Source: Hymenobacter radiodurans
GTDB lineage: Bacteria > Bacteroidota > Bacteroidia > Cytophagales > Hymenobacteraceae
DNA: 64,000 nucleotides
Assembly: GCF_004355185.1 (NCBI RefSeq)
Contig: NZ_CP037922.1
Span: 1,798,001 to 1,862,000 of the forward strand
Direction: 5' to 3'
The notes beneath the pieces are model-generated. The model did not search any database and had not been told where the DNA came from. It saw only the letters and a list, made by a program, of their open reading frames with translations. The translations under genes and the position numbers were made by a program. Below, piece after piece: positions 1 to 64,000 of this stretch; the first letter of the stretch is position 1, and every line of letters begins with the position of its first letter.

Positions 1-1
1 C

Positions 2-58
2 GTGGAGCCCGTAACGGCCCCGGCCTACGAGGCCGCCTCCGATCTGCATAGTGTTTGA
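2..58 (+). CDS. C-terminal end of an unidentified protein (cut by window edge)
   Basis: A reading frame open from base 2 encodes 18 residues rich in Ala, Pro and Glu and stops at a TGA at 56-58, 41 bases before the next gene. This is the layout expected of the tail of a gene that begins before the window. No family can be named from so short a piece, and it could be chance. Confidence 0.35.
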   Translation: MEPVTAPAYEAASDLHSV

Positions 59-99
59 GAATTGACATTCTCTCCCTTCAACTTCTAGTATTTCTTCCT

Positions 100-1452
100 A
101 TGAATGCGAATACGAGCGATGCTTCCCGCCGGGAATTTTTACAAAAGTCGATGCTAGCTACGGCGGGCCTGCTCACGCCGCTGCCGCTTACTGTATTAGG
201 TGCGCCGAAGGCTAAGCGCCGCGTGGCCATGGTGGGTACGGGACACCGTGGTACCGACATGTACGGCAAGGATTTGCTGGCCGAGCATGGAGATGTGATT
301 GAGTTCGTTGGCCTGTGCGACTCGAACAAAGGCCGCCTCGAAACGGCGAAGAAGATAATGGGCGTAAACTGCCCCACCTTCACCGATTTCGAACAGATGA
401 TGCGCAAAACCAAGCCCGAAATCCTGATCGTGACCACCGTGGATAATACCCACGATGAGTTCATTATCAAGGGCATGGAAATGGGCGCCAACATCGTATC
501 GGAGAAGCCCATGACCACCGACGAAACCAAGTGCCAGGCGATTCTGGACGCGGAAAAGCGGACCGGCAAGAAGGTGACGGTTACGTTTAACTACCGCTAC
601 TCGCCCCATCGTCAGAAGATGTACGACCTGATTCGGCAGGGCGAAATAGGGGAGGTGACGTCCGTCGATTTTCACTGGTACCTCGACAACCGCCACGGCG
701 CTGACTACTTCCGCCGCTGGCACCGTCTCACCGAAAAAAGCGGCTCGCTGTGGGTGCATAAAGCCAGTCACCACTTCGACTTGCTGAACTGGTGGCTGGA
801 ATCGGAGCCCGAGACGGTGTACGCCAAAGGTGCCTTGGAAAACTACGGTAAAAACGGCCCGTTCCGCTTTACCAACTGTCGCCCCTGCCCGCACAAAGAC
901 AAGTGCCCCTACTACTGGGATATGACCAAAGATGCTCGCTTGATGGCTTTGTATGCCGCCAACGAGCAGTACGACGGTTACCACCGCGACGGTTGTGTGT
1001 ACAAGGAAGACGTAAACATCTATGATAAGATGGCTGCCACCATCGGCTACGCCAACGGGGTGCAGGTAAGCTACTCGCTTACCGCTTATTCGCCTTATGA
1101 GGGCTACCGCATTGCTTTCAACGGCACCAAAGGCCGCATCGACGCTTGGATAAAAGAGTCGGGTGCCATGAAAAAGGAGCCCTACGACGAGATTATGCTT
1201 TCTCGAAACTTCGGGAAGGTGGAGTACTTCCAAGTGCCTCAGGCCGAAGGCCACGGCGGCGGCGACAAACTGCTGCGGGCCCAGATTTTCCGCCACCCCG
1301 AAGCCCCCGACACCTACCGCCAAGCTGCCGGCAGCCGCGACGGGGCCATGGCTATTCTGGTAGGGGTGGCAGCTCGCAAAAGCATAGCCAGCGGTCAACC
1401 CATTCGTATTGCCGACCTTACCAATCTGAAGCCTGTGGCTGTCAAAGCGTAG
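100..1452 (+). CDS. Gfo/Idh/MocA family oxidoreductase with Tat signal
   Basis: Predicted NAD(P)-dependent sugar or inositol dehydrogenase of the Gfo/Idh/MocA superfamily, exported folded. The ATG at 100 is chosen because it places a twin-arginine signal (SRREFL, residues 9-14) followed by a hydrophobic stretch at the N-terminus; an upstream in-frame start at 55 would bury it. The Rossmann dinucleotide motif VAMVGTGHRG is at residues 42-51, and the family EKP motif (SEKPMTTDE) near residue 130 supplies the catalytic lysine. Cysteines 260, 263, 269 and 299 (CRPCPHKDKC...GC) form a possible metal-binding cluster inside the substrate domain. The family and Tat signal are clear. The substrate is not: secreted members in Bacteroidota act on glycan-derived sugars, but nothing here fixes it. 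Confidence 0.9.
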   Translation: MNANTSDASRREFLQKSMLATAGLLTPLPLTVLGAPKAKRRVAMVGTGHRGTDMYGKDLLAEHGDVIEFVGLCDSNKGRLETAKKIMGVNCPTFTDFEQMMRKTKPEILIVTTVDNTHDEFIIKGMEMGANIVSEKPMTTDETKCQAILDAEKRTGKKVTVTFNYRYSPHRQKMYDLIRQGEIGEVTSVDFHWYLDNRHGADYFRRWHRLTEKSGSLWVHKASHHFDLLNWWLESEPETVYAKGALENYGKNGPFRFTNCRPCPHKDKCPYYWDMTKDARLMALYAANEQYDGYHRDGCVYKEDVNIYDKMAATIGYANGVQVSYSLTAYSPYEGYRIAFNGTKGRIDAWIKESGAMKKEPYDEIMLSRNFGKVEYFQVPQAEGHGGGDKLLRAQIFRHPEAPDTYRQAAGSRDGAMAILVGVAARKSIASGQPIRIADLTNLKPVAVKA

Positions 1453-1538
1453 CCGCTTTACTGTTCTAACCTAAACCTCTACTCTTTCTTTCGAGAGCCG
1501 CGTTGACTCCAACCTCACAACCGGCTCTTTTCTGCACT

Positions 1539-3081
1539 ATGCCCAAAATAATTGCCCCCAGGTCGAGTTCAGCCACTTGCTGAGCCAGGTTAAAAGCGTC
1601 ACTCCCGAAATCCTGACCCCGGATGGTCAGTTTCTGAACCTGATGGAAGGCCGCTGGCAGGAGCCCGGCAAGCCCCGCAAATTCACGTCGCCAGTGGATG
1701 GCACCGACCTTGGCTCCCTGCCCATGCTCGACCACGACACCGGGCTGCGGGCAGTCATCTTCGCCAAGCAGGAAGCCGCCGACTGGGCCGCCACCGACCT
1801 CGATGAGCGTAAAAGCCGGGTGCAGGACTGTCTCAATCAGCTCCGCGACCAGGTAGATCTGGTGGGCAAGCTGCTCATCTGGGAGATTGGGAAAACCTAT
1901 AAGCTAGGTTTCACCGACATCGACCGGGCCATTGAGGGCGTGCAGTGGTACGTTGATAATATTGAGGATATGCTGGGCCAGCGCAAGCCGCTGGGGTTGG
2001 TGAGCAACATTGCCTCCTGGAACTACCCCATGTCGGTGCTGCTGCACGCGGTGCTGGTGCAGGTGCTTTGCGGCAACTCCGTGATTGCCAAGACGCCAAC
2101 GGATGGTGGTTTTATCTCCCTGAGCCTCACTTTCGCTATTGCCCGCCGCTGCGGCTTACCGGTTACGCTGGTGAGTGGTCCGGGGGGCGAATTGAGCGAC
2201 GTCCTCGTGAAGCACGATGCCATTGACTGCCTCAGCTTCGTGGGTGGCCGCTACAACGGGCGCAACATTGCCGACGCCCTGAGCGCCCACCACAAGCGCT
2301 ACATGCTAGAAATGGAGGGCGTGAACACCTACGGCATCTGGGATTATAGCGATTGGAACAGCATGGCCGATCAGCTCAAAAAAGGCTACGACTACGGCAA
2401 GCAGCGCTGCACGGCCTACGTGCGTTTCGTGGTGGAGCGCCGCCTGTTTCCGCAGTTCCTCGAAACCTACCAGAGCGCCATCCGCAGCCTGAAAGTGGGC
2501 AACCCAACCTTGGTCGATAACGCCGACGACAAGCTGCCCGATTTAGCCTTTGGCCCCGTTATTCACGCCCAGCAGGCCCAAGATCTGGACCGGCTGTACA
2601 AAAATGCCCTTCAAACCGGTGCTACGCCCATCTACGAAGGCAGGCTCGATGACAGCCTGTTCCTGCCCGGCCAAGACCGCTCGGCCTACGTGGCGCCCCG
2701 CGCCCTCGTCAACTTGCCCCGCCAAAGCGAGCTTTACTTCAAAGAGCCGTTCGGCCCATCGACAGCATTGTGCTCGTTGATAGGGTGGAGGAGCTAGTAG
2801 GCGAAATGAATATCAGCAACGGCGCGCTGGTGGCCGCCATTGCCTCCGACGATGAGAAGCTAGCCCGCCGTACGGCCAAAGAAGTGCGGGCCTTTAAAGT
2901 GGGCCTCAACAAGCTGCGCTCCCGCGGCGACCGGGAAGAAGTATTCGGCGGATTGGGTGAAAGTTGGAAGGGCGCCTTCGTGGGGGGCAAATTGTTGGTT
3001 GAAGCCGTGACAGTAGGCAACCTCGGTCAGCCGGTATTGGGAAATTACGAAGAGGCCACCCTGCTACCGGAGAAGATTTAG
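1539..3081 (+). CDS. Aldehyde dehydrogenase family protein, frame broken twice in this sequence
   Basis: NAD(P)-dependent aldehyde dehydrogenase: a central frame from about 1577 to 2757 and a second frame from 2757 to 3081 carry consecutive parts of one ALDH. The cofactor-site segment (NIASWNYPMSVLL), the glutamate region (LEMEGVN) and the cysteine region (YGKQRCTAYVRF) are in the first part; the C-terminal oligomerisation part (AFKVGLNKLRSRGDREEVFGG) is in the second. Adding one C to CCC at 2756-2758 joins them as KEPFGP-IDSIVLVDRVEEL. Adding one C to C5 at 1555-1559 extends the start back to the ATG at 1539 (MPKIIAPQVEFSHLLSQV), better than the TTG at 1577. The repaired protein is about 514 residues, normal for the family. 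I regard both breaks as probable sequence errors; a real pseudogene remains possible. The aldehyde substrate is unknown. Confidence 0.8.
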
Positions 3082-3100
3082 AAAAATCTGTTGACTTAAT

Positions 3101-3143
3101 AAAGGCTCGAAAAAGCCCCCGAGGAGCTTTTTCGAGCCTTTTA
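3101..3143. terminator. Bidirectional terminator between ALDH and araC-type genes
   Basis: Perfect 16-base inverted repeat (3101-3116 with 3126-3141, AAAGGCTCGAAAAAGC pairing with its complement) with A-rich left and T-rich right flanks. It lies between the convergent ALDH gene (+) and the AraC-type gene (-), so it can serve both. Confidence 0.8.
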
Positions 3144-3166
3144 TCTTGTGATATCAAGACGTTGCT

Positions 3167-4042
3167 TCAGTAAATAGAGCTCTGCTGCTGCCGAAAGGCC
3201 TCGGGCGTTTGACCTGTGTACTTTTTAAAGTAGCGAGTAAAGTAGGAGGCGTCTTCAAAACCTAGCGCGTCGGCTACCTGCGCAACAGAATATGCAGAGT
3301 GCTTTAGTTGACGCTTGGCCTCGGCCACTACTCGTTCATGAATCAGGTCACTGGCCGTTTTGTTGAGCAAGCGCCGACAGATAGCATTTAGATGGTTGCC
3401 CGTCAGGGATAGTCGCTCAGCATAGTAGCCTACCGTTTTCTCGGTGCGAAAATGCCGATTAAGCAGCCGCCCAAACTCCCGTATATGCTGCTGACCATAA
3501 GCAGGTTGAAGAGCGGGCTCGTGCGGATACCAACGGGCCGCGAGTTCCAGATACAGGAAAAGATAAGCTCCCACGACGTTGTCACGATTGGGGGCGGGAT
3601 GAGTTATATTGTTCTCTTCAAAAATGCCCATCAGCAACGGCAGTAACCTGTTTTCGGAGGGCATTGCGGAAATGACCGGAGCATTGCTGAGATTAAAAAA
3701 AGGGTACTCCGCCAATCTGCCAGCCGGGTATTGCTGAAGATAAAATGCCTCGCTGAAAAACAGAATGAACCCGCGCGTATCAGCCGACAATGACCACGAG
3801 TGGACCTGCCCCGGTGTCAGGAAGAATAAGCTGCCCTGTTGCAAGTCGTAGGTAATCAGGTCGATGGTATGCGTGCCGTGGCCGTGCGTAACGTAGAGTA
3901 GCAAGTAAAAGTCGTGAGCATGCGGCTCCTGTACATGCGGAAACTGCGCTACGTGCACCTCTAGCTGCTGAATGTAATAGAGATGCTGGTGATGCGACGG
4001 AAACGCAGCAAGAGCCAAAACAGGCAGTGACGGAGCTTTCAT
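3167..4042 (-). CDS. AraC family transcriptional regulator
   Basis: 291-residue DNA-binding regulator. The N-terminal half is a cupin-like sensing domain (HAHDFYLLLYVTHG...HTID followed by LTPGQVHSW). The C-terminal 100 residues hold two helix-turn-helix units, ending in the AraC signature (VAQVADALGFEDASYFTRYFKKYTGQTPEAF, given here in pieces: ALGFEDASYF and FKKYTGQTPEAFR). The length is standard for the family. It converges on the ALDH gene and no target is evident; control of that gene or of a distant sugar pathway is speculation. Confidence 0.93.
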   Translation of the reverse strand: MKAPSLPVLALAAFPSHHQHLYYIQQLEVHVAQFPHVQEPHAHDFYLLLYVTHGHGTHTIDLITYDLQQGSLFFLTPGQVHSWSLSADTRGFILFFSEAFYLQQYPAGRLAEYPFFNLSNAPVISAMPSENRLLPLLMGIFEENNITHPAPNRDNVVGAYLFLYLELAARWYPHEPALQPAYGQQHIREFGRLLNRHFRTEKTVGYYAERLSLTGNHLNAICRRLLNKTASDLIHERVVAEAKRQLKHSAYSVAQVADALGFEDASYFTRYFKKYTGQTPEAFRQQQSSIY

Positions 4043-4194
4043 AGGAGCGGGCCAGCGCCGCTATCCAGGCCCTGACTTGTCCGCGCAAGCTACGCAACGT
4101 TCACTTCTGCGTGCCGCCTCCGTGTTCGACTCTTTTTGCCTAGTGCCATCATAAAAAAATCTGCCAGCCTGTACGGGCCAGGAGCGCAGAAAAG

Positions 4195-4644
4195 TTAAGC
4201 TATGGCTTTTAGGGGGCTTTTTCGTGGGCTAGGCTGCGGGCCAGAATCTGCTGGTCGGCCGTCATTGTATTTCGGATCGTAGGGAATGAAGCCGAACAGA
4301 TAGAGCATAATAGCCCGGGAATAGCGCAACGTAATCGGGGCCGTGACCAAAACGAAACCAGTGACCATCAGCACGTATACCCACACCGCCGGATCATTGA
4401 ACAGGTAGTAGGTTGCTACGCCGCCTACGGCAAAACACGCTACCGAAAAAGCGTAGCTCACGAACATTGCCCCCCAGTAGAAGCCGGGCTCGGGCTCGTA
4501 GACTACCTCGCACACGGGGCATCGCTCGGGCATTACTGCATACTTCGTGAGGTTGTAAGCAGGGTAGGAGAACAACTTACCCTGGTGGCACCGGGGGCAG
4601 CGCAAATCCAAGAGGGCTAAGGTCGAAGAATCAATGGGTTTCAT
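4195..4644 (-). CDS. DUF983 family membrane protein
   Basis: 149-residue protein of the DUF983 family, function unknown. The N-terminus has a zinc-ribbon-like pair of CxxC motifs (LRCPRCHQGKLF and PERCPVCEVVYEPEPGFYWGAM), followed by two hydrophobic segments (about residues 60-85 and 90-110) and a short polar tail. The ATG at 4644 was chosen because it starts directly before the conserved region; an upstream in-frame ATG at 4677 adds 11 residues with no family likeness. It stands alone. Confidence 0.88.
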   Translation of the reverse strand: MKPIDSSTLALLDLRCPRCHQGKLFSYPAYNLTKYAVMPERCPVCEVVYEPEPGFYWGAMFVSYAFSVACFAVGGVATYYLFNDPAVWVYVLMVTGFVLVTAPITLRYSRAIMLYLFGFIPYDPKYNDGRPADSGPQPSPRKSPLKAIA

Positions 4645-5323
4645 AATAAGTTGATTATGAATAATTTGATAGTGCAAAGATAACTATGGTACACTAGCCA
4701 GGTAAGACACAAACTCGGGCAGTTACCGCACAAATCAACGATCTGGTCTTTAATCGCCTTCTATAGAATTTACAACTGTAACTGCCGCATTTGTTCCTAC
4801 AAGTCCCACGTTGCTACTATTTGCCACGGCAGGTATTAGCTACTGGTAAGGTTATAAATTCATGATATAATAATATATATTATTATATTTGTTATATATT
4901 GTAATAATGTGTATTATTGTTCACTAGATCCACCAACTAGTAGACTAGGAGATTATACCCGCTAGTCTACCACACACCTATCAACGGACACTCAGCGGCG
5001 CGCTGCAGTAGTAGGTCTTGGCAACATATTGCCAGGTGAGGATGAAGTAGGCTATCTGTTCAGTAAGTACGGACTCCACGTCTCCGTAGCGAAGCAAGAA
5101 AATCTCTGATCAGTACTGCCCAATCTTGTCAAGTGTGCCTTTGGCCTGGCGTAAGGTTAGTTGGGCAGCATTCCTACGTCAGAACTATTGTAGCCACTGA
5201 GGTTTTGGGGCTGCTTGCTGAGTCCTGTGTTTAGGCGTTTGATGCAAGCGCGAACAGCTGCTTAGTGACTAAACATTAGTGGCTGATTTAGATGCAAGTC
5301 ATTGTTTACTAGTCGTTGGTATC
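4645..5323. other. Long non-coding region upstream of the protease-nuclease cassette
   Basis: About 680 bases with no convincing gene. It contains a perfect 24-base AT-only palindrome (4865-4888), a further AT-rich tract to about 4920, and a 9-base inverted repeat (GTAGACTAG at 4940-4948, complement at 4962-4970). Composition differs strongly from the surrounding GC-rich genes. It may hold regulatory signals for the cassette, or be the scar of an insertion; neither can be shown here. Confidence 0.5.
4865..4888. repeat. Perfect 24-base AT-only palindrome
   Basis: The 24 bases read identically on both strands and contain only A and T. They sit between the divergent DUF983 gene and the protease-nuclease gene. 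They could extrude as a cruciform or bind a dimeric protein; no G/C-rich stem or adjacent T tract supports a terminator. Confidence 0.7.
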
Positions 5324-5379
5324 ATGGCAACTCCACATGGTAAGGCATCCAGTTCCCCCAAGCGGTGAAGGATGACTTC

Positions 5380-7218
5380 ATGGATAAACTCAAGAAATTT
5401 GTGCGTACTCGCGGGGCAGATTTCCTTGCTGACCCAAACATTACTTCCGTGGGTATCGGGTACAAGCAACAGGATGGTAAGACCACGGATACGATTTCTA
5501 TTCAGTTTACGGTGGAGCAAAAGACTGGGCCTGATGTGATTCTAGAGAGATTGAACACGAAAAAAATCCCCAAATGCTTTCTGATCGACGGCCAGGAAGT
5601 ACCCACTGATGTAATTGAGCGGAGCTACCAGCCCGCTTATCGGCGCGTACCAATTGCGTTAACCAGTCCGCGCAAGCAGCGCGTCAACCCCATCGTGCCC
5701 GGCATAAGCGTAAGCCACGCCAAAGGCATGGCCGGCACCATCGGGTGCATTGTATATGACCAGCACAGCGGGGCGCCCTATATTCTCAGCAACTGGCACG
5801 TGCTACACGGCCCTGGGGGACAAATTGGTGATGAAGTAGTGCAGCCTGGGCTTTACGATGATAACCGGGTGGCGCAGAACCGGCTGGGTAAGTTGGTGCG
5901 CTCGCACCTAGGGGCCGCCGGCGATTGCGCGATAGCCTCCATCGAGGGCCGCAACTTTCAGGCTGATATTCTTGATCTGGACGTAGCCATCGACGAGATA
6001 GGCGAGCCGGAACTGGGAGATACGGTGATCAAAAGTGGTCGTACCACGGGTGTAACGCAGGGGGTGGTCACGCGCATACATACCATTGCCCGCATCAATT
6101 ACGGCGGGCTTGTGGGCAATCAAGCCATAGGGTGCTTTGAAATCGGCCCCGATCCGGCCCACTTGCCCGCTGATGGAGAGATAAGTAAGGGCGGAGACTC
6201 GGGTGCGGTCTGGCTATTTAAATCGGACAGCGGACGCACTACGCGCATCATGGCGGGGCTGCATTTCGCGGGCGAAACGGCCGGCTCCCTTCATGAGCAG
6301 GCGTTGGCTTGCTACGCCAAGTCGGTGTTTGAGAAAATGGAAATCAGCCTCAGCGCGCCCACGCTACTTCAGCAAACAGTAGAGAATCAGCTAGCGCACG
6401 GCTATGACGCAAAGTTTTTGGGACCCACCGTGTCCGAACCTAAGCTTACCGTGGCGGGGCGCAACAATGCCGTGGGCGCGGCTGGCGGTACCGAAGTGAT
6501 ACGCCACACGCATTATTCGGTGGTCATGCATGCCGAGCGACGTTTTGCGATGTGGGTGGGGTGGAATATTAATGGGGGGCAAATGCGCCGCATCAACGGC
6601 AACGGCATTGACTTTGGGCTCGACCCGGACGTTGACCCCAAGTATCAGGTGACCGACAAACTTTATGCGGGCAATCGCCTCGACCGCGGCCACCTGGCCC
6701 GGCGCGCCGATTTATGCTGGGGCAGCGAAACAGAGGCCCAGCAGGCCAATCGGGAGTCGTTCTATTTCACCAACATCACGCCGCAGATTGAAAACTTTAA
6801 TCAAAGCAGTCAGGGTGGTATTTGGGGTAAGCTGGAAAACGCCTTGTTTGCCCAAGTACATGTGCAGAACCTGCGGGTAAGCGTGTTTAGCGGTCCAATC
6901 TTCCACGATGAAGACCGCACATATCGCGGAGTGCTAATACCTCGCGAGTTCTATAAGGTGCTGGCTTACATGGTGAGCGGCAAGCTACGGGCCCAGGCAT
7001 TCTTGCTCACTCAAAATATTGAAGGGCTCGAATCCATTGATCTGGAGCAGTTTCGAGTGTATCAGGTCAAGCTAGGAGAAGTAGAAGGCCGCTGCGAATT
7101 CCGGTTTCCTGAAATACTCAAACGGGCTGACGGCCTCAGCAAACATGTGGCTCGCAGTATCGGGGTAGCCACGCCGCGTCCGCACCTCAGAGCGCTGGCT
7201 GATATCAAATGGTACTAG
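5380..7218 (+). CDS. Trypsin-like serine protease fused to DNA/RNA non-specific endonuclease
   Basis: Two enzymes in one chain of 612 residues (numbering from the ATG at 5380). Residues 1-90 are a small alpha/beta domain (NITSVGIGYK...SIQFTV). Residues about 105-320 are a trypsin-fold protease with catalytic His140 (ILSNWHVLHG), likely Asp182 (AAGDCAIASI) and Ser274 in GGDSGAVW. A 40-residue linker leads to a beta-beta-alpha-metal nuclease of the NUC1 type, with DRGH at 435-438 (His438 the general base) and FYFTNITPQIENFNQ, whose Asn binds the metal. There is no signal peptide or membrane segment, so it should be cytoplasmic. The true start may be the ATG at 5324: one extra C in C5 at 5355-5359 would add a 19-residue N-terminus beginning MATPHGKASSSPQAVK. 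A subtilase and an I9-like protein follow. A self-cleaving or protease-released nuclease is inferred, not shown. Confidence 0.88.
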   Translation: MDKLKKFVRTRGADFLADPNITSVGIGYKQQDGKTTDTISIQFTVEQKTGPDVILERLNTKKIPKCFLIDGQEVPTDVIERSYQPAYRRVPIALTSPRKQRVNPIVPGISVSHAKGMAGTIGCIVYDQHSGAPYILSNWHVLHGPGGQIGDEVVQPGLYDDNRVAQNRLGKLVRSHLGAAGDCAIASIEGRNFQADILDLDVAIDEIGEPELGDTVIKSGRTTGVTQGVVTRIHTIARINYGGLVGNQAIGCFEIGPDPAHLPADGEISKGGDSGAVWLFKSDSGRTTRIMAGLHFAGETAGSLHEQALACYAKSVFEKMEISLSAPTLLQQTVENQLAHGYDAKFLGPTVSEPKLTVAGRNNAVGAAGGTEVIRHTHYSVVMHAERRFAMWVGWNINGGQMRRINGNGIDFGLDPDVDPKYQVTDKLYAGNRLDRGHLARRADLCWGSETEAQQANRESFYFTNITPQIENFNQSSQGGIWGKLENALFAQVHVQNLRVSVFSGPIFHDEDRTYRGVLIPREFYKVLAYMVSGKLRAQAFLLTQNIEGLESIDLEQFRVYQVKLGEVEGRCEFRFPEILKRADGLSKHVARSIGVATPRPHLRALADIKWY

Positions 7219-7604
7219 CAAAGATGGTAACGGCCATCAATTTGCTTTCATACATAAAATATTGATAAATAGACTATTAAGATAAAAGCATGCTTCTAGA
7301 TAGGTGGCAGATACCCCATCTTCAGCCGGGACTAAAAAAATGTGCGAGCGCTCACTACGAACACATCCTATTGGCAACTCTTCCTACTCACAACCCAATG
7401 CCATGGACCCCTAATATGCTTCACTCTAAAGGCTGCCTGCCGCGCTAAAGCGTAGGGCAACTCTCCCTCAGCTAGTCGGAACCGGGCTTACAGTGCGCCA
7501 ACGGCGCGGAGAGCTACGGGCATGAGAAGTCGTGTCGAACGATGTAGCGGCTTCTGCATAAATACCATTAAACCAACGTAATACGAGTTACGACTTTATC
7601 AATC
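7219..7604. other. Non-coding gap between protease-nuclease and subtilase genes
   Basis: 386 bases without a usable reading frame, AT-rich in the first 70 bases and GC-rich near 7440-7530. No terminator-like hairpin with a T tract was found. It probably carries the subtilase promoter, so the two genes may be transcribed separately. Confidence 0.4.
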
Positions 7605-8975
7605 ATGGCAAAGAATAAGAATGGTTCTGCGAATAGCGCAGGAAACACGAATGCCTCCTCATCTGTGGATGAGCTACTGCTGGCGGCCCTTGAGCGCGGC
7701 GACGATAGTTTTGAAACGGGCCGCTACCTAGTCACCTTCAAAGATGGCGCCGGCGACCAGGGCCTACAGTCCCTCGGTACCCAGGGCATGCGGGTGGCCG
7801 ATGCCCGCGATTTTGATGGGCAGGCGGCTACCCTGGAAAATATTGGCGACGCCGACGCCGTTGTGTTTCCGGAAATTGGGGTGGCACTTATTGGCGGAAA
7901 TGCCGCGCAGGAGCGGAGTATGGGCGCGCAGATGGAAATTGCCAGTGATAGCCCCATTGAAATCATTGAGCCTGAGCATTTCGTGTTCGCCGAACAGTTT
8001 TTCAGAGAGGCAGCGTACCTGTCTGCTACCAAAACTAATGGCAACGGCTCAAATGGCGGCGGGGTTAATGAGTATCTGCGGGGGTTTCTGGAAGCTACTG
8101 ATACTATCACAAAGCACCTGCAACATGGCAAGGGCTACACGGAGGTAGATGAACTGGACGAAGAAACCATGGTGCTGGGTGCCACCTGGGGACTGAACGT
8201 ATGCAAAGTGCCCCCCAGTCTGCGCAGTGGCCTTGGCATACGGGTAGCAGTGCTGGATACGGGCTTTAACATTGGGCATCCAGACTTCGTGGGACGCCCT
8301 ATCATTGGCGCAACCTTCGTGGGCCAGCCAGTGCAAGACCTGCATAGCCATGGTACGCATTGTATTGGCACCGCGTGCGGACCCAAATCGCCGGCGGGTA
8401 CCACTCCACGCTACGGTATTGGGTACCGGTCCTCCATCTTTGCAGGCAAAGTGCTGAGCAATACCGGGTCAAGTGTTGGTGGAAGTGTGCTGGCGGGCAT
8501 GAACTGGGCCATTGCCAACCGCTGCCCCGTAATTTCGATGTCGCTAGGCGGCACGGGAGGTGTACAGGCTGCCTACACGGCCGCGGGCCAGGCTGCCCTG
8601 AATAATGGGTGTCTTATCATTGCTGCCGCAGGGAATAGCAGCGGCCCTACTGGCTACCCCGCTAACTCACCCACAATTATGTCGGTAGCCTCGCTCGATA
8701 TGAGTCTGTCGCCATCTTCATTCTCCAACTTTGGTAAAGTTGATATTGCTGCTCCTGGTCGCGATGTGTTCTCGTCAGCGCCTATGCCACGCCGGTATAC
8801 TACCATGAGTGGTACCAGCATGGCTACTCCACACGTAGCCGGTTGTGCGGCATTATGGGCCGAGACATCACCAAACATGCGGGGCCTTACCTTGTGGCGG
8901 CGGCTGCAGGCGTCAGCCAAACGCCTGCCATTCTCCACAGCACGGGTCGGTGCCGGCTTAGTACAGGCTCCCTGA
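7605..8975 (+). CDS. S8 family serine peptidase (subtilase), no signal peptide
   Basis: 456-residue subtilisin-type protease. The catalytic triad is Asp218 (VAVLDTGFNIGHPDF), His249 (SHGTHCIGTACG) and Ser405 (MSGTSMATPHVAG), with oxyanion Asn344 (AAAGNSSG). Residues about 38-100 (GRYLVTFKDG...VVFPEIGVALIGG) resemble an I9-type propeptide, followed by an acidic segment to residue 195. The N-terminus is polar (MAKNKNGSANSAGN), so unlike most subtilases it appears to stay in the cytoplasm. It ends soon after the catalytic domain. The I9-like gene lies 90 bases downstream and is probably co-transcribed. It is likely to process itself or the neighbouring protease-nuclease, which is inference from context. 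Confidence 0.93.
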   Translation: MAKNKNGSANSAGNTNASSSVDELLLAALERGDDSFETGRYLVTFKDGAGDQGLQSLGTQGMRVADARDFDGQAATLENIGDADAVVFPEIGVALIGGNAAQERSMGAQMEIASDSPIEIIEPEHFVFAEQFFREAAYLSATKTNGNGSNGGGVNEYLRGFLEATDTITKHLQHGKGYTEVDELDEETMVLGATWGLNVCKVPPSLRSGLGIRVAVLDTGFNIGHPDFVGRPIIGATFVGQPVQDLHSHGTHCIGTACGPKSPAGTTPRYGIGYRSSIFAGKVLSNTGSSVGGSVLAGMNWAIANRCPVISMSLGGTGGVQAAYTAAGQAALNNGCLIIAAAGNSSGPTGYPANSPTIMSVASLDMSLSPSSFSNFGKVDIAAPGRDVFSSAPMPRRYTTMSGTSMATPHVAGCAALWAETSPNMRGLTLWRRLQASAKRLPFSTARVGAGLVQAP

Positions 8976-9065
8976 AGCAGCGGCTGAGATTAAATACGTA
9001 ACTTAACTAGCATAGCCACCGGCTGACCGTAGCTGGTGGCTATGCTACTAACAGGAAGCTTCTAT

Positions 9066-9305
9066 ATGGCTGCAAAAAAACGATGGACAGTCACCATGTC
9101 TGGTGAAAAGCCTCTGTCTGAGGTAACAAAGCATCTACGCGAAACAGGATTTGATGTCGATCAGGTGCTGGACGTAATTGGCTGCGTGACCGGAACCGCA
9201 AACGACGACGTGGCCGCCCGCCTACGGAAGCTGCCTGGCGTCGCGGCCGTTGAGGCGGAGCCGGGGATAGATATTGGGCCACCTGATGCTCCTATCACTT
9301 GGTAG
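9066..9305 (+). CDS. Small I9 (subtilisin propeptide/inhibitor)-like protein
   Basis: 79 residues with the alternating strand-helix-strand-helix-strand pattern of stand-alone inhibitor I9 domains: KRWTVTMSG, a helix SEVTKHLRETG, VDQVLDVIGCVTGTA, a second helix DVAARLRKLPG, VAAVEAEPGIDI, and a Pro-rich tail PPDAPITW. The pattern strand-turn-TGTA then KLPGVAAVE is what such domains share. ATG 9066 is preferred over the upstream ATG at 9036. It probably folds or restrains the subtilase encoded just upstream, which already carries its own I9-like N-terminal segment. Similar small proteins are sometimes mis-annotated in databases as aldolases; nothing here supports that. Confidence 0.72.
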   Translation: MAAKKRWTVTMSGEKPLSEVTKHLRETGFDVDQVLDVIGCVTGTANDDVAARLRKLPGVAAVEAEPGIDIGPPDAPITW

Positions 9306-9393
9306 CCCTAGCTATTCTAAAACCCTAACGAAGTCAGTAGCTACCTATCTGTTTGTTCCTCTCTCCTTCGTTCCGCAGAAGGTGAGAATGATA

Positions 9394-9451
9394 ATGCCTC
9401 CTTTATAAAGCTACCGTGACTTTAGCGGTCAGGGCTTTATGAAGGAGGCAT
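9394..9451. terminator. 18-base near-perfect inverted repeat after the cassette
   Basis: ATGCCTCCTTTATAAAGC (9394-9411) pairs with 9434-9451 with one mismatch around a 22-base loop. It has the shape of a terminator for the subtilase/I9 unit, but there is no clear T tract after it on the plus strand, so a processed RNA structure or repeat is also possible. Confidence 0.5.
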
Positions 9452-9564
9452 CGTGTTGATAGGGGGCTATCTGTATTGCAGGATGAAAAACTAAATACTC
9501 TTTAGGTAGTGTGCAGCCCAAAATTTTGGGGAGCAAAAGTGCCACTTCCGCTACCTTAGCCGCT

Positions 9565-11148
9565 ATGCGCTACATCCTGCTGTTTGTCCTGCTGCTATTG
9601 GCTCAAATCACCTCGGCCCAAATCCAGAAAGCTGATATTCTTATCCGCAATGGCCGCCTCTACGACGGTACCGGCAATACCTGGACCTTGGGCGACGTAG
9701 CCATCCGGGCGGGCCGCATCGTAGCCGTAGGCCGACTTCCAGTCAACTACCCGGCCGATACCGTGCTGGATGCGAAGGGCCTGGCCGTGGCGCCGGGTTT
9801 TATTGATGTGCACACCCACATCGAAGACGACGAGGTGCGCCAGCCCACCGCCGATAACTTTATCTACGATGGCGTAACGACCGTGGTAACCGGCAACTGT
9901 GGCTCCTCGCGGTTGCCACTGGGGGGCTATTTTCAAACGCTGGACAGCCTAAGATTGTCGGTGAATGTCGCATCGTTGATTGGCCATGGCACCGTCCGCA
10001 AGGCTGTGATGGGCCGGGCGCAGCGCACGCCCACTGAAGCTGAGCTACAGCGCATGGAAAGCTTGGTAGACAGCGCCATGCTGGCCGGTGCGGTGGGATT
10101 ATCGTCGGGGCTGATTTACATTCCCGGCACTTATTCACGGACGCCTGAGCTAGTTCGCTTGGCGCGGGTAGCGGGCCGTCGTCAGGGCCTCTACGCTACC
10201 CACATGCGCAACGAATCCGACAGCGTCACCTTCTCTATCCGGGAAGCGTTGCGCATCGGGCGCGAGGCTGGGCTGCCCGTCCAAATTTCTCATCTGAAGC
10301 TGGGTGGTCAACAAAACTGGGGACGTACTGCCGACCTGCTCACGCTAATTGAGGATGCCCGCCAGGCTGGCCAGCAAGTCACCATCGACCAGTACCCTTA
10401 CACTGCCAGCTCCACTTCCCTAAGCACGCTGCTCCCCGACGACGTGCAGGCCGATGGCCGCGACTCTCTGCGCGTTCGGCTGGCCCGCCCCGCGGTGCGC
10501 AAGGCCGTGGAAGCTAGTATGGTAGACCGGCTGCGCCGCCGCAAGCTCAAGCACTTTAGCTACGCCGTAGTGGCTAGTTTTCCGCCCGATACTAGTTACA
10601 ACGGCCGCAGCATTGAGGAAATCAACCGCATGCGCGGCGGCCGTCACAAGGCCCGCGCCGAGGCCGCTACCATCCTCGACCTAGTGCTGCAATATGATGC
10701 GGGCATGGTGTTTCATGGCATGAGCGAAACGGACGTGCAAAACATCATGCGCTACCCGCAAAATATGGTGGCGTCCGACGCCAGCATTCGGGTGTGGCAG
10801 CAGGGCGTACCGCATCCCCGCGGCTACGGCTCCAACGCCCGCGTGCTAGGTTATTACGTGCGTGAAAAGCACGTTTTGACGCTGGAAGAAGCCATCCGCC
10901 GCATGACCAGCCTGCCCGCCCAAACATTTGGCTTCACTAACAGAGGCTTACTACGGCCCGGCTTTGTGGCTGATATTGTAGTCTTCGATCCGGCTACCGT
11001 AGCTGACCGGTCTACCTTCGAAAAGCCTCACCAGTACTCCGTAGGTATGCAATACGTGCTGGTAAATGGCCGCCTCACCCTGCGCGATGGACGCCATACG
11101 GGAGCCCGTGGGGGACAAATTCTGTATGGCCCTGGCTGGCAGCAATAG
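9565..11148 (+). CDS. D-aminoacylase-type amidohydrolase (N-acyl-D-amino-acid deacylase family)
   Basis: Metal-dependent amidohydrolase of 527 residues. The ATG at 9565 starts a signal peptide (MRYILLFVLLLLAQITSAQ), so the enzyme is secreted to the periplasm. The beta-sandwich strand ADILIRNGRLYDGTGN and the metal motif APGFIDVHTHIEDDE are diagnostic, followed by GVTTVVTGNCGSS, YATHMRNES, PVQISHLK and the late aspartate region NMVASDASI. The family hydrolyses N-acyl-D-amino acids or related dipeptides. The usual role is salvage of D-amino acids or cell-wall fragments; the actual substrate is not predictable. It stands alone, convergent with the amylase gene 17 bases downstream. Confidence 0.9.
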   Translation: MRYILLFVLLLLAQITSAQIQKADILIRNGRLYDGTGNTWTLGDVAIRAGRIVAVGRLPVNYPADTVLDAKGLAVAPGFIDVHTHIEDDEVRQPTADNFIYDGVTTVVTGNCGSSRLPLGGYFQTLDSLRLSVNVASLIGHGTVRKAVMGRAQRTPTEAELQRMESLVDSAMLAGAVGLSSGLIYIPGTYSRTPELVRLARVAGRRQGLYATHMRNESDSVTFSIREALRIGREAGLPVQISHLKLGGQQNWGRTADLLTLIEDARQAGQQVTIDQYPYTASSTSLSTLLPDDVQADGRDSLRVRLARPAVRKAVEASMVDRLRRRKLKHFSYAVVASFPPDTSYNGRSIEEINRMRGGRHKARAEAATILDLVLQYDAGMVFHGMSETDVQNIMRYPQNMVASDASIRVWQQGVPHPRGYGSNARVLGYYVREKHVLTLEEAIRRMTSLPAQTFGFTNRGLLRPGFVADIVVFDPATVADRSTFEKPHQYSVGMQYVLVNGRLTLRDGRHTGARGGQILYGPGWQQ

Positions 11149-11165
11149 ACCTACGCTGAACTAGA

Positions 11166-12578
11166 CTAGGATTTCTGTATTACGCGCCACCCGTGGCCTG
11201 GTACAAGTAAGCCTTCGCTCGCCGCCAGGGTAAGTGTAGTGTCGTTGAAAATGTCGGTCCAGGTGCCTGCTACTTCACTAGGCAGCGGCAGCATCTGAGG
11301 AGTAGCGGCACGGTTGATAACGCAGAGCACGGCTTGCCCTTCTTTGTGGCGCCAAAAGCCATAGAGGTCGTCAGAGCTGGGGAGGCGCTGGAAGTGACTG
11401 GCGGCGTCGCCGTTGCGCAGGGCTGGGTGCCGAAGTTTGAGTTGCAACAGTCGAGCGTAGAAATCCTGCAGTGGAAAGTCCTGCCAGTCAATCGTGTCTT
11501 TATCGAAGAAGGCCAGCCGCCGGTTTAGGGCCGCTTCCTGACCAGTATAAAGCAATGGCATGCCAGGTAAAAGCACCGTGAGCACGGCGAAGGGCAGCGC
11601 CATCGGCCCCAGACGCTCATACTCAGTGCCGTCCCAACTGTTCACATCGTGGTTGCTGGTAAAGTGCATCAGGTACACTGAGGGCGGATATTTGGCTCGC
11701 TCGGCAGCTAGGTAGTCATCAATAGCATTAAGCGGCTGCTTGCCTTCGGCAATGTGGTCGAGCAGGTAGTGCAGACGCAGGCCAAAGCTCATGTTGAAAG
11801 CCTTTTCCAGCAGCTTGGTGTCGCTGTTAAATTCTTCCCAGGAAAGCCCCCCAGACGGATACAGCTCGTCCCATTCGGCCAGCATAAACAGGGGCTTCAC
11901 CGCATCCAGCTCCACGCGGGCTTCATCCCAGAAATCGGTGGGTACGAGGCCGGCCACGTCGCAGCGGTAGCCATCAATGTCTGCCTCGCGCACCCAGTAA
12001 AGCAGGGCGTCCGTCATGTAGCGGCGCAGTTCGGGGTGGGTGTAGTCGAATGCTACCACATCGGTCCAGTCGGCTACGGGCGGCACCAGGTTGCCCAGGG
12101 CGTCATGCTGGTACCAGTCGGGGTGTTCGGTTACGAGCGGGTTGTCCCAGCTCGTGTGGTTGGCTACCCAATCGAGCAGCACGCGCAGGCCCAGGTCGTG
12201 AGCAGTTTGGACAAGGTGGCGCAAATCGTCGAGCGTTCCGAACTCCGGATTCACACCAAAATAGTCGCGCACGGCGTACTGGCTGCCCAAGCTGCCCTTG
12301 CGCTCCACTTCCCCAATCGGGTGAATCGGCATCAGCCACACGATGCTTACACCCATCGCCGCAAGTCGTGGCAAGTGGGCTTCAAAAGCCCGAAAAGTGC
12401 CCTCCGGGGTGTAATTGCGCAGGTTTACTTCGTAAATCGTAGCGTTGGCGGCCCATTCCGGGTGACGAACCTGGAACAGATGAGCCTGAGGATGAGCAGC
12501 AGAATCGGGCACGGCAGCAGTGGGGGCTTTTTTTGAGCCAATTAATGCATGGCTTGTAGCGGCTGCAAGTTCACCCAA
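11166..12578 (-). CDS. Alpha-amylase family glycosyl hydrolase (GH13)
   Basis: About 470-residue GH13 enzyme acting on alpha-1,4-glucans. The four family regions are visible: RVLLDWVANHTS, GYRCDVAGL (nucleophile Asp), AEWDELY (acid/base Glu) and TSNHDVNSWDG (transition-state Asp). A short C-terminal beta domain follows (AVLCVINRAATPQMLPLPSE). No signal peptide is seen, so a cytoplasmic maltodextrin-processing role is likely. The start is uncertain: the frame opens at a TTG at 12578 and has no early ATG, with GTG alternatives before the conserved block beginning FQVRHPEWAANATIYEVNLR. Confidence 0.9.
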   Translation of the reverse strand: MGELAAATSHALIGSKKAPTAAVPDSAAHPQAHLFQVRHPEWAANATIYEVNLRNYTPEGTFRAFEAHLPRLAAMGVSIVWLMPIHPIGEVERKGSLGSQYAVRDYFGVNPEFGTLDDLRHLVQTAHDLGLRVLLDWVANHTSWDNPLVTEHPDWYQHDALGNLVPPVADWTDVVAFDYTHPELRRYMTDALLYWVREADIDGYRCDVAGLVPTDFWDEARVELDAVKPLFMLAEWDELYPSGGLSWEEFNSDTKLLEKAFNMSFGLRLHYLLDHIAEGKQPLNAIDDYLAAERAKYPPSVYLMHFTSNHDVNSWDGTEYERLGPMALPFAVLTVLLPGMPLLYTGQEAALNRRLAFFDKDTIDWQDFPLQDFYARLLQLKLRHPALRNGDAASHFQRLPSSDDLYGFWRHKEGQAVLCVINRAATPQMLPLPSEVAGTWTDIFNDTTLTLAASEGLLVPGHGWRVIQKS

Positions 12579-12608
12579 TCAAATGGAATTCGTACTTCTT
12601 TTACACAC

Positions 12609-12655
12609 GAAAGGCTCTTGGAAAAGCCCCAGAGAGCATTTGCCAAGAGCCTTTA
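12609..12655 (-). terminator. Terminator of the ABC permease gene
   Basis: AAAGGCTCTTGG and its complement (about 12610-12621 and 12643-12654) form a 12-base stem. On the minus strand it follows the permease stop at 12675 by about 20 bases and ends in a pyrimidine-rich stretch. Confidence 0.6.
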
Positions 12656-12674
12656 CAGTTTAATTCGTTTAAGC

Positions 12675-15107
12675 TTACTCGGTGCGCAGGTTTTTGATCG
12701 GGTTGATGGTCGCCGCCTTTATAGCCTGATAGCTAATGGTCAGGAAAGCAATCAGGGCCGCCGCCACCCCGGCCGCCACAAAGGCCCACAGCGGAATATC
12801 GATGCGGTAAGCAAAGTCCTGCAGCCAGTTGCGCATCACCAGCCAAGCAACGGGGAAGGCAATGACAGCCGCCACAACCACCAGCTTTACGAACTCTTTA
12901 GACAGCAGACCCACAATGGTCGATACATCGGCGCCCAGCACTTTCCGGATGCCGATTTCCTTTTTGCGGCGCTCCGCTGCGTAGGCAGCCAGACCGTACA
13001 ACCCCAGGCAAGCTACAAAAATGGCCACACCGGTAAATACCCACAGCAGCGTCTGCAGTTTGTCTTCTGACTGATACATTTTGTCGAAATTTTCGTCTAG
13101 AAACCGGTACTCGATGGGACTGTCAGGGCTGAACTTGGCCCACACCTGTTTTACCCCTTCTATCGAGCTGCCGATGTTTTCACCCTTCATCTTCACGGCC
13201 ACTTTCCAGTAAGCACCTGGGAATATTTGGAGCACAGCTGGCTCCAGTTTGTCGTACAAGCTCTTGTAGTGGAAGTCTTTTACCACGCCGATGATCTTAC
13301 CTGCTTTCAATGAATCGGGATTCGTGTCGCTCCACACGCGCCATTTTACTGTTTGGCCGATAGCCTGCTGTGGGGTGCCAAAGCCGAATTCTTTCACCGC
13401 CGTTTCGTTGATAATGAAGGCGTGATCCTTGTCGTCGCTCAGCTCTTTAGAAAAATCGCGGCCCGTGACCAGTTGCAGCCCCAGGGTTTTAATGTAATCG
13501 TAGTCCACCATCAGCTGCGTGGCCGAATGTTCTTTCATCTCGCCGTTGGTGGGCACGATGAGACCATCACCAGCCACCTGGTCGCCGGGGAAGCCGTAGC
13601 CGATGCTGGTTGACACCACGCCGGGTACTTGCTGCAGTTCGTTTTTGAAGGTTTCGTACTGCTTGCTCATGTTCTCGCCGCGCATGGGAAAGAACATGAT
13701 TTGATCACGGTTGAAGCCCAGGTCCTTATTGTGTAGGTACGACACCTGCTTGAATACCACCAAGGCGCAGATAATCAGAAATACCGACAAGGCGAATTGG
13801 ACCACAATCAGCCCGTGACGCAGCCACTGCACCCGGCCAAAGATGCCCTCTGTAACCACTGCGCTTTTCAGCACCTTCACCGGCTGAAAGCTAGACAACA
13901 CTAGCGCCGGATAAAAGCCCGCTACCAGTCCTACCACCACAGTCAATAACACCAGTAGGCCCAGCAGCGCAGGATTACTGAGCAAGTTAAACGTCATGCT
14001 TTTATCCGTAAAGGTGTTCAGTGGAGGTAGCAACAGCGCCGTGAGCACCGTAGCCAGCACCACGCTCACCAGCGTGAGGAGCACGGTTTCGGTCAGAAAC
14101 TGGAGCATCAGCTGCTGCTGACTGGCTCCAATTGTTTTGCGGATGCCTACTTCCTTGGCTCTTTGCATAGACTTGGCCGTGGCCAAGTTCACAAAGTTGA
14201 AGCCGGCGATCAGAAGAATGAATGCGGCGATGATGCTCAGGGCTTTCACATAGGTGATGTTGCCTTTCACCCCCGGATCGTATTTGAAGCTCGAAGAATA
14301 TAGGTGCGCCTCGAATAAAGGCTGCAAGTAGGGCACAGACGTTAGCCGATCCTCTTCGCTGAGCGTGGGCTGCACCTTCTGCACGAGGTAGTTTTGCAGC
14401 TTCGCTTGCGTTTGGTTTGCATCGGCGCCGGGCTTCAGCTTAACGTAAGTATAAAACTGCTGCCAGCCCCAGTTTCCCATGCGCTTCTTAGGCAGTTGCG
14501 CTGCCGCCAGCGGGACGATATAGTTAATCTTTAAATGGAACTTGGACAGACTATTTTCCAGCACGCCGGTTACCAAAAAAGTCGATTTGCTAATTTTAAG
14601 CTCTTTACCAACCGGATTTACATTCCCAAAAAAGCGTAAAGCCACATCCTCAGCCAACACCACCGATGTGGGCGCATCCAAGGCATGGGCGGCCGAACCA
14701 TATTTGAAGGGCAACTGAAAAACCCCAAAAAAAGTGGAGTCCGCAAAGAGCCCGTTTTCTATGTAGATCTTCTTCTCGCCGACTTCCAATAGGTTGAGGC
14801 TAGTGCCCGTCATTAGGATGCGCATGGTTTGCTCCACCTCCGGAAACTCCTGCTTTAGGACAGTAGCAAACATAGGCGACACGGAGCTGTGCCTGTCGGG
14901 CGCTTGGGCTCCCGTCTGCTGGGTATAGACCCGATAAATCCGGTCGCCGTTGGGCACGAACTTGTCATATTGCAGTTCGTCGTACACGAACAAGCCAATC
15001 AGCAGGCAAGCCGTGACGCCCAGGGCCAAGCCAGCGATATTGAGAAACGAAAAGCCCTTGTGCCGGATAAGGTTGCGGTAAGCAACGTTTAAGTAATTCT
15101 TAAGCAT
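12675..15107 (-). CDS. ABC transporter permease (MacB/FtsX type)
   Basis: 810-residue inner-membrane permease of the large Bacteroidota MacB-like type. The N-terminus HKGFSFLNIAGLALGVTACLL starts the first transmembrane helix, followed by a periplasmic MacB core domain (about 50-280), three FtsX helices, a second periplasmic segment and a final FtsX block with the conserved ERRKKEIGIRKVLGADVSTI motif. It forms an efflux or lipoprotein/peptide-export unit with the second permease, ATPase and HlyD-type adaptor on the same strand. It is the last gene of that unit. Confidence 0.93.
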   Translation of the reverse strand: MLKNYLNVAYRNLIRHKGFSFLNIAGLALGVTACLLIGLFVYDELQYDKFVPNGDRIYRVYTQQTGAQAPDRHSSVSPMFATVLKQEFPEVEQTMRILMTGTSLNLLEVGEKKIYIENGLFADSTFFGVFQLPFKYGSAAHALDAPTSVVLAEDVALRFFGNVNPVGKELKISKSTFLVTGVLENSLSKFHLKINYIVPLAAAQLPKKRMGNWGWQQFYTYVKLKPGADANQTQAKLQNYLVQKVQPTLSEEDRLTSVPYLQPLFEAHLYSSSFKYDPGVKGNITYVKALSIIAAFILLIAGFNFVNLATAKSMQRAKEVGIRKTIGASQQQLMLQFLTETVLLTLVSVVLATVLTALLLPPLNTFTDKSMTFNLLSNPALLGLLVLLTVVVGLVAGFYPALVLSSFQPVKVLKSAVVTEGIFGRVQWLRHGLIVVQFALSVFLIICALVVFKQVSYLHNKDLGFNRDQIMFFPMRGENMSKQYETFKNELQQVPGVVSTSIGYGFPGDQVAGDGLIVPTNGEMKEHSATQLMVDYDYIKTLGLQLVTGRDFSKELSDDKDHAFIINETAVKEFGFGTPQQAIGQTVKWRVWSDTNPDSLKAGKIIGVVKDFHYKSLYDKLEPAVLQIFPGAYWKVAVKMKGENIGSSIEGVKQVWAKFSPDSPIEYRFLDENFDKMYQSEDKLQTLLWVFTGVAIFVACLGLYGLAAYAAERRKKEIGIRKVLGADVSTIVGLLSKEFVKLVVVAAVIAFPVAWLVMRNWLQDFAYRIDIPLWAFVAAGVAAALIAFLTISYQAIKAATINPIKNLRTE

Positions 15108-15251
15108 GGCAAGAAGTGGTGAAGGTGTAGCGGGACCTAAAAGACCCGATTGAATTCAACAGCAAAGGGTGGTTTTTAGCCGTAGCGGACACCGAACGGT
15201 AATCCGGTCGAGTAGCTACTTCAAAAGCAGATGGAGTGCACTGCGCCCTTA

Positions 15252-17618
15252 TTATTCGTCGCGTAGGCAGAGGACCGGGTTCACTCTAGCCGCGCGTACA
15301 GCTTGCGTCCCAACAGTGAGCCAGGCAACCAGCAAGGCCAGCAATCCAGCTCCTAGGAAATACCAGAACTCTAGCTCTATCCGGTACTCGAAGCTGTTAA
15401 GCCACTGACTTACTACTAGGTAGCTGATAGGTAGAGCTACACCAATAGCCACAACTACTAGTTTTGTAAGGTCGCTTGATAGCAGATATACTATGCTCAA
15501 TTCGCTGGCCCCTAACACCTTGCGCATACCAATTTCCTTGCGCCTCTTTTCTGCCGCGAAAGCCGTTAAGCCCAACAGACCAAAGCAGGAGATAACAATA
15601 GCCAGCCCAGCGAAGTAGCGGGAGAGCACCGCCACGCGCCTCTCAGAAGCATATTGCGCTTGGTAAGCGGCATCTAGAAATTGATAATCGAAGGTAAGCC
15701 CAGGGTTAAATTGCTCGTAGAATTGCTGAATAGCTTTGATAGTTTCCTGCTCGCGGCCGGGAGTGAGTTTAATTAGTACAGTGCCAGCCGCCTGCGGCTC
15801 CAAACGGAAGATGAATGGCTCTACTTTTTCGTGGAGCGACTCGTAGTGAAAGTCTTTCACAACGCCCACAATCTGCGCCTTGCCCAGGACTTTGCCCACT
15901 GGATCTTGCATACCCAAACTGGCTACCAACGCTTCATTGACAATAATCTTGGTGCTGTCGGAGCGAAACTGCCGGGAAAAGCTACGGCCTGCCTTGATCT
16001 GGATACCTAGCGTTTCCAGCATGTCATAATTCACGGCTAGGTTGTTCACGGATATTTTTCTGCCCTCCCACTCCAGTTGTGGACCCCCCGACTCGCTGGG
16101 GCCTACTCTCACGAAGAAGCCCCACATACCCGAAGCATTTGCCACTCCTGGTATCCGCTTTATCTCGGCAAGAAATGCAGCGGGTTGCTGAGCAGATTTT
16201 CCCGCCGTTTCGAAAGAAATGATATTGCTCTTATCATAGCCAAGGCTTTTATTCTGCACATAAGCTATCTGCTGATGTACTACCAACACGCAAACGATGA
16301 AGAGCACCGACAGCGCAAACTGGAACACCACCAAGGCCTTGCGTGTCCATAAGTCGGCTATGGAGCTAATGAGCGTACCTCTGAATACCGCAGCCGGCTT
16401 AAACCCTGATAAGTAAAAAGCTGGATAGCTGCCCGCCAGCAATCCCGTCAAAAAAGTGATTCCCAGAAAGGCGCCGATGATGTTGGGCTTCAGTTCAAGG
16501 GCCAACTGCTTGCCCGTTATTTCATTGAACTGCGGGAGTACGATCTGTACTATCGTAACGGCCACAAACAAGGCCAGAAAGGCCATCAGCACGGACTCGG
16601 CTAGGAAGTGTATGACCAACGTAAGCCGAGTGGCTCCCAATGTTTTTCTCACCCCAATTTCCTTTACTCGGCGCGTGGCCTTGGCAGTAGTGAGGTTCAT
16701 GAAATTGATGCAGGCAATAAGCAGCACGAAAAGGGCAATTCCAGAAAACATCTTCACGTACTCAATGCGTCCGCCCGCCCGGACGCCATTTTCATATTCA
16801 CCGTACAGGTACTTAGCAGAGTAAGGCTCTATAAACAGCGTGCGATTCTTATTCTTAGCGCTTTTGTGCTCCAGCAGCCCTGCAATCTTGCTTTCAAAGT
16901 TGGCTGCGTTAGCGCCTTGCTGCAGCACGATGTAGGTATGAAAAGGACCCATATCTTCCCACGTTATCTGCTGCCCCATCTTCATGATATCCTTGAAGGA
17001 GTCGAAGGTCAGCACGAAATCAAATTGCTCGGAAGAATTAGCCGGAATAGGGTCGAACACCCCCGAGACAATGCAGGTTTGCTTAAGATCTGCCAATTGC
17101 CATTCAACTGACTTTCCGACGGCATTTTTGGGGCTTCCGAACAAGGCAGTAGCAGTAGCCTCGGAAAGAACAATGGCGCTCTTGTCTGCTAGTACCTGGT
17201 TGGCGTTGCCTTGAATAAGCGGATAAGTGAAAATGTTGAAGAAGTCTTTGGCGGCGTATTTCCCGTCGGCTTGAATATTCTTGTCTTTGCTCACCAGTGT
17301 GAACTTGGGGAAGAAGCTGGGTGGCGTAACGGCGGCGGCATACTCAATTTCCGGCATCTCGTCCATCAGTGACTCAGCCAGGAGCGGATGAGTGCCCCAA
17401 CTGGTATTTATTCCCTGATTGGTGCGCTGGTTTTCCATCACTCGGAAAAGCCGGCTGTCATTCTCATGATATTTGTCAAAACTCATTTCATCATTTGCCC
17501 ACAGATACACTGCTAAGGCACACGCCAACCCCGTTGATAAGCCAATCAGGTTGATCAAAAAGGTGGTTTTGAACCGCTGAAAGTTGCGGTAAATGAGAAG
17601 TAGAGAATGCCAAATCAT
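15252..17618 (-). CDS. ABC transporter permease (MacB/FtsX type)
   Basis: 788-residue paralogue of the downstream permease with the same architecture: an N-terminal helix (TTFLINLIGLSTGLACALAVYLW), a MacB periplasmic core, FtsX helices with the EIGVRKTLGATRLTLV motif, and a C-terminal FtsX block with the EKRRKEIGMRKVLGASELSIV motif. It is separated from the ATPase gene by about 55 bases and from the other permease by about 145, on the same strand. Two large permeases sharing one ATPase is common in this phylum. The transported substrate is unknown. Confidence 0.93.
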   Translation of the reverse strand: MIWHSLLLIYRNFQRFKTTFLINLIGLSTGLACALAVYLWANDEMSFDKYHENDSRLFRVMENQRTNQGINTSWGTHPLLAESLMDEMPEIEYAAAVTPPSFFPKFTLVSKDKNIQADGKYAAKDFFNIFTYPLIQGNANQVLADKSAIVLSEATATALFGSPKNAVGKSVEWQLADLKQTCIVSGVFDPIPANSSEQFDFVLTFDSFKDIMKMGQQITWEDMGPFHTYIVLQQGANAANFESKIAGLLEHKSAKNKNRTLFIEPYSAKYLYGEYENGVRAGGRIEYVKMFSGIALFVLLIACINFMNLTTAKATRRVKEIGVRKTLGATRLTLVIHFLAESVLMAFLALFVAVTIVQIVLPQFNEITGKQLALELKPNIIGAFLGITFLTGLLAGSYPAFYLSGFKPAAVFRGTLISSIADLWTRKALVVFQFALSVLFIVCVLVVHQQIAYVQNKSLGYDKSNIISFETAGKSAQQPAAFLAEIKRIPGVANASGMWGFFVRVGPSESGGPQLEWEGRKISVNNLAVNYDMLETLGIQIKAGRSFSRQFRSDSTKIIVNEALVASLGMQDPVGKVLGKAQIVGVVKDFHYESLHEKVEPFIFRLEPQAAGTVLIKLTPGREQETIKAIQQFYEQFNPGLTFDYQFLDAAYQAQYASERRVAVLSRYFAGLAIVISCFGLLGLTAFAAEKRRKEIGMRKVLGASELSIVYLLSSDLTKLVVVAIGVALPISYLVVSQWLNSFEYRIELEFWYFLGAGLLALLVAWLTVGTQAVRAARVNPVLCLRDE

Positions 17619-17674
17619 GCCGCCGAGTAGTAAGGATGAATATTGTCAGAATGCTACCTTGAAGGACTTGTATA

Positions 17675-18363
17675 TCAGGTGGTAAACTGCTTGTGCACAT
17701 TCTCCATCACTACTTCGCCATCGAGCAGCCGAATGACGCGGTGGGCGTAGCGGGCATCGTGTTCGGAGTGGGTCACCATGATGATGGTAGTACCGGCCTC
17801 ATTGAGCTCCGTGAGCAGCTCCATTACCTCGTTGCCGTTGCTCGAATCGAGGTTACCCGTCGGCTCGTCGGCCAGAATCAGGCGGGGGCATTTATGACGG
17901 CTCGGGCCACTGCCACGCGCTGCTGCTGACCACCCGAGAGCTGCTGCGGAAAGTGGTTACGGCGGTGCATGATCTGCATTTTCTCCAGCACCTTTTCCAC
18001 TTTCTCCTTACGCTCCGCCGCGCCCACACCCAGATAAATCAGCGGCAATTCTACGTTTTCCAGCACCGTGAGCTCCTCAATCAGGTTGAAGCTCTGGAAG
18101 ACAAACCCCAGGTTACGCTTGCGCAGATCAGCCCGCTTCCGCTCGTTGTAATGGGCTATTTCCGTCCCGGCGAACTTAATGCTGCCACCGTCGGGCTCAT
18201 CCAGCAACCCGATGATATTGAGTAAAGTAGACTTTCCGCACCCCGACGGCCCCATGATGGCCACAAACTCCCCCTCGTTCACCACGAGGGAAACTTTGTT
18301 GAGCGCTTTGGTTTCAACTTCCTCCGTGCGGTACACTTTTTCGAGGTTTTCAATCTGAATCAT
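17675..18363 (-). CDS. ABC transporter ATP-binding protein (MacB/LolD type), frame broken in this sequence
   Basis: ATPase that powers the adjacent permeases. The first 160 residues carry Walker A (GPSGCGKST), the Q-loop FVFQSFNLI and the ABC signature ([14 protein letters not shown]), then the frame stops after INAPA. Adding one base to the G5 at 17884-17888 (C5 on the coding strand) restores [18 protein letters not shown], containing Walker B, then the H-loop ([16 protein letters not shown]) and the stop at 17675. The repaired length is about 229 residues, normal for LolD/MacB ATPases. The break is probably a sequencing error. Confidence 0.88.
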
Positions 18364-18438
18364 AAGGCTGGGGGTTGAGCTGGTTTATGCTTGTTGCTTT
18401 GACGTTGTTTTTCTATGCTTGTGCGCTGCTGGGGGCTT

Positions 18439-19698
18439 TTATTCCTCCTTGTCTTTGAGTACCAACTCGCCCATGTCCTCGTAGCCTTCATAGCTGGAAG
18501 TCACTACTTTATCGCCGGGCTTTAGGCCTTCGAGTACTTCGAAATAGTCCGGGTTTTGGCGCCCCAGGCGGATGTCGGTTCGGTAGGCTTTGGTGCCGTC
18601 CTCATTGACTTTGAAAATCCAGTTGCCGCCGGTTTTCTGGTTGAATCCACCCTTGGCTACGCGCACCGCCTGGGTTTGGTCGCTCAGGGATAACCGCACC
18701 TGCAGCGTCTGGCCGCGACGAATGCTCTGGGGGGCATTTCCCACGAATTCCAGATCTACCTGCAGACCTTTATTTACCTGCGTAAATATCTTTTTGACGC
18801 TGAGCTCATAGCGTTTACCGTCGTGCATAAACTCGCCTTTCTGACCCGGAAAAATGCGCGAGATATAATACTCGTCGATGTTAGCGCGCACTTTCAAGCC
18901 GTTGAGCATATCCAACTGCCCAATGCGCTGCCCCGGCGCAATCGATTCGCCCACTTCCGCGTTCAGTGACGTAATACGACCCGCTACGGGCGCTTTGATA
19001 GTCAAGTCATCCATCTTCTTGTGCATGAGCGCAAGGTTGCTTTGCATGCGCCCCACCGACTCCTGCATCTGATTGACTTGCTGGCGCATAGCCACCGAAT
19101 CCTGCTGCAAAGTTTGGTTAGTTAGCTGCCGCTTGCGCACCTGATATTGGTAGTTATTCTGGCTCTCCGTAAACTCTTGGCGCGATATAACCTTCTGCTC
19201 GTACAGCGACTTATTCAGCTCATAAATCCGCTTGGCTTCCTTGAGCCGAAACTCAATATCCGCGAACTGATTGAGCTGCTGAATGCGGTTTTGCTGCATC
19301 AGGTTGCGCGTGTTCTGCAGGTTATTCATTAGGTCAAACACGGCTGTTTCGCGGTTCACCATTTCCAGCTGCAAGTCCGTGTTGGTAAGCTCCAAAATCG
19401 GCTGGCCGGGCGTGAGCGTCGCCCCATCTTCCACTAGTACCCGCTTCACGGTGCCGCCTTCGGTGGCGTCCAGATAGATGGTTTTGATGGGCATCACGGT
19501 GCCGTCAATCGGAATAAACTCCTGAAAAGCCCCCCGAGTCACTTCACTGATGGTGATGCGCTCCGGATCGACGTTGAGCTTGCTGGAGCCCGTCGTGGAG
19601 AAGTAGCTCGCCGCCAGTAACGCCAGCACCACCACAATTCCGCCGGAAAGCAGCAGCTTGCGAAGTGTCCAGGTTTTCTTTTGAATTGGAACGTCCAT
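18439..19698 (-). CDS. HlyD/MacA-type periplasmic adaptor (membrane fusion protein)
   Basis: 419-residue adaptor linking the inner-membrane ABC transporter to an outer-membrane channel. It has one N-terminal membrane helix (about residues 17-32), a lipoyl half-motif (DATEGGTVKRVLVEDGATLTPG), a long coiled-coil hairpin (about 115-245, rich in Gln/Asn/Leu), the second lipoyl half (KAPVAGRITSLNAEVGESIAPG), and beta-barrel and C-terminal domains ending LKPGDKVVTSSYEGYEDMGE. First gene of the efflux unit; the ATPase follows 75 bases downstream. It diverges from the regulator gene, which suggests that the two-component system controls it. Confidence 0.93.
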   Translation of the reverse strand: MDVPIQKKTWTLRKLLLSGGIVVVLALLAASYFSTTGSSKLNVDPERITISEVTRGAFQEFIPIDGTVMPIKTIYLDATEGGTVKRVLVEDGATLTPGQPILELTNTDLQLEMVNRETAVFDLMNNLQNTRNLMQQNRIQQLNQFADIEFRLKEAKRIYELNKSLYEQKVISRQEFTESQNNYQYQVRKRQLTNQTLQQDSVAMRQQVNQMQESVGRMQSNLALMHKKMDDLTIKAPVAGRITSLNAEVGESIAPGQRIGQLDMLNGLKVRANIDEYYISRIFPGQKGEFMHDGKRYELSVKKIFTQVNKGLQVDLEFVGNAPQSIRRGQTLQVRLSLSDQTQAVRVAKGGFNQKTGGNWIFKVNEDGTKAYRTDIRLGRQNPDYFEVLEGLKPGDKVVTSSYEGYEDMGELVLKDKEE

Positions 19699-20014
19699 GC
19701 GACTGTTTAAATGCTTTAGAATGCCTCGGTAAAGGCGTTGTTGTCTGTACTAGTAAGGATAATGCCAGCTAATTAAGTTGTTGATTATAAAATAGTTGTA
19801 TAACACATTTCTCCTGTAACCTCTTGAACTGTTCGCTTTCGATACAACCAAGTGTGCGGTAGTGATACAACTTGGCAGGCATGGCCAACAAAAACGCGCT
19901 TAGCAGGCTAGAAAAGGAGATTTTATTATTTAGTATAGTTTATGGTAGGCAATTGGGTACTTAGCATTCTGAATCGGTAGGCCGGTTCTTTCATCTTCTA
20001 TTGTAGTAGTTTCC
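19699..20014. promoter_or_regulatory. Divergent control region between adaptor and NtrC-type regulator
   Basis: 316 bases, AT-rich near both genes. It must hold the promoters of both divergent units. An interrupted inverted repeat TTGGC-N7-GCCAA (19872-19888) is a candidate regulator site. I could not fit a sigma-54 promoter (GG and GC at the required spacing) to it on either strand. Confidence 0.4.
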
Positions 20015-21396
20015 ATGGCTTCCAATAAGGCGCGCGTTCTGGTAGTAGATGACGACCGTGATGTACTGTTCGCGGTTAAGCTGCTGCTCAAAACTGAGGT
20101 GCAGGAAGTAGTGACGGAACGGAATCCGGAAAACCTGCTTTCCGTGCTGAGCCGTCAGTCGTTCGATGTCATCTTCCTAGACATGAACTTCAAAAGCAAT
20201 GTGGGTACCGGAAACGAAGGCTTGTATTGGCTGAGCCGCATCCTGGAGCGCGATAAGGACGCCACCGTAATTATGATCACCGCCCACGGCGAAATCAGCA
20301 CGGCCGTACGCTCCTTGAAAGCCGGCGCCACCGATTTCATTGTGAAGCCCTGGCACAACGAGAAATTCCTGGAGACTCTGCACGCTACCCTGCGGCACAA
20401 AGCCACCAAGACCAGTTCGCTGCCCCAAGCGCCCAAGCGTCCCGGCTCCTTCGCCGACATAACTATGCTGGGCAACTCGGAGCCCATGCAGGAGCTATTT
20501 CACACTATCGAGAAAGTGGCGCCCACGGAGGCCAACGTGCTGCTATTAGGTGAAAATGGCACTGGTAAAGAACTAGCTGCCAAGGCGCTACATCAGCGCT
20601 CGTTTCGCGCTAGTAAGCCCTTTATCACCGCCGATCTGGCGGCTATGAGCGAAGGCATTTTTGAAAGTGAGCTTTTTGGTCACAAAAAAGGCTCGTTCAC
20701 CGATGCCAAAGACGATAGGGTAGGGCGGTTCGCCGCGGCTTCTACGGGCACATTATTTCTGGACGAAATCGGCAATATCTCGCTGCCCCAGCAGGCCAAG
20801 CTGCTGACCGCTCTGCAAAATCGGCAGGTGATTCCGCTGGGCAGCAATACGCCCGTGCCTATCGACATACGGCTCATATCGGCCACCAACGTGCCAATTT
20901 ATGAGCTGGCCGCCAAGAATCAGTTTCGGAAAGACTTGATTTACCGTATCAACACGGTCGAAATAACCTTGCCCCCCTGCGTGACCGCGGCGACGATATA
21001 CTCATGCTGGCCCAGCATTTTGCGGGCTTGTATGCGGCGCGCAACCACAAGCCTCGCCCCGAATTTGAGCCGGCTACGCTCAAGAAACTTCAGCAGCATC
21101 GTTGGCCCGGCAACATTCGCGAACTGCAACACGCTGTGGAGCGCGCCGTCATATTAGCCGAAGGGCAGGTGCTACGCCCTCAAGACTTTAGCTTCTCCGC
21201 GATGGAAACGCCACGAACCGCTGGGGGGCAATTTCTGCCGGATTTCGCCGATGGCCCGTTGCAGCTGAATGAGATTGAGAAGAACACGATTCTGCGGGTA
21301 ATTGAGCGCCACAATGGAAACATTACCAAGGCGGCCAAAGAGCTCGGCCTTACCCGCACCGCCCTCTACCGCCGTCTGGAAAAGCATGACCTTTAA
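20015..21396 (+). CDS. Sigma-54-type (NtrC family) response regulator, frame broken in this sequence
   Basis: Response regulator with a receiver domain (RVLVVDDDRD, phospho-acceptor near Asp56 in DVIFLDMNF), a central AAA+ domain with Walker A (LLLGENGTGKE) and Walker B (TLFLDEIGN), and a C-terminal Fis-type HTH (HNGNITKAAKELGLTRTALYRR given in parts: NITKAAKELG and LTRTALYRRL). The frame breaks at C6 (20972-20977); a seventh C restores ITLPPLRDRGDDILMLAQHF and joins both halves into about 460 residues. The loop that contacts sigma-54 reads GSFTDA rather than GAFTGA. It overlaps the kinase gene by 11 bases and diverges from the efflux operon, its likely target. Confidence 0.9.
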
Positions 21397-22738
21397 ACGG
21401 CTCGAAATCGGTATTTTCTTCCGGCTGCTGGGCATCCTGGTTTTGCTGTACGCAGCGGTGCATTACGGGCACCGGGGCACTTATGCGCCGGTAGTTTTTG
21501 CCGGCTTGCTGGTAGTTGTGCTAGTGCTAGAGTTGACCCGCTACGTGACGCGCAGCAACAAGGAGTTGGCTAATTTCCTGCTGGCCGTGCGGTACCGCGA
21601 CTTTTCACAACACTTCAATGAAGCGCACGCCAACCCAGCCTTGAGGCAATTGTATTCGGCCTTCAATCAACTCAATACCACTTTTCGGCAGCTAAGTGCC
21701 GAGAAGGAAGCTCAGTTTACGTACCTACAAACGGTACTAGAACTGATTGATACTGGCATTATATCCTACGACGATGAAGGCCACGTGGAATGGATGAATG
21801 AGTCGTTTAAGCAGACACTGGAACTGCCCTATCTGCGCACTATTCAGGCTCTCCAAAAGCGCCATGAGGATCTTTATCACGCCATCACGCAGTTGGCCCC
21901 CGGTAGCCCCGTAGTGGTGAAATTGACGGTCGGCCAGAAAACGCTCCAGCTATTATTATCGGCCACGTCTTTCAGGCTCCACGGCCGCGAATTCACGCTT
22001 ATTGCCTTCAAGAATGTCAGTCATGCCCTCGACGAAACCGAAACCGAGGCGTGGCAGAAACTGCTTCGCGTGATGACCCACGAAATCATGAATTCGGTGG
22101 CGCCCATTGCTTCTCTGGCGGATACCTTGCGCCGCCACGTGCAGCTCGAGAAAGCCAAAGGCTCAGACCCTTATCTGCACGACTTAGACTTGCTGGATGA
22201 TATAGAAGAGGGAATCGGCATCATTCAGCACCGCAGCGAGGGCCTGTTGAATTTTGCCCAGGTCTACCGCAATTTCAGCAAGATTACCACCCCACTTCTG
22301 ACCACCATTTATGTGCAGGAGCTTTTTAGTAGTGTGCAGGCCCTGCTGGCGCGTTCGCTAGCTGAAGAGAAGATCGAATTGGTGCTATCGGTGAAGCCGC
22401 AAGACTTGCTCTTGCAAGCCGATAGTCATTTGATGGAGCAAGTGCTCATCAACTTAGTGCTTAATGCTGCCCACGCCGTGAAGGAGCGCGCTCAGCCTCA
22501 AATCCAACTCGTGGCGTATACCGATGAGAAAGAGCGCGTTGTTCTGGAGGTGATTGATAACGGCACCGGTATTCCCGCCGACTTGCTGGACAGTATTTTC
22601 ATCCCGTTTTTCACTACTCACAAAAGCGGTTCGGGGATTGGGCTGAGTTTGGCCAAGCAGATCATGCACTTGCACAAGGGCAGCATTCAGGTGCAATCGG
22701 TGGAGGAAGCAGGCAGTATTTTTCGGCTGTTATTTTAG
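21386..22738 (+). CDS. Sensor histidine kinase
   Basis: 450-residue membrane sensor kinase, partner of the overlapping NtrC-type regulator. Start ATG 21386 lies inside the last codons of the regulator and begins MTFKRLEIGIFFRLLG, the first of two membrane helices (about residues 8-50). A linker and a PAS-like domain (TVLELIDTGIISYDDEGHVE) follow, then the H-box RVMTHEIMNSVAPI, N-box (LINLVLNAAHAV), G1 (DNGTGIP), F-box FIPFFTTH and G2 (SGSGIGLSL). All catalytic boxes are intact. The signal is unknown; envelope stress is plausible given the efflux neighbours. Confidence 0.93.
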   Translation: MTFKRLEIGIFFRLLGILVLLYAAVHYGHRGTYAPVVFAGLLVVVLVLELTRYVTRSNKELANFLLAVRYRDFSQHFNEAHANPALRQLYSAFNQLNTTFRQLSAEKEAQFTYLQTVLELIDTGIISYDDEGHVEWMNESFKQTLELPYLRTIQALQKRHEDLYHAITQLAPGSPVVVKLTVGQKTLQLLLSATSFRLHGREFTLIAFKNVSHALDETETEAWQKLLRVMTHEIMNSVAPIASLADTLRRHVQLEKAKGSDPYLHDLDLLDDIEEGIGIIQHRSEGLLNFAQVYRNFSKITTPLLTTIYVQELFSSVQALLARSLAEEKIELVLSVKPQDLLLQADSHLMEQVLINLVLNAAHAVKERAQPQIQLVAYTDEKERVVLEVIDNGTGIPADLLDSIFIPFFTTHKSGSGIGLSLAKQIMHLHKGSIQVQSVEEAGSIFRLLF

Positions 22739-22763
22739 AAGATTATTCCCTTTTCTTGAAGGC

Positions 22764-24854
22764 TTGAAAGCGACGGTTTTCGGGTCTTTTTTCTTACTAT
22801 TTAATGGTTGGCTTTCGGTAACTTTAAGAGTGGCCAATCAATGTAATCGACTATCCTTCGGGAGGATTTTGCTGCTTTCCGTGCTGTGCGGATGGCTGCT
22901 CAACGGGGCCGCTCGCGCCCAGGTGCCTTACAACGTGATTGACTGGAAGGCTCCCACTACGCTCAATACCTATTTGGTTCAGCAGCTTCATCAGCAATCC
23001 AATCAGCGCCGGGCCGCTTTTGCAGCTGCATTGAAGTCGGGCGCGGCCATGCAGGCGTATCAGGATACTGTTCGGGCACGCTACCGCCGCCTCTTAGGTC
23101 CACTGCCGACCCGTACACCGCTCAAAGCACATGTGGGGGGCAAAATTGAGCGTGACGGCTACCTGGTGGAGAAAATTATTTACGAAAGCACACCCCGCCA
23201 CCACGTTACGGCCAACTTATATGTGCCCAAAGGCAAAGGCAAGTGGCCCGCCGTACTGCTTTTTTGTGGCCACGAAGCCACCGCCAAAGCCACCGAGTCG
23301 TACCAGAAAACAGCCATACTCTTTGCTCAAAATGGCTTCGTGGTGCTGGTCATCGACCCGATTTCTCAGGGTGAGCGATACCAACTTACCGATGCCACCG
23401 GCAAGCCGCTTACCCGCGGTGGCACCACTGAGCACACTCTGCTCAATGGTGGCGCGGCCTTGGTAGGTACGAGCGTACCCGCTGCTCAACTGTGGGATAA
23501 TGTGCGCGGCCTCGATTACCTGCTCACCCGCCGCGAGGTCGACCCCGACCGTATCGGCTGCATCGGCAACTCGGGGGGCGCTACGCAAACTGCCTATTTC
23601 ATTGGATATGATCCGCGGGTGAAGGTGGCTGCGCTGTGCAGCTACGTAGCCAGCGGCGAGAGAAATCTGGAGCTTACCGGCCCCGCCGATGGCTGCGTAC
23701 AGATTCCCGGCGCCGGCCAAGCTGGCCTCGATATAGCTGAGTGGCCTATCATGTTCGCGCCCAAGCCCTTGCTGCTACTAGCTGGTCGCTATGATTTCAT
23801 TGATTATGCCAGTATCCAAGCTACGTATCACGAGCTAAAGCAAGTATATACTGAGCTGGAAAAACCGAGTCGAGTCAACCTGTTTACCTACGACGACGGA
23901 CATGGAATTTCTAAGCCGAAGCGGGAGGTCGCTGTTGCGTGGTTTCGGCGCTGGCTACGCGATGATGGTCAACTGGTGCCGGAAAACGACTTGGCTACCC
24001 TGTCGGCTGAGCAGCTGAACTGCACCGCGACGGGCCAGGTAAACACAGCCTTCCCAAAAGAGAGCACCCTGTCGGAGCAGTATCTGGGTCAGGCGCAGGA
24101 ACTGGCTTCTCGGCGCCAGCCCCTTACTTATGCTAGCCTCACGGCTGCTATCCGACACGTATTGGCCTTGCCCGAAGCTACGGTCATCGTACCTCCTGTT
24201 GAGGCTTCCGACGAAGGCAGCGTGCAGGCCAAAGGTATCCCTATGCGTAAGCTGTTGCTGCGCCGCGCCGGACAGCCGCCTTTACCCGCTTTGCTGGCTA
24301 TGCCACCCAATAATTTGCCCCCCAGCAAGGTCATCATCTGGCTACCCGACAAAGGCAAGGCTACACTTGCTGATAGCGCCAATCTGGTTGCCCAATATCT
24401 GCAAGAGCGGGCTGCCGTGCTGCTCGTAGATCTGCGTGGCTTCGGCGAAACTACCGATCCGGCGGCGTTCAACGACCCTAAGTATTACAACCGCGAATAC
24501 CGCCCGGCATTGCTGGCGCTGCACTTGGGGCGGCCATTGCTGGGGCAGCGCGTTGAGGATGTGTTCTCGGTGCTAAGCTTTATCCGGCAGGATAACCGTT
24601 TCAATGCCTTGCCCATTGAGGTATATGCTAACGGGCGGGCTGCGCCAGTAGCACTACACGCGGCCGTGCTCTCGCCTCAAATTACCCGATTAGAAATAAG
24701 TGATTTACCCAGTTCATTCCACGAAATTCTTACGCAGCCTACGCGAAAGGATTGGTACTCCTTGGTGCTACCCCAGGTATTGCGCTACTACGATTTAGCA
24801 GATCTGGCGGCAGTAATTGGCCCCCAACGCCTTCACCGCCGTGACGTGCGCTAA
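22764..24854 (+). CDS. Secreted alpha/beta hydrolase (acetyl-xylan-esterase-like), tandem
   Basis: Up to 696 residues. A signal-peptide-like segment (ILLLSVLCGWLLNGAARAQ) is present, so the protein is probably periplasmic. The first hydrolase domain has HVTANLYVPKGKGKWPAVLL, the loop FCGHEATAK and the nucleophile elbow GCIGNSGGATQT with its Ser, an acid region around LAGRYDFIDY and a histidine near YDDGHGISKP. A second, degenerate hydrolase-like domain follows (KVIIWLPDKGKATLA, VLLVDLRGFGETTDP). The start is doubtful: the frame opens at TTG 22764 and has no ATG before the signal segment; a GTG or TTG nearer to it may be used. Substrate unknown, possibly acetylated polysaccharide. Confidence 0.8.
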   Translation: MKATVFGSFFLLFNGWLSVTLRVANQCNRLSFGRILLLSVLCGWLLNGAARAQVPYNVIDWKAPTTLNTYLVQQLHQQSNQRRAAFAAALKSGAAMQAYQDTVRARYRRLLGPLPTRTPLKAHVGGKIERDGYLVEKIIYESTPRHHVTANLYVPKGKGKWPAVLLFCGHEATAKATESYQKTAILFAQNGFVVLVIDPISQGERYQLTDATGKPLTRGGTTEHTLLNGGAALVGTSVPAAQLWDNVRGLDYLLTRREVDPDRIGCIGNSGGATQTAYFIGYDPRVKVAALCSYVASGERNLELTGPADGCVQIPGAGQAGLDIAEWPIMFAPKPLLLLAGRYDFIDYASIQATYHELKQVYTELEKPSRVNLFTYDDGHGISKPKREVAVAWFRRWLRDDGQLVPENDLATLSAEQLNCTATGQVNTAFPKESTLSEQYLGQAQELASRRQPLTYASLTAAIRHVLALPEATVIVPPVEASDEGSVQAKGIPMRKLLLRRAGQPPLPALLAMPPNNLPPSKVIIWLPDKGKATLADSANLVAQYLQERAAVLLVDLRGFGETTDPAAFNDPKYYNREYRPALLALHLGRPLLGQRVEDVFSVLSFIRQDNRFNALPIEVYANGRAAPVALHAAVLSPQITRLEISDLPSSFHEILTQPTRKDWYSLVLPQVLRYYDLADLAAVIGPQRLHRRDVR

Positions 24855-25032
24855 GCCTGTCGTAGATGTGACGGGAGAGTCTAAAACTTATCTTTTCGTG
24901 TTTTGAGCTCGACCGTGGCAAGAAAATTGAATTAATTTTATGCGGCGGGATCGATAGAAGAGCTGGAAACTAGTTTCAATACCTGAAGGTACTTTTGCAG
25001 ACGTGTACCTCACTATACATCATACCAGCTTC

Positions 25033-26166
25033 ATGTCATTTCGTTTTCTTGAGGTTTTGCGCCGCGTTCTACTCGTTTGTTGCCTCTGTGTGCTGGCTCA
25101 GCGTAGTTATGGGCAACGATTTGCGGCCATCGGCGATTATGGGTATGCCGGACGGGCTGAGAAGGAAGTAGCGGATTTAGTAAAAAGTTGGGATCCGGAG
25201 TTCATAATTACGCTGGGCGACAATAACTACGAGCTGGGCGACTCGGCTACCATCGATCAGAACATTGGCCAGTATTATCACGCGTATATTCATAAGTACA
25301 AAGGGCGCTACGGTCCCAGTGCCTCAACCAATCGGTTTTTCCCCTCGCTGGGCAACCACGACTATTACACTTCGAATGGCGAGCCCTACCGAGACTATTT
25401 TACGTTGCCCGGCAATGGTCGCTACTATGATTTTGTGCGCGGCGATGTGCACCTTTTTGCCATCAATAGTGACCCTGCCGAACCTGATGGCATAGATGCT
25501 AACTCGGTGCAGGCCCAATGGCTAAAAAAGCGGTTGGCTGCTTCTTCAGCGCGCTGGAAAATAGTGTATCTGCATCATGCGCCATACTCGTCGTCGGGCC
25601 ACCATGGTAGCACCCAAGTTATGCAATGGTCCTACCGCGAGTGGGGCGCCTCAGCGGTATTGGCCGGCCACGACCACCACTATGAGCGTTTGATGGTGGA
25701 CGGGTTGCCATATTTTGTGAATGGTTTGGGTGGGCGTAGTGTAAATGCCATTAATAAGCAGCCCTTACCCCAAAGCCAGGCGGTTTATGCTGCCAACTAC
25801 GGGGCGATGCTCCTGAATGCCACGCCGGATAGCCTTGTGTTTCAATTTTTTACCCGGCGCCACGAACTCAAGGATACCTATGTATTACGGCCGGCCCCCA
25901 TCACAGTGCCTGCGTTATGTCCGGTTAGCCCCAATCCTTTTCAGGATGCCACCCAGATTGAATTTTCGCTGCCCAATACTGCTGAAGTGAAGGTGCGAAT
26001 CTTGAATACGCTTGGTCAGGAGGTAACTACTTTACAGCAAGGCGTAGTAAAAGCTGGTCGGCACCGGCTCACGTGGCAGCGTGACGCTGCTTTACCCGCT
26101 GGGGTCTACTATGTACAGTTACTTGGTAGCGACTTCTCTCTTGTAACCCGCGCCGTAGCATACTAA
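25033..26166 (+). CDS. Secreted metallophosphoesterase with type IX secretion sorting domain
   Basis: 377 residues. ATG 25033 gives a signal peptide (FLEVLRRVLLVCCLCVLAQ). The calcineurin-like metallophosphatase motifs are in order: FAAIGDYGYAG, ITLGDNNYELGD, SLGNHDYYTS, YLHHAPYSSSGHHG and LAGHDHHYERL, the purple-acid-phosphatase-like pattern. The last 80 residues form a sorting domain (SPNPFQDATQIEFSLPN, then LPAGVYYVQLLG) that directs type IX secretion to the surface. It probably releases phosphate from organic phosphates outside the cell. A terminator follows. Confidence 0.92.
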   Translation: MSFRFLEVLRRVLLVCCLCVLAQRSYGQRFAAIGDYGYAGRAEKEVADLVKSWDPEFIITLGDNNYELGDSATIDQNIGQYYHAYIHKYKGRYGPSASTNRFFPSLGNHDYYTSNGEPYRDYFTLPGNGRYYDFVRGDVHLFAINSDPAEPDGIDANSVQAQWLKKRLAASSARWKIVYLHHAPYSSSGHHGSTQVMQWSYREWGASAVLAGHDHHYERLMVDGLPYFVNGLGGRSVNAINKQPLPQSQAVYAANYGAMLLNATPDSLVFQFFTRRHELKDTYVLRPAPITVPALCPVSPNPFQDATQIEFSLPNTAEVKVRILNTLGQEVTTLQQGVVKAGRHRLTWQRDAALPAGVYYVQLLGSDFSLVTRAVAY

Positions 26167-26179
26167 TACATTGCTTGTT

Positions 26180-26234
26180 AGCAGCATGCCTAAATGGGGT
26201 TAGATATAGCCTCAGTTAGCATGCTGCTTTTTTG
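26180..26234 (+). terminator. Terminator of the metallophosphoesterase gene
   Basis: AGCAGCATGC (26180-26189) pairs with GCATGCTGCT (26219-26228), followed by a run of six T. It lies 14 bases after the stop codon. Confidence 0.75.
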
Positions 26235-26544
26235 TGCCCTGAGAGATTGAGCCCAAGCCTATGTATAGTAGCATTTTGGGCAGCCAGCAGTATAAATGCG
26301 GCATGCAACCAACAGTTGATCGTGAAGCTCTTAATACCAAATGTCAACTACGAATTGGGCTGCACGAAGAGACAATTTGAATATCAAGCTATGCATATAC
26401 TTGAAATACAATGACTTACCTAACTACTATCGATTTCTTATTTTAATTATATTAAACAGCTTTCTGGCATGCTTTTTAATAGCTGGGTTCAGTTATATAA
26501 CCATACTCCTACGTTACCCTTTCCGAACTTAACACAAGCTGATT
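26235..26544. other. AT-rich non-coding gap before the CotH gene
   Basis: About 310 bases with only short, unconvincing frames. The base composition shifts from GC-rich to AT-rich here and stays so through the CotH gene, consistent with the edge of a transferred segment. No repeat marks the boundary. Confidence 0.4.
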
Positions 26545-28272
26545 ATGCAAAAACGCTTTACCACGAAGAGCCTGACTAGTATATTTATTCTTATAGCAGT
26601 TGCCACTATAGATACTTTAGCAAGTGTTAGTCTCACGGTTCCTGCGAAGTTCTACCACGTTGACGAAAAAAAAGATCTCATACTTGTCAATCAGAATATC
26701 AGAGATATTAATACGAATGGAGAAGGAAATATTAATGAAATTGTTCTTGATAAAAAATACAGTTTTATAGAGCCAATTGCATCTTTAAGTACGAACAGCT
26801 CTTATCGGGTAAAATTTGAGGAGCAAGTTTATAGCCTGTATTTTACTCAGCTTCCTGTAATTGAAATTGGCGCTAAGAAGGAAATAGTAGACAGCCCAAG
26901 TGTTTATGCTGGCTTCTCTATGTCAGAGCAAACAGGCGTGGTTACTGAATCGGCAATAGATATTGAAATCAGAGGAGCATTTTCGCAAACATTTCCAAAG
27001 AAATCATACGAAATAGGTTTCCTGACTGATACTATAACTGCTGAAGATCGTGACGTGCGTCTGTTGCAAATGCGCACGGATAATAAATGGAATTTGCAGG
27101 CTATGTATAATGAGCCATTGCGAATAAGAAGCAAGATATCAAATGAATTATGGCAGAATATTCATCAGATATATTATAAAGACAAAGAGCCTGAAGCGAA
27201 GAACGGCATAGAAATGGTCTATGTAGAGCTTTTCGTGAATAAGGAATATAAAGGGGTATATGCATTAAGTGAACGGGTAGACCGCAAGCAATTAAAGCTG
27301 AAAAAATACAGCAATGGCATAAAGGGCGAGTTATATAAGGGCGATAACTGGGGTGGAGCCGTAACCTTCACTGCTTTGCCACCCTTCGACAACAAAAACT
27401 TGCTCTGGGGCGGATTTGAGTATAAGCACCCTGAAGAAGAAACAGATTGGTCTAAGATTTACGCTTTCGTAGATTTTGTAAAGAATAGCCCAAGCGAGGA
27501 ATTTTATCGTGACTACCAGAAAAAGTTTAGTTTTAATAATGCGGTCGATTATTTTATTTTTCTAAATTTATCCAGAGCTGCGGATAATACTGGTAAGAAT
27601 ATTTATATCGCTAAATATAAAACTGACGATCCATATTATTATGTTCCGTGGGATCTTGACGGGGTATTTGGTACTGATTGGCAAGGGTGGGATATAAATG
27701 TTACAAATGATATTCTGTCAAATGGGTTTTATGATCGTTTGATGCAAGACCGCTCAGTTAATGGCTTCCGATTTGCCCTAAATCGCCGCTGGGCTGAGCT
27801 AAGAGCAACCGTAATTACTGAAGAATTTATCATGTCTAAGTTTAGGAGAGATTACGATTATCTCTTAAATAATAACGTGTACGAGCGTGAGCGAATTACA
27901 TGGAATGCATTTGAGCAAAACGAAGCGCAACTAACCTATATTAATACTTGGTTGAAAAATAGGTTAGAATATCTGGATGTAGCTTTTGGGAATGTGCTGG
28001 TTTCTTCGGATGTCGTTTTAAGTACTTCTACGAAAGAGGCGGATGCCGTTTTTCAAATTTATCCTAACCCCGCTAGCGACTATCTGACAGTTACTTTTGA
28101 TTCAATGCCTTCTGAATTAATTATTCAGGATTTGAATGGTAAAGTAGTTTTGAAATCTTCTTTGATTGGTAAAACAAATAAGATTGCTGTTCACACTTTA
28201 CGTAAAGGATTGTATGTAGCCACTGTGAAAAGTGATAAAAATATAAGGACACAGAAACTATTGGTGCAATAG
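26545..28272 (+). CDS. CotH kinase family protein with type IX sorting domain
   Basis: 575-residue secreted protein. A signal peptide (SIFILIAVATIDTLA) is followed by the CotH fold: IEIRGAFSQTFPKKSYEIGF, WNLQAMYNEPLRIRSKISNE, YKGVYALSERVDRKQLKL, and YVPWDLDGVFGTDWQGW, the acidic metal-binding segment. The last 80 residues are a sorting domain (FQIYPNPASDYLTVTF, LRKGLYVATVKS). CotH proteins are atypical surface kinases or ligand proteins in spores and fungi; their role in Bacteroidota is not settled. Codon use is clearly more AT-rich (AAT, ATA, TTA frequent) than that of both neighbours, suggesting recent transfer. Confidence 0.9.
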   Translation: MQKRFTTKSLTSIFILIAVATIDTLASVSLTVPAKFYHVDEKKDLILVNQNIRDINTNGEGNINEIVLDKKYSFIEPIASLSTNSSYRVKFEEQVYSLYFTQLPVIEIGAKKEIVDSPSVYAGFSMSEQTGVVTESAIDIEIRGAFSQTFPKKSYEIGFLTDTITAEDRDVRLLQMRTDNKWNLQAMYNEPLRIRSKISNELWQNIHQIYYKDKEPEAKNGIEMVYVELFVNKEYKGVYALSERVDRKQLKLKKYSNGIKGELYKGDNWGGAVTFTALPPFDNKNLLWGGFEYKHPEEETDWSKIYAFVDFVKNSPSEEFYRDYQKKFSFNNAVDYFIFLNLSRAADNTGKNIYIAKYKTDDPYYYVPWDLDGVFGTDWQGWDINVTNDILSNGFYDRLMQDRSVNGFRFALNRRWAELRATVITEEFIMSKFRRDYDYLLNNNVYERERITWNAFEQNEAQLTYINTWLKNRLEYLDVAFGNVLVSSDVVLSTSTKEADAVFQIYPNPASDYLTVTFDSMPSELIIQDLNGKVVLKSSLIGKTNKIAVHTLRKGLYVATVKSDKNIRTQKLLVQ

Positions 28273-28317
28273 TAAAGACCAGTAAAGTGCTATACGCCAT
28301 CTAATTAGCTTATATGA

Positions 28318-28353
28318 AAGAAAAGCCCCCACGAGAGCGTGGGGGGCTTTTTT
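28318..28353 (+). terminator. Terminator of the CotH gene
   Basis: AAAAGCCCCCACG pairs with CGTGGGGGGCTTTTTT around a four-base loop. The left arm has C5 (28326-28330) but the right G6 (28341-28346), so one C appears to be missing from the left. It can also act on the converging gene. Confidence 0.85.
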
Positions 28354-28394
28354 GTTGATACTACCAAAACTGCTATCTGATGGCTGGGCAATAG

Positions 28395-29939
28395 TTATTT
28401 CAACAGTAGAAACTTACGCTGAATAATCTCCTGCACGGGCACGTTTTCAATCTTACTTTCCAGCCAGGAAATAATGTCGAGGTAGAGAAATGGGCGTCGT
28501 TCAAAAGGGTTCGCGGCAATGCGAATAAGCTGCTCCTTGAGCTGCACAAACGCCTCCCTCAACTGAGAAGGGGCCACGTCGCCGAGATTGCGCAGAAACT
28601 GGAAAATGGCCACCTGCATCTGCTGCTGCTCGTTCATCTTACCCAAAAACCGATACACCGACTTGATTTGATACTCCAGATCCTCATCGCGGCCGGCCTC
28701 GTAGTGGGCAATCAGGTTGAGGATACGGGCAAAGCACTGAATGTCTTCGCGTAAGCTTACGTCCTTGTACTGAATGACTTTGGTTAGGTAATCGATGGCC
28801 TTATCGTGGTTGCCGCTACCGAAATACAGGCTGGCAATTTTGTAGTAAAACACCAGCCGTCGGTGCGGGTCGAGCTGCTGGCGAAAGTGACTGAGGTTGT
28901 CGAGTAGCTCGGGGATGATGGTGAGGCCCTCGGTGAAGCGCCCGCGCATGAAGTAGGCATTGATGCGGTTGGTGTACACGTACAGGAACAGCAGCATATC
29001 CGTGTTGGGGCTCGGGCGTCGGTCGGGGTCGTTGGCCAGCGCCTCCAGGTTATGGAGTACCTCGCTGAACTTGCTGTAATACTGCAGGTTGAAGAGCGAA
29101 ATCAGTAGGTTGTGCAGGCCCTTCAGGTAGAGCATAAACTGCTGCTCCTGCTGGCCCGGATACTCAGCAAACAGATCGACCCACTTTTGCGCGTAGCGGT
29201 AGCAGGCGCGAAAGTTCTGGGTGATGGTGTGGTACCACACCTGCGCCTGATAGTAGTAGAGCTTCTCAAAAAAGCCCCCCGCGGTCAAATCAACCCCGGC
29301 TACGGCCTCCTGAAAAAGCTTGGTGATGCTTTCGGAGTCTTCCTGGTTGCGGGCATGGCCGATTTTCAGATACAGCCCGTACATGCGCAGCGACAGGTTG
29401 GACAGTTCGTGTTCCTGAGTCAGGTGGGCCACCGTGTCTCGTACCTCCGCCGATAAGTTCTCGGCCTTGCCACGCAAGCTGCGCGTGATATACTGCGACT
29501 CAATGAGCTTCTCGAAGTCGAGGGCCAGCAGCGCAATGTGGGGCATTTCGGCGTGGTGTGCCGCCACTTTCACTTTCTCCAGCATCTTCAGGCTCTGCTG
29601 ATACAGACCGCGATTGTAGAGGACGCGGGCGTAATCAAGCTGTTCGCGCAACTGGATATCCAGGTTCTGGCCTAAGTGGTAGAGGCGCAGGCTGGCCAGC
29701 ATTTGCTTGTACAAGTTGGCTTTCAGGTTAGCCAGCTGCACCTTTTTGATGGCCGGCACTTCCGTCAGCACGCGCTCCTCGTCGTAGCGCGCCTGCTCAT
29801 CCAGCGCATCAAAAAGCTGTAGAAATTTCAAGCCCTCGTTGGAGCCCTGCCGGTTGGTAAATAGTCGAAAGTGCCGCTTTTCGGAGCGGGTTAAGGACTT
29901 AATTAACTGAAAAACCGGGTCAAGGCTTTCGTTAGGCAT
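28395..29939 (-). CDS. Conserved hypothetical helical-repeat protein
   Basis: 514 residues, no signal peptide, almost wholly alpha-helical with repeated helix pairs (for example YNRGLYQQSLKMLEKVKVAA, IASLYFGSGNHDKAIDYLTK), as in TPR-like scaffolds. The N-terminus has a basic stretch (LIKSLTRSEKRHFRLF) that recurs in similar proteins of this phylum. Function unknown. It faces the ilv operon across a 320-base region. Confidence 0.8.
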   Translation of the reverse strand: MPNESLDPVFQLIKSLTRSEKRHFRLFTNRQGSNEGLKFLQLFDALDEQARYDEERVLTEVPAIKKVQLANLKANLYKQMLASLRLYHLGQNLDIQLREQLDYARVLYNRGLYQQSLKMLEKVKVAAHHAEMPHIALLALDFEKLIESQYITRSLRGKAENLSAEVRDTVAHLTQEHELSNLSLRMYGLYLKIGHARNQEDSESITKLFQEAVAGVDLTAGGFFEKLYYYQAQVWYHTITQNFRACYRYAQKWVDLFAEYPGQQEQQFMLYLKGLHNLLISLFNLQYYSKFSEVLHNLEALANDPDRRPSPNTDMLLFLYVYTNRINAYFMRGRFTEGLTIIPELLDNLSHFRQQLDPHRRLVFYYKIASLYFGSGNHDKAIDYLTKVIQYKDVSLREDIQCFARILNLIAHYEAGRDEDLEYQIKSVYRFLGKMNEQQQMQVAIFQFLRNLGDVAPSQLREAFVQLKEQLIRIAANPFERRPFLYLDIISWLESKIENVPVQEIIQRKFLLLK

Positions 29940-30263
29940 TGTATTCTGCTGTTTAGTAAATATCTGTAAAAGAGACGTTTATATATTAAAAAGTCGCATT
30001 TGGAAATAGTGGTTAAACTGAAATTTGTTTTTAGCCCACTAAACCGACGGTGCTACTTGCGTGCAGCTTACAGCAATGCAGTGCTCGCTTTCAAGCAAAC
30101 TGCGACACTTAACCAACGTGCACAGTAGCATCGCAAGCTAAACAGAAAGCAGCACCTGCTTATTGCCCGCTAGCCGCTCGTCCTGACCGACAACTCAAAT
30201 GAACTTACGTGCATAGTTGGGCTCCACTTTCCTGCATGCATCAGCACCACCGCTCCAGCCGCC
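29940..30263. promoter_or_regulatory. Divergent region before the ilv leader
   Basis: 324 bases without a gene. They must carry the promoter of the helical-repeat gene (-) and that of the ilv leader (+). AT-rich stretches occur near 29940-30040. I found no clear TAnnTTTG box at a sensible place. Confidence 0.35.
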
Positions 30264-30320
30264 ATGCTTTTTACCGTCCTGGTCGTCATTCTGGTCATTA
30301 TTCAGCTGCCGCTGGGCTGA
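30264..30320 (+). CDS. Branched-chain amino acid leader peptide (ilvL-like)
   Basis: An 18-codon frame, ATG to TGA, encoding MLFTVLVVILVIIQLPLG: twelve of eighteen residues are Leu, Val or Ile, including nine of the ten from codon 5 to codon 13 region (V L V V I L V I I). It lies 97 bases upstream of ilvE and 27 bases before a terminator hairpin. This is the classical layout of a leader peptide whose ribosome stalls when charged Leu, Val or Ile tRNA is scarce, letting transcription pass the terminator. It is too short to be found by ordinary gene callers. The function is inferred from codon content and position. Confidence 0.8.
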   Translation: MLFTVLVVILVIIQLPLG

Positions 30321-30346
30321 AGGAGCTACTTCTGTTTTTCAAGAAC

Positions 30347-30382
30347 AAGCCTTTCTAAGCCCCGCGCTCAGGAAGGCTTTTT
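30347..30382 (+). terminator. Probable attenuator terminator of the ilv-leu cluster
   Basis: AAGCCTTTCT (30347-30356) pairs with AGGAAGGCTT (30370-30379) with one G-U pair and runs into five T. It stands between the leader peptide and ilvE, 35 bases before the ilvE ATG, so it would stop transcription before the structural genes. I could not draw a convincing competing antiterminator helix by eye. Confidence 0.72.
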
Positions 30383-30416
30383 ACTGCTGACCACTTAACT
30401 CAAATTCACCGCTTCT

Positions 30417-31309
30417 ATGTATTTTAAGGAAAACACTGTCGCTTTTGTTGATGGTGAGTTTGTTCAGGCCGATCAAGCTACCTGTAGTGTCTATGCGCAA
30501 TCGTTGCACTACGGATATGCCGTTTTTGAAGGTATCAGAGCCTATAACACCCCCAGGGTTCCCAGATTTTTAAAGCGCGCGAGCACTACAAACGGCTGGC
30601 GTACTCGTGCAATACCGTGGGAATGCCGTTGCCGTATTCAGTGGAGGAACTGATTCAGATCAGCTACCAACTGCTGGAGAAAAACGACCTCACTGACGCG
30701 TACATCCGGCCGCTGGTGTACGCTGCTATGCCCAATATGAGTCTGAAATGCGCGAGCAGCAGCAACCTGCTGATGGCCGTGTGGGAGTGGGGCAAATACC
30801 TCGGCGACCAAAGCCTGCGCCTGACCATTTCGCCCTACGAGCGGCCCAATCCGAAAGCGGTGCCGATTGAGGCCAAAATATCCGGCCATTACGTCAACTC
30901 TATTATTGCCAGCTCCGAAGCCAAAGGCCGGGGCTACGACGAAGCGCTGCTGCTGGACATGAACGGCTACGTGGCGGAAGGGCCGGGGGCCAATTTCTTC
31001 TTTGAGAAAAACGGGGAGCTGTTTACCGCGCCGGCCGGAAGTATTCTGCGCGGCATCACCCGCAACACCATCATCGATTTGGCCCGGGAGGCGGGCATTA
31101 CGGTGCACGAAAAGTTCTTCACGCCCGCCGCGTTGCAGGGCGCCACGGGCGCTTTCATGACGGGTACCGCCGCCGAGGTAATTGGCGTGTCTTCCGTGGA
31201 CGAGGTCGTGTTCGAGACGCCTTTTCCAGATACTATCGGAGCCCAGTTGGCGCGCCGCTACCAGGCTTTGGTGACTGGTGCGTTAGCGCCAGCACTTTCC
31301 TCTACATAA
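30417..31309 (+). CDS. ilvE: Branched-chain amino acid aminotransferase, frame broken in this sequence
   Basis: PLP-dependent fold-type IV transaminase that makes Leu, Ile and Val from their keto acids with glutamate as amino donor. The N-terminal frame (FVDGEFVQADQATCSVYAQ, HYGYAVFEGIRAYNTP) breaks at C5 (30550-30554). One added C restores YNTPQGSQIFKAREHYKRL and joins the downstream frame. The PLP lysine lies in EAKISGHYVNSI (an E-x-K-x-S-G-x-Y motif), with GYVAEGPGANFFFEKNGEL and TGTAAEVIGVSSVDE further on. The repaired length of about 297 residues is normal. First gene of the cluster, behind the leader/attenuator. A real null mutation here would cause auxotrophy, so an error is more likely. 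Confidence 0.92.
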
Positions 31310-31330
31310 CTCCCGCTTAGAACCGCTTTC

Positions 31331-33003
31331 ATGGCTCTCAACCCTTACAGTCGCATTTATACCCAAGACGACAGCCTGCCGGCTTCTCAGGCCATGCTCA
31401 TTGGCTCTGGTCTGTCGGAGGCCGATTTGCGCAAGCCGTTCGTGGGTATTTGCTCCACCGGCTTCGATGGCAACACCTGCAACATGCACCTGAACGGCCT
31501 AGCCGATCAGGTGAAGGAGGGGGTGGGCGCGCACGGCATGGTGGGTCTGCGATTCAACACGATTGGGGTGAGTGATGGCATTACCAACGGCACGCCGGGC
31601 ATGCGTTACTCCTTGGTTTCGAGGGAGATAATTGCCGATTCCATTGAGGCCATGGCCGCCGCGCACAACTACGATGCGCTGGCCTGCGTGGTGGGCTGCG
31701 ACAAAAACATGCCCGGCTCGCTCATGGCCATGGCGCGCCTGAATCGGCCTTCGCTCATGGTGTATGGCGGTACCATTAAGGGGGGCAATTTTAAAGGTCA
31801 GCAGCTCAACATCGTCTCGTGTTTTGAGGCCTATGGGAAGAAGCTACAGAACGCTATTTCCGACGAAGATTACCGGGGCATTATAAACCACGCCTGCCCC
31901 GGACCGGGCGCCTGCGGGGGCATGTACACGGCCAACACCATGGCCTCGGCAGCGGAAGTCTTGGGCATGTCGGTGCCGTATTCGTCGTCGGCGCCGGCGG
32001 TAAGTGCGGCCAAGCGGGAGGAATGCCTGCACACCGGTGAGTACTTGCTGCGCCTGCTGGAAAAAGACATTAAGCCGCGGGATATTCTGGTGCGCGAAGC
32101 CTTCGAAAACGCGATGGTGCTGATTACCGCGCTGGGGGGCTCTACCAATGCCGTTATTCACCTCATCGCCATTGCCGACGCGGCGGGCGTGAAGCTGACG
32201 TTGCGGGATTTTCAGCAAGTCAGTAACCGGGTGCCCATGCTGGCCGACCTCAAGCCCAGCGGTAAGTACCTGATGGAAGACCTGTCGGCGCTGGGGGGCG
32301 TGCCAGCCGTGATGAAAACCTTGCTCAATGAGAAACTACTGACCGGCGACTTACTAACTGTAACGGGCAAAACCCTAGCGGAAAATCTGGCTGGCGTCGC
32401 TGCCTTAGGCGAAGAGCAGGATTTGCTGCGGCCCTTCTCCAATCCTATTAAGGCCGACGGCCACATTCAGATCTTGTACGGGAACCTGGCGCCGGAAGGC
32501 GCGGTGGCTAAAATCACAGGTAAGGAGGGGACCAAGTTTGTGGGTCCGGCCCGCGTGTTCGATTCGGAAGAGGAGCTGAACGAAGGACTAACCCAGGGGA
32601 GAGTTGAGGCCGGCCAAGTGGTGATTATCCGCTACGTGGGACCAAAAGGAGGGCCCGGGATGCCCGAGATGCTCAAGCCGACCTCGGCCATCATCGGCGC
32701 GGGTTTAGGCGACAAAGTAGCGCTGGTCACCGACGGCCGTTTTTCGGGCGGTACGCACGGCTTCGTTATCGGCCATGTGTGCCCCGAGGCCTACGACGGC
32801 GGCCCCATCGCGCTGGTCCGCAACGGCGACCAGGTAGTGCTGGATGCCGCCAACAATACGATCAGTGTGCTGGTGGAAGAAACGGAAATGGCGGCCCGCC
32901 GGGCCCAGTGGACGCCCCCGGCCGAAAAAGCCCCCGGGGCGTCCTGCGCAAGTATATCCGCACCGTGGGCTCTGCCAGTGAAGGGTGCATCACCGATTCA
33001 TAA
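31331..33003 (+). CDS. ilvD: Dihydroxy-acid dehydratase, frame broken near the C-terminus in this sequence
   Basis: Fe-S enzyme that dehydrates dihydroxy acids to the keto acids of Val and Ile. Cluster cysteines are visible in [24 protein letters not shown] and [19 protein letters not shown]. The frame runs off after WTPPAEKAP; adding one C to C5 at 32931-32935 gives [20 protein letters not shown] and a stop at 33001-33003, the normal IlvD ending, for about 558 residues. Without repair the frame would overrun into ilvB to 33172. It starts 21 bases after ilvE and ends 8 bases before ilvB. Confidence 0.94.
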
Positions 33004-33011
33004 GCCAGACG

Positions 33012-34748
33012 ATGTTCACGAAGGAAGAACCAGTCCAACTGTTGCAGGAAAAAGCCCCCCAGACCATGTCGGGAGCCGAAATGACGTTGCGCGCCCTGCT
33101 GGCGGAAGGTGTAGACACCATTTTTGGCTATCCGGGTGGGGCCATTATTCCCATCTACGACGCGCTTTTTGACTTCAAGGAAGAGCTAAACCACGTGCTG
33201 GTGCGCCACGAGCAGGGCGGAATTCACGCCGCCCAGGGCTATGCACGCGCTTCCGGCAAAGTGGGGGTGGTGTTTGCCACCAGCGGACCCGGCGCTACTA
33301 ACCTCGTCACGGGCCTAGCCGATGCTTTGATCGACAGTACGCCGCTGGTGTGCATCACCGGCCAAGTATTCGCGCATTTGCTGGGTACCGATGCCTTCCA
33401 GGAAACCGATATTATCAACATCACGACTCCGGTTACCAAGTGGAATTATCAGGTAACGGAGGCGAGCCAACTACCGGAGGCGCTGGCCAAAGCTTTCTAC
33501 GTGGCACGCAGCGGCCGACCCGGCCCGGTATTAATTGATATCACCAAAAACGCTCAGCAGCAGCAGTTTGGTTTTGCGGAGTACACGCCTTGCACGCACA
33601 TCCGCAGCTACCGGCCCGCGCCCATTGTACGCCCGGAATACGTGGCTCAGGCTGCTGCGCTCATCAACCAAGCCAAGCGACCCTTTGTGCTCTGGGGCCA
33701 AGGAGTAATCTTGGGAGCGGCCGAGCAGGAATTTTGCGCGTTTATCGAGAAAAGCGGCATCCCAGCCGCCTGGACTATTCTGGGCGCCAGCGCGCTGCCC
33801 ACCGATCATCCGCTAAACGTGGGCATGCTGGGCATGCACGGCAACTACGGCCCCAATGTGCTAACCAACGAGTGCGACGTACTCATTGCCATCGGTATGC
33901 GCTTCGACGACCGGGTAACGGGTCGCCTCGACAAATATGCCAAGCAGGCCCAGGTAGTTCACCTCGACATCGACCCCACGGAGATTGATAAAAACGTGGC
34001 CACCACCGTGCCCGTGTGGGGCGATTGTAAGGAAACGCTGCCCTTGCTCACCGCGCTGATTGAGCCGAAAAGCCACCCGGAATGGCGGCAGCGGTTCGAG
34101 CAGTTTCAGACCGAAGAAGTCGCCGCCGTCATCCAGGACGAGCTTTTTCCGACCTCGGATGAGCTGACCATGGGCGAAGTAATTCAGCAGTTAAATGAGC
34201 TGACTCGGGGCGATGCCATTGTGGTGACCGATGTGGGCCAACACCAGATGGTCGCCTGCCGCTACGCCAAGTTCAACCACTCACGCAGCAACATCACCAG
34301 CGGCGGACTGGGTACGATGGGGTTTGCTTTGCCTGCCGCTATCGGCGCCAAGTTTGGTCGCCCCGACCGCCCGGTGGTCGCCATCATCGGCGATGGTGGT
34401 ATCCAGATGACGATTCAGGAGCTGGGCACCATTATGCAGACCGGCGTGGACGTCAAAATCATCATCCTCAACAACCAGTTTCTGGGCATGGTGCGGCAGT
34501 GGCAGGAGCTTTTCCACGACCGGCGCTACTCCTTCGTGAACATCGCCAGCCCCGATTACGTGACCGTGGCCAGTGGCTACAGTATCAGCGGCAAACGCGT
34601 TTCGGAGCGTGCAGAGCTGCAAAGCAGCCTCCAAGAGATGCTAGAGCATCCCGGCTCTTTCTTGCTGGAAGTGATGGTAACTAAGGAGAACAACATCTTT
34701 CCCATGGTGCCGCAAGGCTGCAGCGTCAGCGAAATCCGGCTGCGGTAG
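33012..34748 (+). CDS. ilvB: Acetolactate synthase large subunit
   Basis: ThDP-dependent catalytic subunit joining pyruvate with pyruvate or 2-ketobutyrate. ATG 33012 is preferred to 32985, which lies inside ilvD. Visible are the activator-glutamate segment [20 protein letters not shown], the N-terminal motif [20 protein letters not shown], the FAD-linked middle domain, and the ThDP motif [19 protein letters not shown] with [16 protein letters not shown]. About 578 residues, normal length. It works with the IlvN subunit encoded downstream; a palindromic repeat separates them. Confidence 0.95.
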
Positions 34749-34780
34749 GCCGGCCTGGTACTGCAATTACCAAAATGGCC

Positions 34781-34867
34781 GTCATGCAGAGCGGAGCATC
34801 TCGCGTGTTTAATGGGATTACTAACCTCACATCAGCACGCAAGATGCTTCGCTGCGCTCGGCATGAC
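34781..34867. repeat. Intergenic palindromic repeat (GTCATGCAGAGCG family), copy 1
   Basis: Begins GTCATGCAGAGCGGAGCATC and ends with the inverted arm GATGCTTCGCTGCGCTCGGC plus ATGAC. The left arm lacks five bases relative to the other copies. It lies between ilvB and ilvN. It can fold as a long hairpin in the transcript; no gene lies within it. Confidence 0.85.
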
Positions 34868-34903
34868 GTTCACTAACAGCGGGATATAGGAAAAACAGAA
34901 ATT

Positions 34904-35509
34904 ATGACTGAGCAACCCATCGACCGGCAGGAATACAACATCACGGCGTACACCGAGAATCAGATCGGCTTGCTCAATCGCATTGCCATCATTTTCTCGC
35001 GCCGCAAAATCAACATCGAAAGCCTGAACACCTCGCCCTCTGAAATCGATGGGATTCACCGCTTCAACATCGTGATTCATGAAACGGAAGAGGTGGTACG
35101 CAAAATCGCCAAGCAGATTGAGAAGCAAGTGGAAGTGCTGAAAGTGTACTTCAACACCAATCAGGAAGTGATTTGGCAGGAAATGGCGCTCTACAAAGTG
35201 CCCACTGACGTCATCGCCGAAAAAGCGTCTGTGGAGCGCCTGTTGCGCGAATACGGTGCCCGCGCCGTCGTGATTCGCCGCGACTACACGGTATTCGAAA
35301 CCACGGGTCACCGCGAAGAAACCGACAACCTCATCAAGGTGCTACAGTCCTACGGACTGATCGAGTTTGTGCGCAGCGCCCGCATCGCCATCATCAAGCA
35401 CAGCGACGGCTTTAACCGCAAGCTGCGCGAATTTGAGCGCACTGAGCCGGGCTCGGAAGTCATTGAGAATGAGTTTCTCAATAGCCGCGACAAGGTCTTT
35501 ACGATGTGA
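34904..35509 (+). CDS. ilvN: Acetolactate synthase small (regulatory) subunit
   Basis: 201-residue regulatory subunit. An N-terminal ACT domain (YNITAYTENQIGLLNRIAII, then FSRRKINIESLNTSPSEIDG) binds valine for feedback inhibition. The second, C-terminal half carries the usual IlvN-type domain (ERLLREYGARAVVIRRDYTV, GLIEFVRSARIAI). Normal length for the family. It lies 155 bases after ilvB with a palindromic repeat in between, and is followed by another before ilvC. Confidence 0.93.
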   Translation: MTEQPIDRQEYNITAYTENQIGLLNRIAIIFSRRKINIESLNTSPSEIDGIHRFNIVIHETEEVVRKIAKQIEKQVEVLKVYFNTNQEVIWQEMALYKVPTDVIAEKASVERLLREYGARAVVIRRDYTVFETTGHREETDNLIKVLQSYGLIEFVRSARIAIIKHSDGFNRKLREFERTEPGSEVIENEFLNSRDKVFTM

Positions 35510-35518
35510 GAAATAACG

Positions 35519-35714
35519 TCATGTAGAGCAGAGTATAGCGCATTATCGCCCCCACTTTGTCTGTCATCCTGAGCTTGCGAAGGACCTTCTCGCAGCAAAA
35601 CGAGTCGTGCCACTGCTATAAGGTCCTTCGCAAGCTCAGGATGACAATTAGCCTGGCAACGACCGCAGGCGAAATGCTTCGTTGCCACTTCAGGCGCGGA
35701 ATTCTCAGCATGAC
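35519..35714. repeat. Nested palindromic repeats between ilvN and ilvC
   Basis: An outer, decayed GTCATG...CATGAC pair (35519 to 35714) encloses a strong inner inverted repeat at 35563-35645 (GTCATCCTGAGCTTGCGAAG and its complement, with AAGGTCCTTCGCAAGCTCAG on the right). The inner unit belongs to a different repeat type from the outer one. Non-coding. Confidence 0.75.
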
Positions 35715-35788
35715 GAATACTATTGCTAAAAAATCCCCCCAACCAACAGAAAAACAACTTCAAACCATAAAACTCAAACCCTAACAAC

Positions 35789-36853
35789 ATGGCAACCATC
35801 AACTTTGGCGGCGTAGACGAAACCGTAATTACCCGCGACGAATATCCGCTGTTCAAGGCGCAGGCCTATTTGAAGGACGAAGTAATTGCCGTGATTGGGT
35901 ACGGAGTGCAGGGCCCCGGTCAGGCGCTAAACCTGCGCGACAATGGCTTCAACGTCATCATCGGGCAGCGCCAAGACTCGCCTTCCTGGGATAAGGCCCT
36001 GCAGGATGGTTGGGTGGAAGGCGAAACGTTGTTTTCCATTGAAGAAGCGGCGGAGCGAGGCACCATCATCGCTAATCTACTGTCGGATGCCGGTCAGATT
36101 GCGCTGTGGCCTACGCTGAAAGCCCGGCTCACGCCCGGCAAAACGCTCTACTTCTCGCACGGCTTCGGCATCACCTTCAACGACCAAACCAACATCATCC
36201 CGCCCACCGATGTGGACGTGATTCTGGTAGCGCCCAAAGGGAGCGGCACAAGCTTGCGGCGGCTGTATTTGCAGGGTGGGGGGCTAAATTCGTCGTTTGC
36301 CGTGTACCAGGATGCAACGGGCGAAGCGTATGAGAAAGCTATAGCATTGGGCATCGGAGTAGGATCCGGCTACCTGTTCGAAACCGATTTCAAGAAGGAA
36401 GTTTATTCTGATCTGACCGGGGAACGGGGCGTACTGATGGGCGCGTTGGCTGGAATCATCGAGGCTCAGTATCAAGTATTGCGGCAGCGCGGGCACTCGC
36501 CTTCGGAAGCCTTCAATGAAACGGTAGAAGAACTAACGCAGAGCCTGGTGCCGCTGGTGGGCGAAAACGGCATGGACTGGATGTTTAGCAACTGCTCCGT
36601 GACGGCTCAGCGCGGCGCCCTCGACTGGAAAGGCCGCTTCCGCGAAGCCACCTTGCCCGTGCTCAATGAGCTGTACGACAGCGTAGCCTCGGGCAAAGAA
36701 GCGGAGCGCACTATCCAGCGCGGCTCAACGCCTAATTACCGCCAGGAGCTGGAAGTGGAATTGAAGGAAGTCCGCGAGTCGGAGCTGTGGCAGACCGGCG
36801 CGACGGTGCGCCAACTTCGCTCCCTGAAAAAGACCCAGGAAGCCGATGCATAG
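35789..36853 (+). CDS. ilvC: Ketol-acid reductoisomerase
   Basis: 354-residue NAD(P)H-dependent isomeroreductase converting acetohydroxy acids to dihydroxy acids. The Rossmann motif VIAVIGYGVQGPGQALNLRD is near residues 30-50. The metal-binding helices lie in the C-terminal half (around DLTGERGVLMGALAGIIEAQ and NETVEELTQSLVPLV). It overlaps ilvA by 8 bases, indicating translational coupling. Confidence 0.95.
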   Translation: MATINFGGVDETVITRDEYPLFKAQAYLKDEVIAVIGYGVQGPGQALNLRDNGFNVIIGQRQDSPSWDKALQDGWVEGETLFSIEEAAERGTIIANLLSDAGQIALWPTLKARLTPGKTLYFSHGFGITFNDQTNIIPPTDVDVILVAPKGSGTSLRRLYLQGGGLNSSFAVYQDATGEAYEKAIALGIGVGSGYLFETDFKKEVYSDLTGERGVLMGALAGIIEAQYQVLRQRGHSPSEAFNETVEELTQSLVPLVGENGMDWMFSNCSVTAQRGALDWKGRFREATLPVLNELYDSVASGKEAERTIQRGSTPNYRQELEVELKEVRESELWQTGATVRQLRSLKKTQEADA

Positions 36854-38120
36854 CGAAACGATAGTCACTTCAGCCCCGGCAGTACTGCTGAAAAACGTGG
36901 AGCAAGCCGCCCGCAATTTGCAGGGCGTGATTTACGAAACGCTGTTGCAGCAAAATCTTGGCTTATCGGCCGCCTACGGAGCCACCATTTACCTCAAGCG
37001 GGAAGACTTGCAGGTGGTGCGCTCCTACAAGATTCGAGGCGCTTACAACAAGATTTCCACGCTGACGCAGGAGCAGGGCGCCCGCGACGTAGTGTGCGCC
37101 AGCGCCGGCAACCACGCCCAGGGCGTGGCCTACGCGTGCCAGCTGCTGGGGCTGAAGGGCTATATTTTCATGCCGGCCAATACGCCGGCTCAGAAGGTGA
37201 GCAAAGTGCGCCTGTTCGGCAAAGATCAGGTGGAGGTAATTCTAACTGGTAACACTTTCGACGACACGTTTACGGCTGCCAAGCACTTCTGTGATGAGCG
37301 CGGTAGCACCTTCGTGCATCCCTTCGACGACATCGCCATTGTGGAAGGTCAGGCCACCGTGGGCCTGGAAATTCTGCAAGCGGCGCCCGTGCCTATCGAT
37401 TATCTTTTTATGCCCATTGGCGGTGGTGGGCTGGCTTCGGGTGTGGGGGGCGTTTTTCGGCAGCTGAGTCCGCATACCAAGCTCATTGGCGTGCAGCCCC
37501 AAGGCGCGCCTTCTATGCAGCAAGCTATTCAGGCGGGGCAACGGCAAGCACTCGTGAATATCGAGAGCTTCGTTGATGGGGCCGCCGTGAAGTGCCCCGG
37601 TGCCCTCACGTTTGAGCTGTGTCGGGAGCTGCTCGACGATGTAGTGCTGGTGCCGGAAGGGCAGGTGTGCGAAGACTTACTCAAAATGTACAATGAGGAA
37701 GGCATCGTGCTGGAGCCCGCCGGTACGCTGAGCATTTCCGCCCTTCGCCAATACGCCGAGGAAATCAAAGGCAAAACCGTGGTGTGCGTGCTCAGCGGCA
37801 GCAACAACGACATCACCCGGATGGAAGACATTAAGGAGCGCGCCATGCGTCACCAGGGCCTGAAGCACTATTTTATGGTCACCTTCAACCAGCGCCCCGG
37901 TGCCCTCCGCCGCTTCGTAAACCACGTGCTCCACCCCGACGACGACATTATTCACTTCCAGTACATCAAGAAAAATAACAAGGAGAAAGGCCCTGTTTTC
38001 GTGGGTATTGAAGTAAAAAAGCCCCACGAAATCGAAGGTATTCAGTCGCGGATGGAAGCCGAAGGATTCGCTTATGAATACCTAAATGGCAAACAGGATT
38101 TCCTGAGCCTGCTAGTGTAG
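36846..38120 (+). CDS. ilvA: Threonine ammonia-lyase (threonine dehydratase, biosynthetic)
   Basis: PLP enzyme making 2-ketobutyrate from threonine, the committed step to isoleucine. The PLP lysine lies in VVRSYKIRGAYNKI, the glycine-rich phosphate loop in PIGGGGLASGVGG. After about residue 330 comes one ACT-like regulatory domain (HYFMVTFNQRPGALRRFVNH). 424 residues, the single-ACT form. The start overlaps the end of ilvC. Confidence 0.94.
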   Translation: MHSETIVTSAPAVLLKNVEQAARNLQGVIYETLLQQNLGLSAAYGATIYLKREDLQVVRSYKIRGAYNKISTLTQEQGARDVVCASAGNHAQGVAYACQLLGLKGYIFMPANTPAQKVSKVRLFGKDQVEVILTGNTFDDTFTAAKHFCDERGSTFVHPFDDIAIVEGQATVGLEILQAAPVPIDYLFMPIGGGGLASGVGGVFRQLSPHTKLIGVQPQGAPSMQQAIQAGQRQALVNIESFVDGAAVKCPGALTFELCRELLDDVVLVPEGQVCEDLLKMYNEEGIVLEPAGTLSISALRQYAEEIKGKTVVCVLSGSNNDITRMEDIKERAMRHQGLKHYFMVTFNQRPGALRRFVNHVLHPDDDIIHFQYIKKNNKEKGPVFVGIEVKKPHEIEGIQSRMEAEGFAYEYLNGKQDFLSLLV

Positions 38121-38130
38121 GCTTATAATA

Positions 38131-38340
38131 GAACGTCATGCAGAGCAACGCGAAGCATCTCGCGTGCTGATGTTGCCAAAGTATTGTCATGCTGAGCTTG
38201 CCGAAGCATCTCTCCCGCAATGATAAACTCAACGAAGCGGGAGAGATGCTTCGACAGGCTCAGCATGACCGCCTTTTCGGTTGAGTTTACTATTCCAGCG
38301 TCAGCACGCGAGATGCTTCGCTGCGCTCTGCATGACGTTC
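38131..38340. repeat. Nested palindromic repeat between ilvA and leuA
   Basis: An outer GTCATGCAGAGC-family inverted pair (left arm from 38134, right arm ending 38340) encloses an inner, different inverted repeat at 38186-38269 (GTCATGCTGAGCTTGCCGAA, with its partner ending GGCTCAGCATGAC). One element seems to have inserted in the loop of another. Non-coding; it divides the ilv and leu halves of the cluster. Confidence 0.85.
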
Positions 38341-38553
38341 TACTATGAATGAGTGACTTATAATTAACATAAATTATAGTCAATTTAGACGTTAGCTATT
38401 GTATTTATTGTGATTATTATTAATTGATTTTCAATGTGTTATAAGTTAATAAGCCTGAATTAGAAATAGTAGGCTCCTGAAAAATTCGTTTCTCATCCTA
38501 CGTTTTGCCGGTGTACTTGCGGACAGCTATTCGCTTCAAACGACTCCGACTAT

Positions 38554-39720
38554 ATGGCAGCTGAGAAAATACGAATCTTCGATACCACGCTGCGCGACGG
38601 CGAGCAAGTGCCAGGCTGTAAGCTAAACCGCGACGAGAAACTGATTATCGCGGAGCAGCTGGAACAGCTTGGCGTTGATGTTATTGAGGCTGGATTTCCC
38701 GTTTCCAGTCTTGGCGACTTTGAGGCGGTGCAGGCTATTGCGGCCCAAACCCGCGAAGCCACCGTTTGCGGTCTGAGTCGGGCTGTGGAAAACGATATTC
38801 GGGTAGCGGCTGATGCGCTGAAACCGGCGCGTTATCCGCGCATTCATACCGGTATCGGAACCTCCCAATCGCACATTTTGCACAAGCTTTGCAGCACGCA
38901 GGATGAAGTGCTGGAACGCGCCGTAGCGGCCGTAAAGCTGGCTAAATCCTTCGTGGAAGACGTCGAGTTTTATGCTGAGGACGCTGGTCGTACCGAGAAT
39001 ACCTATCTGGCTCGCGTGTGCGAAGCGGCTATTAGGGCCGGCGCCACCGTGCTGAATATTCCAGACACCACCGGCTACTGTCTGCCCGATGAGTACGGCG
39101 CCAAAATCAAGTATTTGCGCGAGAACGTGCGTGGCATTGAAAAGGTCTGTCTGTCAACGCATTGTCATAATGATTTGGGACTTGCCACGGCCAATTCTAT
39201 TGCTGGCGTGATGAATGGCGCCCGCCAGATCGAGTGCACCATCAATGGGGTAGGGGAGCGGGCTGGCAATACGGCGCTGGAAGAAGTCGTCATGATTTTG
39301 CGTCAACACCCTTACCTCCAACTCGATACCAATGTTATTTCCCAGCGCTTGGCTGACACTTCAGTGCTGGTTTCAACCATGATGGGAATGCCGGTGCAGC
39401 CCAATAAGGCTATTGTAGGTTCCAATGCCTTCTCCCATTCCAGCGGCATTCACCAGGACGGGGTAATCAAAAACCGCGAAACCTACGAAATCATCGATCC
39501 ACGCACGGTGGGTGTGGCCGATTCTTCAATTGTGCTCACGGCCCGCTCAGGACGGGCGGCGCTGGCGTACCGACTCCAAAAACTAGGCTATGAATTTGAC
39601 CGTCCGGCGCTCAACAAAGCATATGCTTGCTTTATGCAAATGGCTGACCGTCAGAAGGAAGTGGTGGATAATGATCTGCACTTATTAGTGGAACAAGAAA
39701 ATTTGGTAGCAGCTAATTAA
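38554..39720 (+). CDS. leuA: 2-isopropylmalate synthase (short form)
   Basis: 388-residue enzyme condensing acetyl-CoA with 2-ketoisovalerate, the first leucine-specific step. The TIM-barrel motif [19 protein letters not shown] is at the N-terminus, the metal-binding [19 protein letters not shown] near residue 205. The protein ends without the C-terminal leucine-binding regulatory domain of the long form of about 510 residues. Feedback control may therefore be weak or come from transcription. Homocitrate or citramalate synthase activity cannot be excluded, but the leuCDB neighbours favour leucine synthesis. Confidence 0.92.
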
Positions 39721-39721
39721 C

Positions 39722-41113
39722 ATGGGCAAATCGTTAGTTGATAAAATCTGGGATGCGCACGTGGTGAAGGCCGTGGGCGACTTGGAGGTGTTTTACATCG
39801 ACCGCCATCTCATTCACGAGGTGACGAGTCCGCAGGCGTTCGATGAACTCGTGGCCCGTGGTTTGACCTTGCACAACCCCAGCCAGATTGTGGCCACCGC
39901 CGACCACAACGTACCCACGCGCAACCAGCACTTGCCGATTCAGGACCCGCTTTCGCGCTCCCAGGTAGATAAGTTGACCGAAAACTGCGCCAAGCATGGC
40001 GTTGAATTATTTGGCTTAGGTCATGAATACCAGGGTATTGTACACGTCATTGGGCCCGAGTTGGGCATTACTCAGCCCGGTATGACTATCGTGTGCGGCG
40101 ACAGCCACACCTCGACTCATGGCGCTTTTGGCGCCATTGCTTTTGGTATTGGTACGAGCCAAGTGACGCAGGTAATGGCCTCGCAATGCCTGCTGATTAG
40201 TCGGCCCAAGCGCATGCGCATCACTGTGGATGGTGAGTTGCGGCCGGGCGTCATGGCCAAAGACTTGATTTTGCACGTGATATCCCAGCTCGGGACGGGC
40301 GGCGCTACGGGCTACTTTGTGGAGTATGCGGGCAGCGCCATCCGGGCTTTGAGTATGGAAGGCCGCATGACGGTGTGCAATATGAGCATCGAAATGGGGG
40401 CCCGCGGGGGACTTATTGCGCCTGATAAAACTACGTTTGCTTACCTAAAAGGCCGTCCCTACGCCCCGCAAGGCGAGCGGTGGGAGCAGGCCGTGGCGTA
40501 TTGGCAAACCCTCTATTCTGATGCTGACGCTAACTTCGATGCGGAACTGAAATTCGATGCGGGGGGCATTTTGCCCATGATTACCTACGGCACCAATCCG
40601 GGAATGGGCATGGCGCTGAGTGGCACTATTCCGTTGCAGGTGCTGGAAGGTGAAGCAGCAAGCTTCGATAAGTCATTGAATTACATGGGGTTTGCTCCCG
40701 GTGAGTCGTTGCTGGGCAAGCCGATTAACTACGTGTTTATCGGCAGTTGCACCAACTCGCGCATTGAAGATCTACGCACGGTGGCGGCTTACGTGAAGGG
40801 CAAGCACAAGGCGCCGCACGTGGAGGCCATCATTGTGCCCGGCTCCAAGCAAGTGGAAAAGCAGGCCATTGCGGAAGGGCTTGATCAGGTGCTGACTGCT
40901 GCTGGCTTTGAGCTGCGCGAGCCCGGTTGCAGCGCTTGCCTGGCCATGAACGACGACAAGATTCCGGCGGGTGCCTACTGCGTTTCTACCTCTAACCGCA
41001 ACTTCGAGGGACGCCAAGGACCCGGTGCCCGCACATTGCTGGCTAGTCCGCTGGTAGCGGCTATTACTGCGGTGGAAGGGCGCATCGTGGACATTACCAA
41101 GTACTTAAACTAG
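39722..41113 (+). CDS. leuC: 3-isopropylmalate dehydratase large subunit
   Basis: 463-residue aconitase-family subunit that isomerises 2- to 3-isopropylmalate. It contains the [4Fe-4S] ligands: Cys in [16 protein letters not shown], and the CxxC in [17 protein letters not shown]. The N-terminus [11 protein letters not shown] and the [13 protein letters not shown] segment are typical. It starts one base after the leuA stop and 9 bases before leuD. Confidence 0.96.
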
Positions 41114-41122
41114 GCCGCGCCC

Positions 41123-41719
41123 ATGGAAAAGTTTCAAACCCTCCGCTCAACGGCCGTACCGCTGCCCATCGAAAACATCGATACGGACCAGATTATCCCG
41201 GCTCGTTTCCTCAAAGCCACAACCCGCGAAGGTTTCGGCGCCAACCTGTTCGCCGACTGGCGCTACACGGCCACCGGCCAGCCTAAAGAGAGCTTTGTGT
41301 TGAACGATGCGCGCTACGGGGGGCAAATTTTGCTGGCAGGCAAAAACTTCGGCTGTGGCTCCAGCCGCGAGCATGCCGCTTGGGCGCTCTACGATGCTGG
41401 TTTCAAGGTGGTCATCTCCAGCTACTTCGCGGATATTTTCAAAGGGAATGCCTTGAATACCGGGCTGTTGCCGCTGCAAGTTTCGGATGAGGTGCTGCAA
41501 CGACTTTTCCGGCAGGTAGAGCTGGAGCCGCAGACCCAGCTGGTCGTGGACCTGCCCACGCAGACGCTCACGGTGCCCGTGTGGGAGGAAAGCATCTGCT
41601 TTGCGCTGGATCCCTACAAGAAAGAATGCCTCATCAATGGGTACGACGACATTGATTTTCTCATCAACCAAAAAGCGGCCATTGCGGCCTACGAACAGCA
41701 GCGACCATGGGCATACTAA
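41123..41719 (+). CDS. leuD: 3-isopropylmalate dehydratase small subunit
   Basis: 198-residue swivelling subunit partnered with LeuC. Conserved segments are [17 protein letters not shown] and the substrate loop [17 protein letters not shown]. Normal length. Its last 13 bases overlap the start of leuB. Confidence 0.95.
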
Positions 41720-42828
41720 GAAAGCGAATTGTAGTATTAGCCGGTGACGGCATCGGCCCGGAAGTGTGTCAGGAAGGCGTAAGGGTGCTGAAAGCCATTG
41801 CGGAGCGCTTTGGCCACGAGTTTATCTTCGACCACCAGCTCATGGGTGCCTGCGCCATTGATGCCACCGGCGACCCACTGCCCGAAAAAACGCTGGCTGC
41901 CTGTTGGCAGGCCGATGCGGTGCTGCTTGGGGCCATCGGCGACCCCAAGTACGACAACAACCCCGCGGCCAAAGTACGCCCCGAGCAAGGCCTGCTGAAG
42001 CTGCGCAAGTCGCTGGGCCTCTACGCCAACATTCGCCCCGTTACGGCCTACGACCGGTTGCTAGAGCACTCACCCCTCAAGAAAGACCGAATTCAGGGCG
42101 CCGATATGCTCATCTTCCGGGAGCTGACGGGGGGTATTTATTTCGGTGAAAAAGGCCGCACGGAGGATGGTGCCGCCTATGACCATTGCACCTACAATCG
42201 GGAGGAAATTGCCCGCATTGCTCACCGTGCTTTTCAGGCCGCTGATAACCGCCGGCAGAAACTAACACTGGTTGATAAAGCCAACGTGCTGGAAACGTCG
42301 CGCTTATGGCGAGAGGTAGTGCAGGAAATAGCCCCCCAGTACCCCAACGTGGTCGTCGATTACCTGTTCGTGGACAACGCGGCCATGCAGCTTATCCTCA
42401 ACCCGCGACAGTTCGACGTGATTCTTACCGAGAATATGTTCGGCGACATCCTCTCCGATGAAGCTTCCGTCATTGCCGGCTCCCTGGGCCTGCTGCCTTC
42501 TGCCTCCGTCGGCGACCAGATTGCCTTGTTCGAGCCTATCCACGGCTCTTTTCCGCAGGCCAAAGGCAAAGGCATTGCCAACCCCATTGCCACTATCCTT
42601 TCCACTGCTATGCTGCTGGAACACTTTGGTCTACAGGCCGAAGCTGACTGCGTGAAAGATGCGGTAAATAATGCACTGGAAAGAGGTGTGCTGACTCCCG
42701 AACTGACCGCTGGCGTGCCCTACACCACAGAGCAAGTGGGTAGCTTCATTGCCTATGGCGTCCTGGATTTGCAGGATTGTCAGTTGCACAGAAGCAACAT
42801 TGAAGTCGGCCTAAGCACGATTATATAG
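41707..42828 (+). CDS. leuB: 3-isopropylmalate dehydrogenase
   Basis: 373-residue NAD-dependent beta-decarboxylating dehydrogenase giving the leucine keto acid. It shows the cofactor-proximal [14 protein letters not shown], the arginine-rich substrate region ([20 protein letters not shown]), the catalytic [20 protein letters not shown], and the NAD loop ([19 protein letters not shown]). The leucine product is aminated by IlvE, encoded at the cluster start. Last gene of the run. Confidence 0.96.
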
Positions 42829-42842
42829 AGACTAACCAGAAC

Positions 42843-42936
42843 GTCATGCAGAGCGGAGCGAAGCATCTCGCCTGCTGATGACTGATTAGTAATCCTGGTA
42901 AACACGCGAGATGCTTCGGCTCCGCCTCTGCATGAC
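42843..42936. repeat. Intergenic palindromic repeat (GTCATGCAGAGCG family) after leuB
   Basis: Left arm GTCATGCAGAGCGGAGCGAA, right arm ending GCTCCGCCTCTGCATGAC, about 32 bases each with few mismatches around a 30-base loop. It lies 14 bases after leuB, before the terminator. Confidence 0.88.
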
Positions 42937-42955
42937 CGCCTGTTAGGTTGAAACG

Positions 42956-43002
42956 AAAAAAGCCCCCCGGCATACTACAAGAGTATGCCGGGGGGCTTTT
43001 TT
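42956..43002. terminator. Bidirectional terminator between leuB and gltD
   Basis: AAAAAAGCCCCCCGGCATAC pairs perfectly with its complement across a short loop, followed by TTTTTTG. It is flanked by A and T runs, so it works on both strands for the convergent leuB and gltD genes. Confidence 0.92.
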
Positions 43003-43021
43003 GACTCCAATACTCATTAGT

Positions 43022-44491
43022 TTAGGCAAACATGCCCACTGCGTTCTTGCTTGGCAGAGAAGTTTTGCCGGTCAAAAACATATCAACGCGGCGCGCTGCT
43101 TCACGGCCTTCCGAAATGGCCCAGACCACCAACGACTGCCCGCGGCGCATGTCGCCGGCCACGAATACATTGGGTAGATTAGTTTGATAGGTATTTTCCG
43201 GGGCGCGCACGTTGCCGCGCTCGTCTAAGGCCACGTTCAACTGCTCCAGAAGGCCTTCATACTGTGGAGACGCAAATCCTAAGGCCAGCAGCACCATGTC
43301 GCAAGGGATTTCGCGCTCCGAACCTTCGATTTCCTGAAAGGCGATGCGGCGGCCGAGTACATCGGTTTCCCAGGTTACGTCGGTGACGAGTACGGCCCGT
43401 AATTGTCCCTGCTCATTACCCAGAAATGCCTTAGTATGGATGCCCCAGTAACGGTGGCAGCCTTCCTCGTGGGAGGTGCTGGTGCGGAAAATGGTGGGGT
43501 AGCTGGGCCAGGGCGCGTGCGCGGGTCGGTCGGTGGAAGGCTCGTGCATGAAGGCAAATTGCGTCACCGAGCTGGCCTGCTGCCGGTTGGCCGTACCCAC
43601 GCAGTCGGAGCCTGTATCGCCACTGCCAATCACAATTACCCGACAGTCAGTGGCCAAAATAAGATCATTTGTGATGGGCAACTCACTCACCCGACGGTTG
43701 TGCTGGGTCAGGTAATCCATGGCGAAGTGAATGCCAGCCAAATCTCGACCCGGAATGGGCAGGTCGCGGGGCACGAGGGCGCCGCCCGCCAGCACTACGG
43801 CATCGAACGTGCGGGTAAGCTCCGTGGCGGGCAGGTCTTTGCCGATTTCGGTGTTGCAGCGGAACACGATGCCGTCTTCCTCCAGCAGTAGAATGCGGCG
43901 GTCAATTACCCATTTGTCCAGCTTGAAATCGGGGATTCCGTAGCGTAAAAGCCCCCCAGGCCGGTCGTCGCGCTCAAACACGGTTACGGAGTGACCCGCC
44001 TTGGCTAACTGCGCCGCCGCCGCCAAGCCCGCCGGACCCGAGCCAACCACCGCTACCGTCTTGCCTGACTTCAGAATGGGTGAAGTGGGCCGCACGTAGC
44101 CTTTGCTAAACGCAATTTCAATGATGTGCTTCTCAATTTCCTCAATGGCCACCGGCTCCCGGTTGATGCTTAACACGCACGCTGATTCGCAGGGCGCCGG
44201 GCAAATGCGGCCCGTAAACTCGGGGAAGTTATTGGTCGAAGACAGAATCTGATACGCCTGCTCCCAGTCGTGCTGGTACACCGCGTCGTTGAACTCGGGG
44301 ATGATGTTGCCCAGCGGACAGCCCGCGTGGCAAAACGGAATGCCGCAGTCCATGCACCGCGCCGCCTGATGATTCAACTGCTCCTCAGAGTACTTGCCGA
44401 CGAATTCCTGGTTGTGCGCCACCCGTTCCTGGGGCGCGGCCTTGGGGGGCAATTCTCGCTCAAATTCCTTGAATCCTGTGATGTGCGCCAT
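43022..44491 (-). CDS. gltD: Glutamate synthase small subunit
   Basis: 489-residue NAD(P)H-oxidising subunit that passes electrons to GltB. The N-terminal ferredoxin-like domain has cysteines in ARCMDCGIPFCHAGCPLGN and RICPAPCESACV. Two dinucleotide-binding folds follow: FAD at TVAVVGSGPAGLAAAAQLAK and NADPH around RVIVIGSGDTGSDCVG, with the closing VFVAGDMRRGQSLVVWAI motif. It lies downstream of gltB, separated by a 200-base composite repeat. Confidence 0.95.
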   Translation of the reverse strand: MAHITGFKEFERELPPKAAPQERVAHNQEFVGKYSEEQLNHQAARCMDCGIPFCHAGCPLGNIIPEFNDAVYQHDWEQAYQILSSTNNFPEFTGRICPAPCESACVLSINREPVAIEEIEKHIIEIAFSKGYVRPTSPILKSGKTVAVVGSGPAGLAAAAQLAKAGHSVTVFERDDRPGGLLRYGIPDFKLDKWVIDRRILLLEEDGIVFRCNTEIGKDLPATELTRTFDAVVLAGGALVPRDLPIPGRDLAGIHFAMDYLTQHNRRVSELPITNDLILATDCRVIVIGSGDTGSDCVGTANRQQASSVTQFAFMHEPSTDRPAHAPWPSYPTIFRTSTSHEEGCHRYWGIHTKAFLGNEQGQLRAVLVTDVTWETDVLGRRIAFQEIEGSEREIPCDMVLLALGFASPQYEGLLEQLNVALDERGNVRAPENTYQTNLPNVFVAGDMRRGQSLVVWAISEGREAARRVDMFLTGKTSLPSKNAVGMFA

Positions 44492-44505
44492 CGGAAGAGA
44501 GTTAT

Positions 44506-44700
44506 GTAGAGACGCGACACGTCGCGTCTCCTCGTTGAACGACTGGTTTTGAGCAGTTAATTAATTTCGCCCGTCATGCAGAGCGCAGCGAAGCATCTCG
44601 CGTGTTTGGTTGAGTTACTATTGCAACATCAGCACGCGAGATGCTTCGCTGCGCTCTGCATGACAGTTACGCGAGGAGACGCGACGTGTCGCGTCTCTAC
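44506..44700. repeat. Composite palindromic element between gltB and gltD
   Basis: Two perfect 29-base inverted copies (44506-44534 and 44672-44700), each itself containing the palindrome GAGACGCGAC-GTCGCGTCTC with two central bases, flank a GTCATGCAGAGCG-family palindrome (44573-44664). The right copy overlaps the gltB stop codon (44697-44699). The whole behaves like a small non-autonomous element nested with another, inserted at the 3' end of gltB. No coding capacity. Confidence 0.85.
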
Positions 44701-47700
44701 ACCGTTGCGTACCGCGCCTTTTGCAGCACCTTTTTGTATTCGGAAGGAAAGACCTTGACAAACTTGCCCGCTTCTTCGGCCCAGCTATCCAGCAGATAAG
44801 CCGCAAGCTGACTTTGGGTAAGCTGGACGTGCTTGCGCAGGAGCGCCCGAATCTGATCCTCATCGTCCGAGTCCAGCGGGTCCAACTCTACCATTTCGGT
44901 GTTGCAGTTATCGGGGAAGCTGCCGTCGGGGTCGTATATCCAGGCTAGGCCACCGCTCATGCCAGCGGCGAAGTTGCGGCCGGTTTTGCCCAGAATAAGG
45001 GCGCGGCCGCCCGTCATGTACTCGCAGCCGTGGTCGCCTACGCCTTCCACTACGGCCGTAGCGCCAGAATTGCGCACCGCAAACCGCTCCCCGGCCTGGC
45101 CCCGCACAAACAGCTCACCAGAAGTCGCGCCATACAAGGCTACATTGCCGATGATGATATTTTGCTCGGGCACAAATTGGCTATTGGGCGAAGGAAAAAT
45201 GACCAGTTGGGCCCCCGACAAGCCTTTACCGACATAGTCGTTGGCCTCGCCTTCCAGCGTAAGCGACAAGCCTTTGACGCTGAATGCGCCGAAGCTCTGC
45301 CCCGCCGAGCCACTAAACCGGAAGTTGATGGTATTGTGCGGCAGCCCCACCGCGTGGTAGCGCTTGGTTATCTCGTTAGAAAGCAGCGTGCCGATGGTAC
45401 GGTCGATGTTACGCACCTTGAAGGAAGCAAAAACCGGTACGCCTTCTTCCAACGCGGGTTGAGCATGTTGAAGCAGCTGCCAGTCGAGAATCTCGTCCAG
45501 GCCGTGGTCCTGGGTTTCGCTGTTATATAAAGTGCCCCCGAGGGGTTGGCGGCTGGGTGAAGCAACCCACTGAGGTCCAGGGTGCGAGCCTTCCAGTGGG
45601 TTATTTCGCGCACCTTCAAAAACTGCGTCCGGCCAACCATCTCGTTCACGGTGCGGAAGCCCAACTCCGCCATGATTTCGCGCAACTCTTCGGCCAGGAA
45701 GCGGAATAGGTTCACAATGTGCTCCGGCTGACCTGTGAACAGCTTACGCAACTCTGGGTCTTGGGTAGCTACACCTACGGGGCAGGTATTAAGGTGGCAT
45801 TTGCGCATCATCACGCAGCCGCCCGCAATGAGCGCAGCAGTGGCTACGCCCCATTCTTCGGCGCCGAGCAGGGCGGCAATGGCCAGGTCGCGCCCGGTTT
45901 TGAGCTGGCCATCGGCTTGCAGCACCACGCGGCTGCGGAGCTGGTTGCGCAGCAAAGTTTGGTGCGCTTCCGCTAGGCCCAGTTCCCAGGGTAAACCGGC
46001 GTGCTTAATGGAGCTCATGGGCGAAGCACCCGTGCCGCCGTCGTAGCCGGCAATGAGAATCACGTCGGCGTGCGCTTTGGCCACGCCCGCCGCAATGGTA
46101 CCGACGCCCGCCTTCGACACCAGCTTCACGTTGATGCGGGCGGCGCGGTTGGCATTTTTTAGGTCGAAAATCAGCTGGGCTAAATCCTCGATGGAGTAAA
46201 TGTCGTGGTGAGGTGGGGGCGAAATCAGGCCTACGCCGGGCGTGGCGTGGCGCACTCGTGCTATCCACTCATCGACCTTATGGCCAGGGAGTTGGCCGCC
46301 TTCGCCGGGTTTTGCCCCCTGGGCCATTTTGATTTGCAGCTCGTCGGCGTTGGTGAGGTAATGGGCCGTGACGCCGAAGCGAGCTGAGGCAATCTGCTTG
46401 ATACCGGAGCGCATAGAGTCGCCATTGGGCAGGGCCTCGTAGCGCATCGGATCTTCGCCGCCCTCGCCCGTATTGCTCTTGGCCCCAATGCGGTTCATGG
46501 CAATAGCCAGGGTGCTGTGCGCCTCGTGCGAGATGGAGCCAAACGACATGGCTCCCGTCGCAAAGCGCCGCATGATGTCCTCGACGGGCTCCACCTCATT
46601 GAGGGAAATTGGCTCGCGGTGGTGGGCAAAATCCAGCAGGCTCCGGATGCTGAACAACCGATCAGTTTGCTCATTGAGCAGACGGGCATAGCGCTGATAG
46701 GTTGCGTAGTTGTTGGTGCGAGTGGCGTGCTGAAGCAGGTGCACCGTTTCAGGGTTAAACATGTGCGCCTCGCCCCGGCGCCGCCACTGGTACACGCCCC
46801 CGTCGGGTAGCAGTTGTTGCTCCTCGGGGGTAGTGCTTTTGAAGCCCTGAAAGTGCTTATACAGCGTCTCCCGGGCTATTTCATCGAAGCCTAACCCGCC
46901 AATGCGCGTAACGGCCCCAGTGAAACAGTGGTCTACAACTTCCTGGTTGAGGCCCAGAATCTCAAACACCTGCGCGCCGTGATACGATTGCAACGTTGAG
47001 ATTCCCATTTTAGAGAAAATCTTGAGCAAGCCATCGCACACGGCCTTGACGTAGTTTTTGACCAGTTGCGGATGAGCTTCCGGCGAGTCAAATTGCCCCC
47101 CAGCCTGCATGGTTTGGATGGTAGACAGGGCCAGATACGGATTGATGGCCGTAGCTCCAAACGCCAGCAGACAAGCAAAGTGATGCACTTCCCACACGTC
47201 GCCGGCTTCGACCACCAGTCCCACCGACCCTCGATACCCCTTGCGGATAAGGTGGTGATGCACAGCCGATACCGCCAGCAGCGACGGAATAGGCGCATGC
47301 TCCGAATCCAAAGCGCGGTCGGAGAGAATAAGCACCTCAAACCCATCGCTCACCGCATCCTCCGCGTAGCGACACAGCCTGTCGACGCCATTTTGCAAAG
47401 AGCCAGGTTTGCCATCCGCCTTGAAGTAGCTCATCAATGTTTTTGCGTGAAACAGGCCAGTATCGATGCTGCGCAGCTTTTCCAACTCGTGGTTAGTCAG
47501 GATGGGCTGATGCAATGCCACGCAGTGACAGTGCATTTTGTCCTCGTCGAGGATGTTGCCGTTGTTGCCTATGAACGTGGCCAAACTCATCACCAGTCGC
47601 TCCCGAATCGGGTCGATGGGCGGGTTAGTGACCTGGGCAAAAAACTGCTTGAAGTAGCTGGAAAGGTGCTGGGGCTGGTCGGAGAGCACCGCTAGCGGCA

Positions 47701-49213
47701 CATCTACGCCCATGGACCCAATGGGCTCTTTGCCCTCCACGGCCATGGGCGTGATGATGCTGTCAATATCCTCGCGGGTGTAGCCAAATACTTGGTGGTA
47801 TTTGAACACCGATTCGGCCGATAAATCGGTGAACATCTGGCGTGGTTCGGGCAACTCTTCTAACCGAATCTGGTACTCGTTTAGCCACTGCCCGTACGGC
47901 TGCTGGCTGGCGGCTTGGGCTTTCAGCTCCTCATCGGTGATAATTTGCCCCCCAACAGTATCCACGAGCAGCATTTTGCCGGGCTGCAAGCGGCCTTTCT
48001 GCACAATCTTGGAATCGGGAATAGGTAAGACGCCCGCCTCCGAAGCCACCAGCACGCGCCCATCATTAGTAACCACGTAGCGCAGGGGCCGCAATCCATT
48101 GCGGTCGAGCATGGCCCCGATCATCTTGCCATCGGTAAAGAGCAAGGCCGCCGGACCGTCCCAGGGGCCCATAAATGTGGCGTGAAATTCGTAGAACGCC
48201 TTTTTCAGCGGGTCCATCTGGGTGTTGCCGTCCCAGGCTTCGGGCACGAGCATCATCATCACATGGGGCAAGGAGCGGCCCGAGTGCAGCAGAATCTCAG
48301 CAATGTTGTCGAGGCAAGCGGAGTCCGACTGATTGTTGTCGATTACGGGCAGCAGCATGTCCATTTCCTCGGCCGAGAAATAAGGAGAGACGTAGGAGCG
48401 AAGGCCGGCATAAAACCAGTTCAGATTGCCCCGCAGTGTGTTTATCTCGCCATTATGGGCCAGTAACCGGAACGGATGCGCCAGCTTCCAGGATGGAAAC
48501 GTATTCGTGGAAAAGCGTGAATGCACCATCCCAAACCCCGACGTCACGCGCGAATCGGACAGGTCGGGGAAGTAATGGCGCACTTGATAGGTGGTCAGCT
48601 GGCCTTTGTACACAATAACACGGCAGGAAAGCGAGGCGAAGTAGAAATCATCTGCCGCTTCCGGCACCGCTTCTATAACCGTTTTCGTAATCAGCCGCCG
48701 CAGCACAAATAGCTTACGCTCAAAGTCTTCACTAGTGGTAATGCCGGTTGGCCGCGCCACAAACACTTGCTCCATGACGGGCTCCGCTGCTAAGGCCGTC
48801 TGCCCAATACCAGTTGGGTTCACCGGGACCGGCCGATACCCCAGCAGCTGGAAGCCCAGCTTTTCAGCAGCGGCATTAATAATAGAGCGGCAGGATTCGC
48901 GCTGGGGGGCATTTTTGGGCAAAAACACCATGCCCACCCCATAGCAGCCCGGCTCAGGCAACCGAATGTTGAGGGCCGTGCACTCTTCCAGAAAAAACCA
49001 GTGCGGCACTTGCAACAGCAAACCGGCTCCATCGCCCGAATCGGAGTCGCAGCCACAGGCGCCGCGATGCTCCATGTTTTCCAGCATGGTCAGCGCATCC
49101 GCAATCGTTTGGTGCGACTTATGGCCGGTGAGAGAAGTGATAAAACCGGTACCACATGCATCATGCTCAAATTCGGGGCGGTACAGGCCTTGCGGGTCAG
49201 TAGATTTCATCAC
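44697..49213 (-). CDS. gltB: Glutamate synthase large subunit, frame broken near the C-terminus in this sequence
   Basis: Makes glutamate from glutamine and 2-oxoglutarate. Cys20 ([12 protein letters not shown]) is the expected N-terminal nucleophile of the glutaminase domain after removal of a 19-residue propeptide. The FMN domain and [3Fe-4S] cysteines ([16 protein letters not shown]) are intact. The frame breaks at C5 (45535-45539; G5 on the coding strand): one more base restores [20 protein letters not shown] and runs into the C-terminal beta-helix domain ([17 protein letters not shown]) to the stop at 44697. The repaired length is about 1505 residues, normal for GltB. A sequencing error is the likelier reason. 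Confidence 0.94.
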
Positions 49214-49284
49214 CAGAAGTAGGGCGTTAGGGTTCTATCGTGCTGAGCATGGAGCAGCAGCACAGGGTTATAAGTGAGGCAGTA

Positions 49285-49339
49285 CCAAAAAAGAAATAGG
49301 TACCGACTGAGGAAAAAACATCTTCAGTCGGTACCTATT
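49285..49339 (-). terminator. Terminator of the DUF3850 gene
   Basis: Perfect 16-base stem AATAGGTACCGACTGA (49295-49310) with its complement (49324-49339). On the minus strand the stem directly follows the DUF3850 stop and is followed by a T-rich run, TCTTTTTT. It insulates gltB downstream. Confidence 0.85.
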
Positions 49340-49342
49340 CGG

Positions 49343-49690
49343 TTACCACAATCTGGTGTCGCTTACGCCAGGCGGCAGCGGCCGCAACTCGGTTAAGCCC
49401 AAGATGCACCAGCCAGCTTGCAGGCCAAAAGCGCCGCCCTGCAGCACGTAGCTGATCCAGCGGGCCGTGGAGCGGCCACTGTAGGTCTCGCTTTCTGGTT
49501 CGTATTCGCACAACTGCACGGCGTCGCCCACTTGATAATTGCGGTCGTTTTCGCGCACGTCAAACGTCTTGGCCCCCGACAATGTAGCTTCGAAGCAGGC
49601 GGGCCAGATTTTGAGCTCGTGGGTGCGGGTGTGCGACAGGGAAGTAGGTTGATCTAGGGTTGCTATATGGGTAATCATGCTGATGGTCAT
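49343..49690 (-). CDS. DUF3850 domain protein (ASCH/PUA-like fold)
   Basis: About 115 residues. The region HELKIWPACFEATLSGAKTF followed by DVRENDRNYQVGDAVQLCEY matches the DUF3850 pattern, a small beta-barrel of the ASCH/PUA superfamily thought to bind RNA or modified nucleotides. The C-terminal strands SYVLQGGAFGLQAGWCILGL close the barrel. Such proteins are often phage- or plasmid-borne; here it stands alone with its own terminator. ATG 49690 and ATG 49678 are both possible starts. Confidence 0.8.
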   Translation of the reverse strand: MTISMITHIATLDQPTSLSHTRTHELKIWPACFEATLSGAKTFDVRENDRNYQVGDAVQLCEYEPESETYSGRSTARWISYVLQGGAFGLQAGWCILGLTELRPLPPGVSDTRLW

Positions 49691-50179
49691 TAGAAGTTGA
49701 TGTAGGGCCGGGCAGACAAGCACAGCCCATCACGCAGATGTGGGGTCGCAGACCTGCTAGCAGGTTGTCATTTTCAACAAATACAAGTGCCCACACCTGT
49801 CACCCGACGTATACCCCAGGCCTGGGTAAATGCCTGGAAGTCAAGGTTAAAAAATGGTTGCCTTTTAAATGGAAGGCTGAAAAAGAAAAATGATGGTACA
49901 GTTACCCAGCACCGTGGCAAAAGGCCGAGCCTTTCTGGTAAGCTGGTTCGCCTGCTCCCTGTTGCAGGCGGAATATTGAGCGGGCCGGGTGGGAGGGCGG
50001 CAGCAGCTCCAGAGCGTACGTTGGCTGAATATAAGAAATAAATGATTTAAAACTTCAATACTCTTACTTCAGTGCTGTTTAAATAATGAGTGAATTAAAA
50101 AACTAAAAGCCAACAACACAGACAAGTAGCAAAGCGTGCCATCAAATAACAGATACGCGGTCCAAAACAAAAAGAACGG
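49691..50179. other. Non-coding region between the DUF3850 and outer-membrane genes
   Basis: About 490 bases. A plus-strand frame at 49787-50041 encodes a basic, low-complexity 84-residue sequence with no family features and is not called. The segment 50040-50170 is AT-rich. It probably holds the promoter of the DUF3850 gene near its left end. Confidence 0.35.
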
Positions 50180-50246
50180 GCCCTGGGGGCAAAACGAGCG
50201 CCACGGCCGAGTATTCGGCCGTGGCGCTCGTTTTGCCCCCCAGGGC
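50180..50246 (-). terminator. Very long (31-32 bp) hairpin terminator
   Basis: The left arm 50180-50210 and right arm 50215-50246 are complementary along their full length around the four-base loop GTAT. The only difference is G5 in the left arm (50185-50189) against C6 in the right (50236-50241). On the minus strand it follows the outer-membrane protein gene by 50 bases and is trailed by a T-rich stretch (TTCTTTTTGTTTT). The stem is two to three times longer than a normal terminator. Confidence 0.75.
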
Positions 50247-50295
50247 GGTTTCTCTTACTTCAACCTTAAAAAAGGAGGTGCGAACATAGCAGTAA

Positions 50296-50993
50296 CTATT
50301 TGGACTTGGAGCGCCTGTACAGTTGAAATCCGCCTTCCAGCACTAGCTGTTGCATCCTGCGCGTCAGAAAGGGGAACTCGCCGGGTGCGGGAAAAGACTG
50401 CTTATAAGGAGAGAGGCCCCACTCATACCGAACATTCAGATCCAGGCGGCCCAGCGTAACGCCCGCTCCGGCCTGCACTGAAGCCTGCCACCGCTTGGGG
50501 TTTGCGTCCAAGGCGCTCATAGCAGCCTGTAATTCCGGATCCGGGGAAGTAAAATTTCGCGAATTATAGAGATAGTAACCGATGCTAGGGCCCGCAAACA
50601 GGCGCAGCGGCCCAGATTGATAGCCTCCCAGCAGTCGGGCATCAAGGCGCCGGATGCGGCTATTAGAATAGGGAAGGCGCTGCTAGCGTTTGATAGTAAA
50701 ATCGGAGTCTCTAGGGCCGACATATACCCCAACTCAGGTTGCAGATACCAGCCTGTTTGCCCAATCTTCCAGCGGCCAAACAACGTAATGCTGTTGCCTG
50801 TCTCGTCGTTTGATTGATCGGCCAGTGGATCAATCAGAATGGAATTGTACCGAAAGGCATAGCGATCTGCCTTCAAGCGTGCAATATTAAACCCTGCGCT
50901 AATGCCGGCAGCTTGTAGCTGTTGTGCGTAAGTGGGCGTTGCAAAGCAATACAAGCCTAGTGCTGCAAGGCTGCTAAATGCCATTCTTCTCAT
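50296..50993 (-). CDS. Outer-membrane beta-barrel protein, frame broken in this sequence
   Basis: Signal peptide (AFSSLAALGLYCFATPTYAQ) then alternating hydrophobic strands typical of the small PorT/OmpW-like barrels of Bacteroidota: LQAAGISAGFNIARL, GWYLQPELGYMSA, and after the break LLGGYQSGPLRLFAGPSIGY, ASVQAGAGVTLGRLDLNVRY, and QQLVLEGGFQLYRRSK at the C-terminus. The frame changes near 50671-50673 (GGG; CCC on the coding strand). One added base gives FPYSNSRIRRLDARLLGG, linking both halves into about 232 residues. The start ATG is at 50993 or 50984. Function unknown. Confidence 0.8.
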
Positions 50994-51190
50994 TGGAATG
51001 TGGGTATGGATAGATATCAAAAAATAATGGTCCTAAAAGCTAGCCTCGAAATAAGCCCCCCGGTGGCACTAGTTGAGCGAGTATACTGGGCGGTACCATA
51101 GTGAAGAGCTTACGTGGCGATGTAATGGTTGCAGCCTAATGGCAAAATCGTTATCATCTAACATACTGCTTGCCTTTGCGGTAATGACAC

Positions 51191-51225
51191 AAAAAAGCCC
51201 ATTCGATTACCGAATGGGCTTTTAT
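51191..51225 (-). terminator. Terminator of icd
   Basis: AGCCCATTCG and CGAATGGGCT form a 10-base perfect stem with a four-base loop. Read on the minus strand, it begins 18 bases after the icd stop and ends in TTTTTT. Confidence 0.9.
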
Positions 51226-51242
51226 AAGGCGATTAATCAGGC

Positions 51243-52475
51243 TTACTTACCCAACTTCGCTTTCAGATTTTCATCCAACGCTTCTAGGAACTCCTCGGTG
51301 TAGAGGTAATCCTTGCCGTGCGACACCTTATTGCCGTGAATACAAACGGCCAAGTCCTTCGTCATCTTACCACTTTCTACCGTTTCGATGCAAACGGCTT
51401 CCAATGTTTTGCAGAAGTCAATTAACTCCTGATTGTTGTCCAGAATTCCGCGGAACTCTAGGCCACGGGTCCAAGCAAAAATGGACGCGATAGGGTTCGT
51501 AGAAGTTGGCTTGCCCGCCTGATGGTCGCGGTAGTGACGCGTTACGGTGCCGTGCGCAGCTTCGGCCTCCATGACTGTGCCATCTGGGGTAACTAGGGTA
51601 GAAGTCATCAAACCCAGCGACCCAAAGCCCTGCGCTACGGTGTCGCTTTGCACATCGCCATCGTAGTTTTTGCAGGCCCACACAAAGTTGCCGTTCCACT
51701 TTAGAGCGGAGGCCACCATGTCATCAATCAGGCGATGCTCATAAGTGATGCCCGCCGCCGTGAACTTGGCGCTGTAATCCTGCTCGTAGATCTCCTGGAA
51801 AATGTCCTTGAAACGACCATCGTATTTTTTCAAAATGGTGTTTTTGGTCGACAAGTACAGCGGCCAGCCTTTCATCAGGGCTTGGTTGAAGCAGGCGTGA
51901 GCAAATCCCCGGATTGACTCATCCGTGTTGTACATGGCCAGCGCAACCCCATCGCTCTTGAAGTTGAATACCTCGAAAGACTGGGTCTCGCCGCCGTCTT
52001 CTGGGGTGAAGGTGATGGTAAGCTTGCCTTTTCCTTTGGTCACGAAATCAGTAGCCCGATACTGGTCGCCGAACGCGTGGCGGCCAATGCAGATGGGAGC
52101 CGTCCAGTTGGGAACCAGGCGGGGCACATTGCTCATCACAATGGGCTCACGAAAAACAGTACCGTCCAAGATGTTGCGGATTGTGCCGTTTGGCGACTTC
52201 CACATCTGCTTTAGGTTAAACTCTTTTACCCGCTCCTCATCGGGTGTGATGGTGGCGCACTTAATACCTACTCCGTACTGCCGGATGGCGTTGGCGGCAT
52301 CGATGGTAACTTGGTCGCCGGTCGCATCGCGGTACTCAATGCCCAGGTCATAGTACTTAATGTCGAGGTCGAGATAAGGCGTGATCAACTTGTCCTTAAT
52401 GAACTTCCAGATGATGCGCGTCATTTCGTCGCCATCAAGCTCCACTACCGGGTTTGCTACTTTGATTTTTGTCAT
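51243..52475 (-). CDS. icd: Isocitrate dehydrogenase (NADP), eukaryote-like homodimeric type
   Basis: 410-residue citrate-cycle enzyme making 2-oxoglutarate and NADPH. The N-terminus [20 protein letters not shown] and the substrate segment ([20 protein letters not shown]) are those of the homodimeric subfamily II shared with mitochondria, not of E. coli Icd. The metal/NADP region [19 protein letters not shown] and [20 protein letters not shown] are intact. Its 2-oxoglutarate feeds the glutamate synthase encoded nearby. Confidence 0.95.
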
Positions 52476-52927
52476 TTCCTCAGGGAAAAGTTGGTTGATA
52501 TTTTCCGCTTAATGTGTTGCCCGAAGATACGGGCCCAATCTTATCTTGTTCAAGAGGCGCTGACAAAATCAATTAATGCGAGTAGGAGTGTCTCATTCAC
52601 TATGACTTAGTATTGCACCGATAACCCTCTCATTAGGATAAGTCGGCGTAAAAAAGCCCCCTAGCGGTTTTTGTGGCACAACTGGTCGTTGATTTCAGCA
52701 AAGAGTCAGCCTATAAATTCAACGCGCTGCTAACACCAGAGTCGGGTGGCTGATAGGGCTAAAATATGCTCTCACAACGCATAGAACTCTTTACTAGGGC
52801 GCAGTGTGGTTTCGAAGCCAATAGGTACCTAGCCAATTCAAATCTTTTCGAAAGCTCACTAAGGCCTGATTGCTAATAAAAAAGCCCCCTAGGTAGCCTG
52901 AGGTGAAAGTGGGTGTTGCTAGGATTT
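52476..52927. other. Non-coding region between icd and the MarR gene
   Basis: About 450 bases with no gene. Two copies of AAAAAAGCCCCCTA (near 52650 and 52878) resemble half-sites of the terminators used elsewhere in the window but lack matching right arms. The promoters of the divergent icd and MarR genes must lie here. Confidence 0.4.
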
Positions 52928-52949
52928 GTTGATATATCAACTATATTTG
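52928..52949 (+). promoter_or_regulatory. MarR operator overlapping a Bacteroidota -7 box
   Basis: GTTGATATATCAAC (52928-52941) is a perfect 14-base palindrome. It is immediately followed by TATATTTG (52942-52949), which fits the Bacteroidota TAnnTTTG -7 element, 17 bases before the MarR ATG. Binding of the dimeric MarR protein here would block its own promoter and that of the coupled hydrolase gene. This is inferred from symmetry and position. Confidence 0.68.
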
Positions 52950-52965
52950 TGTCAAGCAAAAATGT

Positions 52966-53418
52966 ATGATCGTCGATACCCCAACCCAAACTGTACTTTA
53001 TACCCTCGAGCAAGCCATTAAGGTGTATCGAAAGCTTTGTCAGCAGAACATTGATAAAGTCATGGATAAGCTCACCGTGGATCAAGCCCTGATTCTGATT
53101 GTACTGGATAAGCACCCGGCCCTTAACCAGCAACAGATTGCCGATCTGGTATTTAAAGACAAAGCATCGCTGACTCGCATCATTGAGCTGTTGGTCCAAA
53201 AGGACTTACTCACGCGAGAGATTCACGCCACCGACCGTCGGAAATTTGAGCTGCACCTTACAGTTCAGGGGCGGCACACCTTGGCCCAGTTAACTGATAC
53301 CATTCTGCTCAATCAAAGAACAGCGCTGGCGGGCCTGAGTGAAGCAGAACTCGCCCAGTTCCACACAACACTGCAGAAAATTATTGCTAACTGCACCACT
53401 CCAGCCCTATGCGCATAA
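52966..53418 (+). CDS. MarR family transcriptional regulator
   Basis: 150-residue winged-helix regulator. The recognition region HPALNQQQIADLVFKDKASL then TRIIELLVQKDLLTREIHAT and the wing residues DRRKFELHLT are the MarR signature. Helices at both ends form the dimer interface. Its last 10 bases overlap the start of the serine hydrolase gene, so the two are co-translated. A palindromic operator sits just upstream. The ligand is unknown. Confidence 0.93.
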   Translation: MIVDTPTQTVLYTLEQAIKVYRKLCQQNIDKVMDKLTVDQALILIVLDKHPALNQQQIADLVFKDKASLTRIIELLVQKDLLTREIHATDRRKFELHLTVQGRHTLAQLTDTILLNQRTALAGLSEAELAQFHTTLQKIIANCTTPALCA

Positions 53419-54764
53419 CACTTATTGCGTTCCTGTTTTGCCTGGGCATCATTAGCTCTAGTGTAGGTCAACTGCCCGTGCGGCAACAATTAGCGGCCTA
53501 TATGCAGACGCAACACGATGTGAACCACTTCGCCGGAGTGGTGCTTATTACGCGTCACGATTCGGTGCTGCTGCGCCAAGCCTACGGGCTGGCTGATGCA
53601 GAATGGGCTGTGCCCAGCACCCCAGATACCAAGTTTGCCCTGGCTTCCATTACCAAGCACATTACGGCGCTGGCTATTCTGCAGCTAGCCGAACGCGGCC
53701 AACTCCGACTCACAGATAAGCTCAGCAAGTTCCTGCCAGGGTTTCCCAATGGCGACGCCATATCCTTGCACCAACTGCTGACCCACACGGCTGGCCTGTC
53801 ACTTGACTTTGAAGAACTGTACCTGAATCACACGGCTATTTCAAAAGATTCCGCTTTGGCATTTATCAAAAAGCAACCTGTTCAATTTGCCCCCGGCACT
53901 CAGATGGGGTACAGCAACGTCGGGTACTTTTTGCTGGGCCAGATCATTGAGAAAGCTTCGGGAATGTCGTACGGCGAGTATCTGCAAAAATACATCTTCG
54001 ATGTGGCTGGGATGACAAATACTGGCCTGCATAGCAACACCGCACTCGTGCCCAGACTGGCTCGCTCGTATTGCCGAGAAGGCGATTCATTCGTCAAAAA
54101 TCCTTACATCAACTGGGACCTAAATGTGGGACACGACGGGCTATATTCCACGGCCGGCGACCTAGCCAAACTAGACCATGCAATGAAGGGCACCGCACTG
54201 CTTTCAAACGCCTCCAAAGCGCTCATGGCTACCCAGCACAATAAGCGGTTTCCGGGCAAAGGCTTTATCGACCATTACGGCTACGGTGTATTCGTGGATC
54301 CCTATTATAACCATGGCCACTACCTTTTAACCCACAGTGGGGGCTATTTCGGCGCCATGACGACCATGGACCGCTACCCTCAAGATGATATTTTTGTCAC
54401 TGTATTGTCGAACAATCAAGCTGAATCGCACTGGATCAGCTATGGGCTTGCTGGCATCCTGTTCGGTAAAACTGTGGAAGTGCCATATATTCATCGTCCC
54501 GTAGCCGCCACGCCGTCCAAATTGCCCGACTATGCAGGACACTACGAGGAAATTCACATTCTCTATACCAACAGCCACCTGTATCTACAGGACGAGGAGG
54601 CGCCCTTAGTGCCGGAATCTGCCCGAAGGTTTTTCAACCGCAACAATCCTGACCGGACGGTAGAGTTTCTGACTACCAAAGCGGGACGCGTATATGCCCT
54701 GACTTTAACGAAAGGAGGTGTGAAAGACCCACCCCGCAAAAAAAGCGCATCTGCCAAGCGCTAG
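53409..54764 (+). CDS. Serine hydrolase, beta-lactamase/class C penicillin-binding fold
   Basis: 451 residues with a signal peptide (ITLIAFLFCLGIISSSVGQ). The active-site Ser-x-x-Lys is in FALASITKHITALAIL, and the Tyr-x-Asn in GTQMGYSNVGYFLLGQ. The third motif is in the HSGGYFGAM region. The family includes esterases, D-aminopeptidases and beta-lactamase-like proteins. A C-terminal lipocalin-like segment starts near residue 360. Periplasmic. It is coupled to MarR, which suggests induction by a compound it degrades. Confidence 0.9.
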   Translation: MRITLIAFLFCLGIISSSVGQLPVRQQLAAYMQTQHDVNHFAGVVLITRHDSVLLRQAYGLADAEWAVPSTPDTKFALASITKHITALAILQLAERGQLRLTDKLSKFLPGFPNGDAISLHQLLTHTAGLSLDFEELYLNHTAISKDSALAFIKKQPVQFAPGTQMGYSNVGYFLLGQIIEKASGMSYGEYLQKYIFDVAGMTNTGLHSNTALVPRLARSYCREGDSFVKNPYINWDLNVGHDGLYSTAGDLAKLDHAMKGTALLSNASKALMATQHNKRFPGKGFIDHYGYGVFVDPYYNHGHYLLTHSGGYFGAMTTMDRYPQDDIFVTVLSNNQAESHWISYGLAGILFGKTVEVPYIHRPVAATPSKLPDYAGHYEEIHILYTNSHLYLQDEEAPLVPESARRFFNRNNPDRTVEFLTTKAGRVYALTLTKGGVKDPPRKKSASAKR

Positions 54765-54841
54765 CAATACCTGTTGCCTAAGCATGTGCTTCATGTGCTA
54801 TTATTTCCAAACTGTACTTCCAAGTGAAGACAGCCTAAATG

Positions 54842-54880
54842 CAAAAGGCCGCTCTACGAGGTGTAGAGCGGCCTTTTTTT
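54842..54880 (+). terminator. Terminator of the serine hydrolase gene
   Basis: AAAAGGCCGCTCTAC pairs with GTAGAGCGGCCTTTT around a short loop and is followed by a T run. It lies 80 bases after the stop codon. Confidence 0.92.
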
Positions 54881-55084
54881 GCTTAAAACAAGTGGCTTAG
54901 AGTAGTCCGTAGGGGAATCTAACCTATATGTTTAGGTGTGTAATCATATTACCGCAAAACCTCTTTAAGGCGTAATTACGGAATTTATCAGTCATCTACT
55001 TAAAAATAGGGTCAAAGTAGTGTCCCCTTTGATGTCCCCTTTAACAGGAGTTGTGTACCTTGTATGCGGCAACGCATCTACGGT
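54881..55084. other. Left flank of the integrated element
   Basis: About 200 bases, AT-rich, between the last chromosomal terminator and the integrase. TGTCCCCTTT occurs twice 12 bases apart (55021-55030 and 55033-55042), directly before the integrase, and could be arm-type integrase sites. No tRNA gene or other obvious attachment site was found. Confidence 0.45.
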
Positions 55085-56383
55085 ATGGCAAAAATTACTC
55101 TCTATCTAAAGGAGCCTGGTGCCTTGACGCCTACCCCTCTATTCTTTATGGTCAGTTCGCACGGGACGCGGGCGAAAGTATATACTGGGGTTTCTGTCCT
55201 GCCTGCTCACTGGTTGCAAGGAGAGCAACGGCTAAGAACCAACTTTGCCCCGGCTGAGGTAAAGGATAAGCAGGAGCGGAAGCAGTTGAGCAGTGACAAT
55301 GAGGCGAAGAACGTCCAGCTCTCTTCAATGCGCGAGCGCCTATCAGCTTATCATCGAGACCAGTTAGCCTTAGGAATACTGCCCACTGCTGAAGACTTAA
55401 GAACTATAGTTGAGCCGCAGGTTGCCCAGCCGCAAGCCGTGGATACTCCGTTGCCGTTATCGGATTTTGCTGCTTATATCGCTCGGATGCACCAGACAAA
55501 AGCGGCGGCCACGATCAAGTCATTGAAAACAACCTGTGGCCACCTGACTCACTTTTGGGAGCAATCGCCTGAAGGTCGCCGGGGAGCCCCATTACTATTT
55601 GATCACTTTACCGCTGATTTTAGCCACCTCTTCACGGGCTATTTGATAAATGTAGAAGGTTTACTTGATGGGAGTATTCACAAACATCTTTCTATTTTAA
55701 AACGGTTTTTAAATGACGCTACCCTACGTGGGCGTTCAGTAAACCAGGCTTACACTCGCTGGCGGTGGGAACATCGGGAGCCGGATGTTCTGGCCCTCAC
55801 CACGGCAGAACTGCGCAGTATAGAAGCCTTGGATTTACCCAATGGGCACCACCTAAACAACGCCCGTGCCCTGTTCCTTATAGGGTGCTATACCGGCTTG
55901 CGATTCAGTGACGTTGCTGTCCTGAAACAGGAGCATGACAAAGGGGAATACCTTCGGCTGACGACCAAGAAGACTCGCGACACCTTAACGATTCCCATAC
56001 ACCCCAAAGCGCGGCCTCTATTGGATGCCATGTGGATTGGGGGAGTGCATCCAATCAGTAATCAGCGCCTTAACGCTTATATAAAGGAGCTGGCAAAGCG
56101 TGCAGGAGTAGATGAGCCTACTGAGCATATCCGCTATCAAGGTGGCAAACGACAAGCGGAAACGCTGCCTAAATACGAGTTAATAAGTTCGCACACTGCC
56201 CGCCGCACCTTCGTCAGTCTGTCACTTGAAGGAGGGCTGCCTTTCAATTTAATTATGAAAGCTACGGGTCACCGTGACATGAAGAGCTTTCAACGGTACG
56301 TTCAAACAACTGACACCCATCAGCTAGCGGGCTTTCGCAAGCTGTGGGATGGGGAAAATGAAGTAAACAATAAAACGAAATAA
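55085..56383 (+). CDS. Tyrosine recombinase/integrase
   Basis: About 432-residue site-specific recombinase of the Bacteroidota type. The N-terminal arm domain starts MAKITLYLKEPG, the reason for choosing ATG 55085 over 55064. A SAM-like core-binding domain lies near residues 135-235. Catalytic residues follow: Arg in GCYTGLRFSDVAVL, Lys in RLTTKKTRDT, His-x-x-Arg in SSHTARRTFVSLSLE, His in KATGHRDMKSF and nucleophile Tyr in FQRYVQ. All are intact, so it should be active. It begins the element. Confidence 0.93.
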   Translation: MAKITLYLKEPGALTPTPLFFMVSSHGTRAKVYTGVSVLPAHWLQGEQRLRTNFAPAEVKDKQERKQLSSDNEAKNVQLSSMRERLSAYHRDQLALGILPTAEDLRTIVEPQVAQPQAVDTPLPLSDFAAYIARMHQTKAAATIKSLKTTCGHLTHFWEQSPEGRRGAPLLFDHFTADFSHLFTGYLINVEGLLDGSIHKHLSILKRFLNDATLRGRSVNQAYTRWRWEHREPDVLALTTAELRSIEALDLPNGHHLNNARALFLIGCYTGLRFSDVAVLKQEHDKGEYLRLTTKKTRDTLTIPIHPKARPLLDAMWIGGVHPISNQRLNAYIKELAKRAGVDEPTEHIRYQGGKRQAETLPKYELISSHTARRTFVSLSLEGGLPFNLIMKATGHRDMKSFQRYVQTTDTHQLAGFRKLWDGENEVNNKTK

Positions 56384-56404
56384 CGCAGTTCAAGACATAT
56401 AAAG

Positions 56405-57489
56405 ATGCCACGGTATAAAGGAGCCACACAAGCTGAGCGCGAGGAATACGGCCGACGTCACTATGAGTTTATGGCACACAAATACGGCTGTAACGAGCCC
56501 TTCACATGGCAGGGAGAGCAAATACAGGTATTCGAGCAACAGGATTGTTATCCTAAATGGCATAGACAAATTACTAAAATCGATGCTACCGGTAAGTCAT
56601 ATACCTATTGGCATAGGGATTCCCCGACTCCCTATTGTGGTAAAAAGCTCGTTGAAATGCGCGAATTTTTAATACTGCTTAACTCGTGGCCTATGGATAT
56701 TAAGGGCCGACTGGACTATGAATACTACGGCGATGCTTATGACAGAGAGCATATTAGAGGATTAATAAGGGTAGTAGATATTCATGATTATTTTGCAGAT
56801 GGTGCCGCCATCATTATTCCTGGGGATGGCATGTTTATTCAATCGTTACCTCCACCACCGCCCAATACTAAATATGTAGTGGAAGATATGCTTCGTGATC
56901 ACGGCCAAGAGAATATATTTTGGGGAGTGCCAAAAATCGAATAAGGGTTGATTTTGTTCAGGAATGGCTTAGAGATAAAGAGAAAGAAGAAGAAAAGGTA
57001 ATTAACCTTTATAATGAAAGTCTATACTATGACGATACCGACGGCCAGCTTTTCAGCACCATTGATAACATAACAGAGGAAGATACTGGAAGCAATCATC
57101 CACTGCTAAGTTTTGCTTTTGGATACAGTCAGGAGGATTGTAATTTACTGTTTTTCAATTTGGGCCTTATTGATAATTCAGACAATCCAAAGCCTGGAGT
57201 TACCGCAGCTGCCTTTCATGGCGTGGTTGAGGTGTTGAAGTACTACGGTAAGTTGAAAATGGGGCGAGATAAGGCAGTGGTGGCTCTATCTCTTTTTTAT
57301 GGATTTCCTTGGGCGAAGTCCGGCAGAATGAGCCTTGATCGCCTAGCTAATAAGCAGTATCCGCCCGAGTATTTTAGCAGCGCGGCCAGCGCTGAACTTG
57401 CACTATTAGGCGGTAAACGAGACACTTTAGGTGATGGCGGATACTTTAAACCTAATGGCTGGTGGTGGCAAAGTAAACGAAAGAGCTAA
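56405..57489 (+). CDS. Unknown element protein, probably one gene split by a frameshift
   Basis: Two frames meet here: 56405-56944 (ending VPKIE) and one opening at about 56920 (KNRIRVDFVQEWLRDKEKEE). Adding one A to A5 at 56932-56936 gives WGVPKNRIRVDFVQEW and a single protein of about 361 residues. It is cytoplasmic and acidic, with aromatic-rich N-terminal motifs (RREHY-like start, SYTYWHRDSPTPYCGKK) and a mixed helical C-terminal half ending in GFPWAKSGRMSLDRLANKQY. No family recognised. It starts 22 bases after the integrase. Base use is more AT-rich than the chromosome. Two separate genes are also possible. Confidence 0.62.
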
Positions 57490-57668
57490 AAATGAGAAGG
57501 GCTATATTTAGACAAAGACAAGACAGTGTTTTTAGCATCTGTGAGTAAATATTAGGGTATAGCCGGACACTCACCGGACAACGATCCAACAGACAACAGA
57601 CAAGGGATGAAGCGCCACCAGTAAAGCATAGAATTGTAGAGTTAGCCACAAGGCAACGCCACAACTCT

Positions 57669-58061
57669 ATGCATGCTTACCCCTATTACCAAGCCCCGGC
57701 CCACAGCCCCGGTACCATTACGCCTCCTGACCTTGCTACCCTTCTGGCGTCAGCTTTACCTCCATTAAGAGAGGCCATAGCTCAATGGGTCGCTGAAGAT
57801 CTACACAGGTGGAAGGCTATCCAGCAGGACGAACCGCGCCAGGATGAAACAATGACACGCAAGGCACTACAAGCCGAGTTTGCCATTTGCACGCAGACCG
57901 TGAGGAATTGGGAGCGTACTGGCCTCCTTAAGCCCTATACAGTGGGCCGCCGGGTATTCTACTACCGTCGGGAAGTATTGGAGGCTATGCAGGGCCAAAC
58001 CAAGCCAGACGGTACGCGGTTGTACGCCCGCCGCAGGTCCACCACAAAAAAAACGGCCTAA
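57669..58061 (+). CDS. Helix-turn-helix (excisionase/MerR-like) protein
   Basis: 130 residues. The C-terminal half is a MerR-like winged helix: TRKALQAEFAICTQTVRNWE then RTGLLKPYTVGRRVFYYRRE, the pattern of phage and transposon excisionases and of small element regulators. The N-terminal part is Pro/Ala-rich with a helix (LREAIAQWVAEDLHRWKAI). It probably binds element DNA to control excision or the replication genes that follow 4 bases later. Confidence 0.78.
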   Translation: MHAYPYYQAPAHSPGTITPPDLATLLASALPPLREAIAQWVAEDLHRWKAIQQDEPRQDETMTRKALQAEFAICTQTVRNWERTGLLKPYTVGRRVFYYRREVLEAMQGQTKPDGTRLYARRRSTTKKTA

Positions 58062-58065
58062 TCGT

Positions 58066-58452
58066 ATGATGATTAGACCGTTAGATAATTTCGTTGCTGT
58101 TGCTGGGGAGCCACGTAACGAAGATACAAAAAGCTGGGCGCTTTTAACAGAGAAGCCCGCACTTTATTCTTTGCTGCAATCGGTGCCCGTGCTGGCGTTC
58201 AGCCAGACCGGAGTCGTCAACCTGTCACGCCGATTCCACATCACGGCAGCGGAGTTGGAAGGCTGCATTGTTGCCGTGCTAGGAGAGAACCTGCGGCAGT
58301 CCCGCCCGGAGTGGAACGCGCAGGATCTGGCACAAGTAACAAAGCCCACGCCTGAGCTGCTAGAAACCATTCGCAAGGCTGTTACACCAAAGCCGCGCCG
58401 CAAGTCCATCACAAAAGCCAAGAAAGCAGGGGAGGGCTATCAACGTGCATAG
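58066..58452 (+). CDS. Unknown small element protein
   Basis: 128 residues, basic C-terminus (KPRRKSITKAKKAG). No family recognised. The middle resembles a short helical DNA-binding region (LSRRFHITAAELEGCIVAVL), but too weakly to name. It sits between the HTH protein (4-base gap) and the ATPase (8-base overlap), so all three are surely one transcript and it probably serves replication or its control. Confidence 0.65.
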   Translation: MMIRPLDNFVAVAGEPRNEDTKSWALLTEKPALYSLLQSVPVLAFSQTGVVNLSRRFHITAAELEGCIVAVLGENLRQSRPEWNAQDLAQVTKPTPELLETIRKAVTPKPRRKSITKAKKAGEGYQRA

Positions 58453-59584
58453 CCAACCACAAGGTATCCTTGCCGGGTTGCAGGCCCACGCTGCTCAACT
58501 GGTCGCGCAGGCTGTGCCGCCATCCCACGTTTCACCGTCTCAACCCCTAATAAATGAAATGGTGAAACGCCCTGTTGCTGAGCGTACATCCTACACCTTG
58601 ACGGAGTTGTTATCCCGACCTGCGACTGAGATACCTCAACTGGTGGAAGGATTATTGCCAACTCAGGGAATGGCTATGTTGGCTGGGGCAAGTGATACCG
58701 GCAAATCATCGATCCTTCGCCAACTTGGCTTGGCCATAGCGTTAGGTGACTCTACTTTTCTCGGCTTCAAAATTAACGCCGTGCATCGTCGGGCTATCTG
58801 CGTCAGTACAGAGGATGGAGATGGCGCAGTGGGACCAATACTAAAGCGTCAGTTAGCTGGTCAGCATATTGCTCCTGAGTGTAGCGACCGCTTACGCTTT
58901 GAATTTGACCCAGAAGGGTTGACTACTCGACTTGATCAAATGCTGACTGAGCAGCCAGCCGATTTAGTCGTGATAGACGCTTTTGGCGACTTGTACGAGG
59001 GCAATCTGAATGCTTCCAATGAAGTTAGAGGGTTTTTAAATAAGTATCAGGCTTTAGCGGTTCGCCACAACTGTCTGATTCTATTCATGCACCATACAGG
59101 GAAGCGTACGGAGGAGCGAGAGCCATCCAAAAACAACCTACTAGGTAGCCAGGGCTTAGAAGCCAAGATGAGAGTGGTTTTTGAGTTACGGCCCGACCCA
59201 ATAGACCCAGACCTGCGGCATTTGTGTATTCTCAAAGGAAACTACCTGCCCCGCGAGGCAAAGTCCCAGAGTTATGCCCTACACTTTGACGAAAACCTCC
59301 TCTTTCACAATACGGGAGCACGGGCAGCTTTCGGCGATCTAATCAAAGGTCCAGCCGAATCAGAGGAAGAGCGAGAAATGTGGGAGCAAGCCTTGCAGAT
59401 GCAGCTTAATGGCTTCCCTCTTTCTAAAATTACTACGCAACTCAGCCCCATTGCTCAAGGCTTGGGCATGAAGCCTCCATCCCGTAGCACGGTCGATCGC
59501 CGCCTGAAAGTGATGCAGCGTACCGTTTCACCATCTCAAACTATAGGGGTTGAAACGGTGAAACGTGAAATGGCAGCTGCCTAA
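58445..59584 (+). CDS. RepA-like AAA ATPase (hexameric replicative helicase type)
   Basis: 379 residues from a GTG start that overlaps the previous gene by 8 bases. RecA-fold ATPase with Walker A GASDTGKSS (residues 81-89), a conserved RRAICVSTEDGDGAVGPI strand, Walker B DLVVIDAFGDLYEG (Asp178), and HHTGKRTEERE, which resembles the Arg/His sensor of RepA-type helicases. Paired with the primase-like gene downstream it makes a compact replication module. A 24-base sequence appears inverted near both ends of this gene (58526-58549 and 59544-59567). Confidence 0.82.
   Translation: MHSQPQGILAGLQAHAAQLVAQAVPPSHVSPSQPLINEMVKRPVAERTSYTLTELLSRPATEIPQLVEGLLPTQGMAMLAGASDTGKSSILRQLGLAIALGDSTFLGFKINAVHRRAICVSTEDGDGAVGPILKRQLAGQHIAPECSDRLRFEFDPEGLTTRLDQMLTEQPADLVVIDAFGDLYEGNLNASNEVRGFLNKYQALAVRHNCLILFMHHTGKRTEEREPSKNNLLGSQGLEAKMRVVFELRPDPIDPDLRHLCILKGNYLPREAKSQSYALHFDENLLFHNTGARAAFGDLIKGPAESEEEREMWEQALQMQLNGFPLSKITTQLSPIAQGLGMKPPSRSTVDRRLKVMQRTVSPSQTIGVETVKREMAAA
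58526..58569. repeat. Dyad element CGTTTCACC...GGTGAAACG, copy 1 (inside ATPase gene)
   Basis: CGTTTCACC (58528-58536) and GGTGAAACG (58561-58569) are an inverted pair 24 bases apart. The same dyad, with the same spacing, recurs at 59524-59565. The 24 bases at 58526-58549 reappear inverted at 59544-59567 with one mismatch. Candidate protein-binding site or origin element. Confidence 0.75.
59524..59567. repeat. Dyad element CGTTTCACC...GGTGAAACG, copy 2 (end of ATPase gene)
   Basis: CGTTTCACC (59524-59532) and GGTGAAACG (59557-59565), spaced as in copy 1, within the last codons of the ATPase gene. The encoded peptides of the two copies are also alike (VSPSQ...VKR in both). Confidence 0.75.
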
Positions 59585-59618
59585 GCTGTTCGGAAGCCCT
59601 CCCAAAATCTTTCTTACC

Positions 59619-59646
59619 AAGGTCGGTCTACAAGTGGACCGGCCTT
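59619..59646 (+). terminator. Short hairpin between ATPase and primase-like genes
   Basis: AAGGTCGGTC and GACCGGCCTT form a 10-base stem with one G-U pair and an 8-base loop. No T tract follows, so it may be an RNA-processing or attenuation structure, not a strong terminator. Confidence 0.45.
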
Positions 59647-59674
59647 ATGGTAGCCCACGCCCTCATAAATTCAG

Positions 59675-60745
59675 ATGGCTCCCACCTCAGAATACCGCTA
59701 CGCGCTAGAGCGCTACCAAGGGCGGAGAACTCGCTACACCTGCCCCGGCTGTGGCTCCCGACATTCCTTCACCCGTTTTACTGACGGCCGCACCAGTAAG
59801 CACTTACCCGAAGCCTTCGGTATCTGCAACAGAACCGATAAATGCGGCTATAAGCTTTCCCCTTACGATAAAGGCGCCAGTGGCCAAAGCTACGCTGACC
59901 AGATACGTTCGCAGGAGAGAGGTGGGGAGAGCTTCAATTCCTTGGTCGTTTCTTACAAGCCCCCGCCCCGCTCAATAGTTGATCAACCTATCTATGATCT
60001 ACCTCAGGAGCTACGGCACCAGACATTAGGCCAGTACGACCGCAATCAGTTTGCTCGACTACTGCAAAGCCATTTCGGTGGGGGAGAGGCAGACGAGTTA
60101 TTAGCTCAATTTCAGGTGGGCACTTCTTCCTATTGGCCTGGTGCAACGGTATTCTGGTTTGTTGATGAGCAAGGTCGCACTAGAGGGGGGCAGGTCGTGC
60201 TATTTGAGGCGGATGGTCACACAGCCAAGCGTCCCGGATGGGATGGGAGCATAGAACGCTGTACGCGGTGGGTGCATACTGCCCTATTGGAACGGTATCA
60301 ACAGCAAGGCAAACCACGGCCCGAGTGGTTACTGCAGTATGCTCAAAAAGGTCAGAAAGCCCCTTGCCTATTTGGGCTACCCCAACTCAGGAATGTACCG
60401 TCAACAAAGCCCATAATGCTGGTAGAAGCTCCTAAAACAGCCATTCTTTGTTCGCATTATTTCCCTGGCTTCGTCTGCTTGGCCGTCGGAGCTAAGAGCT
60501 GGCTGAACGCAGAGCGACTAGCGCCCATCAAAGAGCGATCTATCACCGCATTTCCTGACGGTGGTGCTTGCGAAGAGTGGAGCAAGAAGGCGACTGAGCT
60601 TCAGGCTCAAGGATTTTGCATACAAGTATCAGATTTTCTAGAGTCTCACGCTACGGTTGAGCAATTGCAAGCTGGCTATGACTTAGCCGATGTGATCCTA
60701 AGTGGATGGGTGGGCTACCCACCAAGTTGGAATGCTACTTTTTAA
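59675..60745 (+). CDS. DUF6371 domain protein, primase-like (zinc finger plus Toprim-like)
   Basis: 356 residues. The N-terminal zinc finger has YTCPGCGSRHSF and GICNRTDKCGYKL (Cys-x2-Cys and Cys-x5-Cys), as in CHC2-like primases. A Toprim-like part follows with MLVEAPKTAILCSHYFPGFV (an acidic strand then helix) and ITAFPDGGACEEW. The layout matches DUF6371 proteins that accompany RepA-like ATPases in Bacteroidota elements. It is likely to prime or load replication of the element, which is inferred. Confidence 0.8.
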   Translation: MAPTSEYRYALERYQGRRTRYTCPGCGSRHSFTRFTDGRTSKHLPEAFGICNRTDKCGYKLSPYDKGASGQSYADQIRSQERGGESFNSLVVSYKPPPRSIVDQPIYDLPQELRHQTLGQYDRNQFARLLQSHFGGGEADELLAQFQVGTSSYWPGATVFWFVDEQGRTRGGQVVLFEADGHTAKRPGWDGSIERCTRWVHTALLERYQQQGKPRPEWLLQYAQKGQKAPCLFGLPQLRNVPSTKPIMLVEAPKTAILCSHYFPGFVCLAVGAKSWLNAERLAPIKERSITAFPDGGACEEWSKKATELQAQGFCIQVSDFLESHATVEQLQAGYDLADVILSGWVGYPPSWNATF

Positions 60746-60775
60746 CTCCTCTACCCTCAACTTTTCTTCTATACT

Positions 60776-61426
60776 ATGCCCCGAACCCCTTCTCTTAGCT
60801 GCTCCGCTCAGTTCGTAGATGATGCGTTATACACCCACTACAGGCAGTTGCTCCAGCAATACCGCGCTGCCCCGCCCGCTACTCGACAAGCCCTTCTACC
60901 TGCTATTGGGTGGGTGCAGGTATTAAGCGACGAAATAGCCCGCATCGTGATAGCGCTTGAGGAACTGGAAGACACAATCTGCTCCCGGCCCGACAAAGGG
61001 AAGGACGAGTACCAAGTGTTGGGTAAATCCTTGATTGAACGCTCTGAGGCACTGCGGGTAAGTCCAGAACTTGCCGCTTATCTGCAAGACTTACCCCAGC
61101 GAGAGAGGGAGCGCGGGTTATCGCAGGCTCAGGAGCTATGTCAACAGCCCAAGTTTCAAAAGAAGAAAGCCAACGTCCAACGGAGGGTACGAGAGTACCT
61201 GGAGAGTATCCCGGAACGCTACGAGGCGTCGTCCCGGCTTTCGCTGGCGCTCCTAACGCTCGAACACGCGGTGAGTACTGCACACCAAATTATTAAGCAA
61301 CGCGGAAAGCTAGGCCAAATCAGCAATCTCTTTGGACTGCATGGGGAGGTGTTTTTCTATGACATTACCCCGCCTAGGATGAACCGGTCAGCAGATAAGC
61401 ATGGCCGTGTACGTGTCGCCAAATAG
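60776..61426 (+). CDS. Unknown helical element protein
   Basis: 216 residues, nearly all helical, charged, with coiled-coil-like heptads around IVIALEELEDTICSRPDKGK and SSRLSLALLTLEHAVSTAHQ, and a basic region near FQKKKANVQRRVRE. No family recognised. It follows the primase-like gene by 30 bases and is probably in the same transcript; a hairpin lies 36 bases after it. It could be a mobilization or replication accessory, but no motif proves it. Confidence 0.65.
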   Translation: MPRTPSLSCSAQFVDDALYTHYRQLLQQYRAAPPATRQALLPAIGWVQVLSDEIARIVIALEELEDTICSRPDKGKDEYQVLGKSLIERSEALRVSPELAAYLQDLPQRERERGLSQAQELCQQPKFQKKKANVQRRVREYLESIPERYEASSRLSLALLTLEHAVSTAHQIIKQRGKLGQISNLFGLHGEVFFYDITPPRMNRSADKHGRVRVAK

Positions 61427-61461
61427 GTCAGGTAGCCACTACGAGCGATACACTTTATACC

Positions 61462-61490
61462 CCACCCGGCCTGTTTTGGCGACCGGGTGG
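61462..61490 (+). terminator. Hairpin after the replication module
   Basis: CCACCCGG (61462-61469) pairs with CCGGGTGG (61483-61490). It is followed by CCTTAAG with no T run. It lies 36 bases after the preceding stop. Confidence 0.5.
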
Positions 61491-61666
61491 CCTTAAGTGG
61501 CGACCCCACCCCCAAGTGGATGATGGTTTAGCTGTGGGTCTGACCGAGGACTAAGTCCCCACCATCAAAATCAGTCTGCCCATCGTGGCTACCTGCTACC
61601 TATTCCTGCCAGTAGACTTGCCCAATAATGTACCAATACGTCCTTTAAACAAACTTTATTGCTTCT

Positions 61667-62041
61667 ATGGCTTTTCTTTCTCCTACCGGTATTCCTTCGG
61701 CCATTTCCCTAGTTGTTCACCCCTTCGTCATGCGCAAAATAGGGCAGGAAGCGGGTATGGAATCGGCTAAGCTTGACCTGCTCTTGCTAATTGATGCCTT
61801 TTCACGCCAGGCCATTATCCCCACAGCAGCCAGTTTGAGTACTGGCTGGCTCAGTCCCAGCCTGCTACGCCGCTATGTGCGGGAACTGATTGCCAGTGGT
61901 CACATAACCCGCTACCAACCACGGGGCAAGTCAGGACGCCGCCTGCACCTTACCGCTAGCGGTCACGAGACTATAGCGCAAGTAAGCCGTGAGTTGCAGC
62001 AAGCAATTCGAGCATTGTGGCCTAGCACTAGGACTAGGTAA
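61667..62041 (+). CDS. Small winged-helix protein
   Basis: 124 residues. The central part (LDLLLLIDAFSRQ, LSTGWLSPSLLRRYVRELIA, SGHITRYQPRGKSGRRLHLT) has the helix-helix-wing order of MarR/PadR-like DNA-binding domains, and HLTASGHETIAQVSRELQQA is the dimer helix. ATG 61667 is used; a later ATG exists near 61730. It probably regulates the element. It stands alone after a 240-base gap with two hairpins. Confidence 0.7.
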   Translation: MAFLSPTGIPSAISLVVHPFVMRKIGQEAGMESAKLDLLLLIDAFSRQAIIPTAASLSTGWLSPSLLRRYVRELIASGHITRYQPRGKSGRRLHLTASGHETIAQVSRELQQAIRALWPSTRTR

Positions 62042-62329
62042 GGTAATAATTGGGGTAAGAGTATACAGCTATCGCAAAGAATTGATCGACTGTCAAAACA
62101 TTGATTTAAATGTATCGTGAAATAGCTGGCAACTATTTATGCATAATTTCCTGATCTCGAAGCAAGCCGCAGGCGCTGAGGAGATTTTAATGAATTTATA
62201 TTATATGACAAAATTTCTTAACTAAATATATCAAGCAAAAAAAGCTATTGTTTAACTGTAAAGAGAGAATAGTTTTAGCAGTACATGATTTAAGCGACCT
62301 ATTGATGATTGAAGCAATAATGGCGTTAG
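62042..62329. other. AT-rich non-coding gap
   Basis: About 290 bases, markedly AT-rich, separating converging genes (winged-helix protein on plus, membrane proteins on minus). No clear terminator or repeat seen. Confidence 0.35.
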
Positions 62330-62803
62330 CTACCTAGTGCGACGAATTGAATCAACAATAAATTCAAACCGATTTTGGTGCTTTATATAGCAATAACGGC
62401 ATAGCCTTCTTGGATCATGTAAAATTAATTTATTATAAACATAATTTACCATTAATTTATCCGAATTGAATTCATATGGGGTAGTCTTTGATAGTATATC
62501 AAAAGCTTCATGGGCATCTTTGCCAAACTCTTTGTGAATCTTATCAGTATAGTAATCAGCTGTTTGAAGACATAATAAATTTTCTCTAATTAGATAGACT
62601 CTAGTCGAATCAGGTAATGTGATGCTTGAATAGAAATCCAAAACCTTTCTTTTTTCAACTTCTTTACTGAGCTCTTTACTAACAGCTAATACTGTTTGTT
62701 CTAGCTTACCTACTTCACGTTTGGCATAGAACAAAGTAATAGCAGTAGCTAAAGCAATTAGTATTGATGAAATTAATGAAATTGAATAAATCTTAGAAGT
62801 CAT
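62330..62803 (-). CDS. Unknown membrane-anchored protein
   Basis: 157 residues. One N-terminal membrane helix (about residues 6-25, ISLISSILIALATAITLFYA), then a coiled coil (REVGKLEQTVLAVSKELSKE), then a soluble domain with several Cys/His near the C-terminus (RRLCRYCYIKHQNRF). No family recognised. It follows the other small membrane protein by 24 bases; the pair probably forms a complex. Strongly AT-rich, unlike the chromosome. Confidence 0.65.
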   Translation of the reverse strand: MTSKIYSISLISSILIALATAITLFYAKREVGKLEQTVLAVSKELSKEVEKRKVLDFYSSITLPDSTRVYLIRENLLCLQTADYYTDKIHKEFGKDAHEAFDILSKTTPYEFNSDKLMVNYVYNKLILHDPRRLCRYCYIKHQNRFEFIVDSIRRTR

Positions 62804-62827
62804 TTCGATTAATATATAAATTCATAG

Positions 62828-63121
62828 TCAATCGCTTTCTTGAACACCCTTATTTGTGGATTTAAAGGCTAAGGCGATTTGTCCCTCCAATGTTGCATTC
62901 TGAACTTGGATTTTCACAAGATCAGCGGTGATATTATCAGCTTTAGTGGATAATTTTTCAATGTCACCAATCAATTTTATATACCCACCGAATGCAATTC
63001 CTATGCTAAGTAAGAACATGCATATTCCCAAGAATTCTTTTATAGAGAATACCAGTCTTTGGTCGGAAGTATTTATGATTGTCGTTTGAACCTCGTGTTT
63101 ATCTCCCGGCTGAGTTACCAT
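62828..63121 (-). CDS. Unknown small membrane protein with coiled coil
   Basis: 97 residues. A polar N-terminus, one membrane helix (FLGICMFLLSIGIAFGGYIK), then a coiled coil (IEKLSTKADNITADLVKIQV) and a polar tail. The arrangement resembles holin-like or spacer proteins of phage elements, but no signature allows a call. First gene of a two-gene unit on the minus strand. Confidence 0.62.
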   Translation of the reverse strand: MVTQPGDKHEVQTTIINTSDQRLVFSIKEFLGICMFLLSIGIAFGGYIKLIGDIEKLSTKADNITADLVKIQVQNATLEGQIALAFKSTNKGVQESD

Positions 63122-64000
63122 ATTATATCTAAATTAAAAGAGTTAAGATAATTAACGGAGTTACCCTCATTTATGAAGCTTATTAAAGATAAAGAGATTT
63201 AATATGAATGTAAAGCTCAACTGTTACTGCCCGTATGTTTAAATTTAATCATAGCAGCGTCGATCATTTGGTAATGCCTCTTAATATTGTATAATATACA
63301 GTTGCCTATAGATAAGATAGCGATTATGGTAGAATATTATAAAACTAATTGTGTTATCTTCTGATGGACTTATGGCTGTGTTGTAATGGGTAGTTGTGTG
63401 GATGGAACGAAAGACCAACCATGGTATTCTTCAAACAAGTGGTCAATCCAAAAATGCATTTAACTGTACCGGGTAGGATCAGAGCGCGACCCATACCCCA
63501 ACTCGATAGCTTTTTCGATACCTCGCTCTTTGCTGGTGCTGATTGGAGGGGTAATTAATTTACCCAGAGTGGTTCTGAACTTTCTGATACTGCAGCCTAG
63601 CTGTTCGGTACTACAAAACCCGACTGTGTGGTAAAAGCTGTAATGCCAGAGACAGTTTCAAGTTACGTATCAATTCTGTAGACACCGATCTTTACTCAAA
63701 CCAGTATTTTAAAAGTCCTGTGGCTCATTGCTTCAGAACTTTTTTACTTGCTTTATGAACGCGAATGCAGAGTCTGCAATGAGTCTTTTAAGAGAAGAGC
63801 ATAGTTTGTTATCTCTAAGCTAATTAGCCTAGCTACCGAAGCAAATGGGAACGAAGCGAGTACATTTTTAAGAATAGGGGATAGGATAACACTCCACATA
63901 TTGACCACCCTAGTTTGTGCTGGTGACCTTGTCAGTCTGAGCAGTATAAGCTTATTCCTGAAAATACACTTATAGGAAAACGACAACCGGTTTACAGGAC
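63122..64000. other. AT-rich region without a convincing gene
   Basis: The last 880 bases contain no well-supported frame. A 77-residue frame (63753-63986, minus) lacks coding character. On the minus strand, 63470-63650 holds an open stretch without a start (ending in ISTSKERGIEKAIELGYGSR), which may be the decayed tail of a gene. No repeat, tRNA or attachment site was recognised, so the end of the element may lie here or beyond. Confidence 0.4.

Follow-up and report, generated by a model that had tools for sequence, protein, structure and literature searches.

Combinations of a NucA/Endonuclease_NS nuclease with a trypsin-fold peptidase are already on record. A 2008 survey includes, in the part available to us, one Tryp-Endonuclease_NS protein, found in Fusobacterium. 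The available sections of Kaur et al. 2020 (PMC7159879) describe NucA-trypsin systems ('System 3'), some of them with S8 domains, and propose a proteolytic cascade that deploys NucA. For Caulobacter LypC, part of the LypABC system, the accessible text (PMC13236601) reports that the peptidase serine is needed for lysis and that the nuclease activity is dispensable. Protease-unmasked nucleases that act in immunity, namely HamM, Avs1 and Canu, are described in the available portion of Tuck et al. 2025 (PMC12799240).

The locus considered here lies in the 4.9 Mb genome of Hymenobacter radiodurans, in a stretch of 64,000 nucleotides that we refer to as the window. It encodes a protease-nuclease fusion, a subtilase and a small I9-like protein (Table 1). 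With System 3, as far as it is set out in that source (PMC7159879), the window shares the NucA/Endonuclease_NS nuclease, and the other half of its fusion is a candidate for the trypsin-fold peptidase of those systems, some of which also have the two fused. In some System 3 members the S8 domain is in the same polypeptide, whereas the window encodes its subtilase apart, together with an I9-like protein, and the window protease half, unlike that of System 3, is not recognised as Trypsin_2. EAD1, STAND and TM parts are not found among the three genes of the cassette; in the System 3 sections available they are present in a subset only. LypC, about 660 aa long, has an N-terminal trypsin-like domain and a C-terminal endonuclease, an architecture that the window fusion shares with its putative trypsin-fold half and its nuclease. 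In the account accessible (PMC13236601), LypC acts with the CARD-trypsin-ATPase LypA and the NLR-like LypB, neither of which is among the three genes. HamM, Avs1 and Canu likewise have a protease beside a nuclease, which the protease unmasks (in the window this is a proposal), but their nuclease has a metallo-beta-lactamase fold and, in the portion of PMC12799240 available, is regulated by sensor proteins. The earlier note held that the trio has no established name, a claim that gives way before the NucA-trypsin systems in the cited sections of Kaur et al. 2020 and LypC, with its same architecture. From these comparisons the trio is best read as a variant of the NucA-trypsin kind in which subtilase and inhibitor have genes of their own. 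What is new here is that the trio forms a mobile insert, that the protease half is weakly NAL1-like, and that a constant subtilase/I9 pairing crosses phyla beside changing partners.

Table 1. Features of the cassette and its flanks (positions are those of the window)
Feature	Position	Strand	Remarks
DUF983 gene, upstream flank	4195-4677	complement	
Whole insert (cassette)	4746..9548	none	between DUF983 gene and amidohydrolase gene; ends are local-alignment ends
AT-rich leader	4746..5364	+	GC 0.42-0.48; no convincing ORF (ORF listing)
Fusion protein, 617 aa	5365..7218	+	N-terminal domain and putative trypsin-fold (weakly NAL1-like) protease ~1-325, short linker ~330-343, NucA/Endonuclease_NS ~344-617
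Subtilase, 456 aa	7605..8975	+	signal-less; Peptidase_S8, triad complete (Pfam, motifs)
RNA hairpin between subtilase and I9-like gene	9008..9047	+	strong, z -3.7
I9-like stand-alone protein, 79 aa	9066..9305	+	predicted subtilisin-propeptide fold; conserved C-terminal PPDAPITW tail
Hairpin at cassette 3' end	9394..9451	+	strong, z -5.7; terminator-like, no clear T run
Amidohydrolase gene, downstream flank	9511-11148		

The three neighbouring genes on one strand that the earlier note described are real, and the catalytic motifs of both proteases and of the nuclease are complete. As for the start of the fusion, the ATG at 5324 runs into a stop after 14 codons. The proposal that the trio is a physical cassette is borne out by an empty site. 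We searched 61 genomes of the same genus, 12 of which, the window genome included, carry the amidohydrolase at E 1e-100. Among the 11 other carriers the DUF983 gene lies directly upstream of it in one, the relative G910 (locus L181), while the 1.5 kb fetched from the remaining 10 held no DUF983 match. Window positions 4400-4745 and 9549-9717 align with positions 690-1035 and 1132-1300 of L181, which has 96 unaligned bp where the window has 4803 bp. Because L181 holds an empty site, the trio can be regarded as one discrete insert, made up of the leader, the three genes and two strong RNA hairpins. The leaders of the window and of the copy in Hymenobacter sp. BT188 (L035) are one base apart in length, and L035 also has a counterpart (z -4.0) of the hairpin between the subtilase and I9-like genes.

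In the fusion, the catalytic motifs of the protease (H/D/S) and of the nuclease are invariant in all 17 aligned sequences, window included. Pfam recognises Endonuclease_NS in the window protein (E 8e-42) and otherwise gives one chance-level match. The protease halves of the 17 aligned members have weak matches to NAL1_N (six), Nal1_C (five) and Trypsin_2 (two), with best E values of 0.003-0.014; the window member has none. In a scan of ten proteins at curated Pfam cut-offs, the NAL1 matches of fusion members fall below the cut-off, and two stand-alone relatives of the protease half (L158 and L159) exceed that of Nal1_C. When the family profile is compared by hhalign with six proteins of the classical Trypsin_2-NucA type, the nuclease half aligns (residues 342-593, E 3e-54), that is, the nuclease together with a short conserved preamble, GY..FLG, and the protease half shows no alignment. 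Full membership of the fusion in the classical class was rejected on this comparison. Since the nuclease half alone aligns, the protease half is no more than distantly related to the classical one, or else arose by an independent fusion. Its motifs suggest a trypsin-fold domain, and the Pfam matches a weak likeness to NAL1. Four other Endonuclease_NS proteins of the same genome lack the GY..FLG preamble, and their N-terminal stretches are hydrophobic or lipobox-like. The linker before the preamble is variable, 11-20 residues long and often Pro-rich, and is a plausible candidate cut site.

The fusion family is widespread but patchy. Among 8000 candidates scored, 1838 homologs were found at E 1e-3, many of which may share the nuclease alone. 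Most of the 120 matches listed are 55-63% identical to the fusion. The closest named copies are from Hymenobacter (90% and 76% identical). Members occur in Acidobacteriota, Actinomycetota, Nitrosocosmicus, a planctomycete, Rhizobium plasmids and others, while full-length fusions were found in two of 150 genomes of the family and one of 395 genomes of a phylum sample (the window genome is counted in both). That distribution bears on the possibility that the cassette serves housekeeping or scavenging, salvaging nucleic acid and protein from dying cells without any part in conflict. In its favour, the products are degradative enzymes only, and the named hosts of the family are, on our reading, largely environmental bacteria. 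We nevertheless regard it as quite improbable, as it sits poorly with the patchy distribution, the copies on plasmids, the insertion block and a dedicated inhibitor-like gene.

The subtilase has the D/H/S triad in an S8 fold by Pfam and motif check. PADLOC matches its catalytic domain with the generic 'subtilase' model (E 2e-20) and with IetS (0.004), and has no match to the fusion; the partner genes of the PADLOC subtilase and IetS systems are not present in the cassette. The predicted model of the I9-like protein matches subtilisin propeptides and POIA1 (entry 1v5i), with a beta-alpha-beta-beta-alpha-beta order and a free C-terminal tail, as in those propeptides. At the level of profiles the likeness is faint: Pfam Inhibitor_I9 does not match the window protein and matches one of 21 members at E 0.023, and in PDB profile searches propeptides appear weakly (E 0.02-1.2) among other weak matches, the best being a designed protein. 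An origin of the I9-like protein as a duplicated prodomain of its own subtilase was rejected, the alignment of its profile with the subtilase having an E value of 0.096 and falling in another region. An I9-like ORF adjoins the subtilase in all 19 loci examined, from three phyla and some on plasmids; eight of these assignments (L148, L150, L151, L162 and L165-L168) were made by position, length and motif, without a reported significant score. In the loci examined, the subtilase and I9-like protein are therefore a constant pair. A tblastn search with the I9 protein returned no plasmid match at E 0.01, yet I9-like ORFs lie beside subtilases there, so the query is insensitive. With the window genome included, the subtilase was found in four of 395 genomes at E 1e-60 and four of 291 at E 1e-100, and in a further sample in three of 121 at E 1e-100.

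Small proteins of the propeptide fold that are separate from their protease have been seen before: POIA1 is one, and the window I9-like protein is predicted to be of this kind. A stand-alone inhibitor resembling a subtilisin propeptide is also said to act on malaria SUB1. In contrast to these stand-alone inhibitors, the window gene lies directly beside its presumed target, and the two are found together in three phyla. From the families involved we infer that the I9-like protein inhibits the subtilase. We recognised no published account of a subtilase without a signal peptide whose gene adjoins a stand-alone I9 gene, coverage of subscription papers being thin.

The earlier note also named co-occurrence of the three genes within 5 kb as a check, and this is found in part. 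The trio recurs in two phyla, with the exact set in three of 80 fusion loci (L035, L060 and L072) in addition to the window, but it is not obligatory. In L060 and L072 (Arthrobacter and Pseudarthrobacter) the three genes are together with order and strand changed. Of the 79 loci with a recognised fusion ORF, 76 lack this subtilase type in the fetched flanks. Among 49 fusion-bearing genomes, 20 have a member of the subtilase family (E 1e-50), which is within the fetched fusion flank in three and outside it in 17. A rough estimate, taking 20 kb in several Mb for each, puts the chance expectation of such co-location far below one; the Hymenobacter pair was ascertained, however, and L060 and L072 are related. 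Subtilases of other kinds also occur near fusions. In five Saccharothrix loci a subtilase-like gene of another type (26-31% identical), with a secretion-type N-terminus, is 0.4-0.8 kb upstream of the fusion, distant subtilases are found at 3.7 kb in L091 and 6.6 kb in L062, and L079 has an ORF with a subtilase motif about 0.6 kb upstream.

The partners of the pair vary. In the window, L035, L060 and L072 the partner is the NAL1-like fusion. Genome G043 (L148) lends the pair independent support: its related subtilase (44% identity, residues 174-456) is about 360 bp from a divergent operon. The operon encodes a Trypsin_2-Endonuclease_NS protein, an EAD1-trypsin protein, a 361-aa protein of no assigned family and one of 960 aa; the last is a candidate large NTPase with NACHT/AAA and TPR matches, all below cut-off. 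We read this operon as having the NucA-trypsin architecture of Kaur et al. An S1/P1 nuclease that lacks an evident signal peptide follows the pair on a plasmid of Hymenobacter BRD128 (L152/L169), and a Trypsin_2 protein follows it on a Streptomyces plasmid (L167). The BRD128 plasmid also carries AbiE genes a few kb away. In 12 of the 19 subtilase/I9 loci, mostly judged from ORF listings or record annotation, no nuclease or signal-less trypsin partner was found within about 3 kb. These partnerless loci, the 17 of 20 subtilase-bearing fusion genomes in which the subtilase is outside the fetched flank, and the 386-bp gap between fusion and subtilase would all fit two unrelated modules that happen to be side by side, an autonomous subtilase/I9 unit for protein turnover or selfish addiction and a separate effector fusion. 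We consider this rather unlikely, given that the fusion and the pair share one insert and that the pair recurs beside NucA, trypsin or nuclease genes in L060, L072, L148, L152 and L167.

The fusion is also accompanied by other proteases. Across the 79 fusion loci, 18 of 351 ORFs within 3 kb of the fusion have peptidase motifs compared with 4 of 407 beyond 5 kb (Fisher p 6e-4; called ORFs of at least 150 aa, some spurious, with kinship ignored). A metzincin motif is present in 12 ORFs within 3 kb and none beyond 5 kb; of the 12, the four from Actinokineospora resemble secreted proteins, and gene 2 of L067 may be a false call. The Pfam astacin/matrixin cut-off is exceeded in L036, L043, L053, L072 and L082, with L067 and L062 (M6) just under. 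Pfam further identifies papain-like, M6, haem peroxidase, LodA-like and tyrosinase proteins at fusion loci, record annotation adds patatin-like and M36 proteins, and one protein is, on our reading, carboxypeptidase-like. By hydropathy, most of the enzymes checked have no evident signal peptide. In L072 the enzymes that accompany the fusion bear lectin-type repeats or a domain that binds peptidoglycan (the matrixin has PG_binding_1 and DUF346), which suggests action outside the cell.

Enzymes of usually secreted types, mostly without an evident signal peptide among those checked, and the PG_binding_1 and DUF346 domains of the L072 matrixin could point to effectors that are injected through a contractile system or freed by lysis of a subpopulation. 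The target would then be a competitor, predator or neighbour, and the I9 protein would be the immunity protein of the producer. Next to the fusion in L043, in L091 and on the S. canus plasmid (L121/L136) there are tail-like clusters, whose sheath assignments are our reading; L136 also has a gene annotated as baseplate J. In the window genome itself a sheath/tube-like cluster is found some 265 kb from the cassette. On the other side, a tail gene is within 10 kb in only two of the 79 recognised fusion loci, as judged by BLAST queries and one motif. Sheath matches were found in 27 of 150 genomes of the family, including both fusion carriers but only two of seven subtilase carriers, numbers that indicate no clear association. 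Two Nitrosocosmicus genomes (G554 and G555) have no match to the Pfam sheath model, which is insensitive, as it missed the cluster of L043 itself. That all of these proteins are cargo of an injection system was rejected, sheath presence not being clearly tied to fusion or subtilase. The degradative enzymes without signal peptide, together with the tail-like clusters, keep delivery alive as an explanation, if a doubtful one.

The earlier note also suggested a look for known defence genes nearby: among ten window ORFs from the first 34 kb that were compared with PADLOC there is no clear defence gene beside the cassette, the one match being a regulator whose AAA part resembles RtcR-like models. 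No sensor or NTPase gene was found in the window cassette.

The reading that we tentatively favour, at somewhat less than an even chance, is a cytoplasmic module leading from proteolysis to nuclease action, with the I9 protein as antidote, in a signal-less, horizontally moving effector cassette of NucA-trypsin type. The executioner would be the nuclease half of the fusion, tied to its own protease half by the short variable linker. The subtilase would be a second, cytoplasmic protease kept in check by the I9 protein encoded next to it; the model of this protein suggests that it may bind like a subtilisin propeptide, with the conserved tail in the active site. The subtilase would be freed by some trigger, such as takeover by a phage, an expression collapse or breakdown of the inhibitor; proteolysis would then release or unmask the nuclease, and breakdown of DNA/RNA and protein would kill or stall the cell. 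The genes, their motifs, the predicted I9 fold, the pairing, the insert and the co-occurrence are what the analysis shows; cutting of the fusion by the subtilase, the trigger and an altruistic or anti-phage outcome are pure inference. We favour this reading because of the empty site, the recurrence of the trio, the constant I9 pairing with changing partners, the enrichment of second proteases and the immunity precedent in the portion of PMC12799240 available. Against it are the 12 of 19 pair loci without a partner, the 76 of 79 fusion loci without this subtilase and the lack of a sensor or NTPase in the cassette, as well as the secretion-type Saccharothrix subtilases, the secreted-looking Actinokineospora metzincins, the possibly outside-acting domains of L072 and PADLOC matches that are generic only. 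In addition, the nuclease of LypC is dispensable for lysis in the text accessible (PMC13236601), so the nuclease half may not be the executioner. The cascade put forward in the earlier note is partly supported: it keeps the cassette, the two-phylum recurrence, the constant pair and the L148 subtilase beside a NucA-trypsin/EAD1 operon in its favour, and loses the trio as an obligatory unit.

A further possibility, which we hold to be unlikely though worth stating, is that the subtilase/I9 genes are a mobile protease/antidote pair, similar to a toxin-antitoxin, that would serve, across three or more phyla, as an interchangeable activator of different nuclease effectors (NucA-trypsin fusions, EAD1-bearing systems and an S1/P1 nuclease). 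The window trio would then be its smallest form, without a sensor, and loss of the short inhibitor would itself be the trigger.

The block looks like one more version of what are suspected to be self-destruct weapons of bacteria; its subtilase and plug-like protein recur in very different bacteria. If the favoured reading is true, the propeptide trick that silences secreted subtilisins would have been reused as an antidote inside a bacterial cell, and this intracellular antidote would be coupled to nuclease effectors for which firing by proteolysis has been suspected before. The co-occurrence would also suggest that effector nucleases are repeatedly paired with interchangeable second proteases, either a subtilase or a metzincin, and the three genes would offer a small, sensor-free test bed for the proteolytic cascade proposed for NucA-trypsin systems.

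The signal-less subtilase with its I9-like partner is also found beside other nuclease genes. At one locus (L148, genome G043), an operon encodes a NucA-trypsin protein, an EAD1-trypsin protein and a large NTPase-like protein; the subtilase is divergent from this operon and the I9-like ORF overlaps the subtilase. On a plasmid of Hymenobacter BRD128 the subtilase, the I9-like ORF and an S1/P1 nuclease are consecutive genes, and AbiE toxin-antitoxin genes are found within a few kb of them. In relatives with the same gene order (L160, L163, L164), the pair is preceded by a gene for a conserved protein, about 135 aa long; the copy scanned (L163) had no Pfam match. In L160, one I9 is flanked by two tandem subtilases.

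Two very stable RNA hairpins are found in the window, the first of which is shared by the Hymenobacter sp. BT188 copy. The window also encodes a regulator whose AAA part matches the RtcR-like CARF_AAA_HTH models of PADLOC.

Other enzymes are encoded near the fusion gene elsewhere. A matrixin with peptidoglycan-binding and DUF346 repeats adjoins the trio in L072. The fusion family is present in the archaeon Nitrosocosmicus (L041, L050), next to genes for an M6 peptidase and for a carboxypeptidase-like protein. In five Saccharothrix loci (L045, L048, L051, L059, L063) a secretion-type subtilase lies 0.4-0.8 kb upstream of the fusion.

Contractile tail-like clusters lie a few kb or less from the fusion gene in three hosts. 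In the window's own genome, we read a region about 265 kb from the cassette (L138, L139) as a sheath/tube-type contractile injection cluster.

Features of the window and of related loci
Feature	Sequence	Position	Remark
RNA hairpin	window	9008-9047	between subtilase and inhibitor
RNA hairpin, second	window	9394-9451	
Regulator	window	20015-21157	
Putative contractile injection cluster	G000 C2	2053001-2074000	
Tail-like cluster	L043		Arthrobacter
Tail-like cluster	L091		Blastococcus
Tail-like cluster	L121/L136		Streptomyces plasmid
NucA-trypsin operon with divergent subtilase and I9-like ORF	L148	2316-11229	
Subtilase, I9-like ORF, S1/P1 nuclease	L152 / L169	9293-11970 / 7010-9687	BRD128 plasmid
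Matrixin	L072	7590-9818	start tentative
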